A stretch of 64,000 bases of DNA, taken from NCBI GenBank assembly GCA_026984035.1, contig JALSSW010000051.1, positions 1 to 64,000 of the forward strand, read 5' to 3'. A model generated the notes under the pieces. The model saw only the letters and a program-made list of their open reading frames with translations. It was not told where the DNA came from and made no database searches. The position numbers and the translations under genes are program-made. Shown here piece by piece: positions 1 to 64,000 of this stretch; position 1 is the first letter of the stretch, and each line of letters begins with the position of its first letter. This stretch comes from Planctomycetota bacterium (GTDB taxonomy: Bacteria > Planctomycetota > UBA1135 > GCA-002748355).

Positions 1-1
1 C

Positions 2-988
2 GCCTTCGGACTCCGAGGGCGGCCCTCCAAGGACTTTTTGGACTACTACAACCCCTATGACCAGACCATCCGGAGAGCGCTCGCTGTGGGGATTACCAGC
101 TATCTCTTTTTCCCCACCCGAGGAGGGTCTCTTCCCTCAGGAAACTCTGCAGTCCTCAGGCTGATCCCCAAAGCCATGGAGGAGATCCTGGTCAAAGCAA
201 ACACCCTCAAAGCGATGTCCGTCCCTAACAGTCCATCGGCCTGGAAGAAACTTCGTGATCTCAAAGCGAAGGCTCAAAAATACCAAAAGGAAAAGGCTGC
301 CTACGAAACCAAAAAGGCTGCCGGAGATAAAAAGGTAAGGGCCCCCAAACTGGACAAGTCTGTGGCTGCCCTCCTCCCCATTCTTGAAGGAAAGTCCAAG
401 CTTTTTATTTCGGGGGCTGAAACCGTCCCTCAAATTCGAGAGGCCCTACGCCTTGCCAAACTCTTTGGGAAAGGAATCATCCTGTCCGGGCCCGTGGAAG
501 CTTGGATCATTCCCGATGAAATCGCGGGCACCCATTCCTCTTGCATTTTGCAGCCTCGAGTCCATAGAGATCCCGATCCTACCCGCATTGAGAAAAACGG
601 TTCGAACATTGAGGGTCCCCAGATTCTGACTAAGGCGGGCGTCACCCTTACCGTGGTCCCTCCACCGGGGCGATTCGGGGGAAATGGGATGGGGCGAGGA
701 GGCCTTCTCGGGCGTGACCTCAATACTCCCTTTATGGACGCATGCATCGCTGTCCGAGGTGGAATGGACAATGAGAAGGCCCTTTCTACCATTACCCTCC
801 AAGCGGCCAGGATTTTGGGGGTCGAGGACCGGATTGGATCCCTTGAAGTCGGGAAAGATGCCGATATCCTCATCCTGGATGGAGACCCTCTCTCTTACAA
901 ATCCTTCGTTGAGACCGCCATCGTCCTCGGTAAGATCCGCTATGAAAAGGAAAAGGAACCCTTCTACAAGGGTTTAAAAAACCAATAG
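2..988 (+). CDS. Amidohydrolase family protein, C-terminal part (5' end outside window)
   Basis: The frame is open from base 2 with no stop, so the gene begins before the window; the TTG at 38 is only an internal codon. The last 60 residues carry the usual tail of the imidazolonepropionase-like amidohydrolases: a helix with LGVEDRIGSLEVGKDADIL, then a DGDPL segment in which the C-terminal strand returns to the small beta-domain. The N-terminal metal-binding HxH motif would lie upstream and cannot be seen. The middle (about residues 70-125 from the TTG) is a charged Lys-rich insertion not usual for the family. Planctomycete homologues are typically exported, but a signal peptide would be off the edge. 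The family hydrolyses C-N or related bonds in cyclic substrates; the substrate here is unknown. Confidence 0.8.
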   Translation, partial: AFGLRGRPSKDFLDYYNPYDQTIRRALAVGITSYLFFPTRGGSLPSGNSAVLRLIPKAMEEILVKANTLKAMSVPNSPSAWKKLRDLKAKAQKYQKEKAAYETKKAAGDKKVRAPKLDKSVAALLPILEGKSKLFISGAETVPQIREALRLAKLFGKGIILSGPVEAWIIPDEIAGTHSSCILQPRVHRDPDPTRIEKNGSNIEGPQILTKAGVTLTVVPPPGRFGGNGMGRGGLLGRDLNTPFMDACIAVRGGMDNEKALSTITLQAARILGVEDRIGSLEVGKDADILILDGDPLSYKSFVETAIVLGKIRYEKEKEPFYKGLKNQ

Positions 989-1136
989 TCCGCCCTAACA
1001 ATGCTTCGAATCGTAGCGTTGGGCCGGGTGCCTTTCAGTGATCCAGCCAACTTTCGTCAATTTGCTTCATCCGAAACCTTATTCAAGGGACGTGGGAGTG
1101 ATTCCACCTCCCAGGCAATGAGCATCAGTGAGGACC

Positions 1137-1553
1137 ATGAGCTCAGGAACAATTAAAGCCATAGAAGACCGACTCCGGGAAATTCGCCAAGCCTTCAACA
1201 GCCAGGATCTCAAGACCTTTAGATCCTATTTCTGGACGAATCCCAAATTCCTTCACATCGATCACTCTGGTCGCTTGGACCAAGGTTGGGGAGCCTTTGA
1301 GGAAGCCTTGGATCAGGAATTCCGCTACCTGGACAACGTCAAGCTTTCCTTTAAGAACCCGAGGATTCAGGTTTTTGAGGATAAATTCTGTTCAGTAGTC
1401 CTTGAATGGAATCTTCTCCAGGTTGACCCCACAGGCCATGAAGTGGAATCGGGTGGGCACCTCAGTATGGCCTTGGTCCTCTTTCCCGGGAAAGACTGGC
1501 GTGTTGTGACTTCTCATTTCACACCACTCAACCAAACCCCGGGAGCCACTTAG
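1137..1553 (+). CDS. SnoaL-like / NTF2-fold protein
   Basis: A 138-residue protein with the layout of a SnoaL_3/DUF4440 cone-shaped domain: a first helix (AIEDRLREIRQAFNSQDL), a segment with PKFLHIDHSGR, then alternating strands ending in WRVVTSHFTPL. The family covers small ketosteroid-isomerase-like enzymes and ligand-binding proteins, and no catalytic role can be assigned. The ATG at 1137 follows GTGAGG closely; a GTG at 1128 in the same frame would add three residues. It stands alone, with 148 bases to the amidohydrolase upstream and a convergent gene downstream. Confidence 0.65.
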   Translation: MSSGTIKAIEDRLREIRQAFNSQDLKTFRSYFWTNPKFLHIDHSGRLDQGWGAFEEALDQEFRYLDNVKLSFKNPRIQVFEDKFCSVVLEWNLLQVDPTGHEVESGGHLSMALVLFPGKDWRVVTSHFTPLNQTPGAT

Positions 1554-1573
1554 GAAAACCTCTTTCCCGGAGC

Positions 1574-1600
1574 AGGCCCTCTCTGGGGGGCTTTGTGTTT
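1574..1600 (+). terminator. Possible terminator after the SnoaL-like gene
   Basis: AGGCCC (1574-1579) can pair with GGGCTT (1588-1593), with one wobble, and a T-rich tail broken by G follows. It sits just past the stop of the SnoaL-like gene and before the convergent gene at 1643. The stem is weak and the tail imperfect. Confidence 0.35.
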
Positions 1601-1642
1601 CCTCCTGGTCGGTTGAGAGAGCCTAAAGCAGGGCATCGTCCT

Positions 1643-3445
1643 CTATCTCAGCTTAAGGACATACCAGCGTTCCGAGGCAGGGTCCTGCACTCGGATACGC
1701 CCTAGCTCCCAATTCTCTTGGGAGCGTTCGAAACTGGCCATTCCACTGGCATTCAAAAGGCCCTTTTTTTTCTTGAGGACTCTCGCCTTTCCAACCCGGA
1801 ACAGGAGTTCAAAGGGAGCGAAGGGAGGACCATGGAGCAAGATCTGTTTGGGGCCACTCCGCTCCCAATAGGGAAGGACAATCCCGACCGGAAGGGGGGG
1901 GGATCGTCGGGAAGGAACCGAACTGTCCCGTGCGAGAAGGGAAATGCGCTGGCCGGGCTTGGCTTTCATGCGAATGCGAAAGGAGCCATCGCGACGAACC
2001 TGGAAGGATTTGGGGAGAACCCTTCCATCAACTTTCACTTCGAGTTCCAACGGAGGTGTTTCGTCTTGAAGAGCTCCGGGGGATCCAAAGACTTGCACAG
2101 TCCCCGCTGCGGGAAGGGAAAGGCGGACTTTGGAAGGGTCCCACCGAGGGGGTTTTTGATCTAAAAGGCGACCCACTAAAATCGGACGACTACGGTTTCC
2201 TAGGGAATCCTGGGTCCAGAGGAGAATCCGACCATCGGGGATCCTGGGCACAAACATACGGAAAGAGCCATCTCGCTCCGCCACAACTTCCTTCCCGCCC
2301 GCCCCTCCCACCCGAATGGGAGGATGGCTGTCCTGTACCGAAGCCTCGAGTCCATGGATCCCGATCCGCATCCCCGAAGCGAAGAAAAGTCGGATCCGTT
2401 TAGGATTCAGTTCGGGAGGGGTCCGATCGGGAATCGATGTTCTAAAAGCTCTTACCGGAATCTCCACAAGCGGATCACCCCCTCCGCTCGGACTGCGAGC
2501 AACCATCCCAAGCTCCAGCCGGGGCTTACCACCCACCCCACTGTCCTCCACCTCAAGGATAAAAAAACGCTTCTCTCCCGGCCTCAAGGTTCCCGCCTGA
2601 GGTTTCACGGAGAGCGTCCATCCCCTTTGCTTGGGAAAGGACCACTGAAGCGGCAGGGGGAGAGAACCGGGATTCTCCAACCAGAAACGAATGCTGCCTC
2701 GCCCATCCTCCGCGATTCCCCCAAGATCCAAAACTTCATGCGAAGGTATGGGGAATTGAGCCAGGGGATGCAGAAAGCGGTCTTTCTTGAAGGAACTTTC
2801 CCGATAAGTCTTTTCACCCGGACCTCGCCACCTGGCACCATCGGCCCGCACTTGGACCCAAGGATCTTGCAAAGCAGTTTGGAGATGGACCTGTTTTGGC
2901 AAGCTCTCGAGTTTTCGACTGAAAAGAACCCGCATCGCACGATCGGAAAAACCAAAAACCTGACAATGGATCCCACTCAGGTCTTCAAAGACAAAGCTCA
3001 GTGTCTCTCCGGCTCGGTCCATCATGGGGGCAAAGCGAAGAGGAGGGAGACGGCCCCCTACAATCCTCCGACTGTATCCACGAAAAGAAGATCCCTTCTT
3101 TCGAATCACGTGGACCCAAAGATCCTCCCGCACCCCGGCACTGAACAGAAGAAGTCCTCTTCCACCGGGAGGTTCCCAAACTTCAATCCGAGAACAGGAA
3201 GAAGGGAAGGGAAAGGCGAAGGGCAACTCGAGGCCCTGGAGAGAGGGAGAGGGTTGCCGAAGCACAAGGCCCACGATCCGCCCCCTACGTCTCAGTAGCT
3301 TCAACCGCTCGGGACTCCATTCTTTCTTTTTCAGGGTTAAGAAATCAAGAGCAGCCAAAGATTCCTGAGCAGGCAAGGAGAGCACGGCCCTCAGAGGGAG
3401 GCAAACCGAACAAGCCAGCCAAAGAAGAAGCCGAAAGCCCTTCAT
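1643..3445 (-). CDS. Exported protein with Ig-like repeats, unknown function
   Basis: About 600 residues. The ATG at 3445 forms an ATGA overlap with the stop of the upstream gene, so it is preferred over a longer frame to 3538. The start gives a clean signal peptide (MKGFRLLLWLACSVCLPLRA). The N-terminal half has no family I recognise. The C-terminal half (about residues 340-520) contains two related Ig-like modules, each opening with a D..PP..(D/N)P..(I/V)RL pattern and ending in a DS(L/S) strand, like the bacterial Ig-like domains of surface proteins. It is the last gene of a three-gene leftward operon, so it probably works outside the cytoplasm with the cytochrome lipoprotein and the membrane protein upstream. 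Confidence 0.6.
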   Translation of the reverse strand: MKGFRLLLWLACSVCLPLRAVLSLPAQESLAALDFLTLKKKEWSPERLKLLRRRGRIVGLVLRQPSPSLQGLELPFAFPFPSSCSRIEVWEPPGGRGLLLFSAGVREDLWVHVIRKKGSSFRGYSRRIVGGRLPPLRFAPMMDRAGETLSFVFEDLSGIHCQVFGFSDRAMRVLFSRKLESLPKQVHLQTALQDPWVQVRADGARWRGPGEKTYRESSFKKDRFLHPLAQFPIPSHEVLDLGGIAEDGRGSIRFWLENPGSLPLPLQWSFPKQRGWTLSVKPQAGTLRPGEKRFFILEVEDSGVGGKPRLELGMVARSPSGGGDPLVEIPVRAFRTSIPDRTPPELNPKRIRLFFASGMRIGIHGLEASVQDSHPPIRVGGAGGKEVVAERDGSFRMFVPRIPDGRILLWTQDSLGNRSRPILVGRLLDQKPPRWDPSKVRLSLPAAGTVQVFGSPGALQDETPPLELEVKVDGRVLPKSFQVRRDGSFRIRMKAKPGQRISLLARDSSVPSRRSPPLPVGIVLPYWERSGPKQILLHGPPFAPFELLFRVGKARVLKKKKGLLNASGMASFERSQENWELGRIRVQDPASERWYVLKLR

Positions 3446-5370
3446 TTCTTTGCCCCTCCTGCAGCTTTCGCCATCCTCTTTGTAAAGGCCCGCTCCACCC
3501 ATAGCCTCGCATGAACCAAGTGTCCACCTTCTCGCCAAAACATCTGTAGAGGTTCATCGGGACAAAGGTCAAATGCATTCCAGAGGATCCAAAGGCCCGG
3601 GAGGGGTGCTCCTTCTGATCGAATTGGGGTCGTGAGCAATTCCCAAAGGGTCAAACGCGTCCGAGGGCGGGGAGGAAGTCGGAGCAGAAAGGATCCAAGG
3701 CTGGTACATAGGGCAACCTTTCTCTCAAACTTGGGTCCCAAAGCAAAGCCAGGCCCACGATCACCCAGGACCCGAGCGCGATCTTGGAGGTCCACCCCCA
3801 AACGCCCTCTGAACCCCAAGGCTTGGGCTTCTCGAACAGGCTCGGGCTTCTTGGGGATTAGCTGAACAGCTGTTCCATTCTCGCGAACGCGTACCAAGAC
3901 TCCTAAACCGGCTCCCGCCAGCTTCTCAGGAACAGGGAGAGCACTGGGATGCAAAGTTCGTAAACTAATCACCTGGCGCTGCAGCCCTTCCTCTCGGACA
4001 AAGGGGGACCTTAGCACCGAACCTAGTCCCCAAAGAAAACGCTGAGGATGACAAGCTGCCTCGGCCCTTCCCGAGAGCACCAAGGGAAGATCCTGGCTCT
4101 TTCCGCGCTCCAGCTCTGCGGCCTTACGGAGTAGGCTGACCGTTTGGATGACAAAACGATCATGCACAGCCATCCGTTTCTGCTCACGTTTCTGGGCTGG
4201 AACAAGGCCAAGCAAACCTAGAAGAAGAATCGGAGAAAACATAAACCCTTTTCCCTCTCCACCCATGGGCACAAAAGTCAAAAGGGCAAGCCAAGGGCCC
4301 AAACAGGCCAGATAAGCGTAACGCTGATTAGCGGGATCGCGCATGGAAGGTAAGAGCAAGGCCAAGGGTCCGAACAAGCCGATCCCCACCAAAGCAATGC
4401 CCCCCATGCGGGAGAAAAACGAGCCTCTTTCCCGGAAGCAAAACCAAAAGAGTCCCAAAAGCAACAGGACAGGAAGGCCCCATTGAAGGAGAGGATTCTG
4501 AGTGTCTCTAGGAACAAGAGACAGCGAAAGGGTGTTGGCAAGGCCCGAAAAAATGGCAGGAACATCCAATCGAGCAGCCTTCAAGAAGCCATAACCGCCA
4601 AGAAGCTGCCCCAAGAAGACCCACCGAAACAGGAGATCCAAGGGAATGAGGACCAGGAGGCCTAAGGAAGGGAAGCGGTTCCAAACATGCGAGCCTTGTT
4701 CCCGAACTTTGGGAAGCCGGATGGAAGAGTCCAAAAGATCCACACCTAAGAGCAGGAAAGGGATCCCGAATGCTGACTCCTTTGTAAGAAGACCCAAAAT
4801 GGTGCACACCCAGACCGGCCATCGCGCTCCCCCCCGGCGTGCCCGAAGATGAAAAAACACCGCCCCCAAAATCCATGGAACTACGTGGGTGTCCACCCGC
4901 CCCACCACCCATTCGAGCGAAGCAATCGGAACGGGGTGAAAAAGCCAGAGGAGGGCAAGGACCAGCCCCACCACATCGCCCCGCCATCCACCAAGAAACA
5001 GGGCCATGATCCGTTGAAGCAACACAAGGGAGAGAACAAAAGCAAGGAGGTTCATGCTGAAGAACCCCAAGGGTTTCACTCCAAAGAGAAAGAAGTCCTG
5101 CCAAAGTGAGAGGGTAATCAGGGGTCGGTGGAAAACAAAAAAGTTGAGATCGTATTGCGGCCCGAAAAAATCATGGAGGACATTTCCCAAATTCCGGGCA
5201 TATGCGATGGTCGGATAATCATCGGCTTTGAAATGCAAGCCTCGCGGATCGTGGATCCACACCGCCAGCAGCAAAAGACCCAGCGCGATCCCTATGGCCC
5301 TTAACCTTGCTGCTATCCCCCCTTGCCCCAGACTTTTCAATCCCACCATTCTTAATCCAGCATTTTTCAA
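3442..5370 (-). CDS. Polytopic membrane protein, GT-C glycosyltransferase-like
   Basis: 642 residues. The first 400 are about ten hydrophobic segments. An acidic DD pair lies after the first segment (HFKADDYPTIAYARNLG), where GT-C enzymes of the PMT/ArnT/TMTC type carry catalytic acids, and WVVGRVDTHVVPW resembles the GRxD region of TMTC-like proteins. The last 200 residues are soluble and probably face the periplasm. GT-C enzymes move sugars from polyprenyl-phosphate donors, and that role is inferred here. The gene overlaps both neighbours by ATGA, so the three are translationally coupled. Confidence 0.6.
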   Translation of the reverse strand: MKNAGLRMVGLKSLGQGGIAARLRAIGIALGLLLLAVWIHDPRGLHFKADDYPTIAYARNLGNVLHDFFGPQYDLNFFVFHRPLITLSLWQDFFLFGVKPLGFFSMNLLAFVLSLVLLQRIMALFLGGWRGDVVGLVLALLWLFHPVPIASLEWVVGRVDTHVVPWILGAVFFHLRARRGGARWPVWVCTILGLLTKESAFGIPFLLLGVDLLDSSIRLPKVREQGSHVWNRFPSLGLLVLIPLDLLFRWVFLGQLLGGYGFLKAARLDVPAIFSGLANTLSLSLVPRDTQNPLLQWGLPVLLLLGLFWFCFRERGSFFSRMGGIALVGIGLFGPLALLLPSMRDPANQRYAYLACLGPWLALLTFVPMGGEGKGFMFSPILLLGLLGLVPAQKREQKRMAVHDRFVIQTVSLLRKAAELERGKSQDLPLVLSGRAEAACHPQRFLWGLGSVLRSPFVREEGLQRQVISLRTLHPSALPVPEKLAGAGLGVLVRVRENGTAVQLIPKKPEPVREAQALGFRGRLGVDLQDRARVLGDRGPGFALGPKFERKVALCTSLGSFLLRLPPRPRTRLTLWELLTTPIRSEGAPLPGLWILWNAFDLCPDEPLQMFWREGGHLVHARLWVERAFTKRMAKAAGGAKK

Positions 5371-7868
5371 TCTCTTCTGGCCCCCCCCTCAATCCAAGCG
5401 CGAAGCAAAGCACGCCCGCTGGTCCCGAGGGGGGGGAAGCCTAATGGCATCTGCACTCCAAGCACAGGTTGGCGTAGGTCCACTTTTTGGTAGAAGAAAC
5501 TCGCTCCGGCATTTCCAGGAACAAGAATGGGTACCTGCCCCCGGAAAGACCCACCTCTGAAGAGGTCTCCATAGGTATCGAGAGCAAAGTCACCTCGCTT
5601 GTTCCCTCCCGCGTGGCAAATCCCGCATTTGTCCAATAGAAGGGGCAAGACATTTCGAGCATAGTGGATCCGACGTTGGGGGAGACCCAAGCCATTGCGG
5701 AAATCGCTGTTTTCCACAGAAAAAGCGAAGAGCGGAGGAACCCCGCCGGTCCCCACCTCCGGAACTCCATCCCTGTCGCTATCGGAGTTGCCATCCCCAA
5801 AGGTCTCCCCCGCCTCTGGCCACTCCGCCAAAATCAACCCAAGGCTCTTGAGCTGCTTGAAAAAAGATTGATAACGAAGAGGAGCCTTGGGATCTGTGCC
5901 CACGCGCGCCTCTACGGCAAGAAGATCCAAAACCCGTGATGCCAAGAGGGGCGTGAGGCGGAAAGCCTCCCCCGTCGCAAAACTCCGCACCATTTGACCT
6001 TGGGCAAAGGCACGACCCCGAAGGCGCGCAGATGCACGGAGTCCTAAATCCCGAAGGTCCTCCCGCCGCAACACGCGTGATGCCTCGAGCAATCCCGTCA
6101 GAAGCTGACTCGCAGGGCCTAAGTCCGCTTCAAGCGCGGCCCCTTTCCCTGTCTGAAGATGATAGCTTTCCAAAACGGCCCCATCTTTTCGAAGCAGATA
6201 CCGCCCCGCAAAGGCAGCAGCACGTATAAGCAACGTCCGGGCCAAACTCTCCTCGGGCCGCACCTCGAGGACTTCGGCCAAAGCCTGCATGGCTGCTCCC
6301 AATGAGTCCGCAAAAACGGTGTCCCCCTTACTCTCCACATCTGCCCGGTCCACCAAGGCACCCGAATTCGCATCCCGGAAAAAGGCAGCCATCATCCGCA
6401 GGCTCACCTGCAAGCTGTCAAGCCCTGGACGAGGCCGGATCTCGCGGGCGCCCGGATCCTTCTCCAGAGCCCCTCCGTCAATCCAGTCTGCGATGAGCTG
6501 GATCTCACTTGGCTTAAGATAGGGACCAAACTGAGGCATCCGATCAAAGCCTTTGGGGGGAGTCGGAGTCAGGACTTGCCAGAGAAGGCTCTTCCCGTGG
6601 TCCTTCTTGACCACAATAGGATGGGTCTTTTGATGGTTCCCTCCCTTGAGGAGGTTTTTATAGGTCGTGACCGAAAATCCACCATTAGGCCCTGGAGGCG
6701 AATGGCAAGAGAGGCAATAGCCTTGGAGAAGACCCTTGGTATGTTTCTCCCAGGAGATCACTCCGCTGGGAAGGCCCCCACCCCCTTCCCCACTCTGCGG
6801 AGAACTGGAAGAAGCAGAAGCACTGCCGCCGATGGGAGGTTCCCCAAAAGGATCTCCTTCGAACAAGCGCCTCAAAAGGGGGTTTTGCTGCTTGGAGTCC
6901 GCCAACCATGCGAGGGCAGCCGCTCCCCGAAGGATGGCAGCAAGGTCAGCCAGTTGAGCCCCACGATCGACCGGCACAAATCCCGAAGGTCTCGAAGGAA
7001 GACCGGAACCTGGGTCTTCTTCCGCCCAACGCAGCACAGCAGGAAACACCCGGGGGCTGAGCAAGGGATCAAAACGCTCCGGATCGGCGATCCGGGACAG
7101 GGCTTTCCCGTCAAAAGCACATTGCTCCAGCAAAAGCCGTTCGATGGCAAGAGCCTTTTCCAGGAGGAGCAAACCCAACATGCCCTCCTTGGCTGTCCTC
7201 CCGTAAAGGTCTCCGCGTCCCTTTCCCAAAAGCAGGGCCGCCCCCCGACTTAAGCCCAGGAGGCCAAATCCAAGCTGACCAGGATGAAGCGCATGGCTTT
7301 CCTGAGGCAGATTCTGCAGGCGCAGATGCTCATAGTCCTCCCGCCCTGTCACCCTCGCCCGAAGTTTCGGGAGGAGGCGATCTGGAAGGAGGTAGCCTTG
7401 GCCGAGCCCCTTAGGAGGAAGAGCATTTGTCCGAAAAGCGTATTGCAAACGAAGACCACCGAGCACTTCGTCCAGATTGCCCGCTTTCCCATTCTGATCT
7501 TTGGGGGCGTTCTTGGCACGAGCCTTTCTCTCTAACCAGGAGGACCAGAGGAGAGAACTGCCCTGGCCACTCTCCAGGTAAAGACTTCGGAGAGCCGATT
7601 CTCCCATTGCCCCCATCTCGCCCCCAAGGATGGAGGCGGGGCCGCGAGTCCACGGCTCTCCTCCCCTCCGCGGATCTGAAGCCAAGAAGGAGGATAGGAG
7701 AGCTTCCTGGCTTTCGACTTGGAGAGCCCCTTGGCCACGCCGCAGCTCGGGGCCTCCTGCACGAGCGCCTGTGCCGCTTTCACCGGTCTTTCCGCAGGAT
7801 CCCAGGAGGAAAACAGAGATGGCTCCAAGCAAAATCAGGCACCTGGGGGAGATAGAATTCATCTCCAA
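5367..7868 (-). CDS. Lipoprotein with two planctomycete-type cytochrome c domains
   Basis: 833 residues with a lipoprotein signal: a short N-terminus, a hydrophobic stretch and the lipobox LLGSC. Two haem motifs are visible. GYCLSCHSPPGPNGGF lies mid-protein and is followed by a KSLLWQVLTP...MPQFG...LIADWIDGGA block; DKCGICHAGG lies near the C-terminus and is followed by a parallel block ending ALLRAWIEGGA. This is the PSCyt1 layout, with the CxxCH, a distal Met near MP.., and a terminal WI.GGA. The helical region between and before them (about residues 100-330 and 480-650) has no assigned fold. It heads the operon with the GT-C-like and Ig-like proteins. Its partner and redox role are unknown. 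Confidence 0.75.
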   Translation of the reverse strand: MEMNSISPRCLILLGAISVFLLGSCGKTGESGTGARAGGPELRRGQGALQVESQEALLSSFLASDPRRGGEPWTRGPASILGGEMGAMGESALRSLYLESGQGSSLLWSSWLERKARAKNAPKDQNGKAGNLDEVLGGLRLQYAFRTNALPPKGLGQGYLLPDRLLPKLRARVTGREDYEHLRLQNLPQESHALHPGQLGFGLLGLSRGAALLLGKGRGDLYGRTAKEGMLGLLLLEKALAIERLLLEQCAFDGKALSRIADPERFDPLLSPRVFPAVLRWAEEDPGSGLPSRPSGFVPVDRGAQLADLAAILRGAAALAWLADSKQQNPLLRRLFEGDPFGEPPIGGSASASSSSPQSGEGGGGLPSGVISWEKHTKGLLQGYCLSCHSPPGPNGGFSVTTYKNLLKGGNHQKTHPIVVKKDHGKSLLWQVLTPTPPKGFDRMPQFGPYLKPSEIQLIADWIDGGALEKDPGAREIRPRPGLDSLQVSLRMMAAFFRDANSGALVDRADVESKGDTVFADSLGAAMQALAEVLEVRPEESLARTLLIRAAAFAGRYLLRKDGAVLESYHLQTGKGAALEADLGPASQLLTGLLEASRVLRREDLRDLGLRASARLRGRAFAQGQMVRSFATGEAFRLTPLLASRVLDLLAVEARVGTDPKAPLRYQSFFKQLKSLGLILAEWPEAGETFGDGNSDSDRDGVPEVGTGGVPPLFAFSVENSDFRNGLGLPQRRIHYARNVLPLLLDKCGICHAGGNKRGDFALDTYGDLFRGGSFRGQVPILVPGNAGASFFYQKVDLRQPVLGVQMPLGFPPLGTSGRALLRAWIEGGARRD

Positions 7869-7935
7869 AGGATACCCTTCAATCCAGGAGGGATCTTCCC
7901 CTTCTCGTCAAATCAGGCCAAGACCTTCAGGTAGG

Positions 7936-8553
7936 TCAAAGCTCGTGCTCGGGGATTTCTACCTGCAAAACCCGGTATCCATCGCTCCAAAGCCGCTCGA
8001 CAAATTCTTCAACGCGGCTTCCGCGGACCCTCAACGCCGCCATCTTGCGCCCCGGATTGGCCATTCTCCGATGGAGAACAAAGTTGTCGACTTCCAGGCT
8101 GAACTCCTCGACGAGAGCTCCAAGGAGGGTCAGGGCATTTTGGGATCCATCCAGATCAAAAGTAAGCCGAGCAGAATCAGCGCCGGCTTCCATAAAAGTC
8201 TCGATGGCATGGAAAATATCGGAATCGGTGATAATCCCCACGAGCTTTTCTTCATGGACTACCGGGAGGGACCCTACCTTGTGAGATCTCATCTTGTGCA
8301 CAGCATCTTCGAGGGGTTCGTAGGGAGACACTGTGAGAACTGAAGTCACCATGATTCTGGAGACAGACTCCTGGAGACGAGTAGGCGGCAGCACACGAAG
8401 GTCCCCCTCGGTCACCAAACCCAAGAGTTTCCCATCCTGAACAACGGGTATACGTCGGATTTCGTTGAGGTCCATCATCTCTTTGACAGACTTCAAGCTT
8501 TCCCTAGGTCCCACAGTCAAGGGCTTTTCAGTCATCCATAACCGTACGAACAT
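7936..8553 (-). CDS. CBS-pair protein with C-terminal ACT-like region (AcuB type)
   Basis: About 205 residues. The ATG at 8553 has GGGAGA five to six bases upstream, and an upstream ATG at 8586 is less likely. Two CBS motifs are clear: (i) MTEKPLTVGPRES...RRIPVVQDGKLLGLVTEGDL and (ii) MVTSVLTVSPYEPLEDAVHKM...GSLPVVHEEKLVGIITDSDIF. After them, residues about 130-205 have the beta-alpha-beta pattern of an ACT-like domain (SARLTFDLDGSQNALTLLGALVEE). CBS pairs bind adenine nucleotides and act as energy sensors. The AcuB label reflects architecture only and there is no acuA or acuC here. Confidence 0.75.
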   Translation of the reverse strand: MFVRLWMTEKPLTVGPRESLKSVKEMMDLNEIRRIPVVQDGKLLGLVTEGDLRVLPPTRLQESVSRIMVTSVLTVSPYEPLEDAVHKMRSHKVGSLPVVHEEKLVGIITDSDIFHAIETFMEAGADSARLTFDLDGSQNALTLLGALVEEFSLEVDNFVLHRRMANPGRKMAALRVRGSRVEEFVERLWSDGYRVLQVEIPEHEL

Positions 8554-8741
8554 GAGGTCTCCCGCGCCCTCCCCTATGTATTCCACAGCCCACAGAATCC
8601 CTGTCGGCCTCTTCCTTTTCGGCCAAAGTCCCCCTAAGACTGGAATCCCTCTGACTCATTCGCTATCTTCCCGCCCCTGTCGGATTCACGCATGGATTCC
8701 AAGAAACGACTCCAAGCAGGGACCCCAAGAAAAGACGCCAA

Positions 8742-8818
8742 GCGCCCGTAGCTCAGCAGGATAGAGCATCGGTTTCCTAAACCGAAGGTCACAGGTTCGA
8801 GCCCTGTCGGGCGTACCA
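8742..8818 (+). tRNA. tRNA-Arg (anticodon CCT)
   Basis: A full cloverleaf of 77 bases with encoded CCA. The acceptor arm GCGCCCG pairs with CGGGCGT, leaving a G-U first pair. The D arm contains GCTCAGCAGGATAGAGC. The anticodon stem TCGGT/ACCGA holds the seven-base loop TTCCTAA, giving anticodon CCT, which reads AGG. The T arm is ACAGG-TTCGAGC-CCTGT. No attachment-site duplication or integrase is seen nearby. Confidence 0.96.
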
Positions 8819-8979
8819 CCTTCTCTGTATTTTCAGGGACAGGAGTCACAGCCAAGCACCGTCCTTCCAATCCACCCTTCCCCTCGGCTTTTCCCCTCTC
8901 TTGCCTCCCTCATGATCATAAGGTTTTTTTCCTGCCCCAATCGGTTCGGAAAACATGCAAAAAAAACCGAAACTTTCTT

Positions 8980-9321
8980 ATGCAAAAAAGATTCAAACCA
9001 TCCATAACTCTTGCCACTCTCCTTCTGCTTGGTGTTCAGAACTCCTGCACGAATGAAGATGGCGTCTATCCCAACCTCTCGGCCCTGACAAAAGAGCTGA
9101 GCAAAGAGGGTTTTCAATTCCTTGGTCAGATTGGAAATGAATGGCCGGCGACCTTGGTCGATTTTAAAGAAGGGAAGGAAAAGATTGACTTCGCAGTTCC
9201 AGGGAAAGCCCCGCAGTCCTACAGTGGCTTTAAAGGGTATCTTCTCCGAGCCTACCTCATGCAAAACAAAGATTCCGGTAAAGAATTTGTGGTGGTCTTC
9301 AAGCGCAAGCTGCAGGGATAG
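8980..9321 (+). CDS. Small lipoprotein, unknown function
   Basis: 113 residues. The N-terminus is a lipoprotein signal (basic start, hydrophobic stretch, then LLLGVQNSC). The rest is a small soluble domain with alternating strands (FQFLGQIGNEWPATLVDF...GYLLRAYLMQN...FVVVFKRKL). I do not recognise the family. It is followed by the convergent glycosyltransferase gene. The antisense frame over the same bases lacks any such structure, so the plus strand is chosen. Confidence 0.55.
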   Translation: MQKRFKPSITLATLLLLGVQNSCTNEDGVYPNLSALTKELSKEGFQFLGQIGNEWPATLVDFKEGKEKIDFAVPGKAPQSYSGFKGYLLRAYLMQNKDSGKEFVVVFKRKLQG

Positions 9322-9408
9322 CCGCTTCGCAGTTTCGCCGCAGCTTGAGGTCAAGCCATGATCTGCCCCCAATCGGATCCATTCCAAGCTTCCGTGGATG
9401 GAACAAGA

Positions 9409-11985
9409 TCAAGACTCAAGCAAACTTGGCTCAAGTAAGAGTTCATAGACTTCACAAAGATGGTCCAGGTAAGAGTCGAAACCTCTCGGCCCTTGGATGG
9501 CTTCTTGCATGGAAGGGAGGAGTCCAGGCTCTTGAAGGAACCGCTGCAGCATTTTATGAAGGGTCGGAATCTCTCCAGGTGGAAAGAGCAGGCCTGTGAT
9601 GCCATCTTCGATGAAGTCGGGGATGCCTCCAATATGGCTCCCGAGAACGGGAACGCGAGCCGCTAGGGCCTCCGCTACAACAAAGGGAGCACAGTCCTCC
9701 CAAAGGGAGGGGACAACAACCAGGTCTACTTGTTCCAGGATCCGGGGAAGTTCTTCAGGGCGATAGGCCCCATGAAATTGGCAGGATTCGGCAGGGGCCC
9801 TCGCCTGGAGGTAGGTCGCGAAGGGACCCTCAAAATGCCCGAAAAAATGAGCCTCAAGCTCAGTGGGAGAAAAACCTTTTAGGGCTTCGAGGAGAACCTG
9901 GGGACCTTTGTGAGGGAGGAGAGAACCAATAAAGCCGACCCGGAGCGGGCCTTCTCGGCGAGGCGTTTCCATCCGAGTTCGTCCCACTTGCTTCCAGATG
10001 GCATCCAAACTTTTGGGCTGTTGGTGGAGGACGAAAACCTTGCTTGGATCCGCTCCATTTTGTACGTAAATCTCGCGGGCTCTCTCCGAAACAGCAAGGT
10101 GAAAATCAAGTGCTTCATTGAGGAACATTTGACCCGCGGTCCGTCGCAGAGCAAAGCCCTCTTTCTCTTCAGGGCAATGGCAGCAACTGGCGCAATTGGT
10201 CCCCGAAGGCTCGGGTCCATTGCAGAGCTGCAAGTTTTCATGAAAGAGGTAAATCCTGGGACAGATGGGCCAATAGTTGTTGGAACTGTAGACAACCGTC
10301 TTTCCCCTCTCCTTGGCCGTGGCGGCAAGACTCATTCCCAGGTTGTGGAGATTAAAGCAATGCACCACATCTGGATCCTTCGCATCGAGAACTTCCTCAA
10401 AAAGGGACAGGATCTTGGGATCGTCTATTTCTCTGGCAGGGTTTTGACCATCCAGGAAAAGACTAGGACGGTTGAAGACACCTATCAGCTCAACCCCCTG
10501 TTCGTACCGGACCTCGGTTCCATATGGAGGTAAATCCGGCCTTTCGGTCGCCCCTGCATAAAACACCGTAACCTTGTGTCCTCTCTCGGCAAAAGCTAGG
10601 GCCACATCCCTGGGGAGGATGGTCCCCCCCCCACTCTCCTCCCACCCATACATACAAATCATTATGTTTCGGCCTCCGGGCAAAGGAAGAGGAGCGGAGA
10701 TCTCCGAAGCCAGGGATCGAGGCAGGCCCAAGCGGGCGGCTCGGCGCTCGCCTTCACTTATGGGAATCCCATTGGGCCCTTGATACACATCCCAAGGAAT
10801 CTGCTTTGGAGCGATTTGAGGGGAAACCCAGGTGTCGCCATCCCAGACCAGGGCATGAGCCTCCCGCGAAGAACTGACCAGCGGACTCTCCAGGGATGCA
10901 AAGGCCAACTGTGGAGGATAAAGCTTGGTACCCTGCTCACGTGCAGCAAGAACCCGCTCCCGGTTGATGGACACTTGGGGAAGCTCCTTGGCCAGGCGAA
11001 GGGCCGCCCAAGCTTCCCGGTCCTTGCCAATGCAAAACAAAAGACAGGCTGAGTTGTTCGCGAAGGCCGATGTCAGCTCCTTTGCCCTGGGATGATCCAC
11101 AGGAAACCCCTCCAGGGCTTTCTGATAAAACTCCAAGGCCAAACCCATATCCGTGTACGGCCCCAAAGCACAAAGATTCCCACTTTCAAAAAAGCAAGCG
11201 GCACGATCAAAGGGATCCTTGGAGTGCTCCAACCCGGTATAGATATCTTCCACAGACCTCTCGCGCCGGTATTTGGCCAAGACCTTATGAACCTCCCTCA
11301 GGGTAGGCTCTCTTCTCTCTCTCCCACTATTGCTGTCAGGTCTCTCAAGGAACAAACCAAGACTCTCCCGCAAATGCACGGCTCCACTGTTCCAAGCAAT
11401 GCGAAGAAACATGTCATGATCCCCGGCAATCACAAGCTCGGGATCAAACAAACCCACCTCCTGATGCACTTTCCTTCGCCAAAGAGGCTGAGCCCCAAAC
11501 AGGCAACAGGACAAACCCACGTTCCAGGTGAAATCGGGCCAGTCATGGCGCTTGAGGGCGGTATTCTCCTCGAAGGTCTCGTTTTCCCCATGCGTTATCA
11601 AAGTATCCGCATAGACGATCCCATATTCAGGGTGAGCCTCCAGCACCTCTGCCATGCGGGCCAATGCGTCCACACGATGCCTATCATCCGTGTTGGCTGT
11701 TGTTAGATATTTGCCTCTCGCCAGGAGGATGGCCCGATTAAAGGCTTCGTGTGAGTTTTCTCGAAACTCCGTCCGATAGTATCGCAACACGGGTTGCCCT
11801 TCTTGGCGGGCCTCTTGAAACCCACGAACGATCTCCCCCTCCTTCCCTGGAGATGCACTGTCAATCACGAGGATTTCAAGGCGCTCCCCCAAGCTTTGCC
11901 GCAAAAGATCTTCCATGCAGCCCCTCATGAAACGCTCGGCGTTCCATGTGGACACAATTGCGGTTACCAAGATTTTTTCTTCCAT
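9409..11985 (-). CDS. Two-headed glycosyltransferase: GT2 domain fused to GT4 domain
   Basis: 858 residues from the ATG at 11985, which has GGAG nine bases upstream; the frame stays open to 12090 but that part is not protein-like. Residues about 1-230 are a GT-A (GT2) domain: TAIVSTWNAERFMRGC at the nucleotide-binding strand, VIDSAS, and an acidic TDDRH motif. A helical linker resembling TPR follows (about 270-370). Residues about 470-855 are a GT-B (GT4) domain: MICMYGWEESGGGT at the N-terminal lobe, a Cys cluster (NCASCCHCPEEKEGF) common in some GT4 enzymes, RVGFIGSLLPHKGPQVLLEA, and the E-x7-E region PSLWEDCAPFVVAEALAARV. It probably adds two sugars in succession to a cell-surface glycan. 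No other glycan gene is adjacent. Confidence 0.85.
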   Translation of the reverse strand: MEEKILVTAIVSTWNAERFMRGCMEDLLRQSLGERLEILVIDSASPGKEGEIVRGFQEARQEGQPVLRYYRTEFRENSHEAFNRAILLARGKYLTTANTDDRHRVDALARMAEVLEAHPEYGIVYADTLITHGENETFEENTALKRHDWPDFTWNVGLSCCLFGAQPLWRRKVHQEVGLFDPELVIAGDHDMFLRIAWNSGAVHLRESLGLFLERPDSNSGRERREPTLREVHKVLAKYRRERSVEDIYTGLEHSKDPFDRAACFFESGNLCALGPYTDMGLALEFYQKALEGFPVDHPRAKELTSAFANNSACLLFCIGKDREAWAALRLAKELPQVSINRERVLAAREQGTKLYPPQLAFASLESPLVSSSREAHALVWDGDTWVSPQIAPKQIPWDVYQGPNGIPISEGERRAARLGLPRSLASEISAPLPLPGGRNIMICMYGWEESGGGTILPRDVALAFAERGHKVTVFYAGATERPDLPPYGTEVRYEQGVELIGVFNRPSLFLDGQNPAREIDDPKILSLFEEVLDAKDPDVVHCFNLHNLGMSLAATAKERGKTVVYSSNNYWPICPRIYLFHENLQLCNGPEPSGTNCASCCHCPEEKEGFALRRTAGQMFLNEALDFHLAVSERAREIYVQNGADPSKVFVLHQQPKSLDAIWKQVGRTRMETPRREGPLRVGFIGSLLPHKGPQVLLEALKGFSPTELEAHFFGHFEGPFATYLQARAPAESCQFHGAYRPEELPRILEQVDLVVVPSLWEDCAPFVVAEALAARVPVLGSHIGGIPDFIEDGITGLLFPPGEIPTLHKMLQRFLQEPGLLPSMQEAIQGPRGFDSYLDHLCEVYELLLEPSLLES

Positions 11986-12158
11986 ACGATCAATCTCCGA
12001 TCCCATGGAGCTTATCGACGCATCCGGGCTCGTCCCTAAGCCCTGAGGACAACAAGGCAGACCGAAAAAGCACTTCTTTGCTAGAATCAAAGCAGTTCAG
12101 CTCTCGGCATAGGCGATTCTTCTTCCAGACCACAAAGCTCTCTTCCTCAAGGATCCTG

Positions 12159-12932
12159 ATGTTCCGATCCTCCTCCATCCCCAAAAGCGTCCTTCTTCTC
12201 CTCCTGGGTGACCTCTTCCTCCTTTTCGGGATGGTTGTCATCTACTGGCACCAACATCTTGGAGACTTCCTCAGTCGCATCCTTAACCTGGGCGAAGAAG
12301 CCAGCATTGGCACTTGGTTCTCCTCGGTTCAATGGACCCTCGTCGGAATCCTGGCATGGCGGTACTTCCAAAACCAAATGCAGAGAAAGGCCAAAGGAGC
12401 CTTTTTCCTCATAGGCTTTCCTTTCATTTTTTTTGCTTTCTCCCTCGATGAAGTCGCCCAGATTCATGAATCGTTGGGACAAATCGCTGACCAACGGTTC
12501 TTAGGTGCTTCCTATCAAGATTCCTGGTTCCACCTTACCGGGATTTGGATGTTGGCCCTGGGCATTCCCGTCGTTCTCGGCCTGGGGGTCCTATTCTTTT
12601 TCCTCAGACGTTTTTTCCCCCTCAAGCAAGGAGGGAGACTTGTCCTATTAGGTTTCGCGGTCTTTTTTTTGGGGGCCCTGGGAATGGAGACGATCTCCAA
12701 CCTTTTTCAATCCTCACAGGATTGGGGGATTGTTGTCGAAACCGCAATCGAAGAAGAAATGGAAATGTTGGGGGTGACTCTTCTCTTTTGGGGCTTCCAC
12801 AGGCTCCTCTCCTCAAACGAATCACAGGGGGCTCTTTTTTTTGCCCCGGTTCCCCCAACCACTCATCTCCGGACTCCCCCGCCACAATCCCCCCTGAAAA
12901 GGGAAGATTCCAAACGCAAAAGAACTGGTTAG
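12159..12932 (+). CDS. Integral membrane protein, unknown function
   Basis: 257 residues from the ATG at 12159, which has AAGGA five bases upstream; codons before it in the same frame look like leader. About six hydrophobic segments are seen (SVLLLLLGDLFLLFGMVVIYW, FFLIGFPFIFFAFS and others). Conserved-looking acidic and His residues lie at membrane edges (SLDEVAQIHESLG, ETAIEEEMEMLG). The C-terminal 40 residues are Pro- and Lys-rich and probably cytoplasmic. I do not recognise the family. It is divergent from the glycosyltransferase gene and 13 bases upstream of the aminotransferase gene, so it may be co-transcribed with the latter. Confidence 0.65.
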   Translation: MFRSSSIPKSVLLLLLGDLFLLFGMVVIYWHQHLGDFLSRILNLGEEASIGTWFSSVQWTLVGILAWRYFQNQMQRKAKGAFFLIGFPFIFFAFSLDEVAQIHESLGQIADQRFLGASYQDSWFHLTGIWMLALGIPVVLGLGVLFFFLRRFFPLKQGGRLVLLGFAVFFLGALGMETISNLFQSSQDWGIVVETAIEEEMEMLGVTLLFWGFHRLLSSNESQGALFFAPVPPTTHLRTPPPQSPLKREDSKRKRTG

Positions 12933-12945
12933 AATCCTTTCCAAA

Positions 12946-14640
12946 ATGGAGCAAGCTTTCGACTTTTCTTTTCTGCGGCAGGAATGCATCGGCATCGACG
13001 CCTTCTTTGAAACCCCATTCGGGAAACGGATGCTCGTGTATTGCGACTACACGGCTTCGGGGAGATGCCTTCGGTTCATCGAGCGATATCTTATGGATAT
13101 CCAACGAAGCTATGCCAATACGCACACAGAGGATGATGTCTCCGGGCGCAGCATGACCCTTCTCCTCCACCAGGCCGAGCAGATGATCAAGGATGCGGTC
13201 AACGCGGGCCCCGATGGGAGGCTGATTGCTGTGGGAGCCGGATCCACAGCCGCTATCGACAAGTGTCAACAGATGCTGGGAGTTCAGCTCCCCCCCGCCA
13301 CCCGGAGACTTTTGAGTACCATTCTGGGCTTGGACCCTCTGTTCCCCAGACAGGCTGCGCCTGTAGTTTTTGTGGGTCCTTATGAGCACCATTCCAATGA
13401 AGTCACCTGGCGACAGGGAGTGGCCGAGGTTCACGAAGTCGGACTCTCCGAAGACGGCGGGATTGACCTGGCCCACCTCGAGGCTCTCCTCCAACGCCCT
13501 GAAAACGAAGGTCGCCGATTGATCGGATCCTTTTCGGCAGCGTCCAATGTAACAGGAATGATTTCCCCCGTGCACGACATCGCCGCCCTTCTCCATCGCT
13601 ATGGGGCCATTGCCTGCTTCGACTACGCGGCCAGTAGTCCCTACGTCAAAATCGACATGTGCCCCGATCCTGCAAAGAACCGGAACCCCGAAGAGGATCG
13701 TAGCTTAGACGCCATTTTTCTCTCACCCCACAAGCTCTTGGGAGGACCGGGGTCGGCGGGGATCCTTGTTTTCAAGAAGAGTCTCTACGATTGCAGCCTG
13801 GATCCAACAGTGGGTGGCGGGGGCACCGTGGACTATGTAGGGCCTCATGGCCACGACTTTGTCAAAGATATCGAACAACGGGAAAAGGCCGGTACCCCTG
13901 GGGTCCTACAAACGATGAAAGCGGCTCTGGCTTATGAAGTAAAGGAGCGAATTGGGACCGAGCGATTGGAGGCAAGAGAACAAGATTTGCTCCAACGAGC
14001 CTTTAAAACATGGAAATCCAATCCCAACATCGAGATTCTTGGAAACCCTGACCCCGAAAAAAGAGTCGCGATCGTCTCCTTCAATATCAGAGACCCAAGA
14101 GGTGGCTACCTCCATCCCCGCTTGGTCACAGTACTCCTCAATGATCTCTTTGGAATCCAATCCAGGGCGGGTTGTTCTTGTGCGGGTCCTTATGGACATC
14201 GACTCTTGAACATCAACCAGGACCTTGCAGAACGCTACCGGCAACAAGTCCTCATGGGTCATGAGGGAATCAAACCTGGATGGTGTCGCGTCGGTTTCCA
14301 CTTCATCATGGATGATCTTGAGGCGGACTATGTGATCAAGGCAGTAGATTTTCTCGGCCACAAGGGCTGGCTCTTTGTTTCCGCCTATGAGTTGGAACTG
14401 GATTCCGGGACATGGACACATCATTTAGGGCAGGATTTAGTGGAGGATTTTTCCTTAGATGCTGCCCTTTCCACTGGCCCTCTCCAGCATGATCCACTCC
14501 CACAAGAAAGACGAGCAAAACTCTATGAACAATTTCTTTCCGAAGCTGAAGCTTCAGCCAAATCTCTGGAACAACAAGCTCTCCCCTCCTCCCCGAAACT
14601 CCCCGGAGAACTGGGTGAACTCCAATTCTTCTCGTTGTAA
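12946..14640 (+). CDS. Class V aminotransferase / cysteine desulfurase-like PLP enzyme
   Basis: 564 residues. The fold-type I class V signature is complete: YCDYTASGRCLRFIE near the start, SYANTHTEDD, GAGSTAAID (phosphate-binding), ASNVTGMISPVHDI, DYAASSPYVKID, and SPHKLLGGPGSAG with the PLP lysine at about K263. A Cys-containing loop (RAGCSCAGPYG) follows around residue 410, in the place of the active-site cysteine loop of NifS/SufS proteins. It is longer than SufS (about 410 residues), with an insertion after about residue 100 and a 90-residue C-terminal extension. No suf or isc genes are adjacent, so a role in Fe-S assembly is not supported; an amino-acid lyase or aminotransferase is equally possible. 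Confidence 0.8.
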   Translation: MEQAFDFSFLRQECIGIDAFFETPFGKRMLVYCDYTASGRCLRFIERYLMDIQRSYANTHTEDDVSGRSMTLLLHQAEQMIKDAVNAGPDGRLIAVGAGSTAAIDKCQQMLGVQLPPATRRLLSTILGLDPLFPRQAAPVVFVGPYEHHSNEVTWRQGVAEVHEVGLSEDGGIDLAHLEALLQRPENEGRRLIGSFSAASNVTGMISPVHDIAALLHRYGAIACFDYAASSPYVKIDMCPDPAKNRNPEEDRSLDAIFLSPHKLLGGPGSAGILVFKKSLYDCSLDPTVGGGGTVDYVGPHGHDFVKDIEQREKAGTPGVLQTMKAALAYEVKERIGTERLEAREQDLLQRAFKTWKSNPNIEILGNPDPEKRVAIVSFNIRDPRGGYLHPRLVTVLLNDLFGIQSRAGCSCAGPYGHRLLNINQDLAERYRQQVLMGHEGIKPGWCRVGFHFIMDDLEADYVIKAVDFLGHKGWLFVSAYELELDSGTWTHHLGQDLVEDFSLDAALSTGPLQHDPLPQERRAKLYEQFLSEAEASAKSLEQQALPSSPKLPGELGELQFFSL

Positions 14641-14843
14641 CCCCCTTTTCTCTTGATCTCCTTCAACTTATAGAGTGCTTTGGGTTCAAGACCAAACATT
14701 TCGAATCCTTTAGACTTTTTCTGAGCTGCGAGAACTCGAAAACCTCATGGATCTTGAAAAAAAACCTCCAGATGTGGGCAGATCCGGAAAAAAACGGGTC
14801 CCTACTTATGAATCACAAGAGTTAAACCAATTGCGAAACGAAA

Positions 14844-16394
14844 TTGTCAGAAATCGATCCAACCAAAGAAGACTTTCCCAAAAATTTCTATGCCGAAACA
14901 CTTCAACTCGCCGGAATGGCCTGCTTCGGCCGAGATCTGATCACAGGAAAGGGTTTTTGGTCTGATGAGCAGTTCCGTCTCTTCGGATTCGAACCGGGAG
15001 AAATCCAACCCGACTTCCCTTTCGTAGTCTCTCGCATTCATCCGGAAGATAAGTCCCTTTTTCTACAATGGAACAAAGAGCTTCTTGAGGAAGACGCAGC
15101 CTACGATCACGTATTCCGAATCATCCAAAAGGATGGGAACATCCTAAAGGTACGCTCTCGGATCCGGATCGAAAGGGCTTCCAATGGGACCCCTCTTAGA
15201 GCTTTTGGGATCCTCCAGGATCTCAGTCGAGAAACCGAATTCGACACCAAACTCCGGGCGAGCGAAGCTGCTCTCCGCGAGGCGCAAAGAATCGCCAAAA
15301 TCGGAAGTTGGTCCCACAATATCGAAACAGAAGAGTACGAGTGGTCAGATGAAATGTTCCGGATTGCAGGAATTCCCCGACAAAAAATCACTCGTGACCT
15401 TCTTCGTGCAACGGTCTACCCCGAAGACATCCCAAGGTTGGAAGATGCCTCCAGAGCATCCAGAGAGGGGGAAGAATTCATCAACCTCGAACTTCGAATT
15501 CGGCGGCCTGATGGCGAGATTCGCTTCATTCAGGATCGATGGAAAAGTATCAAAGATGCGAATGGAAAAGAGATCAGCCGTTTTGGCACCATTCAAGACA
15601 TCACGGAAAAAAAGCAGGCTGAACGCGAACGCCTGCGCCTCGAACGAAAAATCCTCGAAGCCGAGAAGCTCGAAAGCCTTGGCCTTCTTGCAGGAGGCAT
15701 TGCCCACGATTTTAATAACCTCCTGGCCGGAGTTCTGGGACATACCGAGCTTCTGCTCTCAGTCCTTCCCGAAGGAACCCAACAGAGAGAATGGGCTGAA
15801 GGAATCCTTAGGAATACCGAAGCCGCCGCAGAGTTGGTGAAAAATCTTCTTAATTTCGCTGGAAAACGGAAGGGGAGAAAACGCCCGCTCAACATGTTGG
15901 AAGTCATCGAAAATACTATCTCCCTTGTCAAGCCTTTGGTCCCCTCCCAAATCAAATTACATTTCCAAAGAAAGGCACCTGTCCCCAATATCCTGGGAGA
16001 TCCTTTAAGGATGCGACAAGCCATCATGAATCTTCTTCTCAACAGCGTGGATGCGATGTCCTCAGCACCCGGGAACCTTTGGATCCGGATCCGACAAAGA
16101 TCTTCAAAAGAAAAAGAAAAACCTCAAAGGAATTGGACCAAATGCATTTGCTGGGGTGAAGACCTCTCCCTCAAAGACTCCCTTGTGATTGAAGTTGAGG
16201 ATGAAGGAGAGGGCATGAGCTCCGACACTCTAGACAAGATCTTTGACCCCTTCTTCACAACCAAGTTCACCGGCCATGGCCTGGGACTTGCTTCTACCCT
16301 TGATATCATTCGGAGCCACGGCGGACAAATTTGTGTCCAGAGCGGGAGGGGAGAAGGCAGTCTCTTTCGTATTCTCCTTCCTACTTGTTCATGA
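14844..16394 (+). CDS. Soluble PAS-PAS sensor histidine kinase
   Basis: 516 residues. PAS domain 1 covers about 17-125 (ACFGRDLITGKGFWSDEQFR...RIHPEDKSLF) and PAS domain 2 about 140-255 (RIAKIGSWSHNIETEEYEWSDEMFR...FGTIQDITEKKQAE). A coiled coil and the H-box LLAGGIAHDFNNLLAG follow, with phospho-accepting His about 288. The ATPase domain has N-box NLLLNSVDAM, G1 DEGEGM, F-box FDPFFTTK and G2 GHGLGL. There is no transmembrane segment, so it senses a cytoplasmic signal. No response regulator is adjacent. The start is uncertain: an in-frame stop lies at 14823-14825, leaving TTG at 14844 as the only start that keeps PAS 1 whole. It overlaps the convergent pckA by 14 bases. Confidence 0.88.
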   Translation: MSEIDPTKEDFPKNFYAETLQLAGMACFGRDLITGKGFWSDEQFRLFGFEPGEIQPDFPFVVSRIHPEDKSLFLQWNKELLEEDAAYDHVFRIIQKDGNILKVRSRIRIERASNGTPLRAFGILQDLSRETEFDTKLRASEAALREAQRIAKIGSWSHNIETEEYEWSDEMFRIAGIPRQKITRDLLRATVYPEDIPRLEDASRASREGEEFINLELRIRRPDGEIRFIQDRWKSIKDANGKEISRFGTIQDITEKKQAERERLRLERKILEAEKLESLGLLAGGIAHDFNNLLAGVLGHTELLLSVLPEGTQQREWAEGILRNTEAAAELVKNLLNFAGKRKGRKRPLNMLEVIENTISLVKPLVPSQIKLHFQRKAPVPNILGDPLRMRQAIMNLLLNSVDAMSSAPGNLWIRIRQRSSKEKEKPQRNWTKCICWGEDLSLKDSLVIEVEDEGEGMSSDTLDKIFDPFFTTKFTGHGLGLASTLDIIRSHGGQICVQSGRGEGSLFRILLPTCS

Positions 16395-18048
16395 CATCTT
16401 CGATTCCAAAAGAAGCAAAGTCGTTCTTTGCAAAGTTCGCATGGAACATCTCTTTCAGCCTCAGCGCCTGGCGATCATAAGCCTCTTTATCCTTCCAAGT
16501 ATTTCTTGGATTCAAAATTTCCGCAGGAACATCGGGACAGGTCTTCGGCATAAGGAGCCCAAAGACGGGGTGTTTTTCAAATTCGACTTTGCCCTCATCC
16601 AAATCACCTCTTAGGGCTGCGTTCAGAAGGGCGCGCGTATGCTTGATGGAAATCCGATGGCCGGTTCCATAGGGGCCTCCTGACCAACCGGTATTGAGAA
16701 GAATGCATCGTGTCTTATGGGCTTGCATCTTTTCGGCGAGTAGTTTTGCATATACCGAGGGAAAATGAGCCATAAAGGGTGCTCCAAAACAAGCACTGAA
16801 AGCTGCTACCGGCTCGGTGATACCAACCTCCGTCCCGGCCAACTTAGAGGTAAAGCCTGAGACAAAATGATACATCACCTCTTTCTGAGTCAAAACCGAT
16901 ACAGGAGGTAGCACACCAAAAGCATCCGCCGTCAATAGGACAATCGTTTGGGGATGAGGACCGCGAGCCCCGGGCATAACATTGGGGTTAGCATCAAGCG
17001 GATAGGAAAAGCGGGTGTTTTCGGTAATGGACCTGTCCGTGAGATCCAACTCCTGAGGATCGGTTTCATCAAGGGGTTTGCCAGGAAGCGCTGGGACGTT
17101 TTCTATCAAAGTCCCGGGCATGGAAAGAGCAGAGGCAATGACCGGCTCAGCCTCCTTATTAAGGTCTATGAGCTTTGCATAACAGCCATCTTCCAGGTTA
17201 AACACGCCACCCTTGGTCCAGGCATGTTCATCATCCCCGATCAACCTTCTATTGGGATCTGCCGAAAGAGTCGTCTTTCCTGTTCCCGAAAGACCAAAGA
17301 GAATAGCGCAATCATTGGCTCGCCCAACATTGGCAGAGCAGTGCATCGAAAGTTCATTCTGTTCAGGGAGTAGATAATTAAACACCGTAAATAAGGATTT
17401 TTTGTTTACGCCACAATAATCCGCGCGTCCACAAACGAGGACAACCCTGTCCTTGAAGTCCAAAATGACGACCCTTTCAGATTTACTTCCATCTCTTTTG
17501 GGGTCGCAGTGGAAAGAGGGAACATTCAATAAGGTCCAACGCTTCCCATCTTCATCGGAAACCCCTTCGACTCCCTTAGGGAACATATTATGTGTGAAGA
17601 GCGCGTGGGATGCGTATTCTCCGACAAAACGAACAGGGATGGCAAATTCCGGATCGACTCCACAGTAAACATCTTTGACATAGAGCCTCGTATTGTTGGC
17701 GTTTAGGTAGTCAACAACCCGCCGCCGGAGAGCCAGGTAAGCCTGGGGATCGTATTTTTGGAAATCGGGCTTCCACCAAATTTTATCCTCAAACTCAGGC
17801 CAAGCAGCAGCAAAGGTGTCTTTTACAGGCCTGCCGGTGCAAGTGGGATCGGTGTAAAAGACGAGAGGGCCTTCCAAGCCCAATTTCGTTTGATAAGCCT
17901 TATGGTCATCATCAGGTCCACCCTCCCGGATCCGCCCCCTGTCGTGGATTAAGGCTTCCTTGAAAAGAGCCTCTTTGGACAAATTCGGATGGTAATCGAC
18001 CGAACTGAGGCCGAGTTTCTCTTGGAGCTGGGACCGAAAATCACTCAT
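16381..18048 (-). CDS. pckA: Phosphoenolpyruvate carboxykinase (ATP)
   Basis: 555 residues, slightly longer than the usual 530-540. It converts oxaloacetate and ATP to PEP, CO2 and ADP, the first step of gluconeogenesis, in the cytosol. Family marks are plain: RVVILDFKDRVV, the kinase-1a P-loop LFGLSGTGKTTLSADPNRRL, kinase-2a LIGDDEHAW, and the conserved RFSYPL and GWSGGPYG(T)G segments. AAGGA lies well upstream of the ATG at 18048. Ahead of the gene is a 530-base space with a long hairpin at 18097-18136, which may lie in its leader. Confidence 0.96.
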   Translation of the reverse strand: MSDFRSQLQEKLGLSSVDYHPNLSKEALFKEALIHDRGRIREGGPDDDHKAYQTKLGLEGPLVFYTDPTCTGRPVKDTFAAAWPEFEDKIWWKPDFQKYDPQAYLALRRRVVDYLNANNTRLYVKDVYCGVDPEFAIPVRFVGEYASHALFTHNMFPKGVEGVSDEDGKRWTLLNVPSFHCDPKRDGSKSERVVILDFKDRVVLVCGRADYCGVNKKSLFTVFNYLLPEQNELSMHCSANVGRANDCAILFGLSGTGKTTLSADPNRRLIGDDEHAWTKGGVFNLEDGCYAKLIDLNKEAEPVIASALSMPGTLIENVPALPGKPLDETDPQELDLTDRSITENTRFSYPLDANPNVMPGARGPHPQTIVLLTADAFGVLPPVSVLTQKEVMYHFVSGFTSKLAGTEVGITEPVAAFSACFGAPFMAHFPSVYAKLLAEKMQAHKTRCILLNTGWSGGPYGTGHRISIKHTRALLNAALRGDLDEGKVEFEKHPVFGLLMPKTCPDVPAEILNPRNTWKDKEAYDRQALRLKEMFHANFAKNDFASFGIEDVMNK

Positions 18049-18582
18049 TGTTGGGACTCGCTTTTCCTTGTGTTATGGATGTTTGAAAACCAGATTGACC
18101 ATTGCCGGACCTTAAGCATCCGGACCATCAATGGTTCCCCCGGATAGGTCAAGCTTTTGGCTCCTTCAGACTGAACGCGCAAAAGAAAAAGAATTGGACC
18201 GCTTGATTCAAGAGATCACTTCAAGTGCATGCAAAACCCTTGAGGAGTGTTGCATAAACGGTCTACAAGGAGGGATTTGCTCCGGAAAAGCTTGTCAATG
18301 AGGGACCCTTATTCTTTTTCTTTGCGGTCCTTCCCGCTTAGACAAAGGCCAGGAGAATCCATTCAAGCATGATCCTGAGGTAAATAACACCTTGTAAAGA
18401 GAGCGAGGCGATGAATAAAGCGGGTTCGTGGAACATTCAAGCCATTCCCCCTCATGGATACAAGGTTTGGGCTGAGAAGAAAACCGCCCCCAGCCCCCCT
18501 ATTCTATTCGGATGGAACCCGCTTTCTTTTTGCCTCGCGCAAAAAAGAACCCGAGACCCTCCTTTGTCGGGAGGGAAGGACC
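18049..18582. other. Gene-free stretch with hairpins upstream of pckA
   Basis: No convincing gene. GACCATTG (18097-18104) pairs with CAATGGTT (18129-18136), with CCGGA/TCCGG nested inside, about 50-90 bases ahead of the pckA start. Another hairpin, ATGCAAAAC (18229-18237) with GTGTTGCAT (18247-18255), has one mismatch. A short frame at 18411 has a ribosome-site-like GAGCGAGG but runs into the mscS gene on the other strand and is not accepted. CCCTCC/GGAGGG near 18553-18571, followed on the minus strand by a T-run some bases away, could end the mscS transcript. Confidence 0.5.
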
Positions 18583-19842
18583 TCAAGAAGGCTTGTCCAG
18601 ATGAACATCCATCTGGGGATAGGGGATTGAAATCCCTTCGGCATCGAAGCGCTTTTTGACTTCTCGGGTAATATCCCAGTAAACAGCCCAGTAGTCACTT
18701 GTTTTGCACCAAGGACGCACAACAAAGTTGACAGAAGAATCAGCAAGTTCGTGCATCTTGACGACCGGAGCGGGGTCCTTCAAAACCAAGGAATGCGCCT
18801 TAACAATCTCCTCCAAGACCTTGGCGGCCTTGTCAGGGTTATCGTCGTACCCAATTCCGAAGACCATATCCACGCGACGAGTATCACTTCCTGTGATGTT
18901 CTTTATCGTTCCCCCCCAAATGGAGTTGTTCGGGATCACAAGAACTTGGTTGTCAGGGGTCTTTATGGTTGTCGAAACCAAGCTCATTGCGCTGACTCCC
19001 CCCACCGATCCAGCAACCTCAACAACATCGCCGAGATCGTAAGGGCGATAGAGGAGAATCATGATACCCGAGGCAAAGTTGCTCAAAGTACCCTGTAAAG
19101 CGAAGCCTACGATGAAGCCGACGGCTCCAATGGCTGCCAAGAGGGGTCCAATGTCGATCCCCAACATAGAGAGGGCAACAACAAGCCCAACAAAGAAGAT
19201 CAATTTTCGGACGGTATTCGTAAAAAAGTCTCGGAGTAAATCGGAGGTTCTTCCAAACTTTTTTAAGGCCCTTGCAGTCACACCCGCTGCAATCCGTCCA
19301 GCAATGGAAAAGACAAACAGGACGATAAGGAAAAGGATAATATTGATTCCCAAGGCAATACCACCCGTTTCGCTCAAAAGCCAATCTTTGGCAGTGGTGA
19401 TAAACCCCGAGGCATTACTTGTATCTAAACTCAGACCTGAAACTTCGTCCAAATACTTTTGGTAGTCTCCGGTGTCCCCCCCTTTTGCTTTATACGCTTT
19501 CAGTGCTACCTTCAGAAGAGCAACCTTGTTTGCCTTCTCGACCCCCAATTCCGCAAGGGTTTTTCTTAGGGCGTCTTTATTCGAAGCTTTTGGATTTTGA
19601 AGATCAATTTGTGTCTGACTTTCCTTCTCTACAGTCTTTTTTAACTCATTGAGCCATGCCTCGGCTTCAACCTTGAGATCATCCTTAAACATAGGCCGAA
19701 GTTTAAGTTCCAAAACTTTGGCATTTTGGATAGAGATGGTCTGGGGGCTAGGAGGAGTTTTTTGGTCCTGTGCCACAAGAGAGAAGGATAGAAAAAGAGC
19801 AAAGAGCAAGCCCTGGAGAAGGCTTTTAACGAGAGAATGCAT
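18583..19842 (-). CDS. MscS-family mechanosensitive channel with periplasmic N-terminal region
   Basis: About 419 residues. The ATG at 19842 has GGAG nine bases upstream and opens a signal peptide (MHSLVKSLLQGLLFALFLSF...VAQ). Residues about 25-150 form a periplasmic helical region. Three transmembrane segments follow (IALGINIILFLIVLFVFSI; LIFFVGLVVALSML; the pore helix IGAVGFIVGFALQGTLSNFASG), the last being the TM3 signature of MscS. The beta domain (RPYDLGDVVEV, VLVIPNNSIWGGTIKNIT) and the alpha-beta C-terminal domain are intact. It should open on hypo-osmotic shock. It stands alone. Confidence 0.9.
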   Translation of the reverse strand: MHSLVKSLLQGLLFALFLSFSLVAQDQKTPPSPQTISIQNAKVLELKLRPMFKDDLKVEAEAWLNELKKTVEKESQTQIDLQNPKASNKDALRKTLAELGVEKANKVALLKVALKAYKAKGGDTGDYQKYLDEVSGLSLDTSNASGFITTAKDWLLSETGGIALGINIILFLIVLFVFSIAGRIAAGVTARALKKFGRTSDLLRDFFTNTVRKLIFFVGLVVALSMLGIDIGPLLAAIGAVGFIVGFALQGTLSNFASGIMILLYRPYDLGDVVEVAGSVGGVSAMSLVSTTIKTPDNQVLVIPNNSIWGGTIKNITGSDTRRVDMVFGIGYDDNPDKAAKVLEEIVKAHSLVLKDPAPVVKMHELADSSVNFVVRPWCKTSDYWAVYWDITREVKKRFDAEGISIPYPQMDVHLDKPS

Positions 19843-20025
19843 TGCGATGATCTCCAAGAATGGACAAAGGTCAAAACACAGTTCGTGAAATTTGGGCGAT
19901 AAGAATATGAGCGTTCCCCAAAATTTCTACTCTTAAGTGAGAAAAACTCACATCCAGGGTTCAGCCAAACATCGAGATCTTAAGGCGTCATCCATGTTTA
20001 TTCACTGGGCGGATAAGAATGCACA

Positions 20026-20406
20026 CTACCGCCCTATCAGGTGAAACGTTTCAAAAACGAATTTCCCGTCTTTGACATTCCCTTTTACTTTTGCCTTTAA
20101 ACCAGTTTTGTGACAAAAGGGCATGGGACCTAAGTTTAAATCTCCAAGGATCGGAATATATCGGCCATCGATTTCGATAAATTCGCCACACTTTCCAATG
20201 CCCTTAATCGCGCATCCACACTTCACCTTATGAACGCTCTCAGGTACATGCAGGACGTTCCCCGTCTTATCCCCCGTCGTCATTCCAACCGCTTGCTTCG
20301 TTTGCTTGGGCTGATCAGCTTCCCGGACCTTCCCCCCACAAGCAAAGAGAAGGGAGAATAGGAGATAAGCAAGCTGAGAGGATTGAAACTCTTTCTTTTT
20401 TTCCAT
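20026..20406 (-). CDS. Small Cys-containing lipoprotein (DUF6370-like)
   Basis: 126 residues. A lipoprotein signal is visible (basic start, LLFSLLFACGG). The core, residues about 60-125, has KCGCAIKGIGKCGEFIEIDG, then FCHKTGLKAKVKGNVKDGKFVFETF. This pattern of a CxC...C pair, a second Cys and a short beta-barrel with K.A.V.G.V..GKF resembles the small DUF6370 proteins of Planctomycetota and Bacteroidota. The family's function is unknown and the assignment rests on pattern only. The gene is monocistronic as far as can be seen. Confidence 0.6.
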   Translation of the reverse strand: MEKKKEFQSSQLAYLLFSLLFACGGKVREADQPKQTKQAVGMTTGDKTGNVLHVPESVHKVKCGCAIKGIGKCGEFIEIDGRYIPILGDLNLGPMPFCHKTGLKAKVKGNVKDGKFVFETFHLIGR

Positions 20407-20491
20407 GAATGAATCCCTTTTTATCTGGACTTAGCCCAAGGCCTTCATGCCCTCCCCCTACCGGAAGAAAGTTTTTGTTCCTTGATCATGA

Positions 20492-20944
20492 CTATAGCTT
20501 GGGAATCGCATCAGCAAGAGCGCAGACTTTTTGGTAGTAATCTTCCGTTTCCAATCCCAGAAGGGCGGCCCCAAAAGCTTCGGCATCCTCATGGGTCGCG
20601 ACATCTCCATAGTTGATTCTCACAAGCTGATAAGAGACCAAAAAAGGAAGAGCTTCGGGTTTGTCTTGGAAATAGGGGTGCACAAAAAGGCAAAAACCTT
20701 CACTCGGAGTCTCTCCCAGGGGAGCAGAAAACGCAAACTCACCGGGCTCGAGGGGTTCAGAGTCAAACCGAAGGATCGTTGGAAAACGTACAAGGGAAGG
20801 GTCCTTGAGGAGAGCCAGAATCTCCTCCGCCCCAATATCCCCATACCTATGCCTCGCTTCCATCGCTCGAAGAATCGCATGCTCCCTGAGGGCAAGCTTC
20901 CCATCCTCTTCGGTGGGTTGATATCGATTGTCAGACTCGCTCAT
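20492..20944 (-). CDS. Conserved-looking cytosolic protein, unknown function
   Basis: 150 residues, acidic, with no signal peptide or membrane segment. Visible pieces are a helical start (KLALREHAILRAMEARHRYG), a strand-rich middle (PTILRFDSEPLEPGEFAF) and a C-terminal helix (DYYQKVCALADAIP). I do not recognise the family. AGGA abuts the ATG at 20944 with almost no spacing, which is unusual. An 11-codon frame on the same strand (about 20961-20927) with GAGAGG ahead of it overlaps this start and could couple translation. The structured intergenic element at 20995-21131 lies just upstream on the same strand. Confidence 0.55.
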   Translation of the reverse strand: MSESDNRYQPTEEDGKLALREHAILRAMEARHRYGDIGAEEILALLKDPSLVRFPTILRFDSEPLEPGEFAFSAPLGETPSEGFCLFVHPYFQDKPEALPFLVSYQLVRINYGDVATHEDAEAFGAALLGLETEDYYQKVCALADAIPKL

Positions 20945-20994
20945 TCCTGAAAACTACCTTAGTCATCCTCTCGCGTTCTCTGAAGAGTATTTTG

Positions 20995-21131
20995 CCCAAA
21001 GACCAGAATCTAGGAATGCTTTGGCTTTTTCCAAGCTGAAGCAATCCAAAGGGATTGACGACAGCTTGGAAAAGCCATGGGATAAAACCCATTTCCTGAG
21101 ATCTTTCATGCAAAGGCCTAGGCCTTTGCAT
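20995..21131 (-). repeat. Structured intergenic element, copy C
   Basis: Minus-strand copy of an element also found at 39120-39260 and 41908-42050. Read on the minus strand it opens with ATGCAAAGGCCTAG (from 21131), then hairpin 1 (ATGGG/CCCAT, 21077-21092), hairpin 2 whose arms are GCTTTTCCAAGCTG and CAGCTTGGAAAAAGC (21027-21073, one-base bulge, with an inner AATCC/GGATT stem), then hairpin 3 (CCAAAG/CTTTGG, about 20996-21024). The block TTTTCCAAG starts 58 bases after ATGCAAAG, against 63 in both other copies. It lies between the hao-like stop and the gene at 20944. Confidence 0.7.
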
Positions 21132-21136
21132 GAAAG
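21103..21136. repeat. Perfect 34-bp palindrome
   Basis: CTTTCATGCAAAGGCCT followed immediately by its exact reverse complement, with no spacer, centred between 21119 and 21120. It overlaps the 5' end of intergenic element copy C and lies 55 bases past the stop of the nap-hao operon. It could be a protein-binding site, a cruciform or an mRNA 3' hairpin. Confidence 0.95.
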
Positions 21137-21169
21137 GAAAACAAGCTCATGAACAAAGCGAGTTCATGA
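21136..21169 (-). terminator. Probable terminator of the nap-nrfCD-hao operon
   Basis: On the minus strand TCATGAAC (21169-21162) pairs perfectly with GTTCATGA (21154-21147) around a seven-base loop, followed by a T-rich stretch (GCTTGTTTTCC). It starts 21 bases after the stop of the octaheme gene. The tail is broken by a G, so termination may be partial. Confidence 0.55.
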
Positions 21170-21190
21170 AGCAAGGAGAAAAGGGATGCC

Positions 21191-22663
21191 TCAGTTCTTG
21201 TAACGTTTTTTGAACTCTTCCCGAGCTTTCTTCCTCCTTGCAGCCTCTTCCGGACTCATCTTGTCCAGGAACCACTGATGGTCTTTTGAGTTGAGAACCT
21301 CATCAATCTTGGCAAGCAGTTTCTTCCCGCCGGCAATCTTTTTCGGATCCCCTGAAGCGATGGCATCTTTCGCCAGCTTCTTCAAAATGGGAATGTAGTT
21401 GGCATAGAAATGCTGGGCAACCTCATAGGTCCCGTGCCAGTGCGTGTAATCGGGTCCCATCATCGAAGCGCCATGGCGTGCCCTGCGCCCCTCATGGTGC
21501 CAAATTTCAAACCAAACCCAGTCGACCTTATGGGAGAAAGGGGCCTTGTGAGGACGCAAAGGTTTTGCAAGAGCATAAAGAGCTTTTCCAGGAGCTCCGA
21601 ACTTGGTGTTGTACAGGTTCACCAATCCGTCATATTGGACATAGAAATTTTCTACCCAATTCTTGTTGTGGCAAGCACTGCAAACATCCTTCATGTTCTG
21701 CCGACGAACTTGCCAAGGCACATTCGCACTGGGCAAACCCATTTTGGCATCAGCAATTTCGGGACGAACCGAAGTAATCGGACGATTGTTCCAACTGATC
21801 CTCATACCAATGTCATGAGTCACCTTTTGGTTTTTGGTGGCGGACATATGGCAGGTAGCACAAGTCGGAGCAGCCCAATAGTCTTCACCTGCGATCCATT
21901 TCGCCGAACTCATGTTCATCTTATCTTCATTTGCGAAGAAATTGATGCCATGCTTGGACTCTTCATAGATCTCCTTTTGGGGATGATCGGGACCAAGGTG
22001 GCACTTACCACAGGTGTTCGGATGTCGCGCTTGGGCCACAGAGAAGGAATGCCTTGTATGGCAAGCATTGCAAGAACCTTGCGTACCATCCGGATTCAAG
22101 CGGCCAATCCCACTGTTGGGGTAAGTCGCTGGATCCAACTTGCCGTTGGCCAAGACCTTCACCGGGGCACCATGGCACTGCCAACACCCATTGACCGCTG
22201 CCGCGGAGACACCCATCGGAAAGGCTGGGGTTATCAACCCCTTGTTTCCCTCGACCACTTCGGCGAGGACATTGTCGAGAGAACCAAGAATCTTCCCCGC
22301 ACTCGCGTGGTGAGAATCTTGAAACTCTTTGACTTCCTGACTATGGCACCTTGAACAATCCTTAGGACTCACAATCACTGCAATCGTGTAGTCATAATGA
22401 TTGAAAGCATCCTTGTCGGATTTTTCAGCCTGATGGCATTCATAGCAGCCCACGTTCGCACGATAGTGCTTACTGCTCCCCCATTGCTGGTAGAGCCCGC
22501 GGTTCTGCTTCCTATGGCACTGGATGCACTCCTTACTCTCAGGACTGATCTGCGGCAACCCAATCGCTTGGGCCTCCAATGCGGTCGTGGTTCCAAGAAC
22601 CATGGCCGGACCAGCTAAGAGAAGCAAGCAAGCGCGCCTCAATGCGGCGATCGATCGAAGCAT
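21191..22663 (-). CDS. hao: Octaheme cytochrome c, hydroxylamine oxidoreductase (HAO)-like
   Basis: 490 residues with an N-terminal signal peptide (hydrophobic 9-31, cleavage near ALEAQA) for export to the periplasm. Eight CxxCH motifs are at about residues 46, 73, 103, 160, 198, 218, 268 and 328, the number and spread of HAO-family octaheme proteins. The region GPDYTHWHGTYEVAQ (about 403-417) is a family signature near the C-terminal helical bundle. There is no C-terminal membrane helix. HAO proteins oxidise hydroxylamine (to NO), whereas close relatives in nitrate ammonifiers reduce nitrite to ammonium. Lying last in an operon with napDAGH and nrfCD, the reductive role is favoured here. Direction depends on whether a tyrosine crosslinks to haem 4, which needs alignment. 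Confidence 0.88.
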   Translation of the reverse strand: MLRSIAALRRACLLLLAGPAMVLGTTTALEAQAIGLPQISPESKECIQCHRKQNRGLYQQWGSSKHYRANVGCYECHQAEKSDKDAFNHYDYTIAVIVSPKDCSRCHSQEVKEFQDSHHASAGKILGSLDNVLAEVVEGNKGLITPAFPMGVSAAAVNGCWQCHGAPVKVLANGKLDPATYPNSGIGRLNPDGTQGSCNACHTRHSFSVAQARHPNTCGKCHLGPDHPQKEIYEESKHGINFFANEDKMNMSSAKWIAGEDYWAAPTCATCHMSATKNQKVTHDIGMRISWNNRPITSVRPEIADAKMGLPSANVPWQVRRQNMKDVCSACHNKNWVENFYVQYDGLVNLYNTKFGAPGKALYALAKPLRPHKAPFSHKVDWVWFEIWHHEGRRARHGASMMGPDYTHWHGTYEVAQHFYANYIPILKKLAKDAIASGDPKKIAGGKKLLAKIDEVLNSKDHQWFLDKMSPEEAARRKKAREEFKKRYKN

Positions 22664-22675
22664 CGAACCTACTCC

Positions 22676-23920
22676 TTAGTTAAAGGTTTTGGTGGAAAAG
22701 GCGTTTGGCAATTCAGCCGGATGGACCGAATCAATTGTCAAGCGCCCGGAAAGTACAGGAATCGTGATCCTTACCAGGATCGTAAAAACCAGAAGACCAA
22801 AGGCCCATATCCCAAGGCTGACCAAGATCTCATTCGTCGTTGGCTTGTATTCCACCATCTCTCCCAGGGGGCTGGGAATGAAAGCGGGAACGATCAAACC
22901 CATCCCTTTTTCAATCCAGATCCCGACAATCATTAAGGCACAGGAAAGATTGAGCCATTTCAGAGATTTGGAAATGGGAAAGAATAGAAGGACAAGGGCA
23001 AGGGAGTTCATCCCAATAGCCGTCCAAATCCAGGGAACAAGAGCATGTTTTCCCGCAAGTCCGAAGAACAGGTATTGGGCAGAGGCAGAGTGTTCGGCCT
23101 GGGTATAGAACTCAGTAAACATCTCGGAACCTAAGAGAAACATGTTAATCGACAAGGCTACCGTGATGATCTTCCGCAGCATCTGAAGAGCACCGTCGGG
23201 GACTTTGTAATCGGAGAAACGACGAATGACCTGCAAGGCCAAAACCAAAAAGGCCGGTCCCGCAGAAAAGGCAGATGCTAAGAAACGTGGGGCAAGAACA
23301 GCGGAATTCCAAAGAGGCCGACTCCCCAAACCGCTATAGAGAAAGGCCGTTACTGTGTGGATAGAAATGGCCCAAAAAATCGCAACAAAGACAAAGGGTA
23401 TATAGAACCATTTCCCCGGTCGAGTTCTCCGGTAGGCACAATAGATCAGGTAACCGCAGATATGGAGGTTCAAAAGAAGGTAACCATTGAGAACCAACAC
23501 GTCCCAGGTCAGCATGGAGATCGGCCAATTGAACCGCAGGAATAAGTGAATGAACCGGTCGGGGCGTCCAAGATCAACGGTCACGAAAAGGAGACACATC
23601 AGGATTGAGGCAACAGCGAAGAGTTCCCCAAAAATCACTAAATCGTGAAGATCCTTGTTCTTGTAGATGTAAACCGGAATCACCAGCATGACCGCAGCAG
23701 CTGCCATCCCCACTAGATAGGTAAAGTTGGCGATATAAAGCCCCCATGAAACCTGGTCTGTCATCCCCGTAGTCTGTAAACCATGGACAAGCTGTTGCGA
23801 ATAAGCGTTGAGACCAAAAAGGGCCACCACGCTCAAAAGGAACATCCAAAGGTAGTAACGCCAATCTCCGACAAAGCTGATTCGGAAACAACGTCGCAAA
23901 AAACGGAGATAGTCTTTCAT
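22676..23920 (-). CDS. nrfD: NrfD/PsrC-family quinol-oxidising membrane subunit
   Basis: 414 residues with nine to ten transmembrane segments, typical of the NrfD/PsrC/DsrP family (MKDYLRFLRRC, WGLYIANFTYLVGMAAAAVML, VDLGRPDRFIHL, GPAFLVLALQVI). The VDLGRPDR motif in the loop after TM4 is a family mark. These subunits oxidise menaquinol or ubiquinol and pass electrons to a partner Fe-S protein without haem. Here the partner is the NrfC-like protein 12 bases upstream. The octaheme gene starts 12 bases downstream, pointing to electron delivery towards it. Confidence 0.92.
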   Translation of the reverse strand: MKDYLRFLRRCFRISFVGDWRYYLWMFLLSVVALFGLNAYSQQLVHGLQTTGMTDQVSWGLYIANFTYLVGMAAAAVMLVIPVYIYKNKDLHDLVIFGELFAVASILMCLLFVTVDLGRPDRFIHLFLRFNWPISMLTWDVLVLNGYLLLNLHICGYLIYCAYRRTRPGKWFYIPFVFVAIFWAISIHTVTAFLYSGLGSRPLWNSAVLAPRFLASAFSAGPAFLVLALQVIRRFSDYKVPDGALQMLRKIITVALSINMFLLGSEMFTEFYTQAEHSASAQYLFFGLAGKHALVPWIWTAIGMNSLALVLLFFPISKSLKWLNLSCALMIVGIWIEKGMGLIVPAFIPSPLGEMVEYKPTTNEILVSLGIWAFGLLVFTILVRITIPVLSGRLTIDSVHPAELPNAFSTKTFN

Positions 23921-23932
23921 TGTGCAAGCCCC

Positions 23933-24871
23933 TCAATCACCGAAGCCATAATCTTCGTCGAAGTAATAGAAGAACCGGGGCTTGGTCCCGACCTCCTGCT
24001 TAAGGATGAAGATTCGTTTCGTCTTCAAAATTTGAACGACCTCACTATTGGGATCATTGATGTTCCCGAACTTGCGGGCCCCTACCGGGCAGACCTCCAA
24101 ACAGGCTGGGAGCTTGCCTTCACGGGTCCGATGAAGGCAAAAATGACACTTTTCCATCACCCCCTTGTGCCTTGGGCGATTGGACAGATATCCCATCTTG
24201 GGATTCAGATCTTTCTTGGGAATCTCCGGTTCGGCAAAATTGAACCGCCTTGCCCAATAAGGGCAGGCGGCTTCGCAATACCGACATCCAATACACCAGT
24301 CATAATCGATGACAACGATCCCATCGTCTTCTTTCCATGTAGCCTCAACCGGACAAACCTTGACACATGGCGGGTTATCACACTGATGGCACTGCACAGG
24401 CATATAGAAATGGTCCTTTGAAGGAACCTTTTTATCTCCATAGTGATGATTGCTGTGTTCGAGATTGACACTTCCGCGGGGCATCTCAAGAACACGGATA
24501 TACTGAATTTCCGGACTCCGACTCTGGTTGTTCTCGGCCACACAAGCATGCACACATTTGCGGCAACCAATACAGCGACCCAAATTCAGGAGGTAGGTAA
24601 ACTCCACCCCATCCATGGGCTTCACGTCCTTAAGCTCGGGCCTAAGGTCGTAACGCTCCTCCACTTCCTTGCTGATCCGTTCAATGACTTGGTCGATTTC
24701 CTTCGGACTCATTTCCTTGTAGTGCTTCTGTAAGAAATGGTCGACCGTCATCTCACTGAGGTCTAAATCCTTGAGGGGAGTCAGCGCTGCTGCCACTGCG
24801 GCCATCCCTCCCGCCGCTCCAAGGCTTCCACGCAGGAAGCTTCTTCGGTTCATTTTTTGTTCGCCGCTCAT
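23933..24871 (-). CDS. nrfC: NrfC-like Tat-exported four-cluster ferredoxin
   Basis: 312 residues. A twin-arginine signal (NRRSFLRGSLGAAGGMAA) sends it folded to the periplasm. Four Cys groups for [4Fe-4S] clusters are visible: CIGCRKCVHAC; CHQCDNPPCVKVCP; CIGCRYCEAACPYWARRF; and CHFCLHRTREGKLPACLEVCP. This is the DsrO/NrfC/PsrB layout. The ATG at 24871 overlaps the stop of the tetraheme gene (ATGA), with AAGGAG inside that gene's end. It should dock on NrfD and hand electrons to the multihaem cytochromes. Confidence 0.92.
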   Translation of the reverse strand: MSGEQKMNRRSFLRGSLGAAGGMAAVAAALTPLKDLDLSEMTVDHFLQKHYKEMSPKEIDQVIERISKEVEERYDLRPELKDVKPMDGVEFTYLLNLGRCIGCRKCVHACVAENNQSRSPEIQYIRVLEMPRGSVNLEHSNHHYGDKKVPSKDHFYMPVQCHQCDNPPCVKVCPVEATWKEDDGIVVIDYDWCIGCRYCEAACPYWARRFNFAEPEIPKKDLNPKMGYLSNRPRHKGVMEKCHFCLHRTREGKLPACLEVCPVGARKFGNINDPNSEVVQILKTKRIFILKQEVGTKPRFFYYFDEDYGFGD

Positions 24872-25611
24872 CGCTTCTCCTTCTTGCCTGCTTTGGGGCC
24901 AAAGCCCCCGGATCCATTTTTCTTCAAGAGATAAAGAACATCCTCGCTCTCTTCCTCCCTCGGCTCTGTTTGCTCCCCCATGCGGAGCGTGTGAGGACCC
25001 GGGAGAGGTTTCAGAGGATCCATCGCGGGATGCCTGGGTTGGTGAGGGTCATGACATTGTGTACACTTCAGACGTTTCATGGGCCCCTTTCGGGTATCCC
25101 AATATCCGTTACTCCGTCCATGACTTCCTTTGACCCAATCACGATGTATTCGGACATGACATTGGGCACAGAGATTCACCACTGCTGGGTATTCGATTTT
25201 TTCTCCCTTAAGAGAAATTAAATAGTTTCGATCTTTTTGGTCATGACAAGAGAAACAAGAAGTGTTAATAGCATGCTCCAAGATTATCTCTTTGTGCTGG
25301 AGTCGTCCTTTGATTTTAGGGGTCTCGGACTTGAATGAATTATGACAGTCGTTGCAAGTCCGGTCGAAACCATTGATATGAATCTTGGGGGGTTGGACTC
25401 CAATCATTTTTCTGCGGGGAGCTGTGCTTATTGCAGACTGATTAATTGGATATAGTTTTTTTGGGGGAAGATCAGGGGATTTCATACCCAGAAAAAACCA
25501 TGCCGCAACTCCGAGAAATAAAGGCCCTAATAGCCAGGAACCTGAGCCATATTGCAAGGGTCTCTTCTCGGGAGAATCCATCTTCGGTAATTCATTCTGT
25601 TCAGGTGCCAT
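24868..25611 (-). CDS. Membrane-anchored tetraheme cytochrome c
   Basis: 247 residues from the ATG at 25611, which has AGGAGGTG four bases upstream. One hydrophobic segment (about 26-44) is an uncleaved N-terminal anchor. Four CxxCH motifs lie at about 86, 119, 148 and 183, with free histidines (HIRDWVKGSHGR-like region, CHDPHQPRHP) as likely sixth ligands. The C-terminal 50 residues are charged and haem-free. It is not a NapC/NrfH homologue by visible motifs, though it sits where such a quinol-linked cytochrome would be expected. It probably relays electrons between NrfCD, NapGH and the soluble cytochromes. It overlaps napH by 11 bases and nrfC by 4. Confidence 0.85.
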   Translation of the reverse strand: MAPEQNELPKMDSPEKRPLQYGSGSWLLGPLFLGVAAWFFLGMKSPDLPPKKLYPINQSAISTAPRRKMIGVQPPKIHINGFDRTCNDCHNSFKSETPKIKGRLQHKEIILEHAINTSCFSCHDQKDRNYLISLKGEKIEYPAVVNLCAQCHVRIHRDWVKGSHGRSNGYWDTRKGPMKRLKCTQCHDPHQPRHPAMDPLKPLPGPHTLRMGEQTEPREEESEDVLYLLKKNGSGGFGPKAGKKEKR

Positions 25612-26539
25612 GTGCACCTCCTGAAAGGCAGGATTCGTTTTTCTTAAAGGACGATTCCCGGCAAGGTAAAGCAGGCCCCAATTCCTGGGTCAAAGGCTTA
25701 CCTTTTCCGCAGAACCCTAGTGTTAAAACTGTTTTAGGGCAAACATCGATGCATGCCCCACACCGAGTGCAACGTGAATCGGCGATACTTCCAAAACCCT
25801 TAGTCGTAAAGTTTTCCATGACCTGAATCCCCATAGGGCAATGGGTCGTGCAAAGCCCGCAAAGTGTCTTTCCCGCCCTGGATTTGGAAATACATATACG
25901 GAAAGGGGCAGCCTTCCCTAGAAGACTGTAAAACCCACCAAGGGGACAAAGCGATCGGCACCAAAACCGGGGAAGAACCCACTCCAAGATGCAAAGAATA
26001 AGGAGAACAAGAAGCCCCCCCCAAACTCCAAAAACGATTCCCCATCCAAGAAAATTAATGGGTGAGAATGTCTGAAAAAGGGGAAATCCAGCGAAGAGAC
26101 TGAAGGACAGAACAAAGAGAAGGAGAGGGAAACGCAAGCCATCTGGAGGTTCCAAAAGGGGTAACCCTTTTCTGCCCTTAAGGTGTATGCGGTGCCGAAC
26201 CTTTCGACTCAAGGTTTCATTCAAATCCAGGACAAAGCCTAGGGGACAAATCCACCCACAGAACACAGGCCCAAGAAGCAAAGCAAGAAGGACGAGCAAT
26301 CCCGCCCCAATCCAAATCAAGGGTTTTGTCACACCTCCGGCAAGAAGGACCTCCAACGAAGCCAAGGGATCGGTGAAAGGAACAATCCCAAAAATTCTTG
26401 TTCCGGTCGTCCCCCCTCGGAACCAGGAAATCCAATCTAAAGCCCCAAGAACAAGCAAAACCAAGAACAGAAAAGCCGTGGTCCGCCGCAAAATAGTATG
26501 GATCTTCAGATGTTTCCTCTTTGGGCTCTTGGCGTTCAT
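25601..26539 (-). CDS. napH: NapH-like membrane ferredoxin
   Basis: 312 residues with about four to five membrane segments. Two CxxxCPLG motifs (CGWICPLGFVLD and CRSLCPLGGFYS) face the cytoplasm, as in NapH, and two [4Fe-4S] sites near the C-terminus read CGLCTTHCPMG and CTRCGACIDVCP. NapH with NapG oxidises quinol and passes electrons towards NapA/NapB. It begins two bases after the napG stop. Confidence 0.93.
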   Translation of the reverse strand: MNAKSPKRKHLKIHTILRRTTAFLFLVLLVLGALDWISWFRGGTTGTRIFGIVPFTDPLASLEVLLAGGVTKPLIWIGAGLLVLLALLLGPVFCGWICPLGFVLDLNETLSRKVRHRIHLKGRKGLPLLEPPDGLRFPLLLFVLSFSLFAGFPLFQTFSPINFLGWGIVFGVWGGLLVLLILCILEWVLPRFWCRSLCPLGGFYSLLGKAAPFRICISKSRAGKTLCGLCTTHCPMGIQVMENFTTKGFGSIADSRCTRCGACIDVCPKTVLTLGFCGKGKPLTQELGPALPCRESSFKKNESCLSGGAHGT

Positions 26540-26541
26540 CC

Positions 26542-27129
26542 TTAACCAACTCCCTCATTCGAATTCGCGGGACGAACAACGATGGAACTCTTTTCTGTAA
26601 TGCACGCTTCCTCACAGATCCCGCAACCCACACAAGCTTTTGGATCTATGGTTGGCCGCATGCGTTTGTCATAGACAAGTGCCGTTCCCTGAAAGGGGCA
26701 AACGCGCCAACAAACCCGGCAGGTCACTCCATTGAAGGCAAAACAAGTTTTGTGATTGATAACAGCTGTCCCCATTCGAACCTTGGAACGGTCCTCAACT
26801 GGCTCCAGTGCTCCTGAAGGACAAGCTCCAATGCATTTGAGTTCGTCCTCATTTGTGCAGAGGTAGCAGGGAACTTTCCTGGCCTCAACATGGGGGGTTC
26901 CCATCGCAAGCCCGCCCCCAAGACCAAACAACTTAAGGCTGTCATAGGGGCAGGCTTCGACACATTGGCCGCAACGAATACATGTGGCGAGGAATTCCTT
27001 TCCTTCCCTCGCTCCTGGAGGACGCAAAGCGACGGGACCACTCCCGGAAAGCAGAGAGCTTATGAACCCTGAGCTTCCTCCCAAGAGAAGGCCGCAACCC
27101 CCTAAAAATTTTCGTCGGCTGATGTTCAT
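26542..27129 (-). CDS. napG: NapG-like Tat-exported ferredoxin
   Basis: 195 residues. A twin-arginine signal (SRRKFLGGCGLLLGG) is followed by four cluster motifs: CIRCGQCVEACP; CYLCTNEDELKCIGACP; CFAFNGVTCRVCWRVCP (with a loop between the first two Cys); and CVGCGICEEACI. The GTPHVEARKVPCYLC segment is typical of NapG. It is periplasmic, working with NapH to bring electrons from the quinol pool to the nitrate reductase. It is slightly shorter than the usual 230 residues. Confidence 0.92.
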   Translation of the reverse strand: MNISRRKFLGGCGLLLGGSSGFISSLLSGSGPVALRPPGAREGKEFLATCIRCGQCVEACPYDSLKLFGLGGGLAMGTPHVEARKVPCYLCTNEDELKCIGACPSGALEPVEDRSKVRMGTAVINHKTCFAFNGVTCRVCWRVCPFQGTALVYDKRMRPTIDPKACVGCGICEEACITEKSSIVVRPANSNEGVG

Positions 27130-27154
27130 TCTTCAAATGGGATCCGGGGAAGGA

Positions 27155-27817
27155 TTAGTGTCCCTCCTTTTTGACATCAATGACACGGACTTGCACATGG
27201 CAAGAACGGCACTTGGCTTTGAGAAGGATTCTGGGCATCTCCTTGTGCTTCACGATAGGAGCCCCTCGAATCCCGGAATCATGGCAAAGGAGGCAGCGGT
27301 TATTCCCCCATACTCCCTTATGCGAAGGAGAGTTGGGAATCATCGGAGGAAAAGCATTCCCAAGAAACCCTTTTGGGTCTTTTTTAATGACCTTGGCCTT
27401 GGAACCGGGGATTCTCACATGACAGGAGCGACACTTTGCAGTCAAGAGACGTTTGGGCATCCCCTTATGATGAACCTCGGGGGCTTTCCCCACACCAGTT
27501 TCATGGCAGCGAAGACAATCATTCTTTTTCCAACCCTTCTGATGATAAGGGAGATCCGACAAGGTGGGTGGGAATGCATTGCCTTCGAAAGGCCCCGGTT
27601 TCCTTTTCGTCACCTGGACCTTTCCTTTGCGATCCTTTTTAGAAACAACCTTGCCCTGTTTTGTTGGAACTACCAGCTTGGATGCTTTCGTCCGTTTTTT
27701 CTGGACCACAGGCTTAGACTGGGATTTCTGCGTAGCGGGAAGGAGAGCATCTCCCCCTGAAGCTGCGCAACCAATCACAAGGATGCCTAGGAAGGCGATG
27801 GGGATTCTCGCTTTCAT
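27155..27817 (-). CDS. Tetraheme lipoprotein made of two tandem NapB-like diheme units
   Basis: 220 residues. The lipobox ILVIGC gives Cys17 as the lipid site; residues 18-75 are a Lys-rich linker. Two copies of one unit follow, 74 residues apart: N-A-F-P-P, then CLRCH at 101 and CRSCH at 129; N-A-F-P-P again, then CLLCH at 175 and CRSCH at 203. The within-unit spacing is 28 in both. Each unit has the NapB order (PP motif, first CxxCH, GAPxxxH histidine ligand, second C..CHV). NapB normally has one such unit and passes electrons to NapA. The gene lies 17 bases after napA. The lipid anchor should hold it at a membrane face. Confidence 0.82.
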   Translation of the reverse strand: MKARIPIAFLGILVIGCAASGGDALLPATQKSQSKPVVQKKRTKASKLVVPTKQGKVVSKKDRKGKVQVTKRKPGPFEGNAFPPTLSDLPYHQKGWKKNDCLRCHETGVGKAPEVHHKGMPKRLLTAKCRSCHVRIPGSKAKVIKKDPKGFLGNAFPPMIPNSPSHKGVWGNNRCLLCHDSGIRGAPIVKHKEMPRILLKAKCRSCHVQVRVIDVKKEGH

Positions 27818-27834
27818 GATATCGTCCTCCAGGA

Positions 27835-30150
27835 TTAGGCCTTTGCCAGTTTGACAGCGCAGATCTTGAATTCAGGCTGTTTCGAACCTGGGTCATAAGC
27901 GTCAATGGTCACTCGATTGATGAGAGAGTTCGTGTCTTCCCAACACCAGGGAACAAACACCATCCCTACTCGGGGCATCCCTGTAATGCGGGCCTTGATC
28001 AACGCCTCTCCACGGCGCGAGGTGATCCGAACCATATCTCGATTTCGCAGACCTAACTTCTTTGCATCGACGGGATTGATCTCGATATAGGCTTCGGGAT
28101 ATGCCCGCTTTAGCTCAGGAGCGCGCATGGTCATGGTTCCCGTGTGCCAATGCTCCAGGACACGACCGGTGGAGAGGATGTAGGGATATTCCTTATCCAC
28201 AGGTTCAGCCGGCCCCAAGGCCGGTCTCAGCCAAACGGTAGCCCGATAGTCTTTGGCTGCATAGAATTTGATATCCCCTTCATTCAAAGAGTCATCCGCA
28301 TAGGGGCCGTGATCCAAGATCGGATCTTCGCCCTTAACAAAGCGACGGGCGGTTCCGGGATGGTCGATGGTCGGGGCAGGCCAACGGATGCCCCGCTCTT
28401 TTTTCAGACGGTCCCTGGTCATCCCCATAAAATCATAGGCGGTATTCTTAGACGCATGGCGCATCTCATTCCAAACATCATCGCATGTCTTCAATTTGGA
28501 AGAGACATAGCCTTTCGGAATGACCCCCCTTTCCTCGAGCAACCCGGCGAAATCGAGAAGGATTTCTAAATCAGGCCGGGCTTCACCCGGAGGAGTAACA
28601 AGGGCGGGCTGATACTGATAGCGCCGTTCGGACATGCCAAAGACCCCGAGTTTCTCCGACCACATTGCAGCAGGAAGAATGACGTCCGCGAGTTCTGTCG
28701 TCCGTGTGGGGAAGATATCAAGGACCACAATAAATGGCTTACCCGGCCTGGCTTTCCCCATTGCATCCCTATAAGGAGTCAAATTGGGTAAAGACTGCCC
28801 CGGGTTGGTGGTCAGAATCAGCATGGCCTTGATTTCATTACGACCCAGGGCTCGGAACATCTCAATCGTATTTTTGCCGGGCTTAGGCTTGATCGTGCCT
28901 GGTTTGGCCCCCCAGATCTTCTCCATCTCAGCCCGATGCTTCGCTTTTTTTACCGATCTCCCATAGGGAAGAATATGGCAAAGGGAACCAGTGTCGCGAA
29001 CCCCGCCACAGGCATTGGGTTGGCCGGTCAAAGAGAAAGGTGTCATCCCCGGCTTCCCGATCTGACCAGTAATCAGATGGAGATTGTGCATCAAGTTGTT
29101 GGCCCAGACTCCACGAGTTCTTTGATTTAAACCCATGGTCCAAAAGGTCATGGTCGGACCATTGGCAAAGAGTCGAGCCGCCTCCACAATTTTTTGTGCA
29201 GGGACGCCCGAGATGAGCTCCGCTTGTTCCGGGCTGTACTGGTCCAAGAATTTGACATAGCCCTCAAAGTCGACCTTTTTGGGGCGACCGTTCTCTACGA
29301 TTTTGAACTGGCATTGCTTAGCAATAAAATCGGCGTCATATTTTTTCTCTTTGACGATCACATGCGCCATCGCATGGAACACTGCTAAGTCATACCCGGG
29401 AACCGGGTCCAAATGGATATCCGCAATGGATGTCACCGGACTCTTTCTGGGGTCACAAACAATGACCAAGACATCGTTATGGGCCTCTTTGCGGGCAAGA
29501 ATCTGGTCAAAAATCACGGGGTGACACTCAGCTGTGTTGGAACCGACCAGGAAAAAGACCTTCGCATGATCGATATCGTCATAACAACCCATAGGTTCAT
29601 CTTTCCCAAAGGTCGAAACATAGCCCCCCACCGCAGAAGCCATGCAAAGCCTCGGATTCCCCTCTACATTGTTTGTGCCAATCCCCCCCTTAAAGATCCG
29701 ATTCGCCAAATAACTTTCCTCAGAAAGTGCTTGTCCCGAACCGTAATAAGCGACCGAATCAGGTCCATGTTTCCGAATCGAATCAGCAAATCGATCCCCG
29801 ATCAGCTTCATGGCTTCATCCCATGAAGCCTGAACGAATTTCCCATTCTTCCGGATCATGGGGTGCTTCAGGCGGTCGGGCGCGTGAACAATCTTGGGAA
29901 GGAAGAGAGACTTAGCGCAAACTAAGCCTTTGGTTGTTGGATGCTTGGGATCGCCCCTCAGGGCTACCAACTTTTTGTCTCGAATCCCAAGCATGACACC
30001 ACAGCCTGTCCCACAAAAGCGGCAAACTGATTTGTGCCAAGTGACCTCCGAGGATTCCAGGGTCGAGGAGGCTAGAGCTTTACCTTCCGCGACAGATGCG
30101 ACGGCCGCCATGGCGGACGTTCTAAGAAAGTCTCGACGATTCATTGCCAT
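27835..30150 (-). CDS. napA: Periplasmic nitrate reductase catalytic subunit
   Basis: 771 residues, shorter than enterobacterial NapA (about 830) but like several non-proteobacterial forms. A Tat signal (NRRDFLRTSAMAAVA) sends it out folded. The [4Fe-4S] cysteines are C43, C46, C50 and C78 (CRFCGTGC...LVCAK), with K80 following as in NapA. The molybdenum ligand is C169 in GNPRLCMASAVGGY, the NapA-type motif; Asp replaces this Cys in NarG. The bis-MGD binding regions NQRTRG and TGRVLEHWHTGTMT are intact. It reduces nitrate to nitrite. The ATG at 30150 has GGAG eight bases upstream. napD lies upstream and the NapB-like gene downstream. Confidence 0.95.
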   Translation of the reverse strand: MAMNRRDFLRTSAMAAVASVAEGKALASSTLESSEVTWHKSVCRFCGTGCGVMLGIRDKKLVALRGDPKHPTTKGLVCAKSLFLPKIVHAPDRLKHPMIRKNGKFVQASWDEAMKLIGDRFADSIRKHGPDSVAYYGSGQALSEESYLANRIFKGGIGTNNVEGNPRLCMASAVGGYVSTFGKDEPMGCYDDIDHAKVFFLVGSNTAECHPVIFDQILARKEAHNDVLVIVCDPRKSPVTSIADIHLDPVPGYDLAVFHAMAHVIVKEKKYDADFIAKQCQFKIVENGRPKKVDFEGYVKFLDQYSPEQAELISGVPAQKIVEAARLFANGPTMTFWTMGLNQRTRGVWANNLMHNLHLITGQIGKPGMTPFSLTGQPNACGGVRDTGSLCHILPYGRSVKKAKHRAEMEKIWGAKPGTIKPKPGKNTIEMFRALGRNEIKAMLILTTNPGQSLPNLTPYRDAMGKARPGKPFIVVLDIFPTRTTELADVILPAAMWSEKLGVFGMSERRYQYQPALVTPPGEARPDLEILLDFAGLLEERGVIPKGYVSSKLKTCDDVWNEMRHASKNTAYDFMGMTRDRLKKERGIRWPAPTIDHPGTARRFVKGEDPILDHGPYADDSLNEGDIKFYAAKDYRATVWLRPALGPAEPVDKEYPYILSTGRVLEHWHTGTMTMRAPELKRAYPEAYIEINPVDAKKLGLRNRDMVRITSRRGEALIKARITGMPRVGMVFVPWCWEDTNSLINRVTIDAYDPGSKQPEFKICAVKLAKA

Positions 30151-30287
30151 TTTTCATTCTCCGAAGGGGTCCTTCCATTTTTGGGATCGAGAAAACCTCC
30201 AGCTCCCAAAGTTCTTGCAGCTTGTTCCAATAAAGAGATCTCAACTTGTGCCTTAAAAAACTTCATGTGGCCTCAGGGCCTCGCCTC

Positions 30288-30632
30288 CTATTCCCATTGG
30301 GTCGAGATAGGCCAAGCGGCTTGCACTCCCTCCACTTGAAGGAGTTCTTCTTGGAGCCTCTGATGGGCCTGGTCAAAGCTCCCCGCTTCAATCAGCACCC
30401 CCACTCTCCCCCTTTCACCGAGAGAAAAGGATTCCATTCCTGGAAGAGAATCGATGCACTCACAAACCTCCCCCATCAATGGAGGAAAAACTCGGCACAG
30501 GACCCCAACGACCACATAGCTTGGCTTGGTCGAGGCATCCACATCTTTGCGGGGATCCCTTCTGGAGGAAGTTTCCTGGCCGACCCTCTCCTCGAATAGA
30601 ATCCCGCCTTCTGTTTTGGGCTGAGCTTGCAT
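30288..30632 (-). CDS. napD: NapD-like chaperone for NapA
   Basis: 114 residues from the ATG at 30632, with AAGGAAG nine bases upstream. The last 80 residues match the small ferredoxin-like NapD fold: YVVVGVLCRVFPPL, a helix, CIDSLPGMESFSLGERGRVGV, and a final strand ending VQAAWPISTQWE. NapD binds the NapA Tat signal and guides cofactor loading before export. The first 35 residues are Gln-, Glu- and Arg-rich and unusual. It opens the operon; a 137-base gap separates it from napA, with no clear terminator in it. Confidence 0.75.
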   Translation of the reverse strand: MQAQPKTEGGILFEERVGQETSSRRDPRKDVDASTKPSYVVVGVLCRVFPPLMGEVCECIDSLPGMESFSLGERGRVGVLIEAGSFDQAHQRLQEELLQVEGVQAAWPISTQWE

Positions 30633-30841
30633 TGCTTTTTCTTCCTTCTTTTCCACCGGATTTTTACATCTCCATTCTTCCCGGAATGGAAAGATCTCTT
30701 CTCTTGGATCGGCCACTATCTACCTCAAAAGAAGACCTTCAAGACCCATCCAGGTGCCCTTTTGTCGCAGTTCCCCCTTGACCAAATCCAGGGCCTTCCT
30801 AGGCTCCTTTTTCGTCCTATCTTTCCCCTTTGAGCTTTCAT

Positions 30842-32191
30842 ATGCGCGGATTTGTCACAGGCCTGAGCCTCCTTTCCTCTCTCGTATTCCCCCGCCTTTC
30901 TCCCTCCCAAGCTCTCCCAAACGCAGCAACTTCAGACCAAGGTCCCCCCCCTCCCAGCCTCTCTGGGGCGAGCAAACTCTTTGATGGGAAATCCCTTCGG
31001 GGATGGACCACGCAGGGAGGACGTTATGACGGCAAGGCTCTTTGGTCAGTGGAGAGGGGATGCATCGTCGGACAAGTGGGCCCCAAAGGAGAAGGAGGCT
31101 TGCTCTATACTCAACGGGCCTATGCCAACTTTGTATTTGCTTGCGATGTTCAAATCGACTACCCCTTCGATTCAGGCATTTTTATTGGAATGGAATCACG
31201 AAGCCTGGGCCGTAAGGGCTGGCAGGTCACCTTGGACCATCGCCCAGGAGGCGAAATCGGCGGCATCTATTCAGACGGTTGGTTACAACACAACTCAAAA
31301 GGATGGAAGCTGTTCCAAAAAAACAAATGGAACAGAGTGATCATTCGATCGCGTGGGTTTCCTCCTCGTATTGAAACCTGGGTGAGAGGAAGAAAAATAG
31401 GTGATTATCAACAGAAAAGTAGTCAAGGCTTTTCCCCTCTGGGGAAGATCGGCCTCCAGGTTCATGGAGCAAAAAAAACCTGGTGGCAGAATAAAGTTCG
31501 TTTCAAAAACATCCAAGTCCTTGAGCTTCCTCCTGATTCCCTCAATCTTTTTCAGCGGGATCAGGCAGGAAGACTCTCGCCCACCCCTAAAGCCATTTCA
31601 CTTGGTTGGCGGCCCATGCTGACTAACCTTGATGACTGGACTCGTGAAGGCAAAGGCCCCAAGCCTTACAAGCTGAACCGGGGGCTTCTTACTCTTTCAG
31701 CGGAAGGAGCGGGAAACAAACTATGGACCAAACACAGGTATAAAAACTTCGAATTACGACTGGATTTCAAATTAAGCCCCTCCGCGAATTCGGGTCTCCT
31801 CCTATTTGGAAACCCCGGCCCCAAAGGAGCTTTTTCATATGCATATGAACTTCAGATTCTCGATGATTGGAACTGGGAGAAGAGCCATAAGACCAAGTTA
31901 AAACCTTGGCAGCATTGTGGAAGCCTCTATGGCCTTGCCCCCCCGCTCCTCTCTGCTCTCCTTCCTCCCGGATCCTGGAACAGCTTGCAGCTCTCAATAA
32001 AGGGCAACAGATTGAAAGCCAACTTAAACGGAAGGATTCTCCAAGACCTGGATCTCAAAGCCCTCCCGCAAACCATCCTCAAAAAAAGACCCAAGGAAGG
32101 AAGTATTGGCCTCCAATTCCATGGTGGAGGGGAAATCAAAAAAGGCCCCTACCTTTGGATTCGTAACTTCTTCCTTAGAAAAATCGAGTGA
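30842..32191 (+). CDS. Exported protein with two DUF1080 domains
   Basis: About 449 residues. The ATG at 30842 starts a signal peptide (MRGFVTGLSLLSSLVFPRLS); a TTG at 30830 is also in frame. Two concanavalin-like DUF1080 (3-keto-disaccharide hydrolase-type) domains are present. The first, about 50-240, opens FDGKSLRGWTTQGGRYDGKA and has FDSGIFIGMESR; the second, about 260-449, has SANSGLLLFGN, LQILDDWNWEKS and GSLYGL. In these domains a small-residue turn (D/ANSGI/L) sits at the substrate site. Members act on glucosides or keto-sugars outside the cell. It overlaps the convergent oxidoreductase gene by 17 bases. Confidence 0.82.
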   Translation: MRGFVTGLSLLSSLVFPRLSPSQALPNAATSDQGPPPPSLSGASKLFDGKSLRGWTTQGGRYDGKALWSVERGCIVGQVGPKGEGGLLYTQRAYANFVFACDVQIDYPFDSGIFIGMESRSLGRKGWQVTLDHRPGGEIGGIYSDGWLQHNSKGWKLFQKNKWNRVIIRSRGFPPRIETWVRGRKIGDYQQKSSQGFSPLGKIGLQVHGAKKTWWQNKVRFKNIQVLELPPDSLNLFQRDQAGRLSPTPKAISLGWRPMLTNLDDWTREGKGPKPYKLNRGLLTLSAEGAGNKLWTKHRYKNFELRLDFKLSPSANSGLLLFGNPGPKGAFSYAYELQILDDWNWEKSHKTKLKPWQHCGSLYGLAPPLLSALLPPGSWNSLQLSIKGNRLKANLNGRILQDLDLKALPQTILKKRPKEGSIGLQFHGGGEIKKGPYLWIRNFFLRKIE

Positions 32192-33491
32192 TACCGGGGC
32201 GAGCCACCGGTTTCGGTTTGAAAGGCCCCCATTCATAAGTTTCCGGTCCCAACCGCTCCTTTGAATTCCAAGCATCATCCCACGAAATCACCTTGCCGGT
32301 ATAAGCAGCCATCCGGCCCATGATGGCCATGAGGGTGCTCTTTACCATGTAATCTCCATTATTGATGGGATCTCCCTTCCGAATACTCGCAAACAGGGCG
32401 TCATGTTCCGCCTGGTACATAGAGTTGTGTTTACCTTTAAACTTCCATGGATGCTTGCCCACAATCTGGTGCTGAAAAATATGGCAAATACCCTCAGTTC
32501 CATAAACATGGTCTGAGACGTCATTCGCCGCCCCGTTCCATTGGCGGCAGGAAGCGAAGCCTTTTACTCCATTTTTAAACTCATAAACCGTATTGAAGTG
32601 GTCATACACATTTCCATATTTCGGGTCCGTCCTGACCTGCCTTCCTCCACTCGCAGTAACCCTGACCGGATACTCGTCTTTCATGGCCCAAGCGATCTTG
32701 TCCAGACTGTGAATATGCTGCTCAGCAATATGATCTCCGGATAGCCAAGTATAATAAATCCAATTGCGGACCATATTCTCCATCTCGGACCATTCTTTTT
32801 TGAAGCCCCGGTGCCAAAGCCCGCTCGTGTTATAAGTAGCCTGAATGGTTCGGATCTCTCCGATAGCACCCTCATGGATCTTGTCAAAAGTCGCCCGCAT
32901 CCCATTGTGGTAGCGCCAACAAAGCCCCGAAACGAGTGAGAGTCCTTTTTCCTTTGCCTTCCGACAGGACTCAAAGACAGAGCGAACCCCTGGAGCATCC
33001 ACAGCAACAGGCTTTTCACAGAAAATATGTTTTCCCGCAGCAACGGCCGCCGCCAAATGCTCAGGTCTAAAATGAGGAGGAGATGTAAGAATGACCACAT
33101 CCACCAGCTCCAAAACCTTTTTATAGCCATCAAAACCAGTGAAGCGGTGTTCTTTTGGGACTTGAATGCGATCCTTGACATTCGTTTGAAGAAGGTATTT
33201 GAGGCTTCGTTCCAAGCGATCTGAAAAAGCATCTGCCATCGCGACCAACTTCGTTCCTTTGTCCGCCCTCAAGGCTTGAACCGAAGCCCCACTCCCCCTT
33301 CCACCACAGCCAATCAACCCAACTTTGAGTTCTTCCGATCCGTCCGAAAAGCTCTTAGCCGCCAAGAGAGAGGAAGGAAGGAGGCTCCCCGAAGCCAACA
33401 CCCCAAGAGACCCTCGGAGAAAACTTCGACGCCCAAACCCTGGGGTTTGCTCAGAATGAGAATCCATATTCGAGGGAGCAGAGTGGTTCAT
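32175..33491 (-). CDS. Tat-exported Gfo/Idh/MocA family oxidoreductase
   Basis: About 438 residues from the ATG at 33491. A Tat signal (GRRSFLRGSLGVLASGSLL) is followed by a Rossmann start (KVGLIGCGGRGSG) and the family CEKPVAVDAPGV motif, whose Lys takes part in catalysis. The C-terminal alpha-beta substrate domain holds the HIHSLDKIAW histidine region. Exported members keep the NAD(P) folded in before Tat transport and act on sugars. It is divergent from a sugar isomerase-like gene 95 bases away, with which it may share a promoter region. Confidence 0.88.
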   Translation of the reverse strand: MNHSAPSNMDSHSEQTPGFGRRSFLRGSLGVLASGSLLPSSLLAAKSFSDGSEELKVGLIGCGGRGSGASVQALRADKGTKLVAMADAFSDRLERSLKYLLQTNVKDRIQVPKEHRFTGFDGYKKVLELVDVVILTSPPHFRPEHLAAAVAAGKHIFCEKPVAVDAPGVRSVFESCRKAKEKGLSLVSGLCWRYHNGMRATFDKIHEGAIGEIRTIQATYNTSGLWHRGFKKEWSEMENMVRNWIYYTWLSGDHIAEQHIHSLDKIAWAMKDEYPVRVTASGGRQVRTDPKYGNVYDHFNTVYEFKNGVKGFASCRQWNGAANDVSDHVYGTEGICHIFQHQIVGKHPWKFKGKHNSMYQAEHDALFASIRKGDPINNGDYMVKSTLMAIMGRMAAYTGKVISWDDAWNSKERLGPETYEWGPFKPKPVARPGITRFF

Positions 33492-33586
33492 GATTCTTTC
33501 TCCAAACAGTTTAAAGCGGCATGATAAAGACGAACGAGGCGAAGCCTCTCCTCGAGAAATCATAACATCACCCCCTGGAGGAATAG

Positions 33587-34501
33587 ATGGAAACCCCCTT
33601 GACTCGCAGAGAACTTCTCCAAAAGTTCAGCGGCTTTGCCGTATTTCCCCTTGCTTCCACTCTCCCCTTTCGAAATCGGATTCAACAGAAAGACAAAACC
33701 CAAGCTCCCCATTCAAAGAGTGGTCCTCGTTATAAGGCCTGCAAACTTTCCATGGTTCAAGAAGGAAAAACTCTCGAAGACAAGTTCCGCCTCCTCCGGG
33801 ACATTGGTTTTGATGCAACCGAATTGGACAGCCCCAACCCATACTCCACTTCGGAAGTCCTCGCAGCTAAAAAAGCTTCAGGGTTACGAATCCATGGGAC
33901 GATCGACTCTGTTCATTGGCGTCATACCCTCTCCGATCCAGACCCGAAGGTCCGGGCCAAGGGGCTCCAAGCACTCCGAACAGGATTGCAAGACGCCCAT
34001 GATTATGGAGCCACAACCTGCCTCTTGGTTCCGGGGATCGTTCGTAAAAACATCCCCTATGACCTGGTCTATAAGCGCTCCCAGAAGGAAATCCGTAAAG
34101 CCCTTCCCCTCGCCGAAAAACTCGGCGTAAAAATCGCCATTGAAAATGTTTGGAACGGCTTCCTCCAAAGCCCTTTGGAGTTCAGAAACTATCTTGATGA
34201 GTTTCGAAGCCCTTGGATCGGGGCTTATCTCGACATCGGAAATATGCGCAAATTCGGATGGCCAACCCACTGGATCCGGATCCTTGGGAAACGCATTGTA
34301 AAAGTGGACATCAAGGGTTGGAGCTTCAAGAAAGGTTTTGGGGTGGAGATCCTTCAAGGAGACATCGACTGGAAAGCCTGCATGCGCGAACTTGCAAAAG
34401 TTGGCTATCAAGACGTGATCACGGCGGAGGTCCAGGGAGGAAACAGGGAGCGTCTCACCAAAATCGCAAAGGATCTCGATCACATTCTCGCCTTTTCTTA
34501 A
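33587..34501 (+). CDS. Sugar phosphate isomerase/epimerase-like TIM barrel, exported
   Basis: 304 residues. The ATG at 33587 has GGAGG five bases upstream. TRRELLQKFSGFAVFPL at the N-terminus resembles a Tat signal. The rest is an AP-endonuclease-2/xylose isomerase-like barrel: KACKLSMVQEGKTLEDKFRLLRDIGFDATELD at strand 1, a run of strands with LVPGIV, GVKIAIENVWNGF (Glu metal ligand), WIGAYLDIGNMRKFG (Asp ligand) and VDIKGW, ending in ITAEVQGG (Glu ligand). These Glu/Asp ligands suit a divalent metal site. It is close to the divergent oxidoreductase, suggesting a shared sugar pathway. Confidence 0.82.
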   Translation: METPLTRRELLQKFSGFAVFPLASTLPFRNRIQQKDKTQAPHSKSGPRYKACKLSMVQEGKTLEDKFRLLRDIGFDATELDSPNPYSTSEVLAAKKASGLRIHGTIDSVHWRHTLSDPDPKVRAKGLQALRTGLQDAHDYGATTCLLVPGIVRKNIPYDLVYKRSQKEIRKALPLAEKLGVKIAIENVWNGFLQSPLEFRNYLDEFRSPWIGAYLDIGNMRKFGWPTHWIRILGKRIVKVDIKGWSFKKGFGVEILQGDIDWKACMRELAKVGYQDVITAEVQGGNRERLTKIAKDLDHILAFS

Positions 34502-34660
34502 ACCGATGGCATCACAAGCCCGTTCTTACGTAGGAAAACTTGGATCAAAAACCAAGGATCTCTCGATCCTAATCCAATAAAAAAGTTTGAATCACCATCC
34601 TAGAGAAGAATTGAAAGGAACTCTTACGAAGAACGAGGGCTCTCTCAAGGCAGAGATGAG

Positions 34661-35638
34661 CTATTTTCTGATTTTTTGAGGATGGGGATAAGGACGGATA
34701 ACCCGAAACCCTACAAAAGGTGCATCCGTGTGATACCACTCACTCTGGGGGATCTGGGGGTCTTGAATTTTCCAATCAGGATCTGACCCTCGGCGGGCTG
34801 CGGATCGGAGAAGTAGAGGTCCATCCGCCCAGGACCCTCCCCGGACAACCCGAGGATAAAGAGTTTTGGGAGCGACAAAGGGATTGACCAAAATCTCGCC
34901 TTTTTTCGTTTTGGGATATCCTTTGGGGAGATATTGGTCGAGACACCATTCGGCCACATTCCCATGCATGTCATACAAGCCCCAAGGGTTGGGCTTCTTC
35001 AATCCACCCTTGTGATAGGCTTCCTTGCTGTTTCCTTCAAACCATGCATAGTCTCCAAGCTTTTTGGGATCTGAGCCAAAGCTCCAAACACTCTGGGTTC
35101 CGGCTCTGCAAGCATATTCCCATTCGGCTTCAGTAGGCAAACGATAGGTTTTCCCTGTTTTCGCACTCAACCATTGACAAAAGGTCTTCGCAGCCTTTTG
35201 GGTCATACAAACTGCCGGAAAACCCTTCTTTCCCATCCCAAAACTCATATCGACATAGGGTTTGCTGGGCCGAGTCACGGCATCCGCCTTTTGATTCGCT
35301 CTAGTTTTACCCGTCCCCTTTTCTCGGTTCTGTCGATCCAAATCGAGGGACCATTGCTCGTACAGATCCCAGGTGATCTCCAACTTTGCCATCCAGAAAG
35401 GAGAGATTCTTACTTTGTGCAGCGGCATTTCATCGGGTTGATGGCCTTTCTCTTTTTTGGAACTCCCCATAAAAAACGTCCCTCCCGGGATGGGAACCAT
35501 GTCGAAGGACAAGCGAGTTCCGGGTATCTCTTGTCGGTATGGTTGAAAGTTTTTCACCACAACCGTTTTCGAAGGTTTAGATTCCTGAGGGGCCACAACA
35601 ACCCCCAAAAGGCAACAAAGGACTTTCCATCTGATCAT
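34661..35638 (-). CDS. FGE-sulfatase domain protein lacking the catalytic cysteines
   Basis: 325 residues from the ATG at 35638, which gives a signal peptide (MIRWKVLCCLLGVVVA). The formylglycine-generating-enzyme fold is clear: VPIPGGTFFMGSS, MPLHKVRISPFWMAKLEITW, RLPTEAEWEYACRAG, NPWGLYDMHGNVAEWCLD and RVVRGGSWADGP...RSAARRG, ending PFVGFRVIRPY. True FGEs carry two Cys after RGGSW (RGGSWxCxxxYC); here that segment reads ADGPLLLR, with neither Cys. It is therefore unlikely to make formylglycine and is probably one of the many non-FGE members of the domain family. Its start codon overlaps the divergent apbE start. Confidence 0.85.
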   Translation of the reverse strand: MIRWKVLCCLLGVVVAPQESKPSKTVVVKNFQPYRQEIPGTRLSFDMVPIPGGTFFMGSSKKEKGHQPDEMPLHKVRISPFWMAKLEITWDLYEQWSLDLDRQNREKGTGKTRANQKADAVTRPSKPYVDMSFGMGKKGFPAVCMTQKAAKTFCQWLSAKTGKTYRLPTEAEWEYACRAGTQSVWSFGSDPKKLGDYAWFEGNSKEAYHKGGLKKPNPWGLYDMHGNVAEWCLDQYLPKGYPKTKKGEILVNPFVAPKTLYPRVVRGGSWADGPLLLRSAARRGSDPDWKIQDPQIPQSEWYHTDAPFVGFRVIRPYPHPQKIRK

Positions 35639-36755
35639 GATCCACCCCAAAAGCGATCTCGCAAAAACGGCTCTTTTGATCCTTTCCTTCTCCTGCATTT
35701 ACCCAGGAGAAGCCCCCCCCAAACCCCAGCCTAAACGATATGAGTTTGCCCAAAAATCCATGGGGATGGAATTCCGGATCGTTCTTTTTTCCCTGGACTC
35801 CAAAAAAGCGCGCGTAGCCGCAAGGCGTGCTTTCCAAAGAATTGCCGTGATCGACCATGCTCTCAGTAACTATCGAGTCGATTCCGAGCTCATGAGGCTC
35901 TGCAGACTTGCCGAACCCGGACTTCCCCTTCCCGTGAGCAACGATCTTTTTCAAATCCTAGCGATCTCGAAAAAAATGCATCGGTTGAGTGGAGGGGCTT
36001 TTGAAATCAGCATCGGCCCTCTCAGCGGGCTTTGGAAGCGTAGCCGCAGAAGTCACAGACTTCCCACAGAAAAGGCCCTTGCTGAAGCTAAGGCCCGAGT
36101 GGGATCCGAATGGATCCGACTCGACCATGCCCGGCACACCGTTGAGTTCCTAAAAAAAGGGATTCTGCTCGACCCCGGTGGAATCGCCAAAGGCTATGCA
36201 GTAGACCAAGCTCTTCTCGTCCTTCGGGAAAACGGAATCGATTCCGCCCTAGTGGACGGGAGCGGAGACATTGCAGCCTCCGCCCCTCCACCAGGAGCTC
36301 CGGGATGGAAGATCGGCATCTCAGCTAGAGAAAAAACCATCAGCAAGAGGATCTACCTCGCTCAAGGAGCCGTAGCAACCTCCGGGGATAGATTTGGTCA
36401 CGTAATCATTGGTGGAAAATCTTATTCCCATATCGTTAACCCAAAGACAGGCTTGGGCCTCGTAGACTCCAAAGCGGTCACGGTGTTCCATCGGAATTGC
36501 ACCTACGCAGACGCTCTGGCAACAAGCTTGAGTGTCTTATCAGTGGACCAAGGAAAAGCCCTCATTGGAAGGCTGGAGCATACCGGCGCCATTTGGGACC
36601 TTGGCCGCAAAGGAAAGATTCAAACCCCCATTCCTTTAAGCATCCTTCCCTACATTATGGAGGAACCCAAGGAGCACCTGACAACGAAACAACAAACCAC
36701 GAATCCTCAAAAAGATCCGATTTTTAAGAAGAATCCTACTGGAGAAAAAAAATGA
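35637..36755 (+). CDS. apbE: FAD:protein FMN transferase (ApbE)
   Basis: 372 residues. The N-terminus is a lipoprotein-like signal (ALLILSFSC). Family marks are SMGMEFRIVLF, LSNYRVDSELMRL, GAFEISIGPLSGLW, LDPGGIAKGYAVDQAL, ALVDGSGDIAA, the Mg-binding HIVNPKTGLG and the C-terminal TYADALATSLSVL. ApbE attaches FMN to Thr or Ser in exported flavoproteins, using FAD. A 30-residue Gln/Lys-rich tail follows the domain. The gene starts inside the start codon of the divergent FGE-like gene and ends in an ATGA overlap with the oxidoreductase downstream. Confidence 0.92.
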   Translation: MIHPKSDLAKTALLILSFSCIYPGEAPPKPQPKRYEFAQKSMGMEFRIVLFSLDSKKARVAARRAFQRIAVIDHALSNYRVDSELMRLCRLAEPGLPLPVSNDLFQILAISKKMHRLSGGAFEISIGPLSGLWKRSRRSHRLPTEKALAEAKARVGSEWIRLDHARHTVEFLKKGILLDPGGIAKGYAVDQALLVLRENGIDSALVDGSGDIAASAPPPGAPGWKIGISAREKTISKRIYLAQGAVATSGDRFGHVIIGGKSYSHIVNPKTGLGLVDSKAVTVFHRNCTYADALATSLSVLSVDQGKALIGRLEHTGAIWDLGRKGKIQTPIPLSILPYIMEEPKEHLTTKQQTTNPQKDPIFKKNPTGEKK

Positions 36756-37789
36756 AGTCACAGTCATTCGGGATTGGGATCATCGGGACAGGTTGGGTCG
36801 CCGGGGCCCACATCGAAAACTTTAAAAAGATCGAAGGCTGCGAAATCAAAGGGATCCTCTCTCGCTCCCAAAAACGGGCAGCCCAGAAAATCATCGAGCA
36901 TGAGCTTACAGGGGCCGTCCCTTATGGAAACCAGAAGGCCTTTCTCGAAGATCCAAAGATCGACATTGTGGTCATTTGCACCCCTCACCCAATGCACCCC
37001 AAGGAATGCATAGCCGCAGCAAAGGCAGGGAAACACATCGTGATCGAAAAACCTGTCGCCCTTTGCCGTCAGGAGCTTTACGAAATGTTAGAAGAGGTCG
37101 AAAAAGCCCAAGTCCAGACTTCGGTTTGCTTTGAACTCCGCTGGATCGGTCTCTTCAAAAACATCAAAGCCATTCTTTCCCAAGGCTTGATCGGTGAGGT
37201 TTTTTATGGGGAAACCGCCTATTTCCACGGCATCGGCCCCTGGTACCCGCAATACCCTTGGAATCGGACCAAAAAAATGGGCGGTGATGCTTTTTTAACA
37301 GCAGGCTGTCATGCCCTGGACGGGCTTTTATGGTTCATGGACAAAAGAGTCGTCCGCGTCATGGCAATGGCAAACACCAGCCCTAACAATCCTTTAAACT
37401 ACGAGTATGAACCCAACGTTTCGGTTCTTCTCGAGTTTGAAAATGGAGCCATCGGGAAGGTCTCCACCAGCATCGAATGCAGGCAACCTTATACCTTTCC
37501 AGTACTCCTCCAAGGTGAACGAGGAAGTATCATGGGTGACAAGGTCTCGAGCCTCGATTGGCCGGGGCTCAAAGCCGGAACATGGGCCACCCTTCCCACC
37601 GCCATGCCAGATTCCGGGGATGTCTCCGATCACCCCTACATGGATCAACTTCAATACTTTGTAAACTGTATCCGCAGCGGTAATCGCCCCCACAATGACC
37701 TTCGAGCTTGCAGCCACGTGCACGAAGTCATGTTTGCCATTCAAGACTCTCTTGCCCAAAAAAGCTCGATTGAGATCCCATCATCCTAG
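36752..37789 (+). CDS. Gfo/Idh/MocA family oxidoreductase, cytosolic
   Basis: 345 residues with no signal peptide. The Rossmann motif is GIGIIGTGWVAGAHIENF; the catalytic Lys motif is VIEKPVALCRQEL; the C-terminal domain has a GGDAFLTAGCHALDGLLWF histidine segment. Substrate is probably a sugar or inositol with NAD(P). The start overlaps the apbE stop by four bases, so the two are coupled. There is no obvious functional link between ApbE and this family. The C-terminal end meets the convergent FemAB-like gene after 13 bases. Confidence 0.9.
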   Translation: MKSQSFGIGIIGTGWVAGAHIENFKKIEGCEIKGILSRSQKRAAQKIIEHELTGAVPYGNQKAFLEDPKIDIVVICTPHPMHPKECIAAAKAGKHIVIEKPVALCRQELYEMLEEVEKAQVQTSVCFELRWIGLFKNIKAILSQGLIGEVFYGETAYFHGIGPWYPQYPWNRTKKMGGDAFLTAGCHALDGLLWFMDKRVVRVMAMANTSPNNPLNYEYEPNVSVLLEFENGAIGKVSTSIECRQPYTFPVLLQGERGSIMGDKVSSLDWPGLKAGTWATLPTAMPDSGDVSDHPYMDQLQYFVNCIRSGNRPHNDLRACSHVHEVMFAIQDSLAQKSSIEIPSS

Positions 37790-37802
37790 GATAGCGGGGG
37801 TC

Positions 37803-38891
37803 TTATCCCCCACGGAGTTTTTTAACCAATTCTCCCGCCCGAACGGCCGCCTTGGAAAGGAGGCTGCCTCCCCATTCGAAGGTCCCGGGATACACGATCT
37901 CTTGGCCTCTAAACCCCTTTTTGAAACGATATCCCCCCGGATCCTTCTCAGGATCGATCCCACAAAGGTCATAATAGCGAAGGCCACGCACCTTACATTC
38001 TTCGATCGCCTTCCAATGCAAAAGCCGCGATCCATTATGGTTGGGAAACTCCTTCAAAATTCGAGTCGCCCCCAGGAGATAAATCCCCATGTCCCCCATC
38101 GCCGAAAGGACAAGCCCACCAATATCGGTTCCCTCAAAGGTGGCCAAGAAAACTCGCATTCGATCCTTCCCTCGAAGGAATTCTTGTGCCCGTGCAAAGG
38201 TCGAAACACGAAGGTTGGAGTGAAATGCTTTCCTGGCTACCATCTCGTCATATAGGGCCTCAAATCGTTCGAAGTAAGAGGAATCCTCACCCACTTCGAC
38301 CTGGATCCCTTGCTTCAGGGCCTTATTGATCATGGTTCGGGATCGAGAGCGGAACCCCCCTTTGATGACATCCAAATCAGGCCGGAGGTCCACAAGGATT
38401 GTCCGGTAAGGCCTCGTTTCCAAGGGTCGAAACCCCAAATCCTTCAGAATTTTCCCCACACCGGGATAAAGATCTTCGGGAAGATGCGACACAAGCCTAA
38501 GCAGAAGGCCTTGAGGCCGAATCCATCCTTCAATTAGCCCTCGAAGAGCCGCTTGATACCGAAGCAAAGTCTCTTCTGGGGAATCCTCTGAAGAATTGCG
38601 AACTACGGGGCCAAAATAACTATGGGCAAGCCCGGCTTTGAGACCGGGCAGGGTTTTCTGGCGCAACTGAACCAGGCCCAGGCACTGGCCTCCATCTTCA
38701 ATTCTCAGGCGAACAGCTTGGGTCTCAGAACCTCGCCCTTCTCCATATCCCCAAGTCTGGTAGACACTGGCATCCAGGAAGGAAGACAATTGTTCATCCC
38801 ACTCCCTAGAATGTTCACTGATGATGATCTCTGGCAAAGGAACCCTCTTCGTTCTGGGATGCCATAAAAACCGGTCCGAGGAAACCGACAC
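37803..38891 (-). CDS. FemAB-like / GNAT-fold acyltransferase
   Basis: 362 residues. Two GNAT lobes are recognisable: an N-terminal lobe with VYQTWGYGEGRG, VQLRQKTLPGLKAGLAHSYFGP and RTILVDLRPDLDVI, and a C-terminal lobe with RVFLATFEGTDIGGLVLSAMGDMGIYLLGATR, ending LLHWKAIEECKVRGLRYYDL. This matches FemAB-like proteins that transfer aminoacyl or acyl groups in peptidoglycan or exopolysaccharide. The start is GTG at 38891 with a weak ribosome site. The polysaccharide deacetylase gene lies about 530 bases away on the other strand. There is no signal peptide. Confidence 0.8.
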   Translation of the reverse strand: MSVSSDRFLWHPRTKRVPLPEIIISEHSREWDEQLSSFLDASVYQTWGYGEGRGSETQAVRLRIEDGGQCLGLVQLRQKTLPGLKAGLAHSYFGPVVRNSSEDSPEETLLRYQAALRGLIEGWIRPQGLLLRLVSHLPEDLYPGVGKILKDLGFRPLETRPYRTILVDLRPDLDVIKGGFRSRSRTMINKALKQGIQVEVGEDSSYFERFEALYDEMVARKAFHSNLRVSTFARAQEFLRGKDRMRVFLATFEGTDIGGLVLSAMGDMGIYLLGATRILKEFPNHNGSRLLHWKAIEECKVRGLRYYDLCGIDPEKDPGGYRFKKGFRGQEIVYPGTFEWGGSLLSKAAVRAGELVKKLRGG

Positions 38892-39119
38892 CTAAAAGAT
38901 AGCGGCCCCCCCTAACTCATCTTTCGAAAAGACACAGCTCCCCCTCAAGAGATTTCACCACCCTCAAAAAACCATGGTCTCCGACCCGCTTAAGAAAGAG
39001 ATTTTATGCGAGAAAACCACGCTTTTCTTTATATTCTTCTTCTGTTTTCAGCGGTCCAGTCACAAGGAGGCTTTGGCCCCCCTGAACCCTATTTTTTTTC
39101 ATGAGATGGTACAAAGAAA

Positions 39120-39260
39120 ATGCAAAGTCCTAGAAGGCCCCTATTTGAAGGGTCTGAAGAAAAGAATTGGCTCAAAGAAGTTTTTTCCAAGATGCAATCC
39201 CCTCCTTGAAGTCCTTGCGACCTGGAAAATGCCCAAGGATTCAAACCATTTCAGTCTTGG
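39120..39260 (+). repeat. Structured intergenic element, copy A
   Basis: Opens with ATGCAAAGTCCTAGAA; hairpin 1 is AGGCCC (39135-39140) with GGGTCT (39150-39155); TTTTCCAAG begins exactly 63 bases after the first block and pairs with CTGGAAAA (39222-39229) to make hairpin 2; hairpin 3 is CCAAG with CTTGG (about 39233-39260). Homology to copy B weakly continues to about 39315. TTCATGAG just upstream (39098-39105) is shared with copy C only. The rest of the 528-base space between 38892 and 39419 shows no gene; a 108-codon frame across it has no protein-like features. Confidence 0.7.
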
Positions 39261-39419
39261 TAAAAAAAAATTTCAGGTGACGCTGAAGCATGAAAACTGA
39301 AGGTGATTGATGATCCCTGAAGGTTTTAACTCCACCAGCTCTTACAACCGATGATAAGGTCAAGTCTCCCCTCACCCACCACGGGTTAGGTCCCATGTGG
39401 ATGCTGGGGTTTCAAAATT

Positions 39420-40103
39420 ATGAAACAGAAAAACCCGAAGATCGACATTGTCCTCGTGTTTCATGGCATCGGAACACCCCCAGCCGACTGCCCGAAGGAA
39501 GATCTTCCCTTTTGGGTCAAGAGGGAGAAGTTTCTTCAAACCCTCGATATTGCGAAAGAACGGGGGGACACCTTGATTACTTTTGATGATGGGATTGACT
39601 CGGATTTTCATATCGCCCTACCAGCCCTCCTTGAGAGGAAGCTCCCTGGAATTTTCTTCCCCTTAACAGGAATGCTGGGAAAACCTGGGTTCCTCACAAG
39701 GGACCAGCTTCGTATTCTCTCCGAAGAAGGAATGGAGATCGGCAGTCATGGACACAACCATCTAGACTGGGCCAAGGTTGACCAAGCGACTCGAGAAAAG
39801 GATATAAAAGAATCCTTCGAAATTTTAGAAAGCATTCAAGGGTCCTCCTGTCGCCAAGCAGCCTTCCCCTTCGGATCCTTCGATCGCCGTGTCCTTGCCT
39901 CCTTAAAAAAATTAGGCGTCCAGAAGGCTTATTCTTGCAGCCGAGGAAAAACCAATCTGAACAACTTTCTCATCCATCGAACTTCCATTCGGGAGGTCAC
40001 GGATTTGAACTGGATGTTCCAACGTCTGGATGAAGAAAAGGGCCTCACTAGAATCAAACGCGGAGTCAAAAGGTTCCTTCGAGCTCATTTCCCCCCGTTT
40101 TAA
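39420..40103 (+). CDS. Polysaccharide deacetylase (NodB homology domain)
   Basis: 227 residues with no signal peptide, therefore possibly cytosolic. NodB marks are LVFHGIG near the start, the TFDDGIDSDF motif (metal and catalytic Asp), and GSHGHNHLDW with two His ligands, then QAAFPFGSFD. The family removes N- or O-acetyl groups from chitin-type sugars, peptidoglycan or lipid-linked intermediates. GGGG lies about ten bases before the ATG. No partner genes adjoin, though the FemAB-like gene is nearby. Confidence 0.86.
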   Translation: MKQKNPKIDIVLVFHGIGTPPADCPKEDLPFWVKREKFLQTLDIAKERGDTLITFDDGIDSDFHIALPALLERKLPGIFFPLTGMLGKPGFLTRDQLRILSEEGMEIGSHGHNHLDWAKVDQATREKDIKESFEILESIQGSSCRQAAFPFGSFDRRVLASLKKLGVQKAYSCSRGKTNLNNFLIHRTSIREVTDLNWMFQRLDEEKGLTRIKRGVKRFLRAHFPPF

Positions 40104-40323
40104 CTCTCTTGAATTTTGAATTCGCTTAAGTTCGTCCAGAGGATTGGGGACCAGGGGGATCATGGCATCTCAAACGGCTATGTTTCAAGAGGGAGGTCTC
40201 TAAGAGGGAATCTTGCCACTGGGACCCACTCATAAGGAAAAAGAGGAGTCCCAAAAACCTCGAACAAACAATCTTGGGCCCACAGGATTTTTCAAAGGGC
40301 AAAGAATCGGTAGAAAAAACGAT

Positions 40324-40405
40324 TCACTCCCCGAGACTCCTGTTCGGATCCGGGTCGCACCCAAGCGACATTCCACCACAGGAGTTGACGCTCGGAAAAG
40401 AGTGA
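40324..40405 (+). promoter_or_regulatory. Nested hairpin in the tnaA leader
   Basis: Three stems lie one inside the other: TCACTC (40324-40329) with GAGTGA (40400-40405); ACTCCTGT (40336-40343) with ACAGGAGT (40378-40385); GTCGC (40354-40358) with GCGAC (40365-40369). The structure ends 45 bases before the tryptophanase start, whose ribosome site is GGAGGAG at about 40440. No T-run follows, so if it regulates it would do so by translation or ligand binding. The rest of 40104-40450 holds no gene. Confidence 0.5.
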
Positions 40406-40450
40406 TTCACCGTTAGGATCCATCTTCGACCCCGCTTTTGGAGGAGTAAA

Positions 40451-41836
40451 ATGGAAACGATTATCGAGCCATTTCGGATTCGGACTGTCGAAGCTTTGCA
40501 TATATCGACGGAAAAGGAAAGAAAAGAGGCCTTAGAACGCGCCCACTTCAATCTTTTCTCCCTGCATGCAAAAGAAGTTTTGATCGACCTTCTCACAGAT
40601 TCGGGTACAGGGGCCATGAGCACCAGACAATGGGCGGCTCTGATGATGGGAGATGAAAGCTATGCAGGGAGTGAATCGTTCTACGATTTAGAAAAAACCG
40701 TCCAAAAGCTTACTGGTTATAAGCATGTTATCCCGGTGCACCAAGGAAGAGCCGCTGAGCGTATCCTGTTTCAAACTCTTTGCGCTGAAGGAAAAAAAAT
40801 ACCCAACAACACCCACTTTGACACAACGCGTGCGAACATTGAGTTTACTGGGGCCGAAGCGATCGACCTCCCTGTCGAGGGAGCACTGGATCCGGGAAAG
40901 GAAGAGCCCTTTAAAGGAAACATGGATCTTGAAAAGTTGGACGGTTTCTTAGAAGAAACCCCTGCCGCAGACATCCCCTTGGGCCTTCTCACAATCACCA
41001 ACAATACAACCGGGGGCCAACCTGTTTCGATGGAAAACATCAGGGAAGTTGCAAAAAGGTACAAGGCGAAAGGGATTCCCTTTTTTCTCGATGCAGCTCG
41101 TTTCGCCGAAAACGCCTTTTTTATTAAAAAGCGGGAACCTGGCTACAAAGAGATCCCTCTCGATGAGATAGCCCATGAAATGTTCAGTTATGCGGACGGA
41201 TGTCTCATTTCTGCGAAAAAAGATGGACTCGTCAACATCGGAGGTCTCCTTGTCCTCAACAACGACGATCTTGCGTCCAGAGCAAAAAACCTCCTGATCC
41301 TCACCGAAGGTTTCCCCACTTATGGGGGTCTCGCTGGAAGAGATATGGCAGCACTTGCCCAAGGCCTTCGTGAAGTCCTTGATGAAGACTACCTCGAATA
41401 CCGCCTCGCGAGCGCACAATATCTGGGACGCGCCTTAACCTTTCTCGGCATCCCCATTGTGAAACCCTGCGGAATCCATGCAATCTATGTGGATGCTCGA
41501 GCCTGGCTCCCCCAAATCCCCCCCGAAGAACTCCCCGGGCAAGCTCTCTGCTGCGAGCTTTACCTAAGGGGAGGGATCCGGGCAGTCGAAATCGGAACTC
41601 TCATGTTTGGAGGGACCGACCAAAAAACCGGAAAACCCACTCCCGCAGCCCTTGACCTGGTCCGCCTTACTCTTCCCCGCCGTGTGTACACCCAAAGCCA
41701 TTTTGACTGGGTGATTGAGGTCTTTTCCGGAATCGCCCGAACTCGGAAAGAGCTGAAGGGATACAAGATTCTCGAAGAAGCCCCCTTCCTCCGAGCCTTT
41801 ACTGCCAAACTGGCTCCCCTCCAATCTTCTGATTGA
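40451..41836 (+). CDS. tnaA: Tryptophanase / beta-eliminating lyase
   Basis: 461 residues. It matches the tryptophanase and tyrosine phenol-lyase family throughout: METIIEPFRIRTVEAL, LIDLLTDSGTGAMSTRQWAALMMGDE, IPVHQGRAAE, FDAARFAENAFFIKKREPGY, SAKKDGLVNIGGL with PLP Lys about K257, and ILTEGFPTYGGLAGRDMAA. The segment GIRAVEIG has Ile where tyrosine phenol-lyase has its substrate-binding Arg (MERG), which points to tryptophanase (tryptophan to indole, pyruvate and ammonia). Some middle stretches (MFSYADGC) look more like the phenol-lyase, so a third specificity is possible. GGAGGAG precedes the ATG by four bases. No transporter gene is adjacent. Confidence 0.82.
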   Translation: METIIEPFRIRTVEALHISTEKERKEALERAHFNLFSLHAKEVLIDLLTDSGTGAMSTRQWAALMMGDESYAGSESFYDLEKTVQKLTGYKHVIPVHQGRAAERILFQTLCAEGKKIPNNTHFDTTRANIEFTGAEAIDLPVEGALDPGKEEPFKGNMDLEKLDGFLEETPAADIPLGLLTITNNTTGGQPVSMENIREVAKRYKAKGIPFFLDAARFAENAFFIKKREPGYKEIPLDEIAHEMFSYADGCLISAKKDGLVNIGGLLVLNNDDLASRAKNLLILTEGFPTYGGLAGRDMAALAQGLREVLDEDYLEYRLASAQYLGRALTFLGIPIVKPCGIHAIYVDARAWLPQIPPEELPGQALCCELYLRGGIRAVEIGTLMFGGTDQKTGKPTPAALDLVRLTLPRRVYTQSHFDWVIEVFSGIARTRKELKGYKILEEAPFLRAFTAKLAPLQSSD

Positions 41837-41907
41837 CCACCTTCCGGCGGACTCTGGATTTCGTATCTCCCCCTAGAGGGATGGATTCCCAAGATGGTGG
41901 TCAATAA

Positions 41908-42050
41908 ATGCAAAGTCCTAAAAAAACTCTCCAGCAAGGCAAGAAGGGTGAGGTTTCGTTCCTCAAGGGCTTTTCCAAGATGCCATCAATACCCTGAGAC
42001 CCTTGGAGCTTGGAAAAAAACGAAAGATGGCAGAACTTTTCCTTTATGAT
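41908..42050 (+). repeat. Structured intergenic element, copy B
   Basis: Opens with ATGCAAAGTCCTAAAA at 41908; hairpin 1 is TGAGG (41949-41953) with CCTCA (41961-41965); TTTTCCAAGATGC at 41971 is again exactly 63 bases downstream and pairs perfectly with CTTGGAAAA (42009-42017); hairpin 3 is weaker (AAGAT with ATCTT). Similarity to copy A continues weakly to about 42145. A strong terminator at 42179-42232 follows on the same strand, so this copy may end a transcript. Nothing else is seen in 41837-42444 apart from a GCGGC/GCCGC hairpin near 42281. Confidence 0.7.
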
Positions 42051-42178
42051 AAATCTTCTCAAAGGCTTGCAAACCAAGTTCTCAAAGGTAATTTCTGTTC
42101 CAGTTTTGACGTGACTTGAGGGTCGTGATTGGGCATTCTTGGGATCTAAAGAACTACATTGAATGATGATATTCCCCT

Positions 42179-42232
42179 GATCCCGCCGGACACTCCCCCC
42201 ATTCCCCCCCGTTCGGCGGGATCATTTTTTTT
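42179..42232 (+). terminator. Strong rho-independent terminator
   Basis: GATCCCGCCG (42179-42188) pairs perfectly with CGGCGGGATC (42214-42223) around a C-rich 25-base loop, followed by A and eight Ts. It lies 343 bases after the tnaA stop. Either tnaA has a long 3' UTR holding element copy B, or it ends a separate small RNA. Confidence 0.85.
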
Positions 42233-42444
42233 CAGTATCGTTGGCTGCCTTCAATACATAGAGTCTTCAAGGCACGGGAATGCGGCAAAAGAGCCGCCAA
42301 AACTCCTCCTGGATTTCGACTGAGACACCCCGACCGATGTTGCGGATGTCTACCAAGAATGGAATCAAGGAGGTAGGTCAAGGTAGGCTGCAGGACCTTT
42401 AAGAATTTCCTTTATCCAATTTCTTTCATCAAACAGGAATGACA

Positions 42445-42948
42445 ATGATCCAAATCGGAGAAAAAGGCCCCACCTTCAAACTGGAGGACCACTTGGGCCG
42501 AACCGTTGACCTCCAGGACCTCCTGGGCAAGGGAAACGTCATGCTTCTTTTCTATCCACTCGACTTCACCCCTACCTGAAGCAAAGAAATCCCCGGAGCA
42601 GAGGCGATCAAAGATCGTTTTGCTGCGGCTCACACCTACGTGCTAGGTGTGTCTGTGGATTCCAAGTTTTGCCACAAGGCCTGGGCTGATAGCTTGGGTG
42701 GAATTAGCTATCCGCTTCTCGCGGACTTCAACCCCAAGGGAGCAGTAGGTAAAGCCTACGGACTCTACCTTGAGGATGCTGGCATAGACGATCGGGCTAC
42801 CGTCATCCTCGATAAAGATGGAATCGTCCGGTATGCCGTCTCCGTCACCCCCTCGGGCGAGCGGGATATTCCCGGCCTTGCCGCTGAGTGTGAAAAAATC
42901 GACAAGGAGTACAGCGCCGGGCTCGGCGATCTGCCTCCGATCGAATAA
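42445..42948 (+). CDS. Peroxiredoxin with selenocysteine at the catalytic position (TGA readthrough)
   Basis: 167 residues if the TGA at 42577-42579 is read as selenocysteine (codon 45). Reading through gives FYPLDFTPT-U-SKEIPGAEA, the universal peroxiredoxin motif PxxxTxxC with U in place of the peroxidatic Cys. Both sides are plain peroxiredoxin: upstream MIQIGEKGPTFKLEDHLGR; downstream VLGVSVDSKFCHKAWAD, ISYPLLADFNPKGAVGKAYG, RATVILDKDGIVRYAV. The ATG at 42445 has AGGA six bases ahead. A possible bacterial SECIS follows the TGA. The enzyme would reduce peroxides in the cytosol. Cys76 and a Cys in GLAAECEK are candidates for resolution. The selenocysteine machinery is outside the window. 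A conventional caller would report only a truncated frame from 42640. Confidence 0.85.
42580..42624 (+). promoter_or_regulatory. Candidate bacterial SECIS element
   Basis: Directly after the TGA, AGCAAAG (42580-42586) can pair with TTTTGCT (42618-42624). Inside, ATCCCC (42589-42594) pairs with GGCGAT (42603-42608) except for one C-C mismatch, and the eight-base loop begins with GG, as bacterial SECIS loops usually have G among the first two bases. The loop starts 15-16 bases from the UGA, at the short end of the usual range. A competing CGATC/GATCG hairpin exists at 42605-42617. Confidence 0.5.
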
Positions 42949-43408
42949 GCCAAAGGGCTCCACTCGCTTCCTCTTTGGGAATTTGCGGGTGGAGCCGCCC
43001 CTTTCCCATGTTTCCCAAAATCATCCTTTCGAGACGTCTCTCCAGAACCCAGACTGGACGCGAGTCCTCTCCCAAGAGTTCGCTCCCTCCCCGAAGGACC
43101 CGAATCGCAAAATCTTTCCCACATTGATGAACGCATTCTTCTCGAAAGCGAAAAAGGGCAAGCGCAGCCAAGACTTTCCATCGCTCCCACCCACTTCCCC
43201 TAAAAACACTGGGAACCCGCCCCTCCGCGACGTATTCCAATACCCCCAAGCCCCAAATACCCCCTTTCTTTTGGAACATTCCTCCTCCTTTTCCCACATG
43301 CATCATCCCTTCGATTCATTCGGATAGCCTTTTTGCTCCGGGATCGAGTCAGCCCAAACCCGAGCCCCAAGGCTTCTGTGAATAAAGGAAGAGAGAAAAA
43401 GAATCCTT
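42949..43408. other. Stretch without a recognisable gene
   Basis: Several long frames exist on both strands (for example 42845-43306 on the minus strand), but they overlap the peroxiredoxin 3' end and have no signal peptide, motif or ribosome site that I trust. No clear terminator or hairpin is seen. It may hold the 3' UTRs of the convergent peroxiredoxin and speA genes, or a degraded gene. Confidence 0.4.
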
Positions 43409-45343
43409 TCAAATTTCTTCCAGATACGTCTGCCCACGAAGAGATTCTTTGAACAAACGGAGAAAGGATTGGACTCCTCCTTTTTCGATGAGCCCTTCCT
43501 TTAAGGCCCTTTCCGCAGCACGCCGGACTCGAAGAACCAAGTCCTCCGGATCATATTGTACGTAGCTCAAAACCTCAGCGAGGGTATCCCCCTCCACAAC
43601 CTTCCCCAAATCAACATCCCCTTCCTCATCCAGCTGCACATGAACAACATTGGTATCCCCAAAGAGGTTGTGCAAATCTCCCAACACTTCCTGATATGCG
43701 CCCACAAGAAAAGCAGCGAGGAAATAGGGTTGTCCCTCTTCCAGTGGATGAATAGGAAGGCTATTCGCTACACCATGTGTTTCAATGAAACGATCGATTT
43801 TTCCATCCGAATCACAGGTCAAGTCAGCCACAGTAACCCGTTGGCTTGGCTCCTCCCCCAACCTTTGAATGGGCATGATGGGAAAAAGTTGCTTGACTGC
43901 CCAATGATCCGGTAAGGATTGGAACACTGAAAAGTTCCCAAAACAGGTGGCTCCCAGGCTTCTCCGCAAGGGTTCAAGCTCTTCGGCGAGGACCTCTTCT
44001 TCGCTTGCCCACTGAAACACCCGTCGACAAACAGCCCAAAAAAGGTTTTCGCAACGAGCCCGCCCCTTGAGGCCCAAAAACCCGAGATTAAACAGGCTGT
44101 TCGCCTCTCCTTTGAATTGAACGGCATCGTGATAAGTCTCGAGGTAATTCTTGGGACTCACCTCCAAAAGGAGTTCGTAAAACTTGTGGAGGATTTCAGG
44201 ATCCCCTTCCTCTGGGCGTGGGCCGGCGTCCTCCCCCAGACCCTTCGACATCCCCACCACGTCAAAAACCAAGACAGCATGATGGGCAACAAGCGCCCTC
44301 CCTGATTCACTCACAATATGGGGATGGGGAAGATCTTCCCTGTCACAAGCCTCCTCGATCGCAAAAACCACATCGTTTGCATATTCCTGAAGGCTGTAAT
44401 TCATCGATGAGTGGAAATTGCTTTGGGAACCGTCATAGTCCACCCCAAGCCCGCCTCCCACATCGAACCATCCCATGGGAGCTCCCAGTTTTTTTAACTC
44501 GACATAGATCCGACTCGCCTCCTTAAGGGCTGCTTTGATGGCCCGGATATCCGTAATCTGGGACCCCACATGGAAATGAAGAAGCTTAACCCCGTCCAGA
44601 TAGCCTTCCCGCCGGCAGGTTTCCAAAACTTGAAGCAATTCCGAAGCCGCCAATCCGAACTTGGATTGATCTCCCGAAGATTCGTTCCACTTACCCGCTC
44701 CCTTTGAATTGAGTTTGGCCCGAACTCCCAAATAGGGCATCACTCCAAGGCGTTTTGCGATATCCAGGCAGGGCCGAAGCTCAGCAAGGCGATCAAGGAC
44801 GAGAATGATTTTTTTTCCAAGTTGCCGACCACGGAGAGCCATCTCGATATAATCCGCATCCTTGAACCCATTACAGATAATCAGAGATTCTGGATCCCCA
44901 TGCATCGCAAGGGCAATCAAAAGCTCGGGCTTGCTCCCCACCTCGAGGCCCAGACTCAAGGAACGGCCAAACTGAACCACCTCCTCCACAACATGCCTCT
45001 GTTGATTGACTTTTATCGGAAAGACAGCCCGATACCCTCCCTGGAAGCCATACTCCGAGATGGCAACCTGAAAAGCCTTACTCACGCGAAGAATCCGATC
45101 CTCGAGGATGTCCCCAAAACGCAGTAAAAGAGGAGGGGTGAGCCCCCTCTCCACAAGATCCATGGTGAGTTCATAAAGGTCGATAGGCTGCGTGCCTCCC
45201 TTTCCGACCCGCACCTCCAGGTTTCCTCGAGCTGAGATCCCGAAGTACCCTTTCCCCCAGTCGGAGACAAGGTAAAGTTTTTCGCTGTCCTGGATCGTCC
45301 AGGAGTTCATGGAAAGAATCGGTTTGCGCACAGGTTTTCCCAT
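43409..45343 (-). CDS. speA: Biosynthetic arginine decarboxylase
   Basis: 644 residues from the ATG at 45343, which has GAGGAG just upstream; the frame continues open to 45679 but that part is antisense to another gene. PLP fold-type III enzyme: WTIQDSEKLYLVSDWGKGYF at the start as in SpeA, YRAVFPIKVNQQRHVV with the PLP Lys at about 111, HFHVGSQI, FDVGGGLGVDYDG, and HPHIVSESGRALVAHHAVL. It makes agmatine from arginine for polyamine synthesis. No agmatinase or agmatine deiminase gene is adjacent. It is divergent from the DUF455 gene, 46 bases away. Confidence 0.95.
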   Translation of the reverse strand: MGKPVRKPILSMNSWTIQDSEKLYLVSDWGKGYFGISARGNLEVRVGKGGTQPIDLYELTMDLVERGLTPPLLLRFGDILEDRILRVSKAFQVAISEYGFQGGYRAVFPIKVNQQRHVVEEVVQFGRSLSLGLEVGSKPELLIALAMHGDPESLIICNGFKDADYIEMALRGRQLGKKIILVLDRLAELRPCLDIAKRLGVMPYLGVRAKLNSKGAGKWNESSGDQSKFGLAASELLQVLETCRREGYLDGVKLLHFHVGSQITDIRAIKAALKEASRIYVELKKLGAPMGWFDVGGGLGVDYDGSQSNFHSSMNYSLQEYANDVVFAIEEACDREDLPHPHIVSESGRALVAHHAVLVFDVVGMSKGLGEDAGPRPEEGDPEILHKFYELLLEVSPKNYLETYHDAVQFKGEANSLFNLGFLGLKGRARCENLFWAVCRRVFQWASEEEVLAEELEPLRRSLGATCFGNFSVFQSLPDHWAVKQLFPIMPIQRLGEEPSQRVTVADLTCDSDGKIDRFIETHGVANSLPIHPLEEGQPYFLAAFLVGAYQEVLGDLHNLFGDTNVVHVQLDEEGDVDLGKVVEGDTLAEVLSYVQYDPEDLVLRVRRAAERALKEGLIEKGGVQSFLRLFKESLRGQTYLEEI

Positions 45344-45389
45344 CTCTTCTCCTCGTGCGATAATTTTGGAACGAAAACAGTAACAAGCA

Positions 45390-46187
45390 ATGATCGAAGA
45401 TGCCATGGGGGAAGCCTTGCTCGGCGTTTTAATGGAACCGGAGATTGATCGGAAACTCCGTCTCGCCGAAGAGGTATGCAAGGTCCGGAATTTCAAGGTT
45501 GTAGATGGGGATTCCCCCTCCATTCCCCCAAAGCCCGGCCGCCCCAAATCCTGGAAGGTCCTTGCAACCGAAGAGATCGGAGAGCGCCCTAAACTCACCC
45601 AACTCGAAGGACGCCGAGCCCTTCTCCATTCCCTTGCGAATATCGAACTCTCCGCGATCGAACTGCCGATCCTCGCCATCCTCGAATTCCCGGGGAAGGA
45701 TGCGTCCTACTATCGGGACATGCTTTTTATCGCCGAAGAAGAGGTCCGCCATGCGCGAAGCCTCATCCATAGGCTTGAAAAACTTGGGGAGGAATTTGGC
45801 ACTCGCTCCGTTCACCTTGGACTCTGGCATACCGCTCGTGCCTACCCAGATCTCTGTGATCGCCTCGCCGTTGTTCCCCGGATCCTCGAAGCTAAAGGGC
45901 TCGACGTCAGTCATAAGATCCGCAGACAGCTCATCGGTGCCGGAGATCAAGAATCTGCAAGGATCCTTGAAGGCATCTATTATGACGAAATCAAACATGT
46001 CGCCCTTGGGACCAAATGGTTTCGGCGGGTCTGTCGGGAACGGGATCTCTCCCCCGCCTCCCATTTCCTTTCCATCTCCCGTAAGTTTCAACCGAGTCGT
46101 CCCGTCGCAATCGACCGAGAGGGGAGGCGCCGTGCCGGTTTTACGGAAACAGAACTCCAGTTTGTTAAAGGGAAACACCAGAAATGA
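45390..46187 (+). CDS. DUF455 ferritin-like protein
   Basis: 265 residues. The helical bundle carries a probable di-iron set: LANIELSAIELPILA (Glu ligands), DMLFIAEEEVRHARSLI (ExxRH) and YYDEIKHVALGTKWF (DExxH). The intervening HLGLWHTARAYPDLCDRLAVVPRILEAKGLD is the DUF455 hallmark. The ferritin-like superfamily includes hydroxylases and oxidases, but the function of this branch is not established. It may share a control region with the divergent speA gene. It ends with an ATGA overlap to the next gene. Confidence 0.85.
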   Translation: MIEDAMGEALLGVLMEPEIDRKLRLAEEVCKVRNFKVVDGDSPSIPPKPGRPKSWKVLATEEIGERPKLTQLEGRRALLHSLANIELSAIELPILAILEFPGKDASYYRDMLFIAEEEVRHARSLIHRLEKLGEEFGTRSVHLGLWHTARAYPDLCDRLAVVPRILEAKGLDVSHKIRRQLIGAGDQESARILEGIYYDEIKHVALGTKWFRRVCRERDLSPASHFLSISRKFQPSRPVAIDREGRRRAGFTETELQFVKGKHQK

Positions 46188-47704
46188 TCTATGCATTGTT
46201 GGCCATCCTCGCCTTCCTCCCCTTCCGGGCAAACGCCCAAGTTCTCAAACAGGGCGCTCTCCTGGGTGAGGTCCGTTCCCCGGAAGGTCAAAGACTTCAA
46301 GGAATCGAAATCCAGGCAACTGTGGACCTGAGCAGAGTGGCCAGCTACGAATTTTGGAGAGAATATAAGCTCCCCAAGCTCCCCTCCTGGACCACCAAAA
46401 GCGACAAAAACGGAAGGTTTCGTATTCCTGTCCCCCGAGGTTGGGAGTTCCTGGTCACGGCGAAAGCCAAGGGTTTTCTCCCCTTCAAAACGATCACCTA
46501 TGCAAACCGGCCCTTCCTGATCCAAATGGACCCTGGAAAGGAACCCCCGGTCGAAAAGCCCAAGCTGGCCTTCGGAAAGGGCTTCCTCAAGGTTCATGTT
46601 CAAGACCCCAAAGGCCAACCCATCCCGGGTGCCATCGTCCGCAAACCCTGGACCTTTGAGAATCTCGGAAAAACCGATGCAAAAGGGGATGTCCGCATCT
46701 TCTATCGGAAGGACCTGGCCGAAAACCCACTCATCCTCATCAAAAAGGGCTTTATCCTTGGGGCCACGCCCCGAAACAGCCTCGAAAAGGACAAGGAGAA
46801 TAGCACCAAACTGACCCTTCTCCCGGGTCACAAGGTCACGGGGCGCATCCTGGACAAACAGGGAAAACCTTTGGCGCACCTTCGTATCCTCTGCGAAACG
46901 GATCTACCCGCCTCGAGAGAAGAGACTTTGGGAGGTATCCCTTGGGAAACCACCACAGACGCAGAAGGACGATTCGAGATTGCCGAGCTTGGAGAGAGGT
47001 GGCGCTATTGGATCCGGACCCTACTCCCCAATGGGACACCCGTCGAAATCGCACAGGGAATCGCAGACAAAGGAGAGCGCAAAATCCCCGATCTCAAAGC
47101 CGGCCCCTTCTCTTCGGTCTCGGGTCTCGTTCGGCTTCAAAAGGGCGGCAACGCCGAGGGGGGCCGGGTCCATGTCCTCCGGCTCTGGCCCGAAAAGGTC
47201 TGGCAACTCCTCGTTGCCCGCGAAACCCCTTCTTGGCCCATCGATCAAGGGGGAGAATACCGCATCCCGGCTCTCATTCCCGGACGCTACGAACTCTGCT
47301 TCGCCTTTCCTGGCATGGAACCCTTGGTCCGTGTTCTCGAAGTCCCTCCAGAGTCCAAGGACCTGGAACTCAGCGTCGTCCTCGGGCCAGGCAGAGCCAT
47401 CCATGGGAAGGTTATGGATGAGGAAGGAAAACCCATCGGTGGCGCCCTCCTCCGAGGGATTCCGGACGCAAAAAATGAATTCTTCCCCATCGTCCCCAAT
47501 GGACAAATGAACCACAATGGGCGTTTTCTTTTCGGCAATGTCCGAGTTCTCACTCGCAAGGATGGAACCTATCTCCTGGAACGGCTCCGAACAAAGATCC
47601 CTCTCCTTATCCTGATCATCAAGGAAGGGTATCAAACCAAAAAAATCCACCTAGGAGCCAATGACAGCAACCTCCTCAACGTGGTCCTCAAACGAAACGA
47701 GTAG
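46184..47704 (+). CDS. Exported protein with carboxypeptidase-regulatory-like repeats
   Basis: 506 residues. A signal peptide (MIYALLAILAFLPFRANA) starts within the stop of the DUF455 gene, so translation is coupled. At least four Ig-like/transthyretin-like units are seen, each opening G.V....G.P(I/L).G, with a (T/D)..GRF.I strand: about 25-115 (GALLGEVRSPEGQRLQGI), 135-210 (FLKVHVQDPKGQPIPGA), 215-300 (KVTGRILDKQGKPLAHL) and 400-506 (AIHGKVMDEEGKPIGGA). Such domains act as scaffolds on the cell surface or periplasm. No catalytic domain is seen. Confidence 0.78.
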   Translation: MIYALLAILAFLPFRANAQVLKQGALLGEVRSPEGQRLQGIEIQATVDLSRVASYEFWREYKLPKLPSWTTKSDKNGRFRIPVPRGWEFLVTAKAKGFLPFKTITYANRPFLIQMDPGKEPPVEKPKLAFGKGFLKVHVQDPKGQPIPGAIVRKPWTFENLGKTDAKGDVRIFYRKDLAENPLILIKKGFILGATPRNSLEKDKENSTKLTLLPGHKVTGRILDKQGKPLAHLRILCETDLPASREETLGGIPWETTTDAEGRFEIAELGERWRYWIRTLLPNGTPVEIAQGIADKGERKIPDLKAGPFSSVSGLVRLQKGGNAEGGRVHVLRLWPEKVWQLLVARETPSWPIDQGGEYRIPALIPGRYELCFAFPGMEPLVRVLEVPPESKDLELSVVLGPGRAIHGKVMDEEGKPIGGALLRGIPDAKNEFFPIVPNGQMNHNGRFLFGNVRVLTRKDGTYLLERLRTKIPLLILIIKEGYQTKKIHLGANDSNLLNVVLKRNE

Positions 47705-47733
47705 CCCTTTCGCAGCATCCTCGGAGGATCCTT

Positions 47734-48918
47734 CTAACGATGGATCCGAAAAGCATCAATCCGTTCTCCATCGATAGAAAAGGCCTCAAAAGAAAACTCC
47801 TGCGGTCCTGCGTTCACCAGAACGAAGCTAAAACAACGGCAACTCTTTTTGAGTAGGGGATCAGGATGGAGCTGATAGAGGCTCTTTCCTCCACCACCGA
47901 CAACGGCATACTGGACTCCCGACTTTGGAGAATAGCGCTCGTAGACATGGTCATGCCCGGAGAGAACAAGTGTCACTCCCATCTCTCCAAAAAGGGGATC
48001 CAGCAAGGTTCTGAGTTGATCATTCTCAGAGTCCTTTCTCGAACGCGAAGCCGTAAAGAAGGGACGATGAAGGTAAACAACCTTCCATGCTTCATGGGAT
48101 TCCCTGAGTGTCTGCTTCATCCAAGCAAACTGGACACTCTCCCGACCGATGGGACTCGAAAAAGCATCGAGGCAAAGAAATCGGACAGGCCCCCTTACAA
48201 AAGAGTAATAGCGATGTTTTTCAGTAGGTTGAAGAAATGCTCGGAAAAGCGGTCCCCCCCTCTCGGTGATTAAATCATGATTCCCCAGGGTGGGCCGAAA
48301 ATCCGCACGCGCAAGCAATCTGCGAAATGGATCGAACACCGCAAGGGCGTAGTGCTCCCAACGCCCCCAGGGATAAACAAGATCCCCCAGGTGCAGCACC
48401 AAGTCAGGTTTCATCTGCAAAACCCGTCTCGCTAAAATTCCCTGCGAACCCTTTCCAGGCCAGATTTTTTGAAGCCACGAGGAAGGCTGTACTCCAGCGC
48501 TGTCCCTTACAAAGGCCCAACCTGGAATCTTCCCCGAATCGCCAAAAGCTGCAAAACGAACCCGCCCCTCCCCGGGTAAAGGAGCTGATCGAAAGCTCCC
48601 ATAGCCCAAGAGTTTGCTGCCATTCTCCGAAGAGACCAAATAATGATACTCAGTGGAGGGGCGAAGGCCCTGAAGCCGAAATTCCCATCGACCTCCAAGG
48701 CCATGCTTCCCTCCAACTTGGATGGGGGGATTCTCCCCTTCTCGATACAGCTCCAACTTAGGAGCCTTTTCCCCTGGACGATGGAGCAAAACCACGGCCC
48801 CATGGGGTCCAACTCCTTGAAGTATGGGACCGGAACGAGGAACAGGATCCCCCGGACGAAGGCATAAAAAAACCAGTAGCAGAAGGGAAGGAGGAATCAT
48901 CCGGGAGATGCGAATCAT
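47734..48918 (-). CDS. Exported metallophosphoesterase, purple-acid-phosphatase-like
   Basis: About 394 residues from the ATG at 48918, preceded by GGAGAGG; a signal peptide (MIRISRMIPPSLLLLVFLCLRPG) follows. Residues about 30-115 look like the FnIII-type N-terminal domain of purple acid phosphatases (STEYHYLVSSENGS). The catalytic domain has the five metal blocks in order: FAAFGDSG, LHLGDLVYPWG, RPTLGNHDLI, VYLHRPFF and LSGHDHVYER. It probably hydrolyses phosphate esters in the periplasm. The following gene is divergent, 84 bases away. Confidence 0.85.
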   Translation of the reverse strand: MIRISRMIPPSLLLLVFLCLRPGDPVPRSGPILQGVGPHGAVVLLHRPGEKAPKLELYREGENPPIQVGGKHGLGGRWEFRLQGLRPSTEYHYLVSSENGSKLLGYGSFRSAPLPGEGRVRFAAFGDSGKIPGWAFVRDSAGVQPSSWLQKIWPGKGSQGILARRVLQMKPDLVLHLGDLVYPWGRWEHYALAVFDPFRRLLARADFRPTLGNHDLITERGGPLFRAFLQPTEKHRYYSFVRGPVRFLCLDAFSSPIGRESVQFAWMKQTLRESHEAWKVVYLHRPFFTASRSRKDSENDQLRTLLDPLFGEMGVTLVLSGHDHVYERYSPKSGVQYAVVGGGGKSLYQLHPDPLLKKSCRCFSFVLVNAGPQEFSFEAFSIDGERIDAFRIHR

Positions 48919-49001
48919 AGGTCTATCCTCTCCTTCCAGCCGCAATGGGGAAAGGATTTTGCTATGCTTTTCCCTTCCAGTTTCTCAAACCTTGGGTGTT
49001 T

Positions 49002-50723
49002 ATGAAGTTCTTTCCCTTTTCGCTCCTCACCTCCCATCTCTTGCTCTTGGTCCTTTTCTTTTCAGGGCAAAGAGCAAGTGCCCAGACAGTTCCCACCTCT
49101 AAGGATTCGGCCATGGGTGTTTGGCCCTGGCTCTTTGGAAACATCGACGGAGCCTATACCGACGAGATCATTGCCAAGACCGTCAATGCAGGCTTAGACA
49201 CTATTTACATCAGCGTCTGGAATACGACAGGTTCGAAAAAAGGGATCCTCCACATTTATGACGAAGTGGGGACTTGGAAAACCCAATACGGAAGCATTCG
49301 CCCTCGTGTCCACCTGAAAACCTTTGTCCAAAAAGCCCACAAAGCCCATCTTCAGGTCATCGGAGTGATCACGGTCTTCAATAGCAAAGGCCCCTACCCC
49401 AGTGACCGGAACCACCAAGATTTCTTGGCACATACACTTCTCCGCTACCTCTTTAACAGCTTTGATCGCCAGGGGAAGCCATTCTATGGAATGGACGGCC
49501 TCGCACTGGATTACATTCGCTGGTTCGGAGGAAACCACAACCAAAGTGAAATTAACCGTTTTCTCGACCTTGCCCGAAAGGAGATCGGGCCAAGGCAACT
49601 CCACGCCTTCGTCATCGCAGGAGCCTATGCATTGGATGGAGGGAGCTATAACAACACCTTCCGGACCTATTCCCAAACCCTCTCCTATCTCACTAAGAAT
49701 TATGGACAAAACTGGGAAGATATGGCTAAGCGCCTCGATTGCTTGTTGCCCATGACCTATACCGCAAACGGGCATGTCTATGGGAATAACCTGAAATACA
49801 TGGAAGGTTATGTCCAAGCCGCAGCAGGCTATGCGGTAACCGCTGTCAACAAAGTTCGAAGCAGATGTCGAGTCATCCCCGCGATCCGAACATGGAACAG
49901 CAAGGGGCAGACGACCACTCGGGCAACTGTGGAAGCTTGTGCCAGAGGTGCCATGAAAGGTGGTGCGGATGGCTACATGGCCTTTCGCTACTTCACGGCT
50001 CGAAGTCACACAGATTGGTTCCAAGGACTTGCACGCTATGCAAGCAAAGGACCCGACCTCCCCCTCGCCGACCTGATTGGACAAACCCAAGGAATGCTGG
50101 GAACTGTTGATTCAAGGGGATCAGGACACGCCTCCCTTCCCCCCTCTCAGCTTTTTGCCCGTTATGATTTGGACGGAGATGGGCGTTTCGAGACAAGTTT
50201 CTCCAACCCCGGCATCAAAACTTGGATCCTAAAAAGCCCTCAAAAAGTCAGGGTGAATCTGGAAATCCGGGATAGCGCCGGACATATCACCTTTACAACC
50301 CTCGAGCTCGGGGGGGCATCCACTCTCACCCCGACTCAGTCCAGTCTTTCTGCCGCAAAGGGAGGTGTCGTCCGGATGGCCTATGGGCCAGGAGCCAAAT
50401 TTGCCGGAAGCTACTACATCACCTTTATCGGAATGTCAGGCACGACTCCTGGGACCCCCTTTTCCAATGGCGTCCGCCTGCCTCTCAACTTTGACCTTCT
50501 CAGCACCCAAGCCTTAGGCCTGATCAATCAAGCTCCCTTTTTCTCTTTCTTTGGGAAGGTGGGTTTCTTCGGGTTTGCAGCCCCGACCCTCGGAATTCCG
50601 GCAGGTCTACTCCCAAGCTCACTGGTGGGAAAAAACCTCTCCATGGCCGTTCTGGACTTGGGAGGACCCGGCCTTACAACTCGCTTTGCCAGCAACCCGG
50701 TACAGGTGCGAATCCTACCCTAG
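49002..50723 (+). CDS. Exported glycoside-hydrolase-like TIM barrel protein
   Basis: 573 residues from the ATG at 49002, which gives a good signal peptide (MKFFPFSLLTSHLLLLVLFF...ASAQ); an ATG at 48945 is in frame. Residues about 30-370 look like the GHL10/DUF187-type barrel: NAGLDTIYISVWNT, VIGVITVFNSKGPYP, FYGMDGLALDYIRWFGG (the F.G.DGI.LDYIR strand), and CLLPMTYTANG. Residue stretch YDLDGDGRFET is an EF-hand-like loop. The last 150 residues are a beta-rich domain ending ASNPVQVRIL, of a kind shared with the protein at 61221. Substrate unknown. Confidence 0.7.
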   Translation: MKFFPFSLLTSHLLLLVLFFSGQRASAQTVPTSKDSAMGVWPWLFGNIDGAYTDEIIAKTVNAGLDTIYISVWNTTGSKKGILHIYDEVGTWKTQYGSIRPRVHLKTFVQKAHKAHLQVIGVITVFNSKGPYPSDRNHQDFLAHTLLRYLFNSFDRQGKPFYGMDGLALDYIRWFGGNHNQSEINRFLDLARKEIGPRQLHAFVIAGAYALDGGSYNNTFRTYSQTLSYLTKNYGQNWEDMAKRLDCLLPMTYTANGHVYGNNLKYMEGYVQAAAGYAVTAVNKVRSRCRVIPAIRTWNSKGQTTTRATVEACARGAMKGGADGYMAFRYFTARSHTDWFQGLARYASKGPDLPLADLIGQTQGMLGTVDSRGSGHASLPPSQLFARYDLDGDGRFETSFSNPGIKTWILKSPQKVRVNLEIRDSAGHITFTTLELGGASTLTPTQSSLSAAKGGVVRMAYGPGAKFAGSYYITFIGMSGTTPGTPFSNGVRLPLNFDLLSTQALGLINQAPFFSFFGKVGFFGFAAPTLGIPAGLLPSSLVGKNLSMAVLDLGGPGLTTRFASNPVQVRILP

Positions 50724-50776
50724 GAAGGCAATGGGGCAGCGAGCCCCCGTGGGAAAACCCGTGGAAAACCCCGTGG

Positions 50777-50798
50777 AAAACCCGTCCGCGGGTTTTTT
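50777..50798 (+). terminator. Terminator after the glycoside-hydrolase-like gene
   Basis: AAAACCCG (50777-50784) pairs perfectly with CGGGTTTT (50789-50796) around the loop TCCG, followed by further Ts. Direct repeats of GTGGAAAACCC stand just ahead (about 50748-50784). Confidence 0.85.
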
Positions 50799-50803
50799 GG
50801 TCG

Positions 50804-50821
50804 AAAGCCCTCCGGGCTTTT
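50804..50821 (+). terminator. Second hairpin in the terminator cluster
   Basis: AAAGCCC (50804-50810) pairs with GGGCTTT (50814-50820) around TCC and ends in T. It is a backup to the terminator at 50777. Confidence 0.65.
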
Positions 50822-50864
50822 GAGAAGGCCCAAGGTTTCAAAGCGCTAAACCTCTGAATGTTCC

Positions 50865-50884
50865 AAAACGCTGGAAGCGTTTTT
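50865..50884 (+). terminator. Third hairpin in the terminator cluster
   Basis: AAAACGCT (50865-50872) pairs with AGCGTTTT (50876-50883) around GGA, with a T tail. It can act on both strands because the arms are A- and T-ended. Confidence 0.7.
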
Positions 50885-50885
50885 A

Positions 50886-50911
50886 CCAAAAAACCCGCAG
50901 ACGGGGTTTCC
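50886..50911 (-). terminator. Terminator after the LolA-like gene
   Basis: On the minus strand this reads as a near copy (24 of 26 bases) of 50775-50800, with a GC-rich hairpin (ACCCCG/CGGGT) and a run of six Ts. It lies 11 bases past the stop of the convergent gene at 50922. Confidence 0.75.
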
Positions 50912-50921
50912 AGGCGGTTTT

Positions 50922-51848
50922 CTACTTTTTCTTTTCTGCGTTGCGGAGCCGATCGAGAGTCGCCCGGATCGTGGCCGAGGCAATGGGATCCTCCATAATG
51001 TCCTGAAACTTTCCTTTCCCTAAACTCGATTCCGAAAAAATCTGCTTTTCAAATTTGGGATTCGGAACAAAACTCCGAACCGTCAAGGTAAACAAATCTT
51101 TCCCTCGAAGGGTTTGGATCATCTTCCGCAAAATGAAATTCTTCGCATCGAAATAGAGGTCCATGTCGCTTGCAGCCGAAGGGAGGACAGGCCTTTCCCC
51201 CTTGGTCGAACTCTCCTTAGGAGTCGCGTGAACAACCCAACAGGAAACCCCCATCAGATCCATTTTGGATTTGAGACTGAGGTCATGAGTCCTCGCCAAG
51301 GCTTCTAAGAAAGAGATCTTAAAGAAGTTTCCAATACCCCCTCCCCCAGGAGAACTCTGATCTTTACCTAAGACCTTCTTGGCATGATCCAACTTGGCCA
51401 TAAGTTCCGGGCCAATCTTGTACCATTGCTCGCCTCGATTCTCGCTGGCTTGATGGATGAACACCCCCTTGGAATTACGGAGAGTTTCCACGCTCATCGT
51501 CCCTAGAGGGGTTTTGAGTTGTGAGAGCACCCGGGAACGTTCTTTTCCCTGAGCGTCCCGATCGAAACGAATCCGGGCTTTCCCAAGAGTCTCCTCCAGC
51601 TTTTTCCGACCCGGAATCGGCATCCGAAGAAGAATCTCTGCGCGCAAATCATACCCAAGGAGTTTTTTTTGAGCCTTTTTGGCGATCTCGACCAAGTCAC
51701 GAACGGTCTTCGGCTCGATGGGCTTGATAGAAGGGTTCTGTGCTCGGATCCCCCCCAGGCCCAAAAAGAAACAAAGGCCCATCATCCCCCCCAAATGCGC
51801 AAAACTGCCACCCCTTAGGGCGGAAAACCTCAATGTTTTCATCGTCAT
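50922..51848 (-). CDS. Exported LolA-like outer-membrane lipoprotein carrier fold protein
   Basis: 308 residues from ATG 51848 (GGGAGG close ahead; an ATG at 51842 is equally possible). A signal peptide ends near GGIRAQ. The rest is an unclosed beta-barrel pattern as in LolA/LolB and DUF2092 proteins: YDLRAEILLRMPIPG, ARIRFDRDAQGKERSRVLS, GVFIHQAS, DLMGVSCWVVHATP, SDMDLYFDAKNFILRKMIQ. The family binds lipids or lipoproteins in the periplasm. LolCDE partners are not in the window, so a true LolA role is unproven. Confidence 0.65.
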   Translation of the reverse strand: MTMKTLRFSALRGGSFAHLGGMMGLCFFLGLGGIRAQNPSIKPIEPKTVRDLVEIAKKAQKKLLGYDLRAEILLRMPIPGRKKLEETLGKARIRFDRDAQGKERSRVLSQLKTPLGTMSVETLRNSKGVFIHQASENRGEQWYKIGPELMAKLDHAKKVLGKDQSSPGGGGIGNFFKISFLEALARTHDLSLKSKMDLMGVSCWVVHATPKESSTKGERPVLPSAASDMDLYFDAKNFILRKMIQTLRGKDLFTLTVRSFVPNPKFEKQIFSESSLGKGKFQDIMEDPIASATIRATLDRLRNAEKKK

Positions 51849-51976
51849 CGACCTCCCTCCCGGGAAAGATTGTTCCGGAAATCTGCCCATGGAGAGTTCC
51901 ATGAACACAGCCGGAGCTTCGATAGTGTATCCTGGCTTTCTATTGTCCCCAAGCTTCTGTATCCGATGGAAGAAAA

Positions 51977-53086
51977 ATGAAAAGGATCCCCATCGTGGCC
52001 ATTCCCCTTTTTCTGAGCGGAGTTCTTCCCGGACAAAGCTCCTCCCAAGCCAAAGCCGCCCAAGCCATCCTCAGCCTTGAGAAAGCGAGTCAGGCTCCCG
52101 CGAGCTTCCGCCAACTCCAAAGCATTCTCCTCCTTTTCGAGAAAGGCTTGGATCGAAATGGTTGGGATCAACTCGGCCGCTTTTACCGAGATCACCCTCA
52201 GGTCAAAAACCGAAAACTCTTAGACCGGGTCGAGGCTCTGGCCATTCACTCCCTTATGGACCCAAGTAACAAAAATGTGGATCCCGTAAAGCGGGCCCGC
52301 GCCCTATTGATCGGGCTGCGACCCAGCTTGAAAAATACCCGAAGAGAAGCCATCAACCACTTGGTCCCTCGCGCGCTTGGCAAACTTCTCCAAATGGAAG
52401 CCAAGACTGCAAAACAAAGAAAAGAAAGAAAAGAAAGAAAAAGAGCCAAGACAAGCATGTTCAAGAAAACCCTCCGGCCCATCCTCGCCGTCCTTGCAAA
52501 AAACGCAGGAAATGGGCTATCACGACAAAAGGATGCAGCCCAACGTGCCCTGCTCCTCGGAGATGAAGAAGCCAGAAGGGCCTGCTACAGGCTCGCCCTC
52601 AAATACCCCCAGGGTCCAACACGCAGAAGGATCCTCAACTTGGTGCGAAAAAAGGGCCTTGGAGCCGAAGCTGTCCCAGTGATCGGCCAAGGATTTCACT
52701 CCCAGTATCCTCTTCTTCATATTCGCGCAGCCCGAGCCTTGAGAGAACTGGGAGCCAAGGAGGCCCTCCCTCTTCTGAAAAAAGAGAGTTTCCACCTGGC
52801 AAAGCTCCTTGCGAAACTGCGAAGGGCAGGAAATGGAGGCGCGGGGCCACGGGGCAATCTTTCGGTGATCAAACAACAAGCGATCATTCGAGACTATAAC
52901 GTCGAGGTCGCACAAAATGCTGCCATCGCCGACCCCATTGTGGATGTCATCAGCGAAGGAGTCGTGTTGGACGTGAAGGTATTAGGTGTTTCCGTCTTTC
53001 GACACATCCTGCTAGCAAAGCGCGAAGTCGATAAGGCTTATCACGCCCTCAAACCACCTTCTTCGGTGAAACGAAGTCACAATTAG
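51977..53086 (+). CDS. Exported helical-repeat protein, unknown function
   Basis: 369 residues with a signal peptide (MKRIPIVAIPLFLSGVLPG). Mostly helical; one HEAT-like repeat is clear (PLLHIRAARALRELGAKEALPLL). A Lys/Arg/Glu-rich patch at about residues 140-160 comes from an AAAGA microrepeat in the DNA (about 52415-52440). Residues 300-369 have a strand-rich part (PIVDVISEGVVLDVKVLGVSV). I cannot name the family. Its convergent neighbour is the giant alpha-2-macroglobulin-like gene. Confidence 0.6.
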   Translation: MKRIPIVAIPLFLSGVLPGQSSSQAKAAQAILSLEKASQAPASFRQLQSILLLFEKGLDRNGWDQLGRFYRDHPQVKNRKLLDRVEALAIHSLMDPSNKNVDPVKRARALLIGLRPSLKNTRREAINHLVPRALGKLLQMEAKTAKQRKERKERKRAKTSMFKKTLRPILAVLAKNAGNGLSRQKDAAQRALLLGDEEARRACYRLALKYPQGPTRRRILNLVRKKGLGAEAVPVIGQGFHSQYPLLHIRAARALRELGAKEALPLLKKESFHLAKLLAKLRRAGNGGAGPRGNLSVIKQQAIIRDYNVEVAQNAAIADPIVDVISEGVVLDVKVLGVSVFRHILLAKREVDKAYHALKPPSSVKRSHN

Positions 53087-53164
53087 ACCCAGCCGGGGAT
53101 CGGCCCGAAAAAAAACCTACGCGGAGGTCGCGCAGAAAACCTTCTCTAGGTTGTCTCTCCGGAA

Positions 53165-56100
53165 TTATTTAGTCCTTCTGAGCTCAACCCCCTTCTGCTT
53201 GTTGCGGAACAGCGATTTGAGACTTTCACCACCCTTTTCTTGCAAACGCTGTAGCTGGATGTTGTTCATCTGAAGAAGATCTGTCTGCACCGGTTTTACC
53301 TTCGATTTGGCACGGATAGGGACCTGCCCCGTGGGACTCGGTAACGGCAATCCAAAGCTCTGCTTGCTCCGATAAAAGGCATACGTCTTCCCCGACTCAA
53401 CAAGGGCGGTTACATGACCCGCCAAAGCATCGGCGACAAACACTCCCCGAAGGTCTGTCTTACCAGACTGGATTTTTGGAGAGCCACTCCCCAAGACTTT
53501 CACTCGAGCACCAGAAAGTCTTTGGCCGGCCTGAGTCACGTTGAGCCTTAATCTTCCCTGCCTTGGAAATTCTTGAGCTTCGATTCGGATCCCGGTGCGA
53601 AGCAAAAGCCCGGAACTCTTGAGGGAACCAGTCCGTGCAATCACCAAGAACGCACCCTTGGATCCCAAGGGCAGGGAAACCTTTTTTTCGAAATCCAAAT
53701 AAGGTCTCGCCCCTTCCAAAAGAATTTTCAACTGCAATGTCGGCTTGATTCCAAAAAGTCGGACATTGCCTATATCCGACAACGAGCGCCGGAGCAGGTA
53801 AAGGCGCATGAGATCCACCTTGTAAACAAGGATTTCTACTTTGCTGAGATTGCGAGTCTGCAGCTTAATCGAAGGATTCTCATCTGGAGCAACCACAGTG
53901 GTTTCGGGAAGATGCAATTTCTTTCTCTCGAAATAAGCAGCCGCCTCCTTGGCTTCTACAAAATCCTTGTCGACCTTATGGTAAAAGGGAAGGGCTAAAG
54001 CAGGATCCCCCTCAGCGTGGTAACATTGGGCCTCCAAGAATAGGGCCAGCTTACGGTTGGGGCTGGGCCCTTTCCGCCCACCGCTCAAGAGAAACTTCGC
54101 ATGGATGACAGGATCCAAAACCTTTCTGGCCTGAGCAAAGTCTCGTTGCAGGAAACGGGCATAACCCTCCAGGTATAGGAAATCGTCAAACCAAGGCGAA
54201 CTCGCATAGGTTTTGGTCGCCCGCTTTAAGAGGGCGAGAGCCTCCTTCCACTGCTGGGCTTCGAGGGCAATATTGACCAGAGAATAGCAGACCTCATCCG
54301 CATCTCCATCGGAGGGAAAACGTAGGAGAAACTCATAGCAAAGGTCCCGCGCCTGTTTTTTTAGTAACATCGCGCTGCCGATTTTCGGATCCAAGCGTCC
54401 TGCCTGTTTCCGCTTTTCGGCCAAAGCATTCATACCCTGTGCAAGCGAATACATGGCCCGACGAATCTCCGAAAGCCCCGGAAACTCAAGGAAAAGTCGG
54501 CCCATAACCATTAGTGCATCTTGGACGCGACCTCGGTTTTTGAGGGTCCCCGCCACCTGAACCTCTCGTAGAAACAGCGTCTCCGCCACGGCCTGAAAAA
54601 CGTAAAGGGACCGCTCAAACTCGCCAGCTTTGAAGTAAGCGTTTCCAATTGCTGCCATATCATCAAAGCCCAGCACAAAGTCCGGATTGCGATCCTTGAG
54701 AGCTTCAAACAGTTCGAGGATGGGTTTGCCCTTTCCTCGGATGAGGCGCACCGTCAGCAAGCGTTTGGCGATTTCGAGAAATGGCCCCTTTTTCATCTCC
54801 TTGCCGAACTGCTTCATACAGGCTTCCAGAGGTTCCTCGACGCCAGGAAGAGTTGAGGGGTTTTTCCGAAGCCCTTCTCGTCCCAGAGCATCAAACCGTC
54901 TCAAGCCCAGGTTGAAGAGCTCATCCGGAGTGGCTTTGCGAGGAACCCTGGATGCTTTGCCGTCCTTGACCACCTTCAGTGCAAGGGGACTTCCGAAGCG
55001 AGGCTTGCCGTTGCCTCTAAGGCTCACGACTCGAGTGGGAAGAATATGATAGGTACCTGAATAAACTCCTCGCAGGGCGAAACGAAAAACAAAATTGCTC
55101 TTTCCTTGGGCTCGACAGAAGAAGCGTATGCTTCCCCCTCTCATCTCCACGAACTGGAAAGGCCCCTGAATCTCTTCGCGCCGAACCATGGCCCCCCCAG
55201 GCAGATTCTCTTCCACAATAAAATAGCGAAACTCTTCGCGTTTGTTTTCGGGAAGGTTGATCTCCAATTCTTCTATAATCTGCCGTCCCGCTTCCACACG
55301 ATCAGTTTTGTTTTCCCAAGTTTGAAAACCTTCCCCCATGATGGAAAAACCCTCCCTCAGAACTGCGCCATCTACGATCGGAGGGGCTTGGAGGTAGGCC
55401 CGCTTGATATGAGGATCTCCCATGCGATCTTTGGGCATCCCCACAGTCCAAGCCGAAAGCTGGGCGGACCATGCGACTTTGCCCAAACCCGAGCTTACGA
55501 AATCCACGAGGACCTCGCCACCTTTCAAAAACTTGGATGGGACTTCAAAGACCTTGCCTTGGGGGTGATCGCGAAGAGACAAACTCTGAGTCCAGACTCC
55601 ATGTCCGAGATTGATTTCAACCCGGGCAGCCGCCTGGCCCAGTTTCTTGTATCGAGAAGCTAGGAACTCACTCACAAGGGCCGCAACCACACGATCTTCC
55701 CTGTTGATCGCCGCTGTTTTCGAAAAGGCCCAGGACTCGCCTCTTGCCCTAAGTTCGGGATTCGCTTCGGCCTCCTCAAGGGCCAGATAAGCCCAAGCCA
55801 GAGATCGGTCCCCGCCTGTCCCCCCATCCTTGGGGGTTCTCCCGACTTTCTGTTCGAGCAGGGGCAACAACTCTTTAGCCAGCCCCGGCCGACGCATCCG
55901 AAGGGCAGCCAGAACTAAGCGCCCCAACGCACCAGCACTCATCCCCTGGCGCCCTCGCCTAAGCTGATTGAATTTCGCAAAGTCCGCCATTCCCCCTTCG
56001 GCCATAGCCAAAAAAGCTAGGGTCGCTTGTTCCAAAGAAGAGGAACGAAGCCATGCCATTCCCCGATTGCGAACACGCCCGAAAACCAGGGGATCCACGG

Positions 56101-59100
56101 CAAAACCAGCCTTAAAAGCCTTCTCAAAAAACAACCAGGGATACAGGTTGGTTTCGGGCAGGTCCCCTAAGCTCCGGTTGCCGATCCAAGCGAAGTTCCC
56201 CCCTCGCTCCGCGCTGATCAAGGAAGCAAGAGTATTTCGAACCTGATCACTAAGCGCTCGCGAGAGGAGGGCATCACTCCGCTCCCCTCCCAGCTTTTGC
56301 CAGAGCCCGAGGGCTCCCAAACCCATCGCAGCCCGATCCGTCGTCAAGGCAAGCGGAGCAATCCGACTCGAGAAGAGAAAATCTCTAACGATAACTTCGA
56401 TCGAAGGTGGTGAAACACGAATCACCAACCTTCTGTCTCGATGCGGCCCCTTTCCTAAGTTGAGGCGGACTCTCCGGGAACCAGAGAAAATTCCTGCTTT
56501 CGCAATCTGATCGGGCAAGGCCCAGGGATACACGAAAAAGGGATGGGTCACGCTCTCCTCCCCCACCCGAATCTGTAGGGCGTGGGAGCCGACTTGGAGA
56601 GCTCCATCCCCAAGGCCCAGAGCCTTGGGATCCACAAAGACACTGGCCATGGAGCCAGCGGGAATTCGCAGGGCCTTCCTCCGCAAAGACCCTCCATCAA
56701 GAGTAAAGAGAAGTTCTCCTCGGATTTCCTCCTCGCTGCGGTTGTGCACTTCAATTTCGCCCTCGAAGCTGTCCTTTTCAGTGAGGATTCGAGGTAAACG
56801 AGCACGCAACACGATGGGGTTGCGCGTTTGAACTTCCGCCTTTGCTTCGCCAAAGAGGCTTCCTTTATCCACCCCTCGGAGACGAAGAGACCATTTTCCA
56901 GCCCGTTTGGGGAGCATACATTCGAGGCGTGCTCTCCCCTTGGCATCGGTCCGGACCACGGCCCGCCAAACCGAAAGATCCGAAGGAAGAACTCGGTTCG
57001 GGTCTTCCTGTGTGAACCTTCCCAAAAACTGAGATCCGAACCTCGACCCAAGGCTCGAAAGTTGTTCGGACCCAAGACCGTTGCCTGCTCCCCAATTTGA
57101 GCCGGGACGCATCCCTTGGCTTAGATTGCCAAAATTCTGGGCTTCCTTATCAAGCTTCCGGTCCTCCCCCATTTTCTTGGCTGCCCCCCTCCTTTGAGCT
57201 GTTCTCCTTCCAGCCCTTACCCTCAGGCCTGGGGAAGAGGGTCCATAAGAGCCCCCAAAAGCATCGGCGGGGCCCCAGGGTTTATCCCCCGACTTCGCTT
57301 TCTCCCTCTCTTCTCGATGGAGATTGAGGTTGACCAAGCGGGTGGGAGGATTGAGTTGGAACGTACAGGAGCTCTTCGTCAGAACCTTCGTATCCCTACG
57401 AACATTGGGACCGAAGAAAACCTGATAGAGGCCCGGACTGTGATCCTTGAAGCGTTGCAAAACAGCTGCGTCCACTGCAGCGAGCGAGAACTCAGCCTCT
57501 ACGGGTCGACCCTGGCTGTCTCGAACTTGGATGTCCACCCCCAGTTTCTTGCCTGGAGCAAGAACTTTGGCACCCAGCTTCATCTCTACATCCATGGGAA
57601 CAGAGACCGTAAACTCCTTGCGAGCCGCATGCAGCTTGGATTTGTCAACCATAGCTAAGGCATAGGCGAAGTTGGGAGCATGGCGCTGCTCGATCTTGAG
57701 GCGAATCGTTGTGACGCCCGAAGCAATGACCCGAGGCTCAAAGTCCAAAACTCCGCCTGCCTCGGTCGTCAACAGGCATAACCTGGGTTGACTGCGATTG
57801 ACGATACGCAGTTCAACTTGGTCCCCCACCCGCGCGTGCTGGGTTCGCGCAAGAAGCCGCAGCTTGATCTTGTCTTCCTTGCCTGAGACAAAAAACTCCT
57901 TGCGAGCCTCGACCCGATGTCCAAAACGATCCCTGCCTGCGACGACAAGACGGTAGTTTCCCCCCTCCCCCAGATTGAAGCTTGCAAAAGCAATCCCCCG
58001 CCCTGACACCGTCTTGAGGCTTTGGCGTGCAGCCACCCGCGTTTCCACTCGTCCTTCAACGGTAAGCAAGCGCATGAGGGTAAACTCAAGTTCTCGAACC
58101 AGCGGCTTTCCCTCGAAGTCTGTTGCTTTCGCAACCGCTTCCAGGAACTCCCCCGCAAGGAAGATCCCCTGGGGAATTTTTAGATCCAACTGAAATCCGG
58201 TCTGTTTCACAGGAACGATTTTTTGACCGAAAGCTTCCTCCTCGGGTATAGAGGCAATCAGAACGATGTCTCTAAGGGGACGCCTTGGGTCCGTCTCAAA
58301 GCGGAAGCTGAACTCCCCCGCTCCATTGGTCACGCCTTCATAGACTTTCTGCCCTTCTAGCAGAGTAGAACGAACCTGAATCTTGCGACCACGAACCGGT
58401 CCACCAAAGAAATAGCGCGCCCGAACCTTTCCCTTAAGAGGCTCGCCACGAGTGATCGAACGATGCGGCAATACGATCTCCAGCGACACCTTGGGAGGGT
58501 GAAAATCAAGGACCTCAACCCTGTAAGAAGCAAGAAAGCGGCGATCCTTCTTCCGAAACAGCTTAAGGATCCAAGTTCCAAGGTTAAGATCTTTTGGTAA
58601 ACGAAAGCGGGTATGGAGAGTCCCAAACTCCGAAAGCTTGAGCTCATGCACAAAGAGACTGCGGGAGCCAGGATCTACCAGAGCAAGTCGATATTCTTTC
58701 TCCTCCGGTAATACGTAGCTTCCATTCATGACATCGCGCAAAACAGCTTTGACCCCAATCCAATCCCCCGGTCGATAGCTGGGGCGGTCGGTGTATATCA
58801 CACTGGTCGGAACAAAACTCCGCGCTTGGCCACTCGTCCCCAAAGGGTGCAGGTCACTGAAAGCCACGCCGTCTTTGCCGACAACCAGGACACTCCAGTT
58901 TTTCCCTCGCTGCTCGGGTTTCAGGGGAAAGTGGCAGCCTCCCTTTGCATCCGTCCTAGCCTCGGCGACGATTTGCTTTCCATTGGAAAGAAGGACACGA
59001 ACACCTGGGGCCGGGTCCAGTGTCCTGGTATTTTCTACGAAAGCAAAGACCTCATTTGTGCTCACTTTTTGGATCAAAGCAAGGTCCGAGACAAGCACAA

Positions 59101-60904
59101 GAGAGGTGGCCTCGCGTTCCCCGTCATCTACTTTAACAACCCAAGTGCCCGGTTTTCCGGCAGGCATCTCAATCTTGTTTTCGAACTCCCGGTAGGCCTG
59201 GTAGTTTTTGACCCTCCACTCAAAGGAGCGGTCAGGAGAAATGGCTTCGATGGCTAAAGAAGAGATCCCCGAGGATCCAAGCGTCCCGCGAAAATAGTCT
59301 TCAAAATCCAAGTGATACAAACGCAGCCGAAGCTTTTCGACATTTCGGCTACGGACAAGCAAGTGGGGTTTTTCGTCGGTTTGAAAAACCCTCTCGGTTT
59401 TGACCACGAGGGTTTTCCGGCGCAAGGCAGAAAGCCGCTGACGGGCCAAACGGCGATAAGCCCCACCCACCTTCTGGTAGGCTCTGGCAGCGTCAACAAG
59501 TTTGAACTCTTTGGTTTCGAGAATCAGGGCATAATAATAGGAAGCGGCTGACGCTTCCTTGCTTCCATGGAATCTGCGCTCGCAATCTCGGTAAAGCCTC
59601 TTCGCAGCCTCGAACTGCTTACGCTCTTCCTCCATTTTTCCGAGGAGAATGTAAATGCTCGGATTCCGGCGGTCCAAGGGATGGCTCTGGACAAAGGTCA
59701 GAAAAAGGGATTTGGCCTTGTCAAAGCTTTTTGGGCCAGCGCGGCGTGCGGCGAGAGCCTTGGCATATTCGAGGTTCATAATGGCGCGTTGACCCTCTCG
59801 CCATTTGGGGTGAGAGGGAAAGCGTTGGAGGAAGGTTTTCCAGGCGGCGATGGCTTCGTCGTAGCGACCCAGGGATTCGAGCCAACGCCCCCTGAGGGCG
59901 GCGGCGTCCGCGATCAAGCCGGAGGCATGGTCGCCGAAGGACTCAAAGAGGCGGGACAGGGCTCGTAAGGCTTCGGAGATGCGACCAGCGGAGGCACGTG
60001 CGCGTGCAGCCTTCAACAGGGCTGCGGAAGCACGCTTGTCCTTTGGAAAGCTCTGGACAAAGGTTGTGAACTCTTCATCTGCCAGGTTCCAAAGCCCGAG
60101 TTTTTCAAGGACCAAGCCCAGCTCAAAGTGGAGATCAGATTGGGGTTCTGCCCCTTCACGCAACAGGGTTTCTAGGGTAAGCCGTGCGCGCTGGAGGTCA
60201 CGCCCCCCACGGATCCGACTCTTGGCAAATTGAAGGCGTTCATATTGAGCGCTTTTTTTCCCTTCGCGCCGTTGGATTCTTTGGAAAAGTTCCAAGTAAC
60301 GGTCCCCCGCCTGGCCATATTTCTTGGCTTCAAAGGCCAGAGCAGCCGCACGCCTTTGGAAGGCAAGAGTGTCCTGGGCAGAGAGACCGAGGCCTCGAGC
60401 AAGATCCAAAAATTGAATTGCTGTTAAATAATCCTTGGGAATGCGCCCCAATGCCCGATCCACAAAACCTAAATAAACCTTGGCCAAGTCCATCCGGCGA
60501 GAGGGGTTGAGGAGTCTTTGCAACTCCTGCTGATAGATGCGGGCTGCAGGCTCAAAGGATCGACTCCGTTCCAAGGCGGCCGCTTTGCCAAAGCGAGCCA
60601 AAGCAGAATAACGCCCATTTGGGCTTTGCCGAAGGAGAGCATCAAAACGCTGGATTGCAGTCCCATAACGACCGGCTTCGAGCAAAGCATTCGCCGCTAA
60701 AAAGCGGAAGCGCTGGACCTTGGTCTCACTTCCTTTCTGGCCCTTGGCTTTGGACAAAGCGGCGTCCAAAAGCCGAATCGCCGCATCGTAATCCCGCCCG
60801 ATCAAGGAATACACAGCCTCCTGCCAAGGATTTTGCTGGGAGCTGGGAAAGAGGAGGAGGGGAAGGAGCGCAAGCCCATTCCATAAAGCTTTTCCAAACG
60901 ACAT
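53165..60904 (-). CDS. Giant exported TPR plus alpha-2-macroglobulin-like protein
   Basis: 2579 residues from the ATG at 60904 (GAGG five bases ahead), with a signal peptide (MSFGKALWNGLALLPLLLF). Residues about 30-510 are TPR-like pairs (ALLEAGRYGTAIQRFDALL, GRYDEAIAAWKTFLQRFP). Macroglobulin domains follow, with the hallmark YTDRPSYRPGDWIGVKAVL near 705, and the A2M domain near 1315-1365 (RTDAKGRARLECMLPKRAGK). A helical thioester-type domain begins near 1510, but reads IAPLALTTDRAAMG where the CxEQ thioester is expected, so the bait-and-trap cysteine is missing. More TPRs (about 1950-2310) and a second macroglobulin-like unit (near 2340) follow, repeating the TPR-MG order of the N-terminus. 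No penicillin-binding protein gene is adjacent. Confidence 0.86.
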   Translation of the reverse strand: MSFGKALWNGLALLPLLLFPSSQQNPWQEAVYSLIGRDYDAAIRLLDAALSKAKGQKGSETKVQRFRFLAANALLEAGRYGTAIQRFDALLRQSPNGRYSALARFGKAAALERSRSFEPAARIYQQELQRLLNPSRRMDLAKVYLGFVDRALGRIPKDYLTAIQFLDLARGLGLSAQDTLAFQRRAAALAFEAKKYGQAGDRYLELFQRIQRREGKKSAQYERLQFAKSRIRGGRDLQRARLTLETLLREGAEPQSDLHFELGLVLEKLGLWNLADEEFTTFVQSFPKDKRASAALLKAARARASAGRISEALRALSRLFESFGDHASGLIADAAALRGRWLESLGRYDEAIAAWKTFLQRFPSHPKWREGQRAIMNLEYAKALAARRAGPKSFDKAKSLFLTFVQSHPLDRRNPSIYILLGKMEEERKQFEAAKRLYRDCERRFHGSKEASAASYYYALILETKEFKLVDAARAYQKVGGAYRRLARQRLSALRRKTLVVKTERVFQTDEKPHLLVRSRNVEKLRLRLYHLDFEDYFRGTLGSSGISSLAIEAISPDRSFEWRVKNYQAYREFENKIEMPAGKPGTWVVKVDDGEREATSLVLVSDLALIQKVSTNEVFAFVENTRTLDPAPGVRVLLSNGKQIVAEARTDAKGGCHFPLKPEQRGKNWSVLVVGKDGVAFSDLHPLGTSGQARSFVPTSVIYTDRPSYRPGDWIGVKAVLRDVMNGSYVLPEEKEYRLALVDPGSRSLFVHELKLSEFGTLHTRFRLPKDLNLGTWILKLFRKKDRRFLASYRVEVLDFHPPKVSLEIVLPHRSITRGEPLKGKVRARYFFGGPVRGRKIQVRSTLLEGQKVYEGVTNGAGEFSFRFETDPRRPLRDIVLIASIPEEEAFGQKIVPVKQTGFQLDLKIPQGIFLAGEFLEAVAKATDFEGKPLVRELEFTLMRLLTVEGRVETRVAARQSLKTVSGRGIAFASFNLGEGGNYRLVVAGRDRFGHRVEARKEFFVSGKEDKIKLRLLARTQHARVGDQVELRIVNRSQPRLCLLTTEAGGVLDFEPRVIASGVTTIRLKIEQRHAPNFAYALAMVDKSKLHAARKEFTVSVPMDVEMKLGAKVLAPGKKLGVDIQVRDSQGRPVEAEFSLAAVDAAVLQRFKDHSPGLYQVFFGPNVRRDTKVLTKSSCTFQLNPPTRLVNLNLHREEREKAKSGDKPWGPADAFGGSYGPSSPGLRVRAGRRTAQRRGAAKKMGEDRKLDKEAQNFGNLSQGMRPGSNWGAGNGLGSEQLSSLGSRFGSQFLGRFTQEDPNRVLPSDLSVWRAVVRTDAKGRARLECMLPKRAGKWSLRLRGVDKGSLFGEAKAEVQTRNPIVLRARLPRILTEKDSFEGEIEVHNRSEEEIRGELLFTLDGGSLRRKALRIPAGSMASVFVDPKALGLGDGALQVGSHALQIRVGEESVTHPFFVYPWALPDQIAKAGIFSGSRRVRLNLGKGPHRDRRLVIRVSPPSIEVIVRDFLFSSRIAPLALTTDRAAMGLGALGLWQKLGGERSDALLSRALSDQVRNTLASLISAERGGNFAWIGNRSLGDLPETNLYPWLFFEKAFKAGFAVDPLVFGRVRNRGMAWLRSSSLEQATLAFLAMAEGGMADFAKFNQLRRGRQGMSAGALGRLVLAALRMRRPGLAKELLPLLEQKVGRTPKDGGTGGDRSLAWAYLALEEAEANPELRARGESWAFSKTAAINREDRVVAALVSEFLASRYKKLGQAAARVEINLGHGVWTQSLSLRDHPQGKVFEVPSKFLKGGEVLVDFVSSGLGKVAWSAQLSAWTVGMPKDRMGDPHIKRAYLQAPPIVDGAVLREGFSIMGEGFQTWENKTDRVEAGRQIIEELEINLPENKREEFRYFIVEENLPGGAMVRREEIQGPFQFVEMRGGSIRFFCRAQGKSNFVFRFALRGVYSGTYHILPTRVVSLRGNGKPRFGSPLALKVVKDGKASRVPRKATPDELFNLGLRRFDALGREGLRKNPSTLPGVEEPLEACMKQFGKEMKKGPFLEIAKRLLTVRLIRGKGKPILELFEALKDRNPDFVLGFDDMAAIGNAYFKAGEFERSLYVFQAVAETLFLREVQVAGTLKNRGRVQDALMVMGRLFLEFPGLSEIRRAMYSLAQGMNALAEKRKQAGRLDPKIGSAMLLKKQARDLCYEFLLRFPSDGDADEVCYSLVNIALEAQQWKEALALLKRATKTYASSPWFDDFLYLEGYARFLQRDFAQARKVLDPVIHAKFLLSGGRKGPSPNRKLALFLEAQCYHAEGDPALALPFYHKVDKDFVEAKEAAAYFERKKLHLPETTVVAPDENPSIKLQTRNLSKVEILVYKVDLMRLYLLRRSLSDIGNVRLFGIKPTLQLKILLEGARPYLDFEKKVSLPLGSKGAFLVIARTGSLKSSGLLLRTGIRIEAQEFPRQGRLRLNVTQAGQRLSGARVKVLGSGSPKIQSGKTDLRGVFVADALAGHVTALVESGKTYAFYRSKQSFGLPLPSPTGQVPIRAKSKVKPVQTDLLQMNNIQLQRLQEKGGESLKSLFRNKQKGVELRRTK

Positions 60905-61220
60905 TGCATCCTCGGGAATCAAGAGTGAGAGGGGGCCGGAGACCAAGAATCAGGATACAACGGATCCTTTCCAAAACGGTTCCCAAGAAGAAAACCTAAA
61001 ACCGAAAAAGCTCCCTATGATCCTATATGACTGAAGGCCTCGCCCATCAGTGGGGGGTAGGGAAGAAAAATCGCCCGGTGGATGGAGCGAAATGATGGAT
61101 CCAAAAGGCAGAAACGTAAAAAAACAATGACAAGCAAGAAGACACCTTGTCATTGGAAAGAAAATGATAGAATAGGAAGGATTCTCAAATCCCTTCCCTC
61201 ATCCCCAGAGTCATTCCAAT
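60905..61220. other. Divergent intergenic region, no gene seen
   Basis: It separates two outward-facing exported-protein genes and should hold both promoters. I see no confident -10/-35 boxes, hairpins or repeats. Short frames in it lack ribosome sites and overlap flanking genes. Confidence 0.4.
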
Positions 61221-62207
61221 ATGCGAAATCTAAAAAAGAGTCTCTCTCTCTCCTTTCTTCTGGTCGGATCCGGCTTTCTGCTCGTCTCCTTTCTTCAGGG
61301 AAGAGGTAAGGGCGTGATCGAAGGCGAATTCCAAATCCCGAAGAATGTCACCAAAGCCTTTCCTGCCTGCGGCCAAGCCTCCTGCCATGGAACCGGATTC
61401 CCCAATGAGAGAGGGGTCGTGACCCCTGTCATAAAAACGAACATTTCCATTCAGCTCGGAGCCAAATCCCCTATGACTGTTACTCTCCTGGGGGGAGTGA
61501 AAAACAGCACTCGTGGCGGATTCAGCATGGACACGGACCTCGGAACCTTCACTCCGGGAACCAGCACGCGAACAGGAAACGCAAACAAATCGATCACGCA
61601 CAACACGAGCCTAAACCGAAGCTGGACTTTCAGTTTCAGCTCCAAGAAAACCGGACTGGCAAAGATCACCATGGTTGGAAACACTGTGGATGGAAATGGA
61701 CGGAATTCGGGAGACTCCTGGGCTTGGTATGGACCCAACACGAACCTTCCCGGAACTCCTTTCCGAATCTTCGTGAACGATTCCAAGATCTTTCCCTATG
61801 GAAGCTCCTGCAAAGGAACGAAAGGCTTTGCTCCTCTTATTGGGAGCGCAAAGAACGCTGCCCTGGGCCAAACCACCACGATTGAAGCCTACAACCTCCC
61901 ACCAGCCGTGGCGGTCATGAACATCCTCGGATTCTCCAACACCAGCTTTGGTGCCATCCCCCTCCCCCTGGACCTCAGCTTCCTGGGGGCCAAGGGATGC
62001 TCCCTCCGAGCTTCCTTGGACCTCAGCCAAGTCGCTCTCAGCAAGGGGACCGGAGCCGGGAACGGCAGCGCAAACTTTGCCTGGCCCATCCCCAATCTAA
62101 GTTCTTTACGAGGCATCAATCTCTACTTCCAGGCCCTGGTGTTTGACAAAGGAGCCAATGGACTTGGAATAACGACAACGATGGGACTCAAGATCACCAT
62201 CCAATAA
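61221..62207 (+). CDS. Exported choice-of-anchor V-type protein with a CX4CH motif
   Basis: 328 residues. Signal peptide MRNLKKSLSLSFLLVGSGFLLVSFL. Near residue 50, PACGQASCHGTG is a CX4CH, where relatives usually have a CxxCH haem motif. The middle (about 75-190) has the beta-sandwich of choice-of-anchor V/Reeler-like proteins (ITHNTSLNRSWTFSFSSKKTGLAKITMVGN, then GRNSGDSWAW). The C-terminal domain ends YFQALVFDKGANGLGITTTM, a tail common in exported proteins of some Planctomycetota. Whether haem is bound is open. There is no operon partner; queF is convergent after nine bases. Confidence 0.7.
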   Translation: MRNLKKSLSLSFLLVGSGFLLVSFLQGRGKGVIEGEFQIPKNVTKAFPACGQASCHGTGFPNERGVVTPVIKTNISIQLGAKSPMTVTLLGGVKNSTRGGFSMDTDLGTFTPGTSTRTGNANKSITHNTSLNRSWTFSFSSKKTGLAKITMVGNTVDGNGRNSGDSWAWYGPNTNLPGTPFRIFVNDSKIFPYGSSCKGTKGFAPLIGSAKNAALGQTTTIEAYNLPPAVAVMNILGFSNTSFGAIPLPLDLSFLGAKGCSLRASLDLSQVALSKGTGAGNGSANFAWPIPNLSSLRGINLYFQALVFDKGANGLGITTTMGLKITIQ

Positions 62208-62216
62208 CGCAGGAAC

Positions 62217-62588
62217 TTACTCGGAAGGGATCTGGGGAGAAGGATAGGTCACTCGAACAAGGGTCCTGATTCCTCCCCGGACCTTAAAGTGGCCTTCGAG
62301 AACAAGCCGCCTAGGGTGAAGGGCGGCGATCAAATCATCCGCAATCTGATTGGAGACTGCCTCATGAAAAGCCCCTTCATTCCGGAAGGACCAGAGGTAG
62401 AGCTTCAAACTTTTGAGCTCCACGCAGAGCTGATCAGGAATGTAGCGAATCTCGATCCTTGCAAAATCAGGCTGCCCAGTCTTCGGACAGAGACAGGTGA
62501 ACTCAGGACAGTCAAGCTGAATCTCATAGGAACGATTTGGATTGGGGTTTGGAAAAACCTCCAGTTCCTTGCTAGGTTTCGTCGTCAT
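62217..62588 (-). CDS. queF: 7-cyano-7-deazaguanine reductase (QueF), short type
   Basis: 123 residues, the single-domain type. Catalytic marks: [19 protein letters not shown] with nucleophile Cys at about 34 and Asp at about 41, the substrate loop [20 protein letters not shown], and the end strand [10 protein letters not shown]. It reduces preQ0 to preQ1 with NADPH in queuosine synthesis. No other queuosine gene is adjacent. It is convergent with the choice-of-anchor gene. Confidence 0.95.
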
Positions 62589-62782
62589 TGAAGGTAATCT
62601 AACTCGCGTGATTCATGAACTCGAGTTCCTTTAAGCCTGTTTCTTTATGAGATCACGTCCTAAGCAAGAAGACGCCTCATGAAACGCGGCTTGATCAGGA
62701 CCAGATTCATAGAACTTTCGGAGTTTACAAAAACAAAAAAGGGGGAGGAATGCTTTCTCCCCAATCCAATGGAGGAATTGCC

Positions 62783-63262
62783 ATGGGAGTCCTCACCGCA
62801 AAGGACTTGATGCAAAAAGACGTCGCCTACGTCCGTCCCAACATGACGGTCAAAGACCTAATCCAGTTCCTGAATGAAGAGGGAATTCACGGAGCTCCGG
62901 TTGTGGATGGCGAAGGAACGGTAGTCGGTGTCGTTTCCCGTTCGGATATCTTTCAGATCTGGACGGATGAAGACTACGATGCCTGCGCACCCACTTATCA
63001 CACGATGACGGAGGACGGGGAATACATGGATCTTCCTACAGATCTTTCAGAAGGGCATAAGGCCGAAGAGACTGAAATCATTGAAATCATGAGCAAATCC
63101 CCTCTGACGGCCTCTCCCGACACCAGTGTGGGGGAATTGGCCCAGCGTATGCTCAAAGAAAAGGTTCACAGGGTGATCATCACTGAAGACAACAAGGTGG
63201 TTGGGATTATTACTTCCACCGACCTCCTAAAGGCCGTATCCGCTTATGAAAAAGAGCTGTAG
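62783..63262 (+). CDS. CBS-pair protein
   Basis: 159 residues from the ATG at 62783, with GGAGG seven bases upstream; a frame start at 62750 is poorer. CBS 1: LMQKDVAYVRPNMTVKDLIQFLNEEGIHGAPVVD...VVGVVSRSDIF. A 35-residue insertion follows (DACAPTYHTMTEDGEYMDL). CBS 2: MSKSPLTASPDTSVGELAQRML...RVIITEDNKVVGIITSTDLL. It is a stand-alone adenylate-binding sensor, with no partner domain. The universal stress protein gene converges from the right; both families are common in starvation or energy-stress responses. Confidence 0.86.
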   Translation: MGVLTAKDLMQKDVAYVRPNMTVKDLIQFLNEEGIHGAPVVDGEGTVVGVVSRSDIFQIWTDEDYDACAPTYHTMTEDGEYMDLPTDLSEGHKAEETEIIEIMSKSPLTASPDTSVGELAQRMLKEKVHRVIITEDNKVVGIITSTDLLKAVSAYEKEL

Positions 63263-63407
63263 GAGGCCTCGTTTCTTTTGGGAATTTTGAGAAACCGAGT
63301 TCCTATCGCATATGACCAAATGACAGGGGCTTGCTCGGGAACTCACGGACCTCTCCTTCTCACACTTCGTCCCCAATGAGTACCGCCCCCAACCCCAAAG
63401 GATAACC

Positions 63408-63427
63408 CCCGGGCAAAAAGACCCGGG
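63408..63427. other. GC-rich hairpin between convergent CBS and Usp genes
   Basis: CCCGGG (63408-63413) and CCCGGG (63422-63427) pair around an A-rich eight-base loop. It lies 14 bases past the Usp stop. There is no T-run outside the stem, so termination is possible but not supported. Confidence 0.35.
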
Positions 63428-63440
63428 AGCTACAACTGGA

Positions 63441-64000
63441 TCAATTGTGGGAAGTCGGAACCACCAAAACCGGGGATTCGACCATTCTGACCGTTTTCTC
63501 TGCGACAGAACCCATGAAGAAGCGGTCAAGGCCTCGATACCCATGAGTCCCCAGGACCAGCAGATCGATCTCATTTCTTTTGAGGAAGGAGGAAAGAGCC
63601 GTCCAGGGTTGTCCACTCAGAAGTTTCCCTTCCACTTTCAATTTTTCTGAGCGGAGCCCTTGGAGAAGTTCCGCCATCTGGGCTTTCCGGTGTTCCCTAA
63701 GTTTGATCCAATTTTCCTCCACGGCTGCCGTGGGAATTGCGAAATCAGCCATCCAGGCAGAGTCTTCCAATACATGAAGAACAAAGCCTTTTGCACCCGA
63801 TTCGTGGACAAGATGCCTGAATGTCTCAAAGGCAATAAAAGAAGCATCACTAAAATCCGTAGCGAAAGCGATTTTGGAGATCTTCCGCCCCTTGGGGAGA
63901 GTAGACTTGACCACACAGACCGGAACAGGAGCTCCCCGAACCAAACGCTCGGCAACCGAACCTAGAAGAAGTCGGCGCAGCCCTTTGCGCCCGTGGCTCC
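63441..64000 (-). CDS. Tandem universal stress protein (5' end outside window)
   Basis: The frame stays open to the right edge. The edge residues read SHGRKGLRRLLLGSVAERLVRGAPVPV, which is the nucleotide-binding tail (GxxG...G(S)VAE) of a first UspA domain; the TTG at 63944 is internal. A second whole UspA domain follows: KIAFATDFSDASFIAFETF, VLHVLEDSAW, and the ATP-loop GTHGYRGLDRFFMGSVAEKTV. Two-domain Usp proteins act as stress-linked nucleotide binders. It faces the CBS gene. Confidence 0.88.
   Translation of the reverse strand, partial: SHGRKGLRRLLLGSVAERLVRGAPVPVCVVKSTLPKGRKISKIAFATDFSDASFIAFETFRHLVHESGAKGFVLHVLEDSAWMADFAIPTAAVEENWIKLREHRKAQMAELLQGLRSEKLKVEGKLLSGQPWTALSSFLKRNEIDLLVLGTHGYRGLDRFFMGSVAEKTVRMVESPVLVVPTSHN

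Follow-up and report, generated by a model that had tools for sequence, protein, structure and literature searches.

Positions 42445-42948 (forward strand) of the window, by which we mean the whole 64,000-nucleotide stretch of DNA analysed here, almost certainly constitute a genuine selenoprotein gene, encoding an AhpE-type peroxiredoxin predicted to carry selenocysteine (Sec) at its catalytic codon 45. The mRNA holds two hairpins downstream of the UGA: the first resembles a bacterial SECIS element, and the second is in all likelihood an RNA element under selection. As annotation would shorten this gene in many planctomycete genomes, its recognition corrects more than a single record.

A peroxiredoxin gene interrupted by TGA

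The reading frame encodes 167 amino acids, with a single in-frame TGA (42577-42579, forward strand) as codon 45 at the peroxidatic position (PLDFTPT-U), and ends with the TAA at 42946-42948; around the TGA it reads ...LLFYPLDFTPT-TGA-SKEIPG.... A Shine-Dalgarno-like AGGA, identified by reading the sequence, is found at 42435-42438 of the same strand, six bases 5' of the ATG at 42445, and this motif and the leader bases adjoining the start are conserved in the sister genome. There the gene occupies the same place, between genes that resemble a beta-eliminating lyase and SpeA (both named by reading their sequences).

The earlier note on this DNA, made from the letters alone, had described a peroxiredoxin frame running from 42445 through a TGA placed on the catalytic Cys, of which standard gene callers would give only the tail. 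Each of these points is borne out. The AhpC-TSA family PF00578 matches residues 4-130, spanning the TGA, with a score of 110.7 bits against a curated cutoff of 26 (E = 5.6e-32); the nearest solved structures are those of Mycobacterium tuberculosis AhpE, with whose catalytic Cys the TGA codon aligns; and the sole ordinary open reading frame in this region is a 102-codon tail starting at GTG 42640. An AlphaFold model built with 28 sequences is of high confidence (pLDDT 95.8, pTM 0.92), and its top PDB matches are all M. tuberculosis AhpE (TM-score by target up to 0.94, 35-36% identity). In this model residue 45 is the start of a helix, and it is at a helix start that the peroxidatic residue of peroxiredoxins sits. 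Cys76 and Cys149 vary among homologues, so that the protein is without a conserved resolving Cys, although Cys76 is common within the clade described below.

Upstream of the gene, positions 42172-42232 (forward strand) hold a hairpin with a C-rich loop (TTCCCCTGATCCCGCCGGACACTCCCCCCATTCCCC...GTTCGGCGGGATCATTTTTTTT), a candidate for either a small RNA or a conserved terminator. It is conserved in seven of eight genomes of the family, two of them lacking the Sec-peroxiredoxin, and a search of Rfam with this hairpin returned no match. In the sister species the 182 nt around it are 87% identical, compared with 71-80% in the adjacent aligned stretches.

Conservation of the TGA and evolutionary history of the gene

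Every close homologue (E below 1e-44) carries the TGA at this codon and none has Cys; these homologues come from 33 genomes among the 151 of the same order or closer. Further loci, taken from named assemblies and from elsewhere in the phylum, likewise have TGA at codon 45. The homologues show no other disruption; in the few for which a second in-frame stop is recorded, it marks the end of the gene. Relative to the sister species, dN/dS is 0.027 on the 5' side of the TGA and 0.023 on the 3' side, which indicates purifying selection throughout. The view in the earlier note that a nonsense mutation or sequencing error is unlikely to have landed on this codon by chance is thus upheld, and the further disruptions in relatives by which it would have recognised a pseudogene are absent.

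We built a tree of 85 sequences in which residue 45 was masked wherever it is Sec. It groups 46 Sec genes in a single clade with full support (100/100), and the TGA is present in 46 of 46. Cys forms, sought in the alignment of homologues that the same note had proposed, do exist, but they are confined to the outside of this clade: the nearest outgroups carry Cys, and the nearest Cys forms within the phylum (L136, L137 and L140) are about 50% identical. As far as sampled, the clade is therefore exclusively Sec and extends to the level of the phylum in Planctomycetota, a peroxiredoxin lineage which, within this sampling, has never reverted to Cys. The remark that Sec peroxiredoxins occur in some anaerobes holds as regards the kind of protein, which is known, but misses this planctomycete clade.

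Several other TGA-containing sequences were encountered. L118, L069, L138 and L119 are peroxiredoxins outside the main clade, probably belonging to Sec families of their own; in L119 a hairpin is likewise found at the position of the second hairpin described below. L063, from a record titled Candidatus Krumholzibacteriota, falls within the planctomycete Sec clade and has both hairpins, suggesting either lateral transfer or mis-binning.

The machinery for selenocysteine and the meaning of the TGA

A search of the genome assembly (3.8 Mb in 210 contigs, 90% complete) for the sel genes, as the earlier note had recommended, yielded a tRNA-Sec with the UCA anticodon and both SelA and SelB above cutoff, but no SelD. 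The sister species has selD directly 3' of selA. In the genome studied here the end of contig C141 truncates selA after 285 codons, at precisely the point beyond which the sister assembly enters SelD, and selD is therefore to be expected in the gap; an assembly gap after selA is the most economical reading of its absence. The other flank of selA is alike in the two genomes, with recJ-like, DedA-like membrane protein and rfaD-like epimerase genes (named by reading the sequences). SelD is above cutoff in 141 of the 151 relatives, and in nearly all of them (L074-L102 and others) it holds one TGA itself, as expected for a Sec-containing SelD. As 136 of the 151 relatives also have tRNA-Sec, co-occurrence of this tRNA with the peroxiredoxin gene is uninformative.

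Two other explanations of the TGA were considered. Decoding as another amino acid, through a variant code or a suppressor tRNA, would fit a frame that stays open whichever amino acid TGA is taken to encode. However, TGA terminates 12 of the 31 long open reading frames in the window, and as it is an ordinary stop there the code has not been reassigned; the codon, moreover, is at the catalytic Cys position, and the tRNA present is a Sec-type UCA tRNA. We consequently reject this explanation as most improbable. That the gene is a pseudogene, a former Cys-type peroxiredoxin whose catalytic codon suffered a nonsense mutation, would account for an in-frame TGA and would suit the absence of selD from the assembly, but is rejected as having a negligible chance of being correct, given the TGA shared by all close homologues, the purifying selection on either side of it (dN/dS of 0.02 downstream) with no further disruption, and the Sec machinery in the genome. 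We also scanned the window by codon usage for further genes interrupted by TGA and found none, but the thresholds used missed 42445-42948 as well, which makes this result uninformative.

The SECIS-like hairpin

Immediately downstream of the UGA, positions 42593-42628 (forward strand) fold into a SECIS-like hairpin with an MFE of -18.8 kcal/mol when folded alone; its apical loop, 30 nt from the UGA, is AAA. The stability of this hairpin exceeds that of sequences recoding the same peptide with synonymous codons (z = -3.31); the mean z is -1.8 for 50 Sec genes versus -0.6 for 35 Cys genes. A single fixed-register consensus fits poorly, with 60% of cells paired, because the upper stem moves by one base between genes; loop positions for the clade were therefore taken from predicted MFE structures, folded gene by gene. 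By this measure the apical loop lies 20-31 nt from the UGA in 46 of 46 clade members and comprises 3-8 nt.

The bSECIS consensus model has an apical loop of 3-9 nt located 16-37 nt after the UGA, with a G among the first two loop positions (PMC13188914). The window gene agrees with this model in loop size and distance but lacks the loop G, as do 30 of the 46 clade members in all; the remaining 16 have it.

A second conserved hairpin

A second hairpin, CACACCTA-cgtgc-TAGGTGTG (42631-42651, forward strand), begins 2 nt 3' of the SECIS-like hairpin and has a stem of 8 bp. It was returned unprompted by RNAalifold, and in the window RNA its pair probabilities are 0.91-1.00. Across 34 distinct sequences 93.8% of cells are paired, and none of the slid registers comes close. 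Changes on both sides of a pair occur in 25 cells versus 6.9 in shuffles, counts which are uncorrected for shared ancestry. We then compared the number of pairs with that expected under synonymous recoding, randomised with the codon usage of each gene: the 50 Sec genes have 365 pairs against 264.4 +/- 6.6 expected, and the 35 Cys genes have 155 against 165 +/- 5.3.

Pair 57-73 of the helix is C-G in 14 sequences, U-A in 13 and G-C in five. It joins a third codon position to the first position of the codon six further on, a geometry that couples the amino acids on the two sides. Of the 15 Asp codons that are GAT, 14 go with Ile at the later position, whereas all six that are GAC go with Val, 14:1 against 0:6 (P = 1.3e-4 by Fisher's exact test, uncorrected for kinship). 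Similarly, Glu (GAG) pairs with Leu (CTC or CTT) across the hairpin.

Sec sequences from several families within the phylum carry the hairpin. In the clade, three Sec genes (L025, L033 and L051), all encoding a C-terminal extension, have lost it and kept the TGA, which indicates that it is not universally needed. It is therefore tied to the Sec form of the gene but is not strictly essential. Among six SelD mRNAs of relatives that were folded, no consistent second hairpin was seen.

Possible role of the second hairpin

The simplest reading of the second hairpin, and the one towards which we lean, is that it assists the recoding of UGA. More specifically, and only tentatively, we propose a bipartite signal, in which a non-canonical SECIS and the second hairpin together would raise or regulate the decoding of UGA as Sec in planctomycete Sec-peroxiredoxin mRNAs; this equally tentative reading includes selection strong enough to couple amino-acid changes on both sides of the hairpin.

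A different job for a real RNA element, with no effect on Sec insertion, is a lesser but substantial possibility; mRNA stability, binding of a small RNA or protein, and regulation by selenium supply are the functions we have in mind. Its position favours such a job, as the hairpin begins 54 nt after the UGA and thus past the SECIS, as do the three clade Sec genes that lack it; its link to Sec forms and its constant distance from the UGA within the clade speak against it.

It is also conceivable, but quite unlikely, that the hairpin has no RNA role and is a by-product of coding for the TQVLG motif with palindrome-prone codons. The T-Q-V-L-G core is indeed conserved, and the amino acids alone predict 5.3 of the 8 pairs; the observed mean, however, is 7.3 of 8, some 15 standard deviations above synonymous recodings, and this holds for Sec genes only, Cys genes being at or below expectation. 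The choice of Asp codon and the E/L, D/I, D/V and H/V pairings follow the helix, and the window lineage has retained it despite a change from C-G to U-A (T-A in the DNA) at pair 61-69.

Proposed mechanism

The steps that we infer for recoding and catalysis are as follows. At the UGA at 42577, SelB with Sec-tRNA-Sec would bind the hairpin just downstream, and Sec would be inserted at residue 45, the start of helix 45-54. The second hairpin may belong to the recoding signal or assist it; it might, for instance, stack on the SECIS, slow the ribosome or stabilise the binding of SelB. In the folded protein the selenolate would attack H2O2 or organic hydroperoxides, and the selenenic acid so formed would be reduced in turn by thiols supplied from outside the enzyme, probably through a glutaredoxin-type system.

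The product would be a one-selenol peroxiredoxin of the AhpE type, and it is likely to depend on an external reductant because Cys76 is not conserved in the clade. The glutaredoxin type is proposed because of one feature, the glutaredoxin domains fused to clade homologues: at least eight of these have a C-terminal glutaredoxin-like extension (three examined with Pfam, the others by eye). Loci at which such an extension was noted are L023, L024, L025, L026, L028, L032, L033, L051, L126, L127 and L135.

Comparison with known systems

The best match to the window protein in both sequence and fold is AhpE (Rv2238c), a 1-Cys peroxiredoxin of M. tuberculosis, with which it shares a PxxxTxxC-type motif and a peroxidatic residue at position 45. 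Unlike AhpE, to which it is about 36% identical, it has a predicted Sec at that position, and some members of its clade have a fused glutaredoxin.

The TxxU Sec-peroxiredoxins are an established family of selenoproteins (PMC1794560, PMC2398784, PMC5029168, PMC13188914), and the bacterial members already described (PMC13188914, PMC2398784, PMC1794560) likewise belong to PF00578 and have Sec at the peroxidatic position. The window protein nevertheless falls outside the PrxU equivalog (NCBIfam NF040737), against which it scores 88.5 bits with a cutoff of 270. The Prx-SUH thiol peroxidase (NF045827) is also a peroxiredoxin family with known selenoproteins; its motif is given as CxxU rather than TxxU (PMC13188914), and here the window protein scores 19.6 bits against a cutoff of 298. 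What sets the planctomycete genes apart from known bacterial Sec-peroxiredoxins is an exclusively Sec clade with a second mRNA hairpin. We found no paper on this clade in the open-licence literature, nor any description there of bacterial SECIS elements with a second hairpin.

The RNA signal resembles bSECIS in having a hairpin right after the UGA, with loop size and distance in the range of the model, and differs from it in that the loop G is found in just 16 of 46 genes, the window gene not among them, and in that a second conserved hairpin lies downstream. Thus, Sec-peroxiredoxins are already known as a kind, and it is the second hairpin in the RNA signal that appears to be undescribed. This hairpin hints that bacterial Sec insertion can make use of more than the single SECIS hairpin published so far, and it provides a sequence signature by which more such genes may be located.
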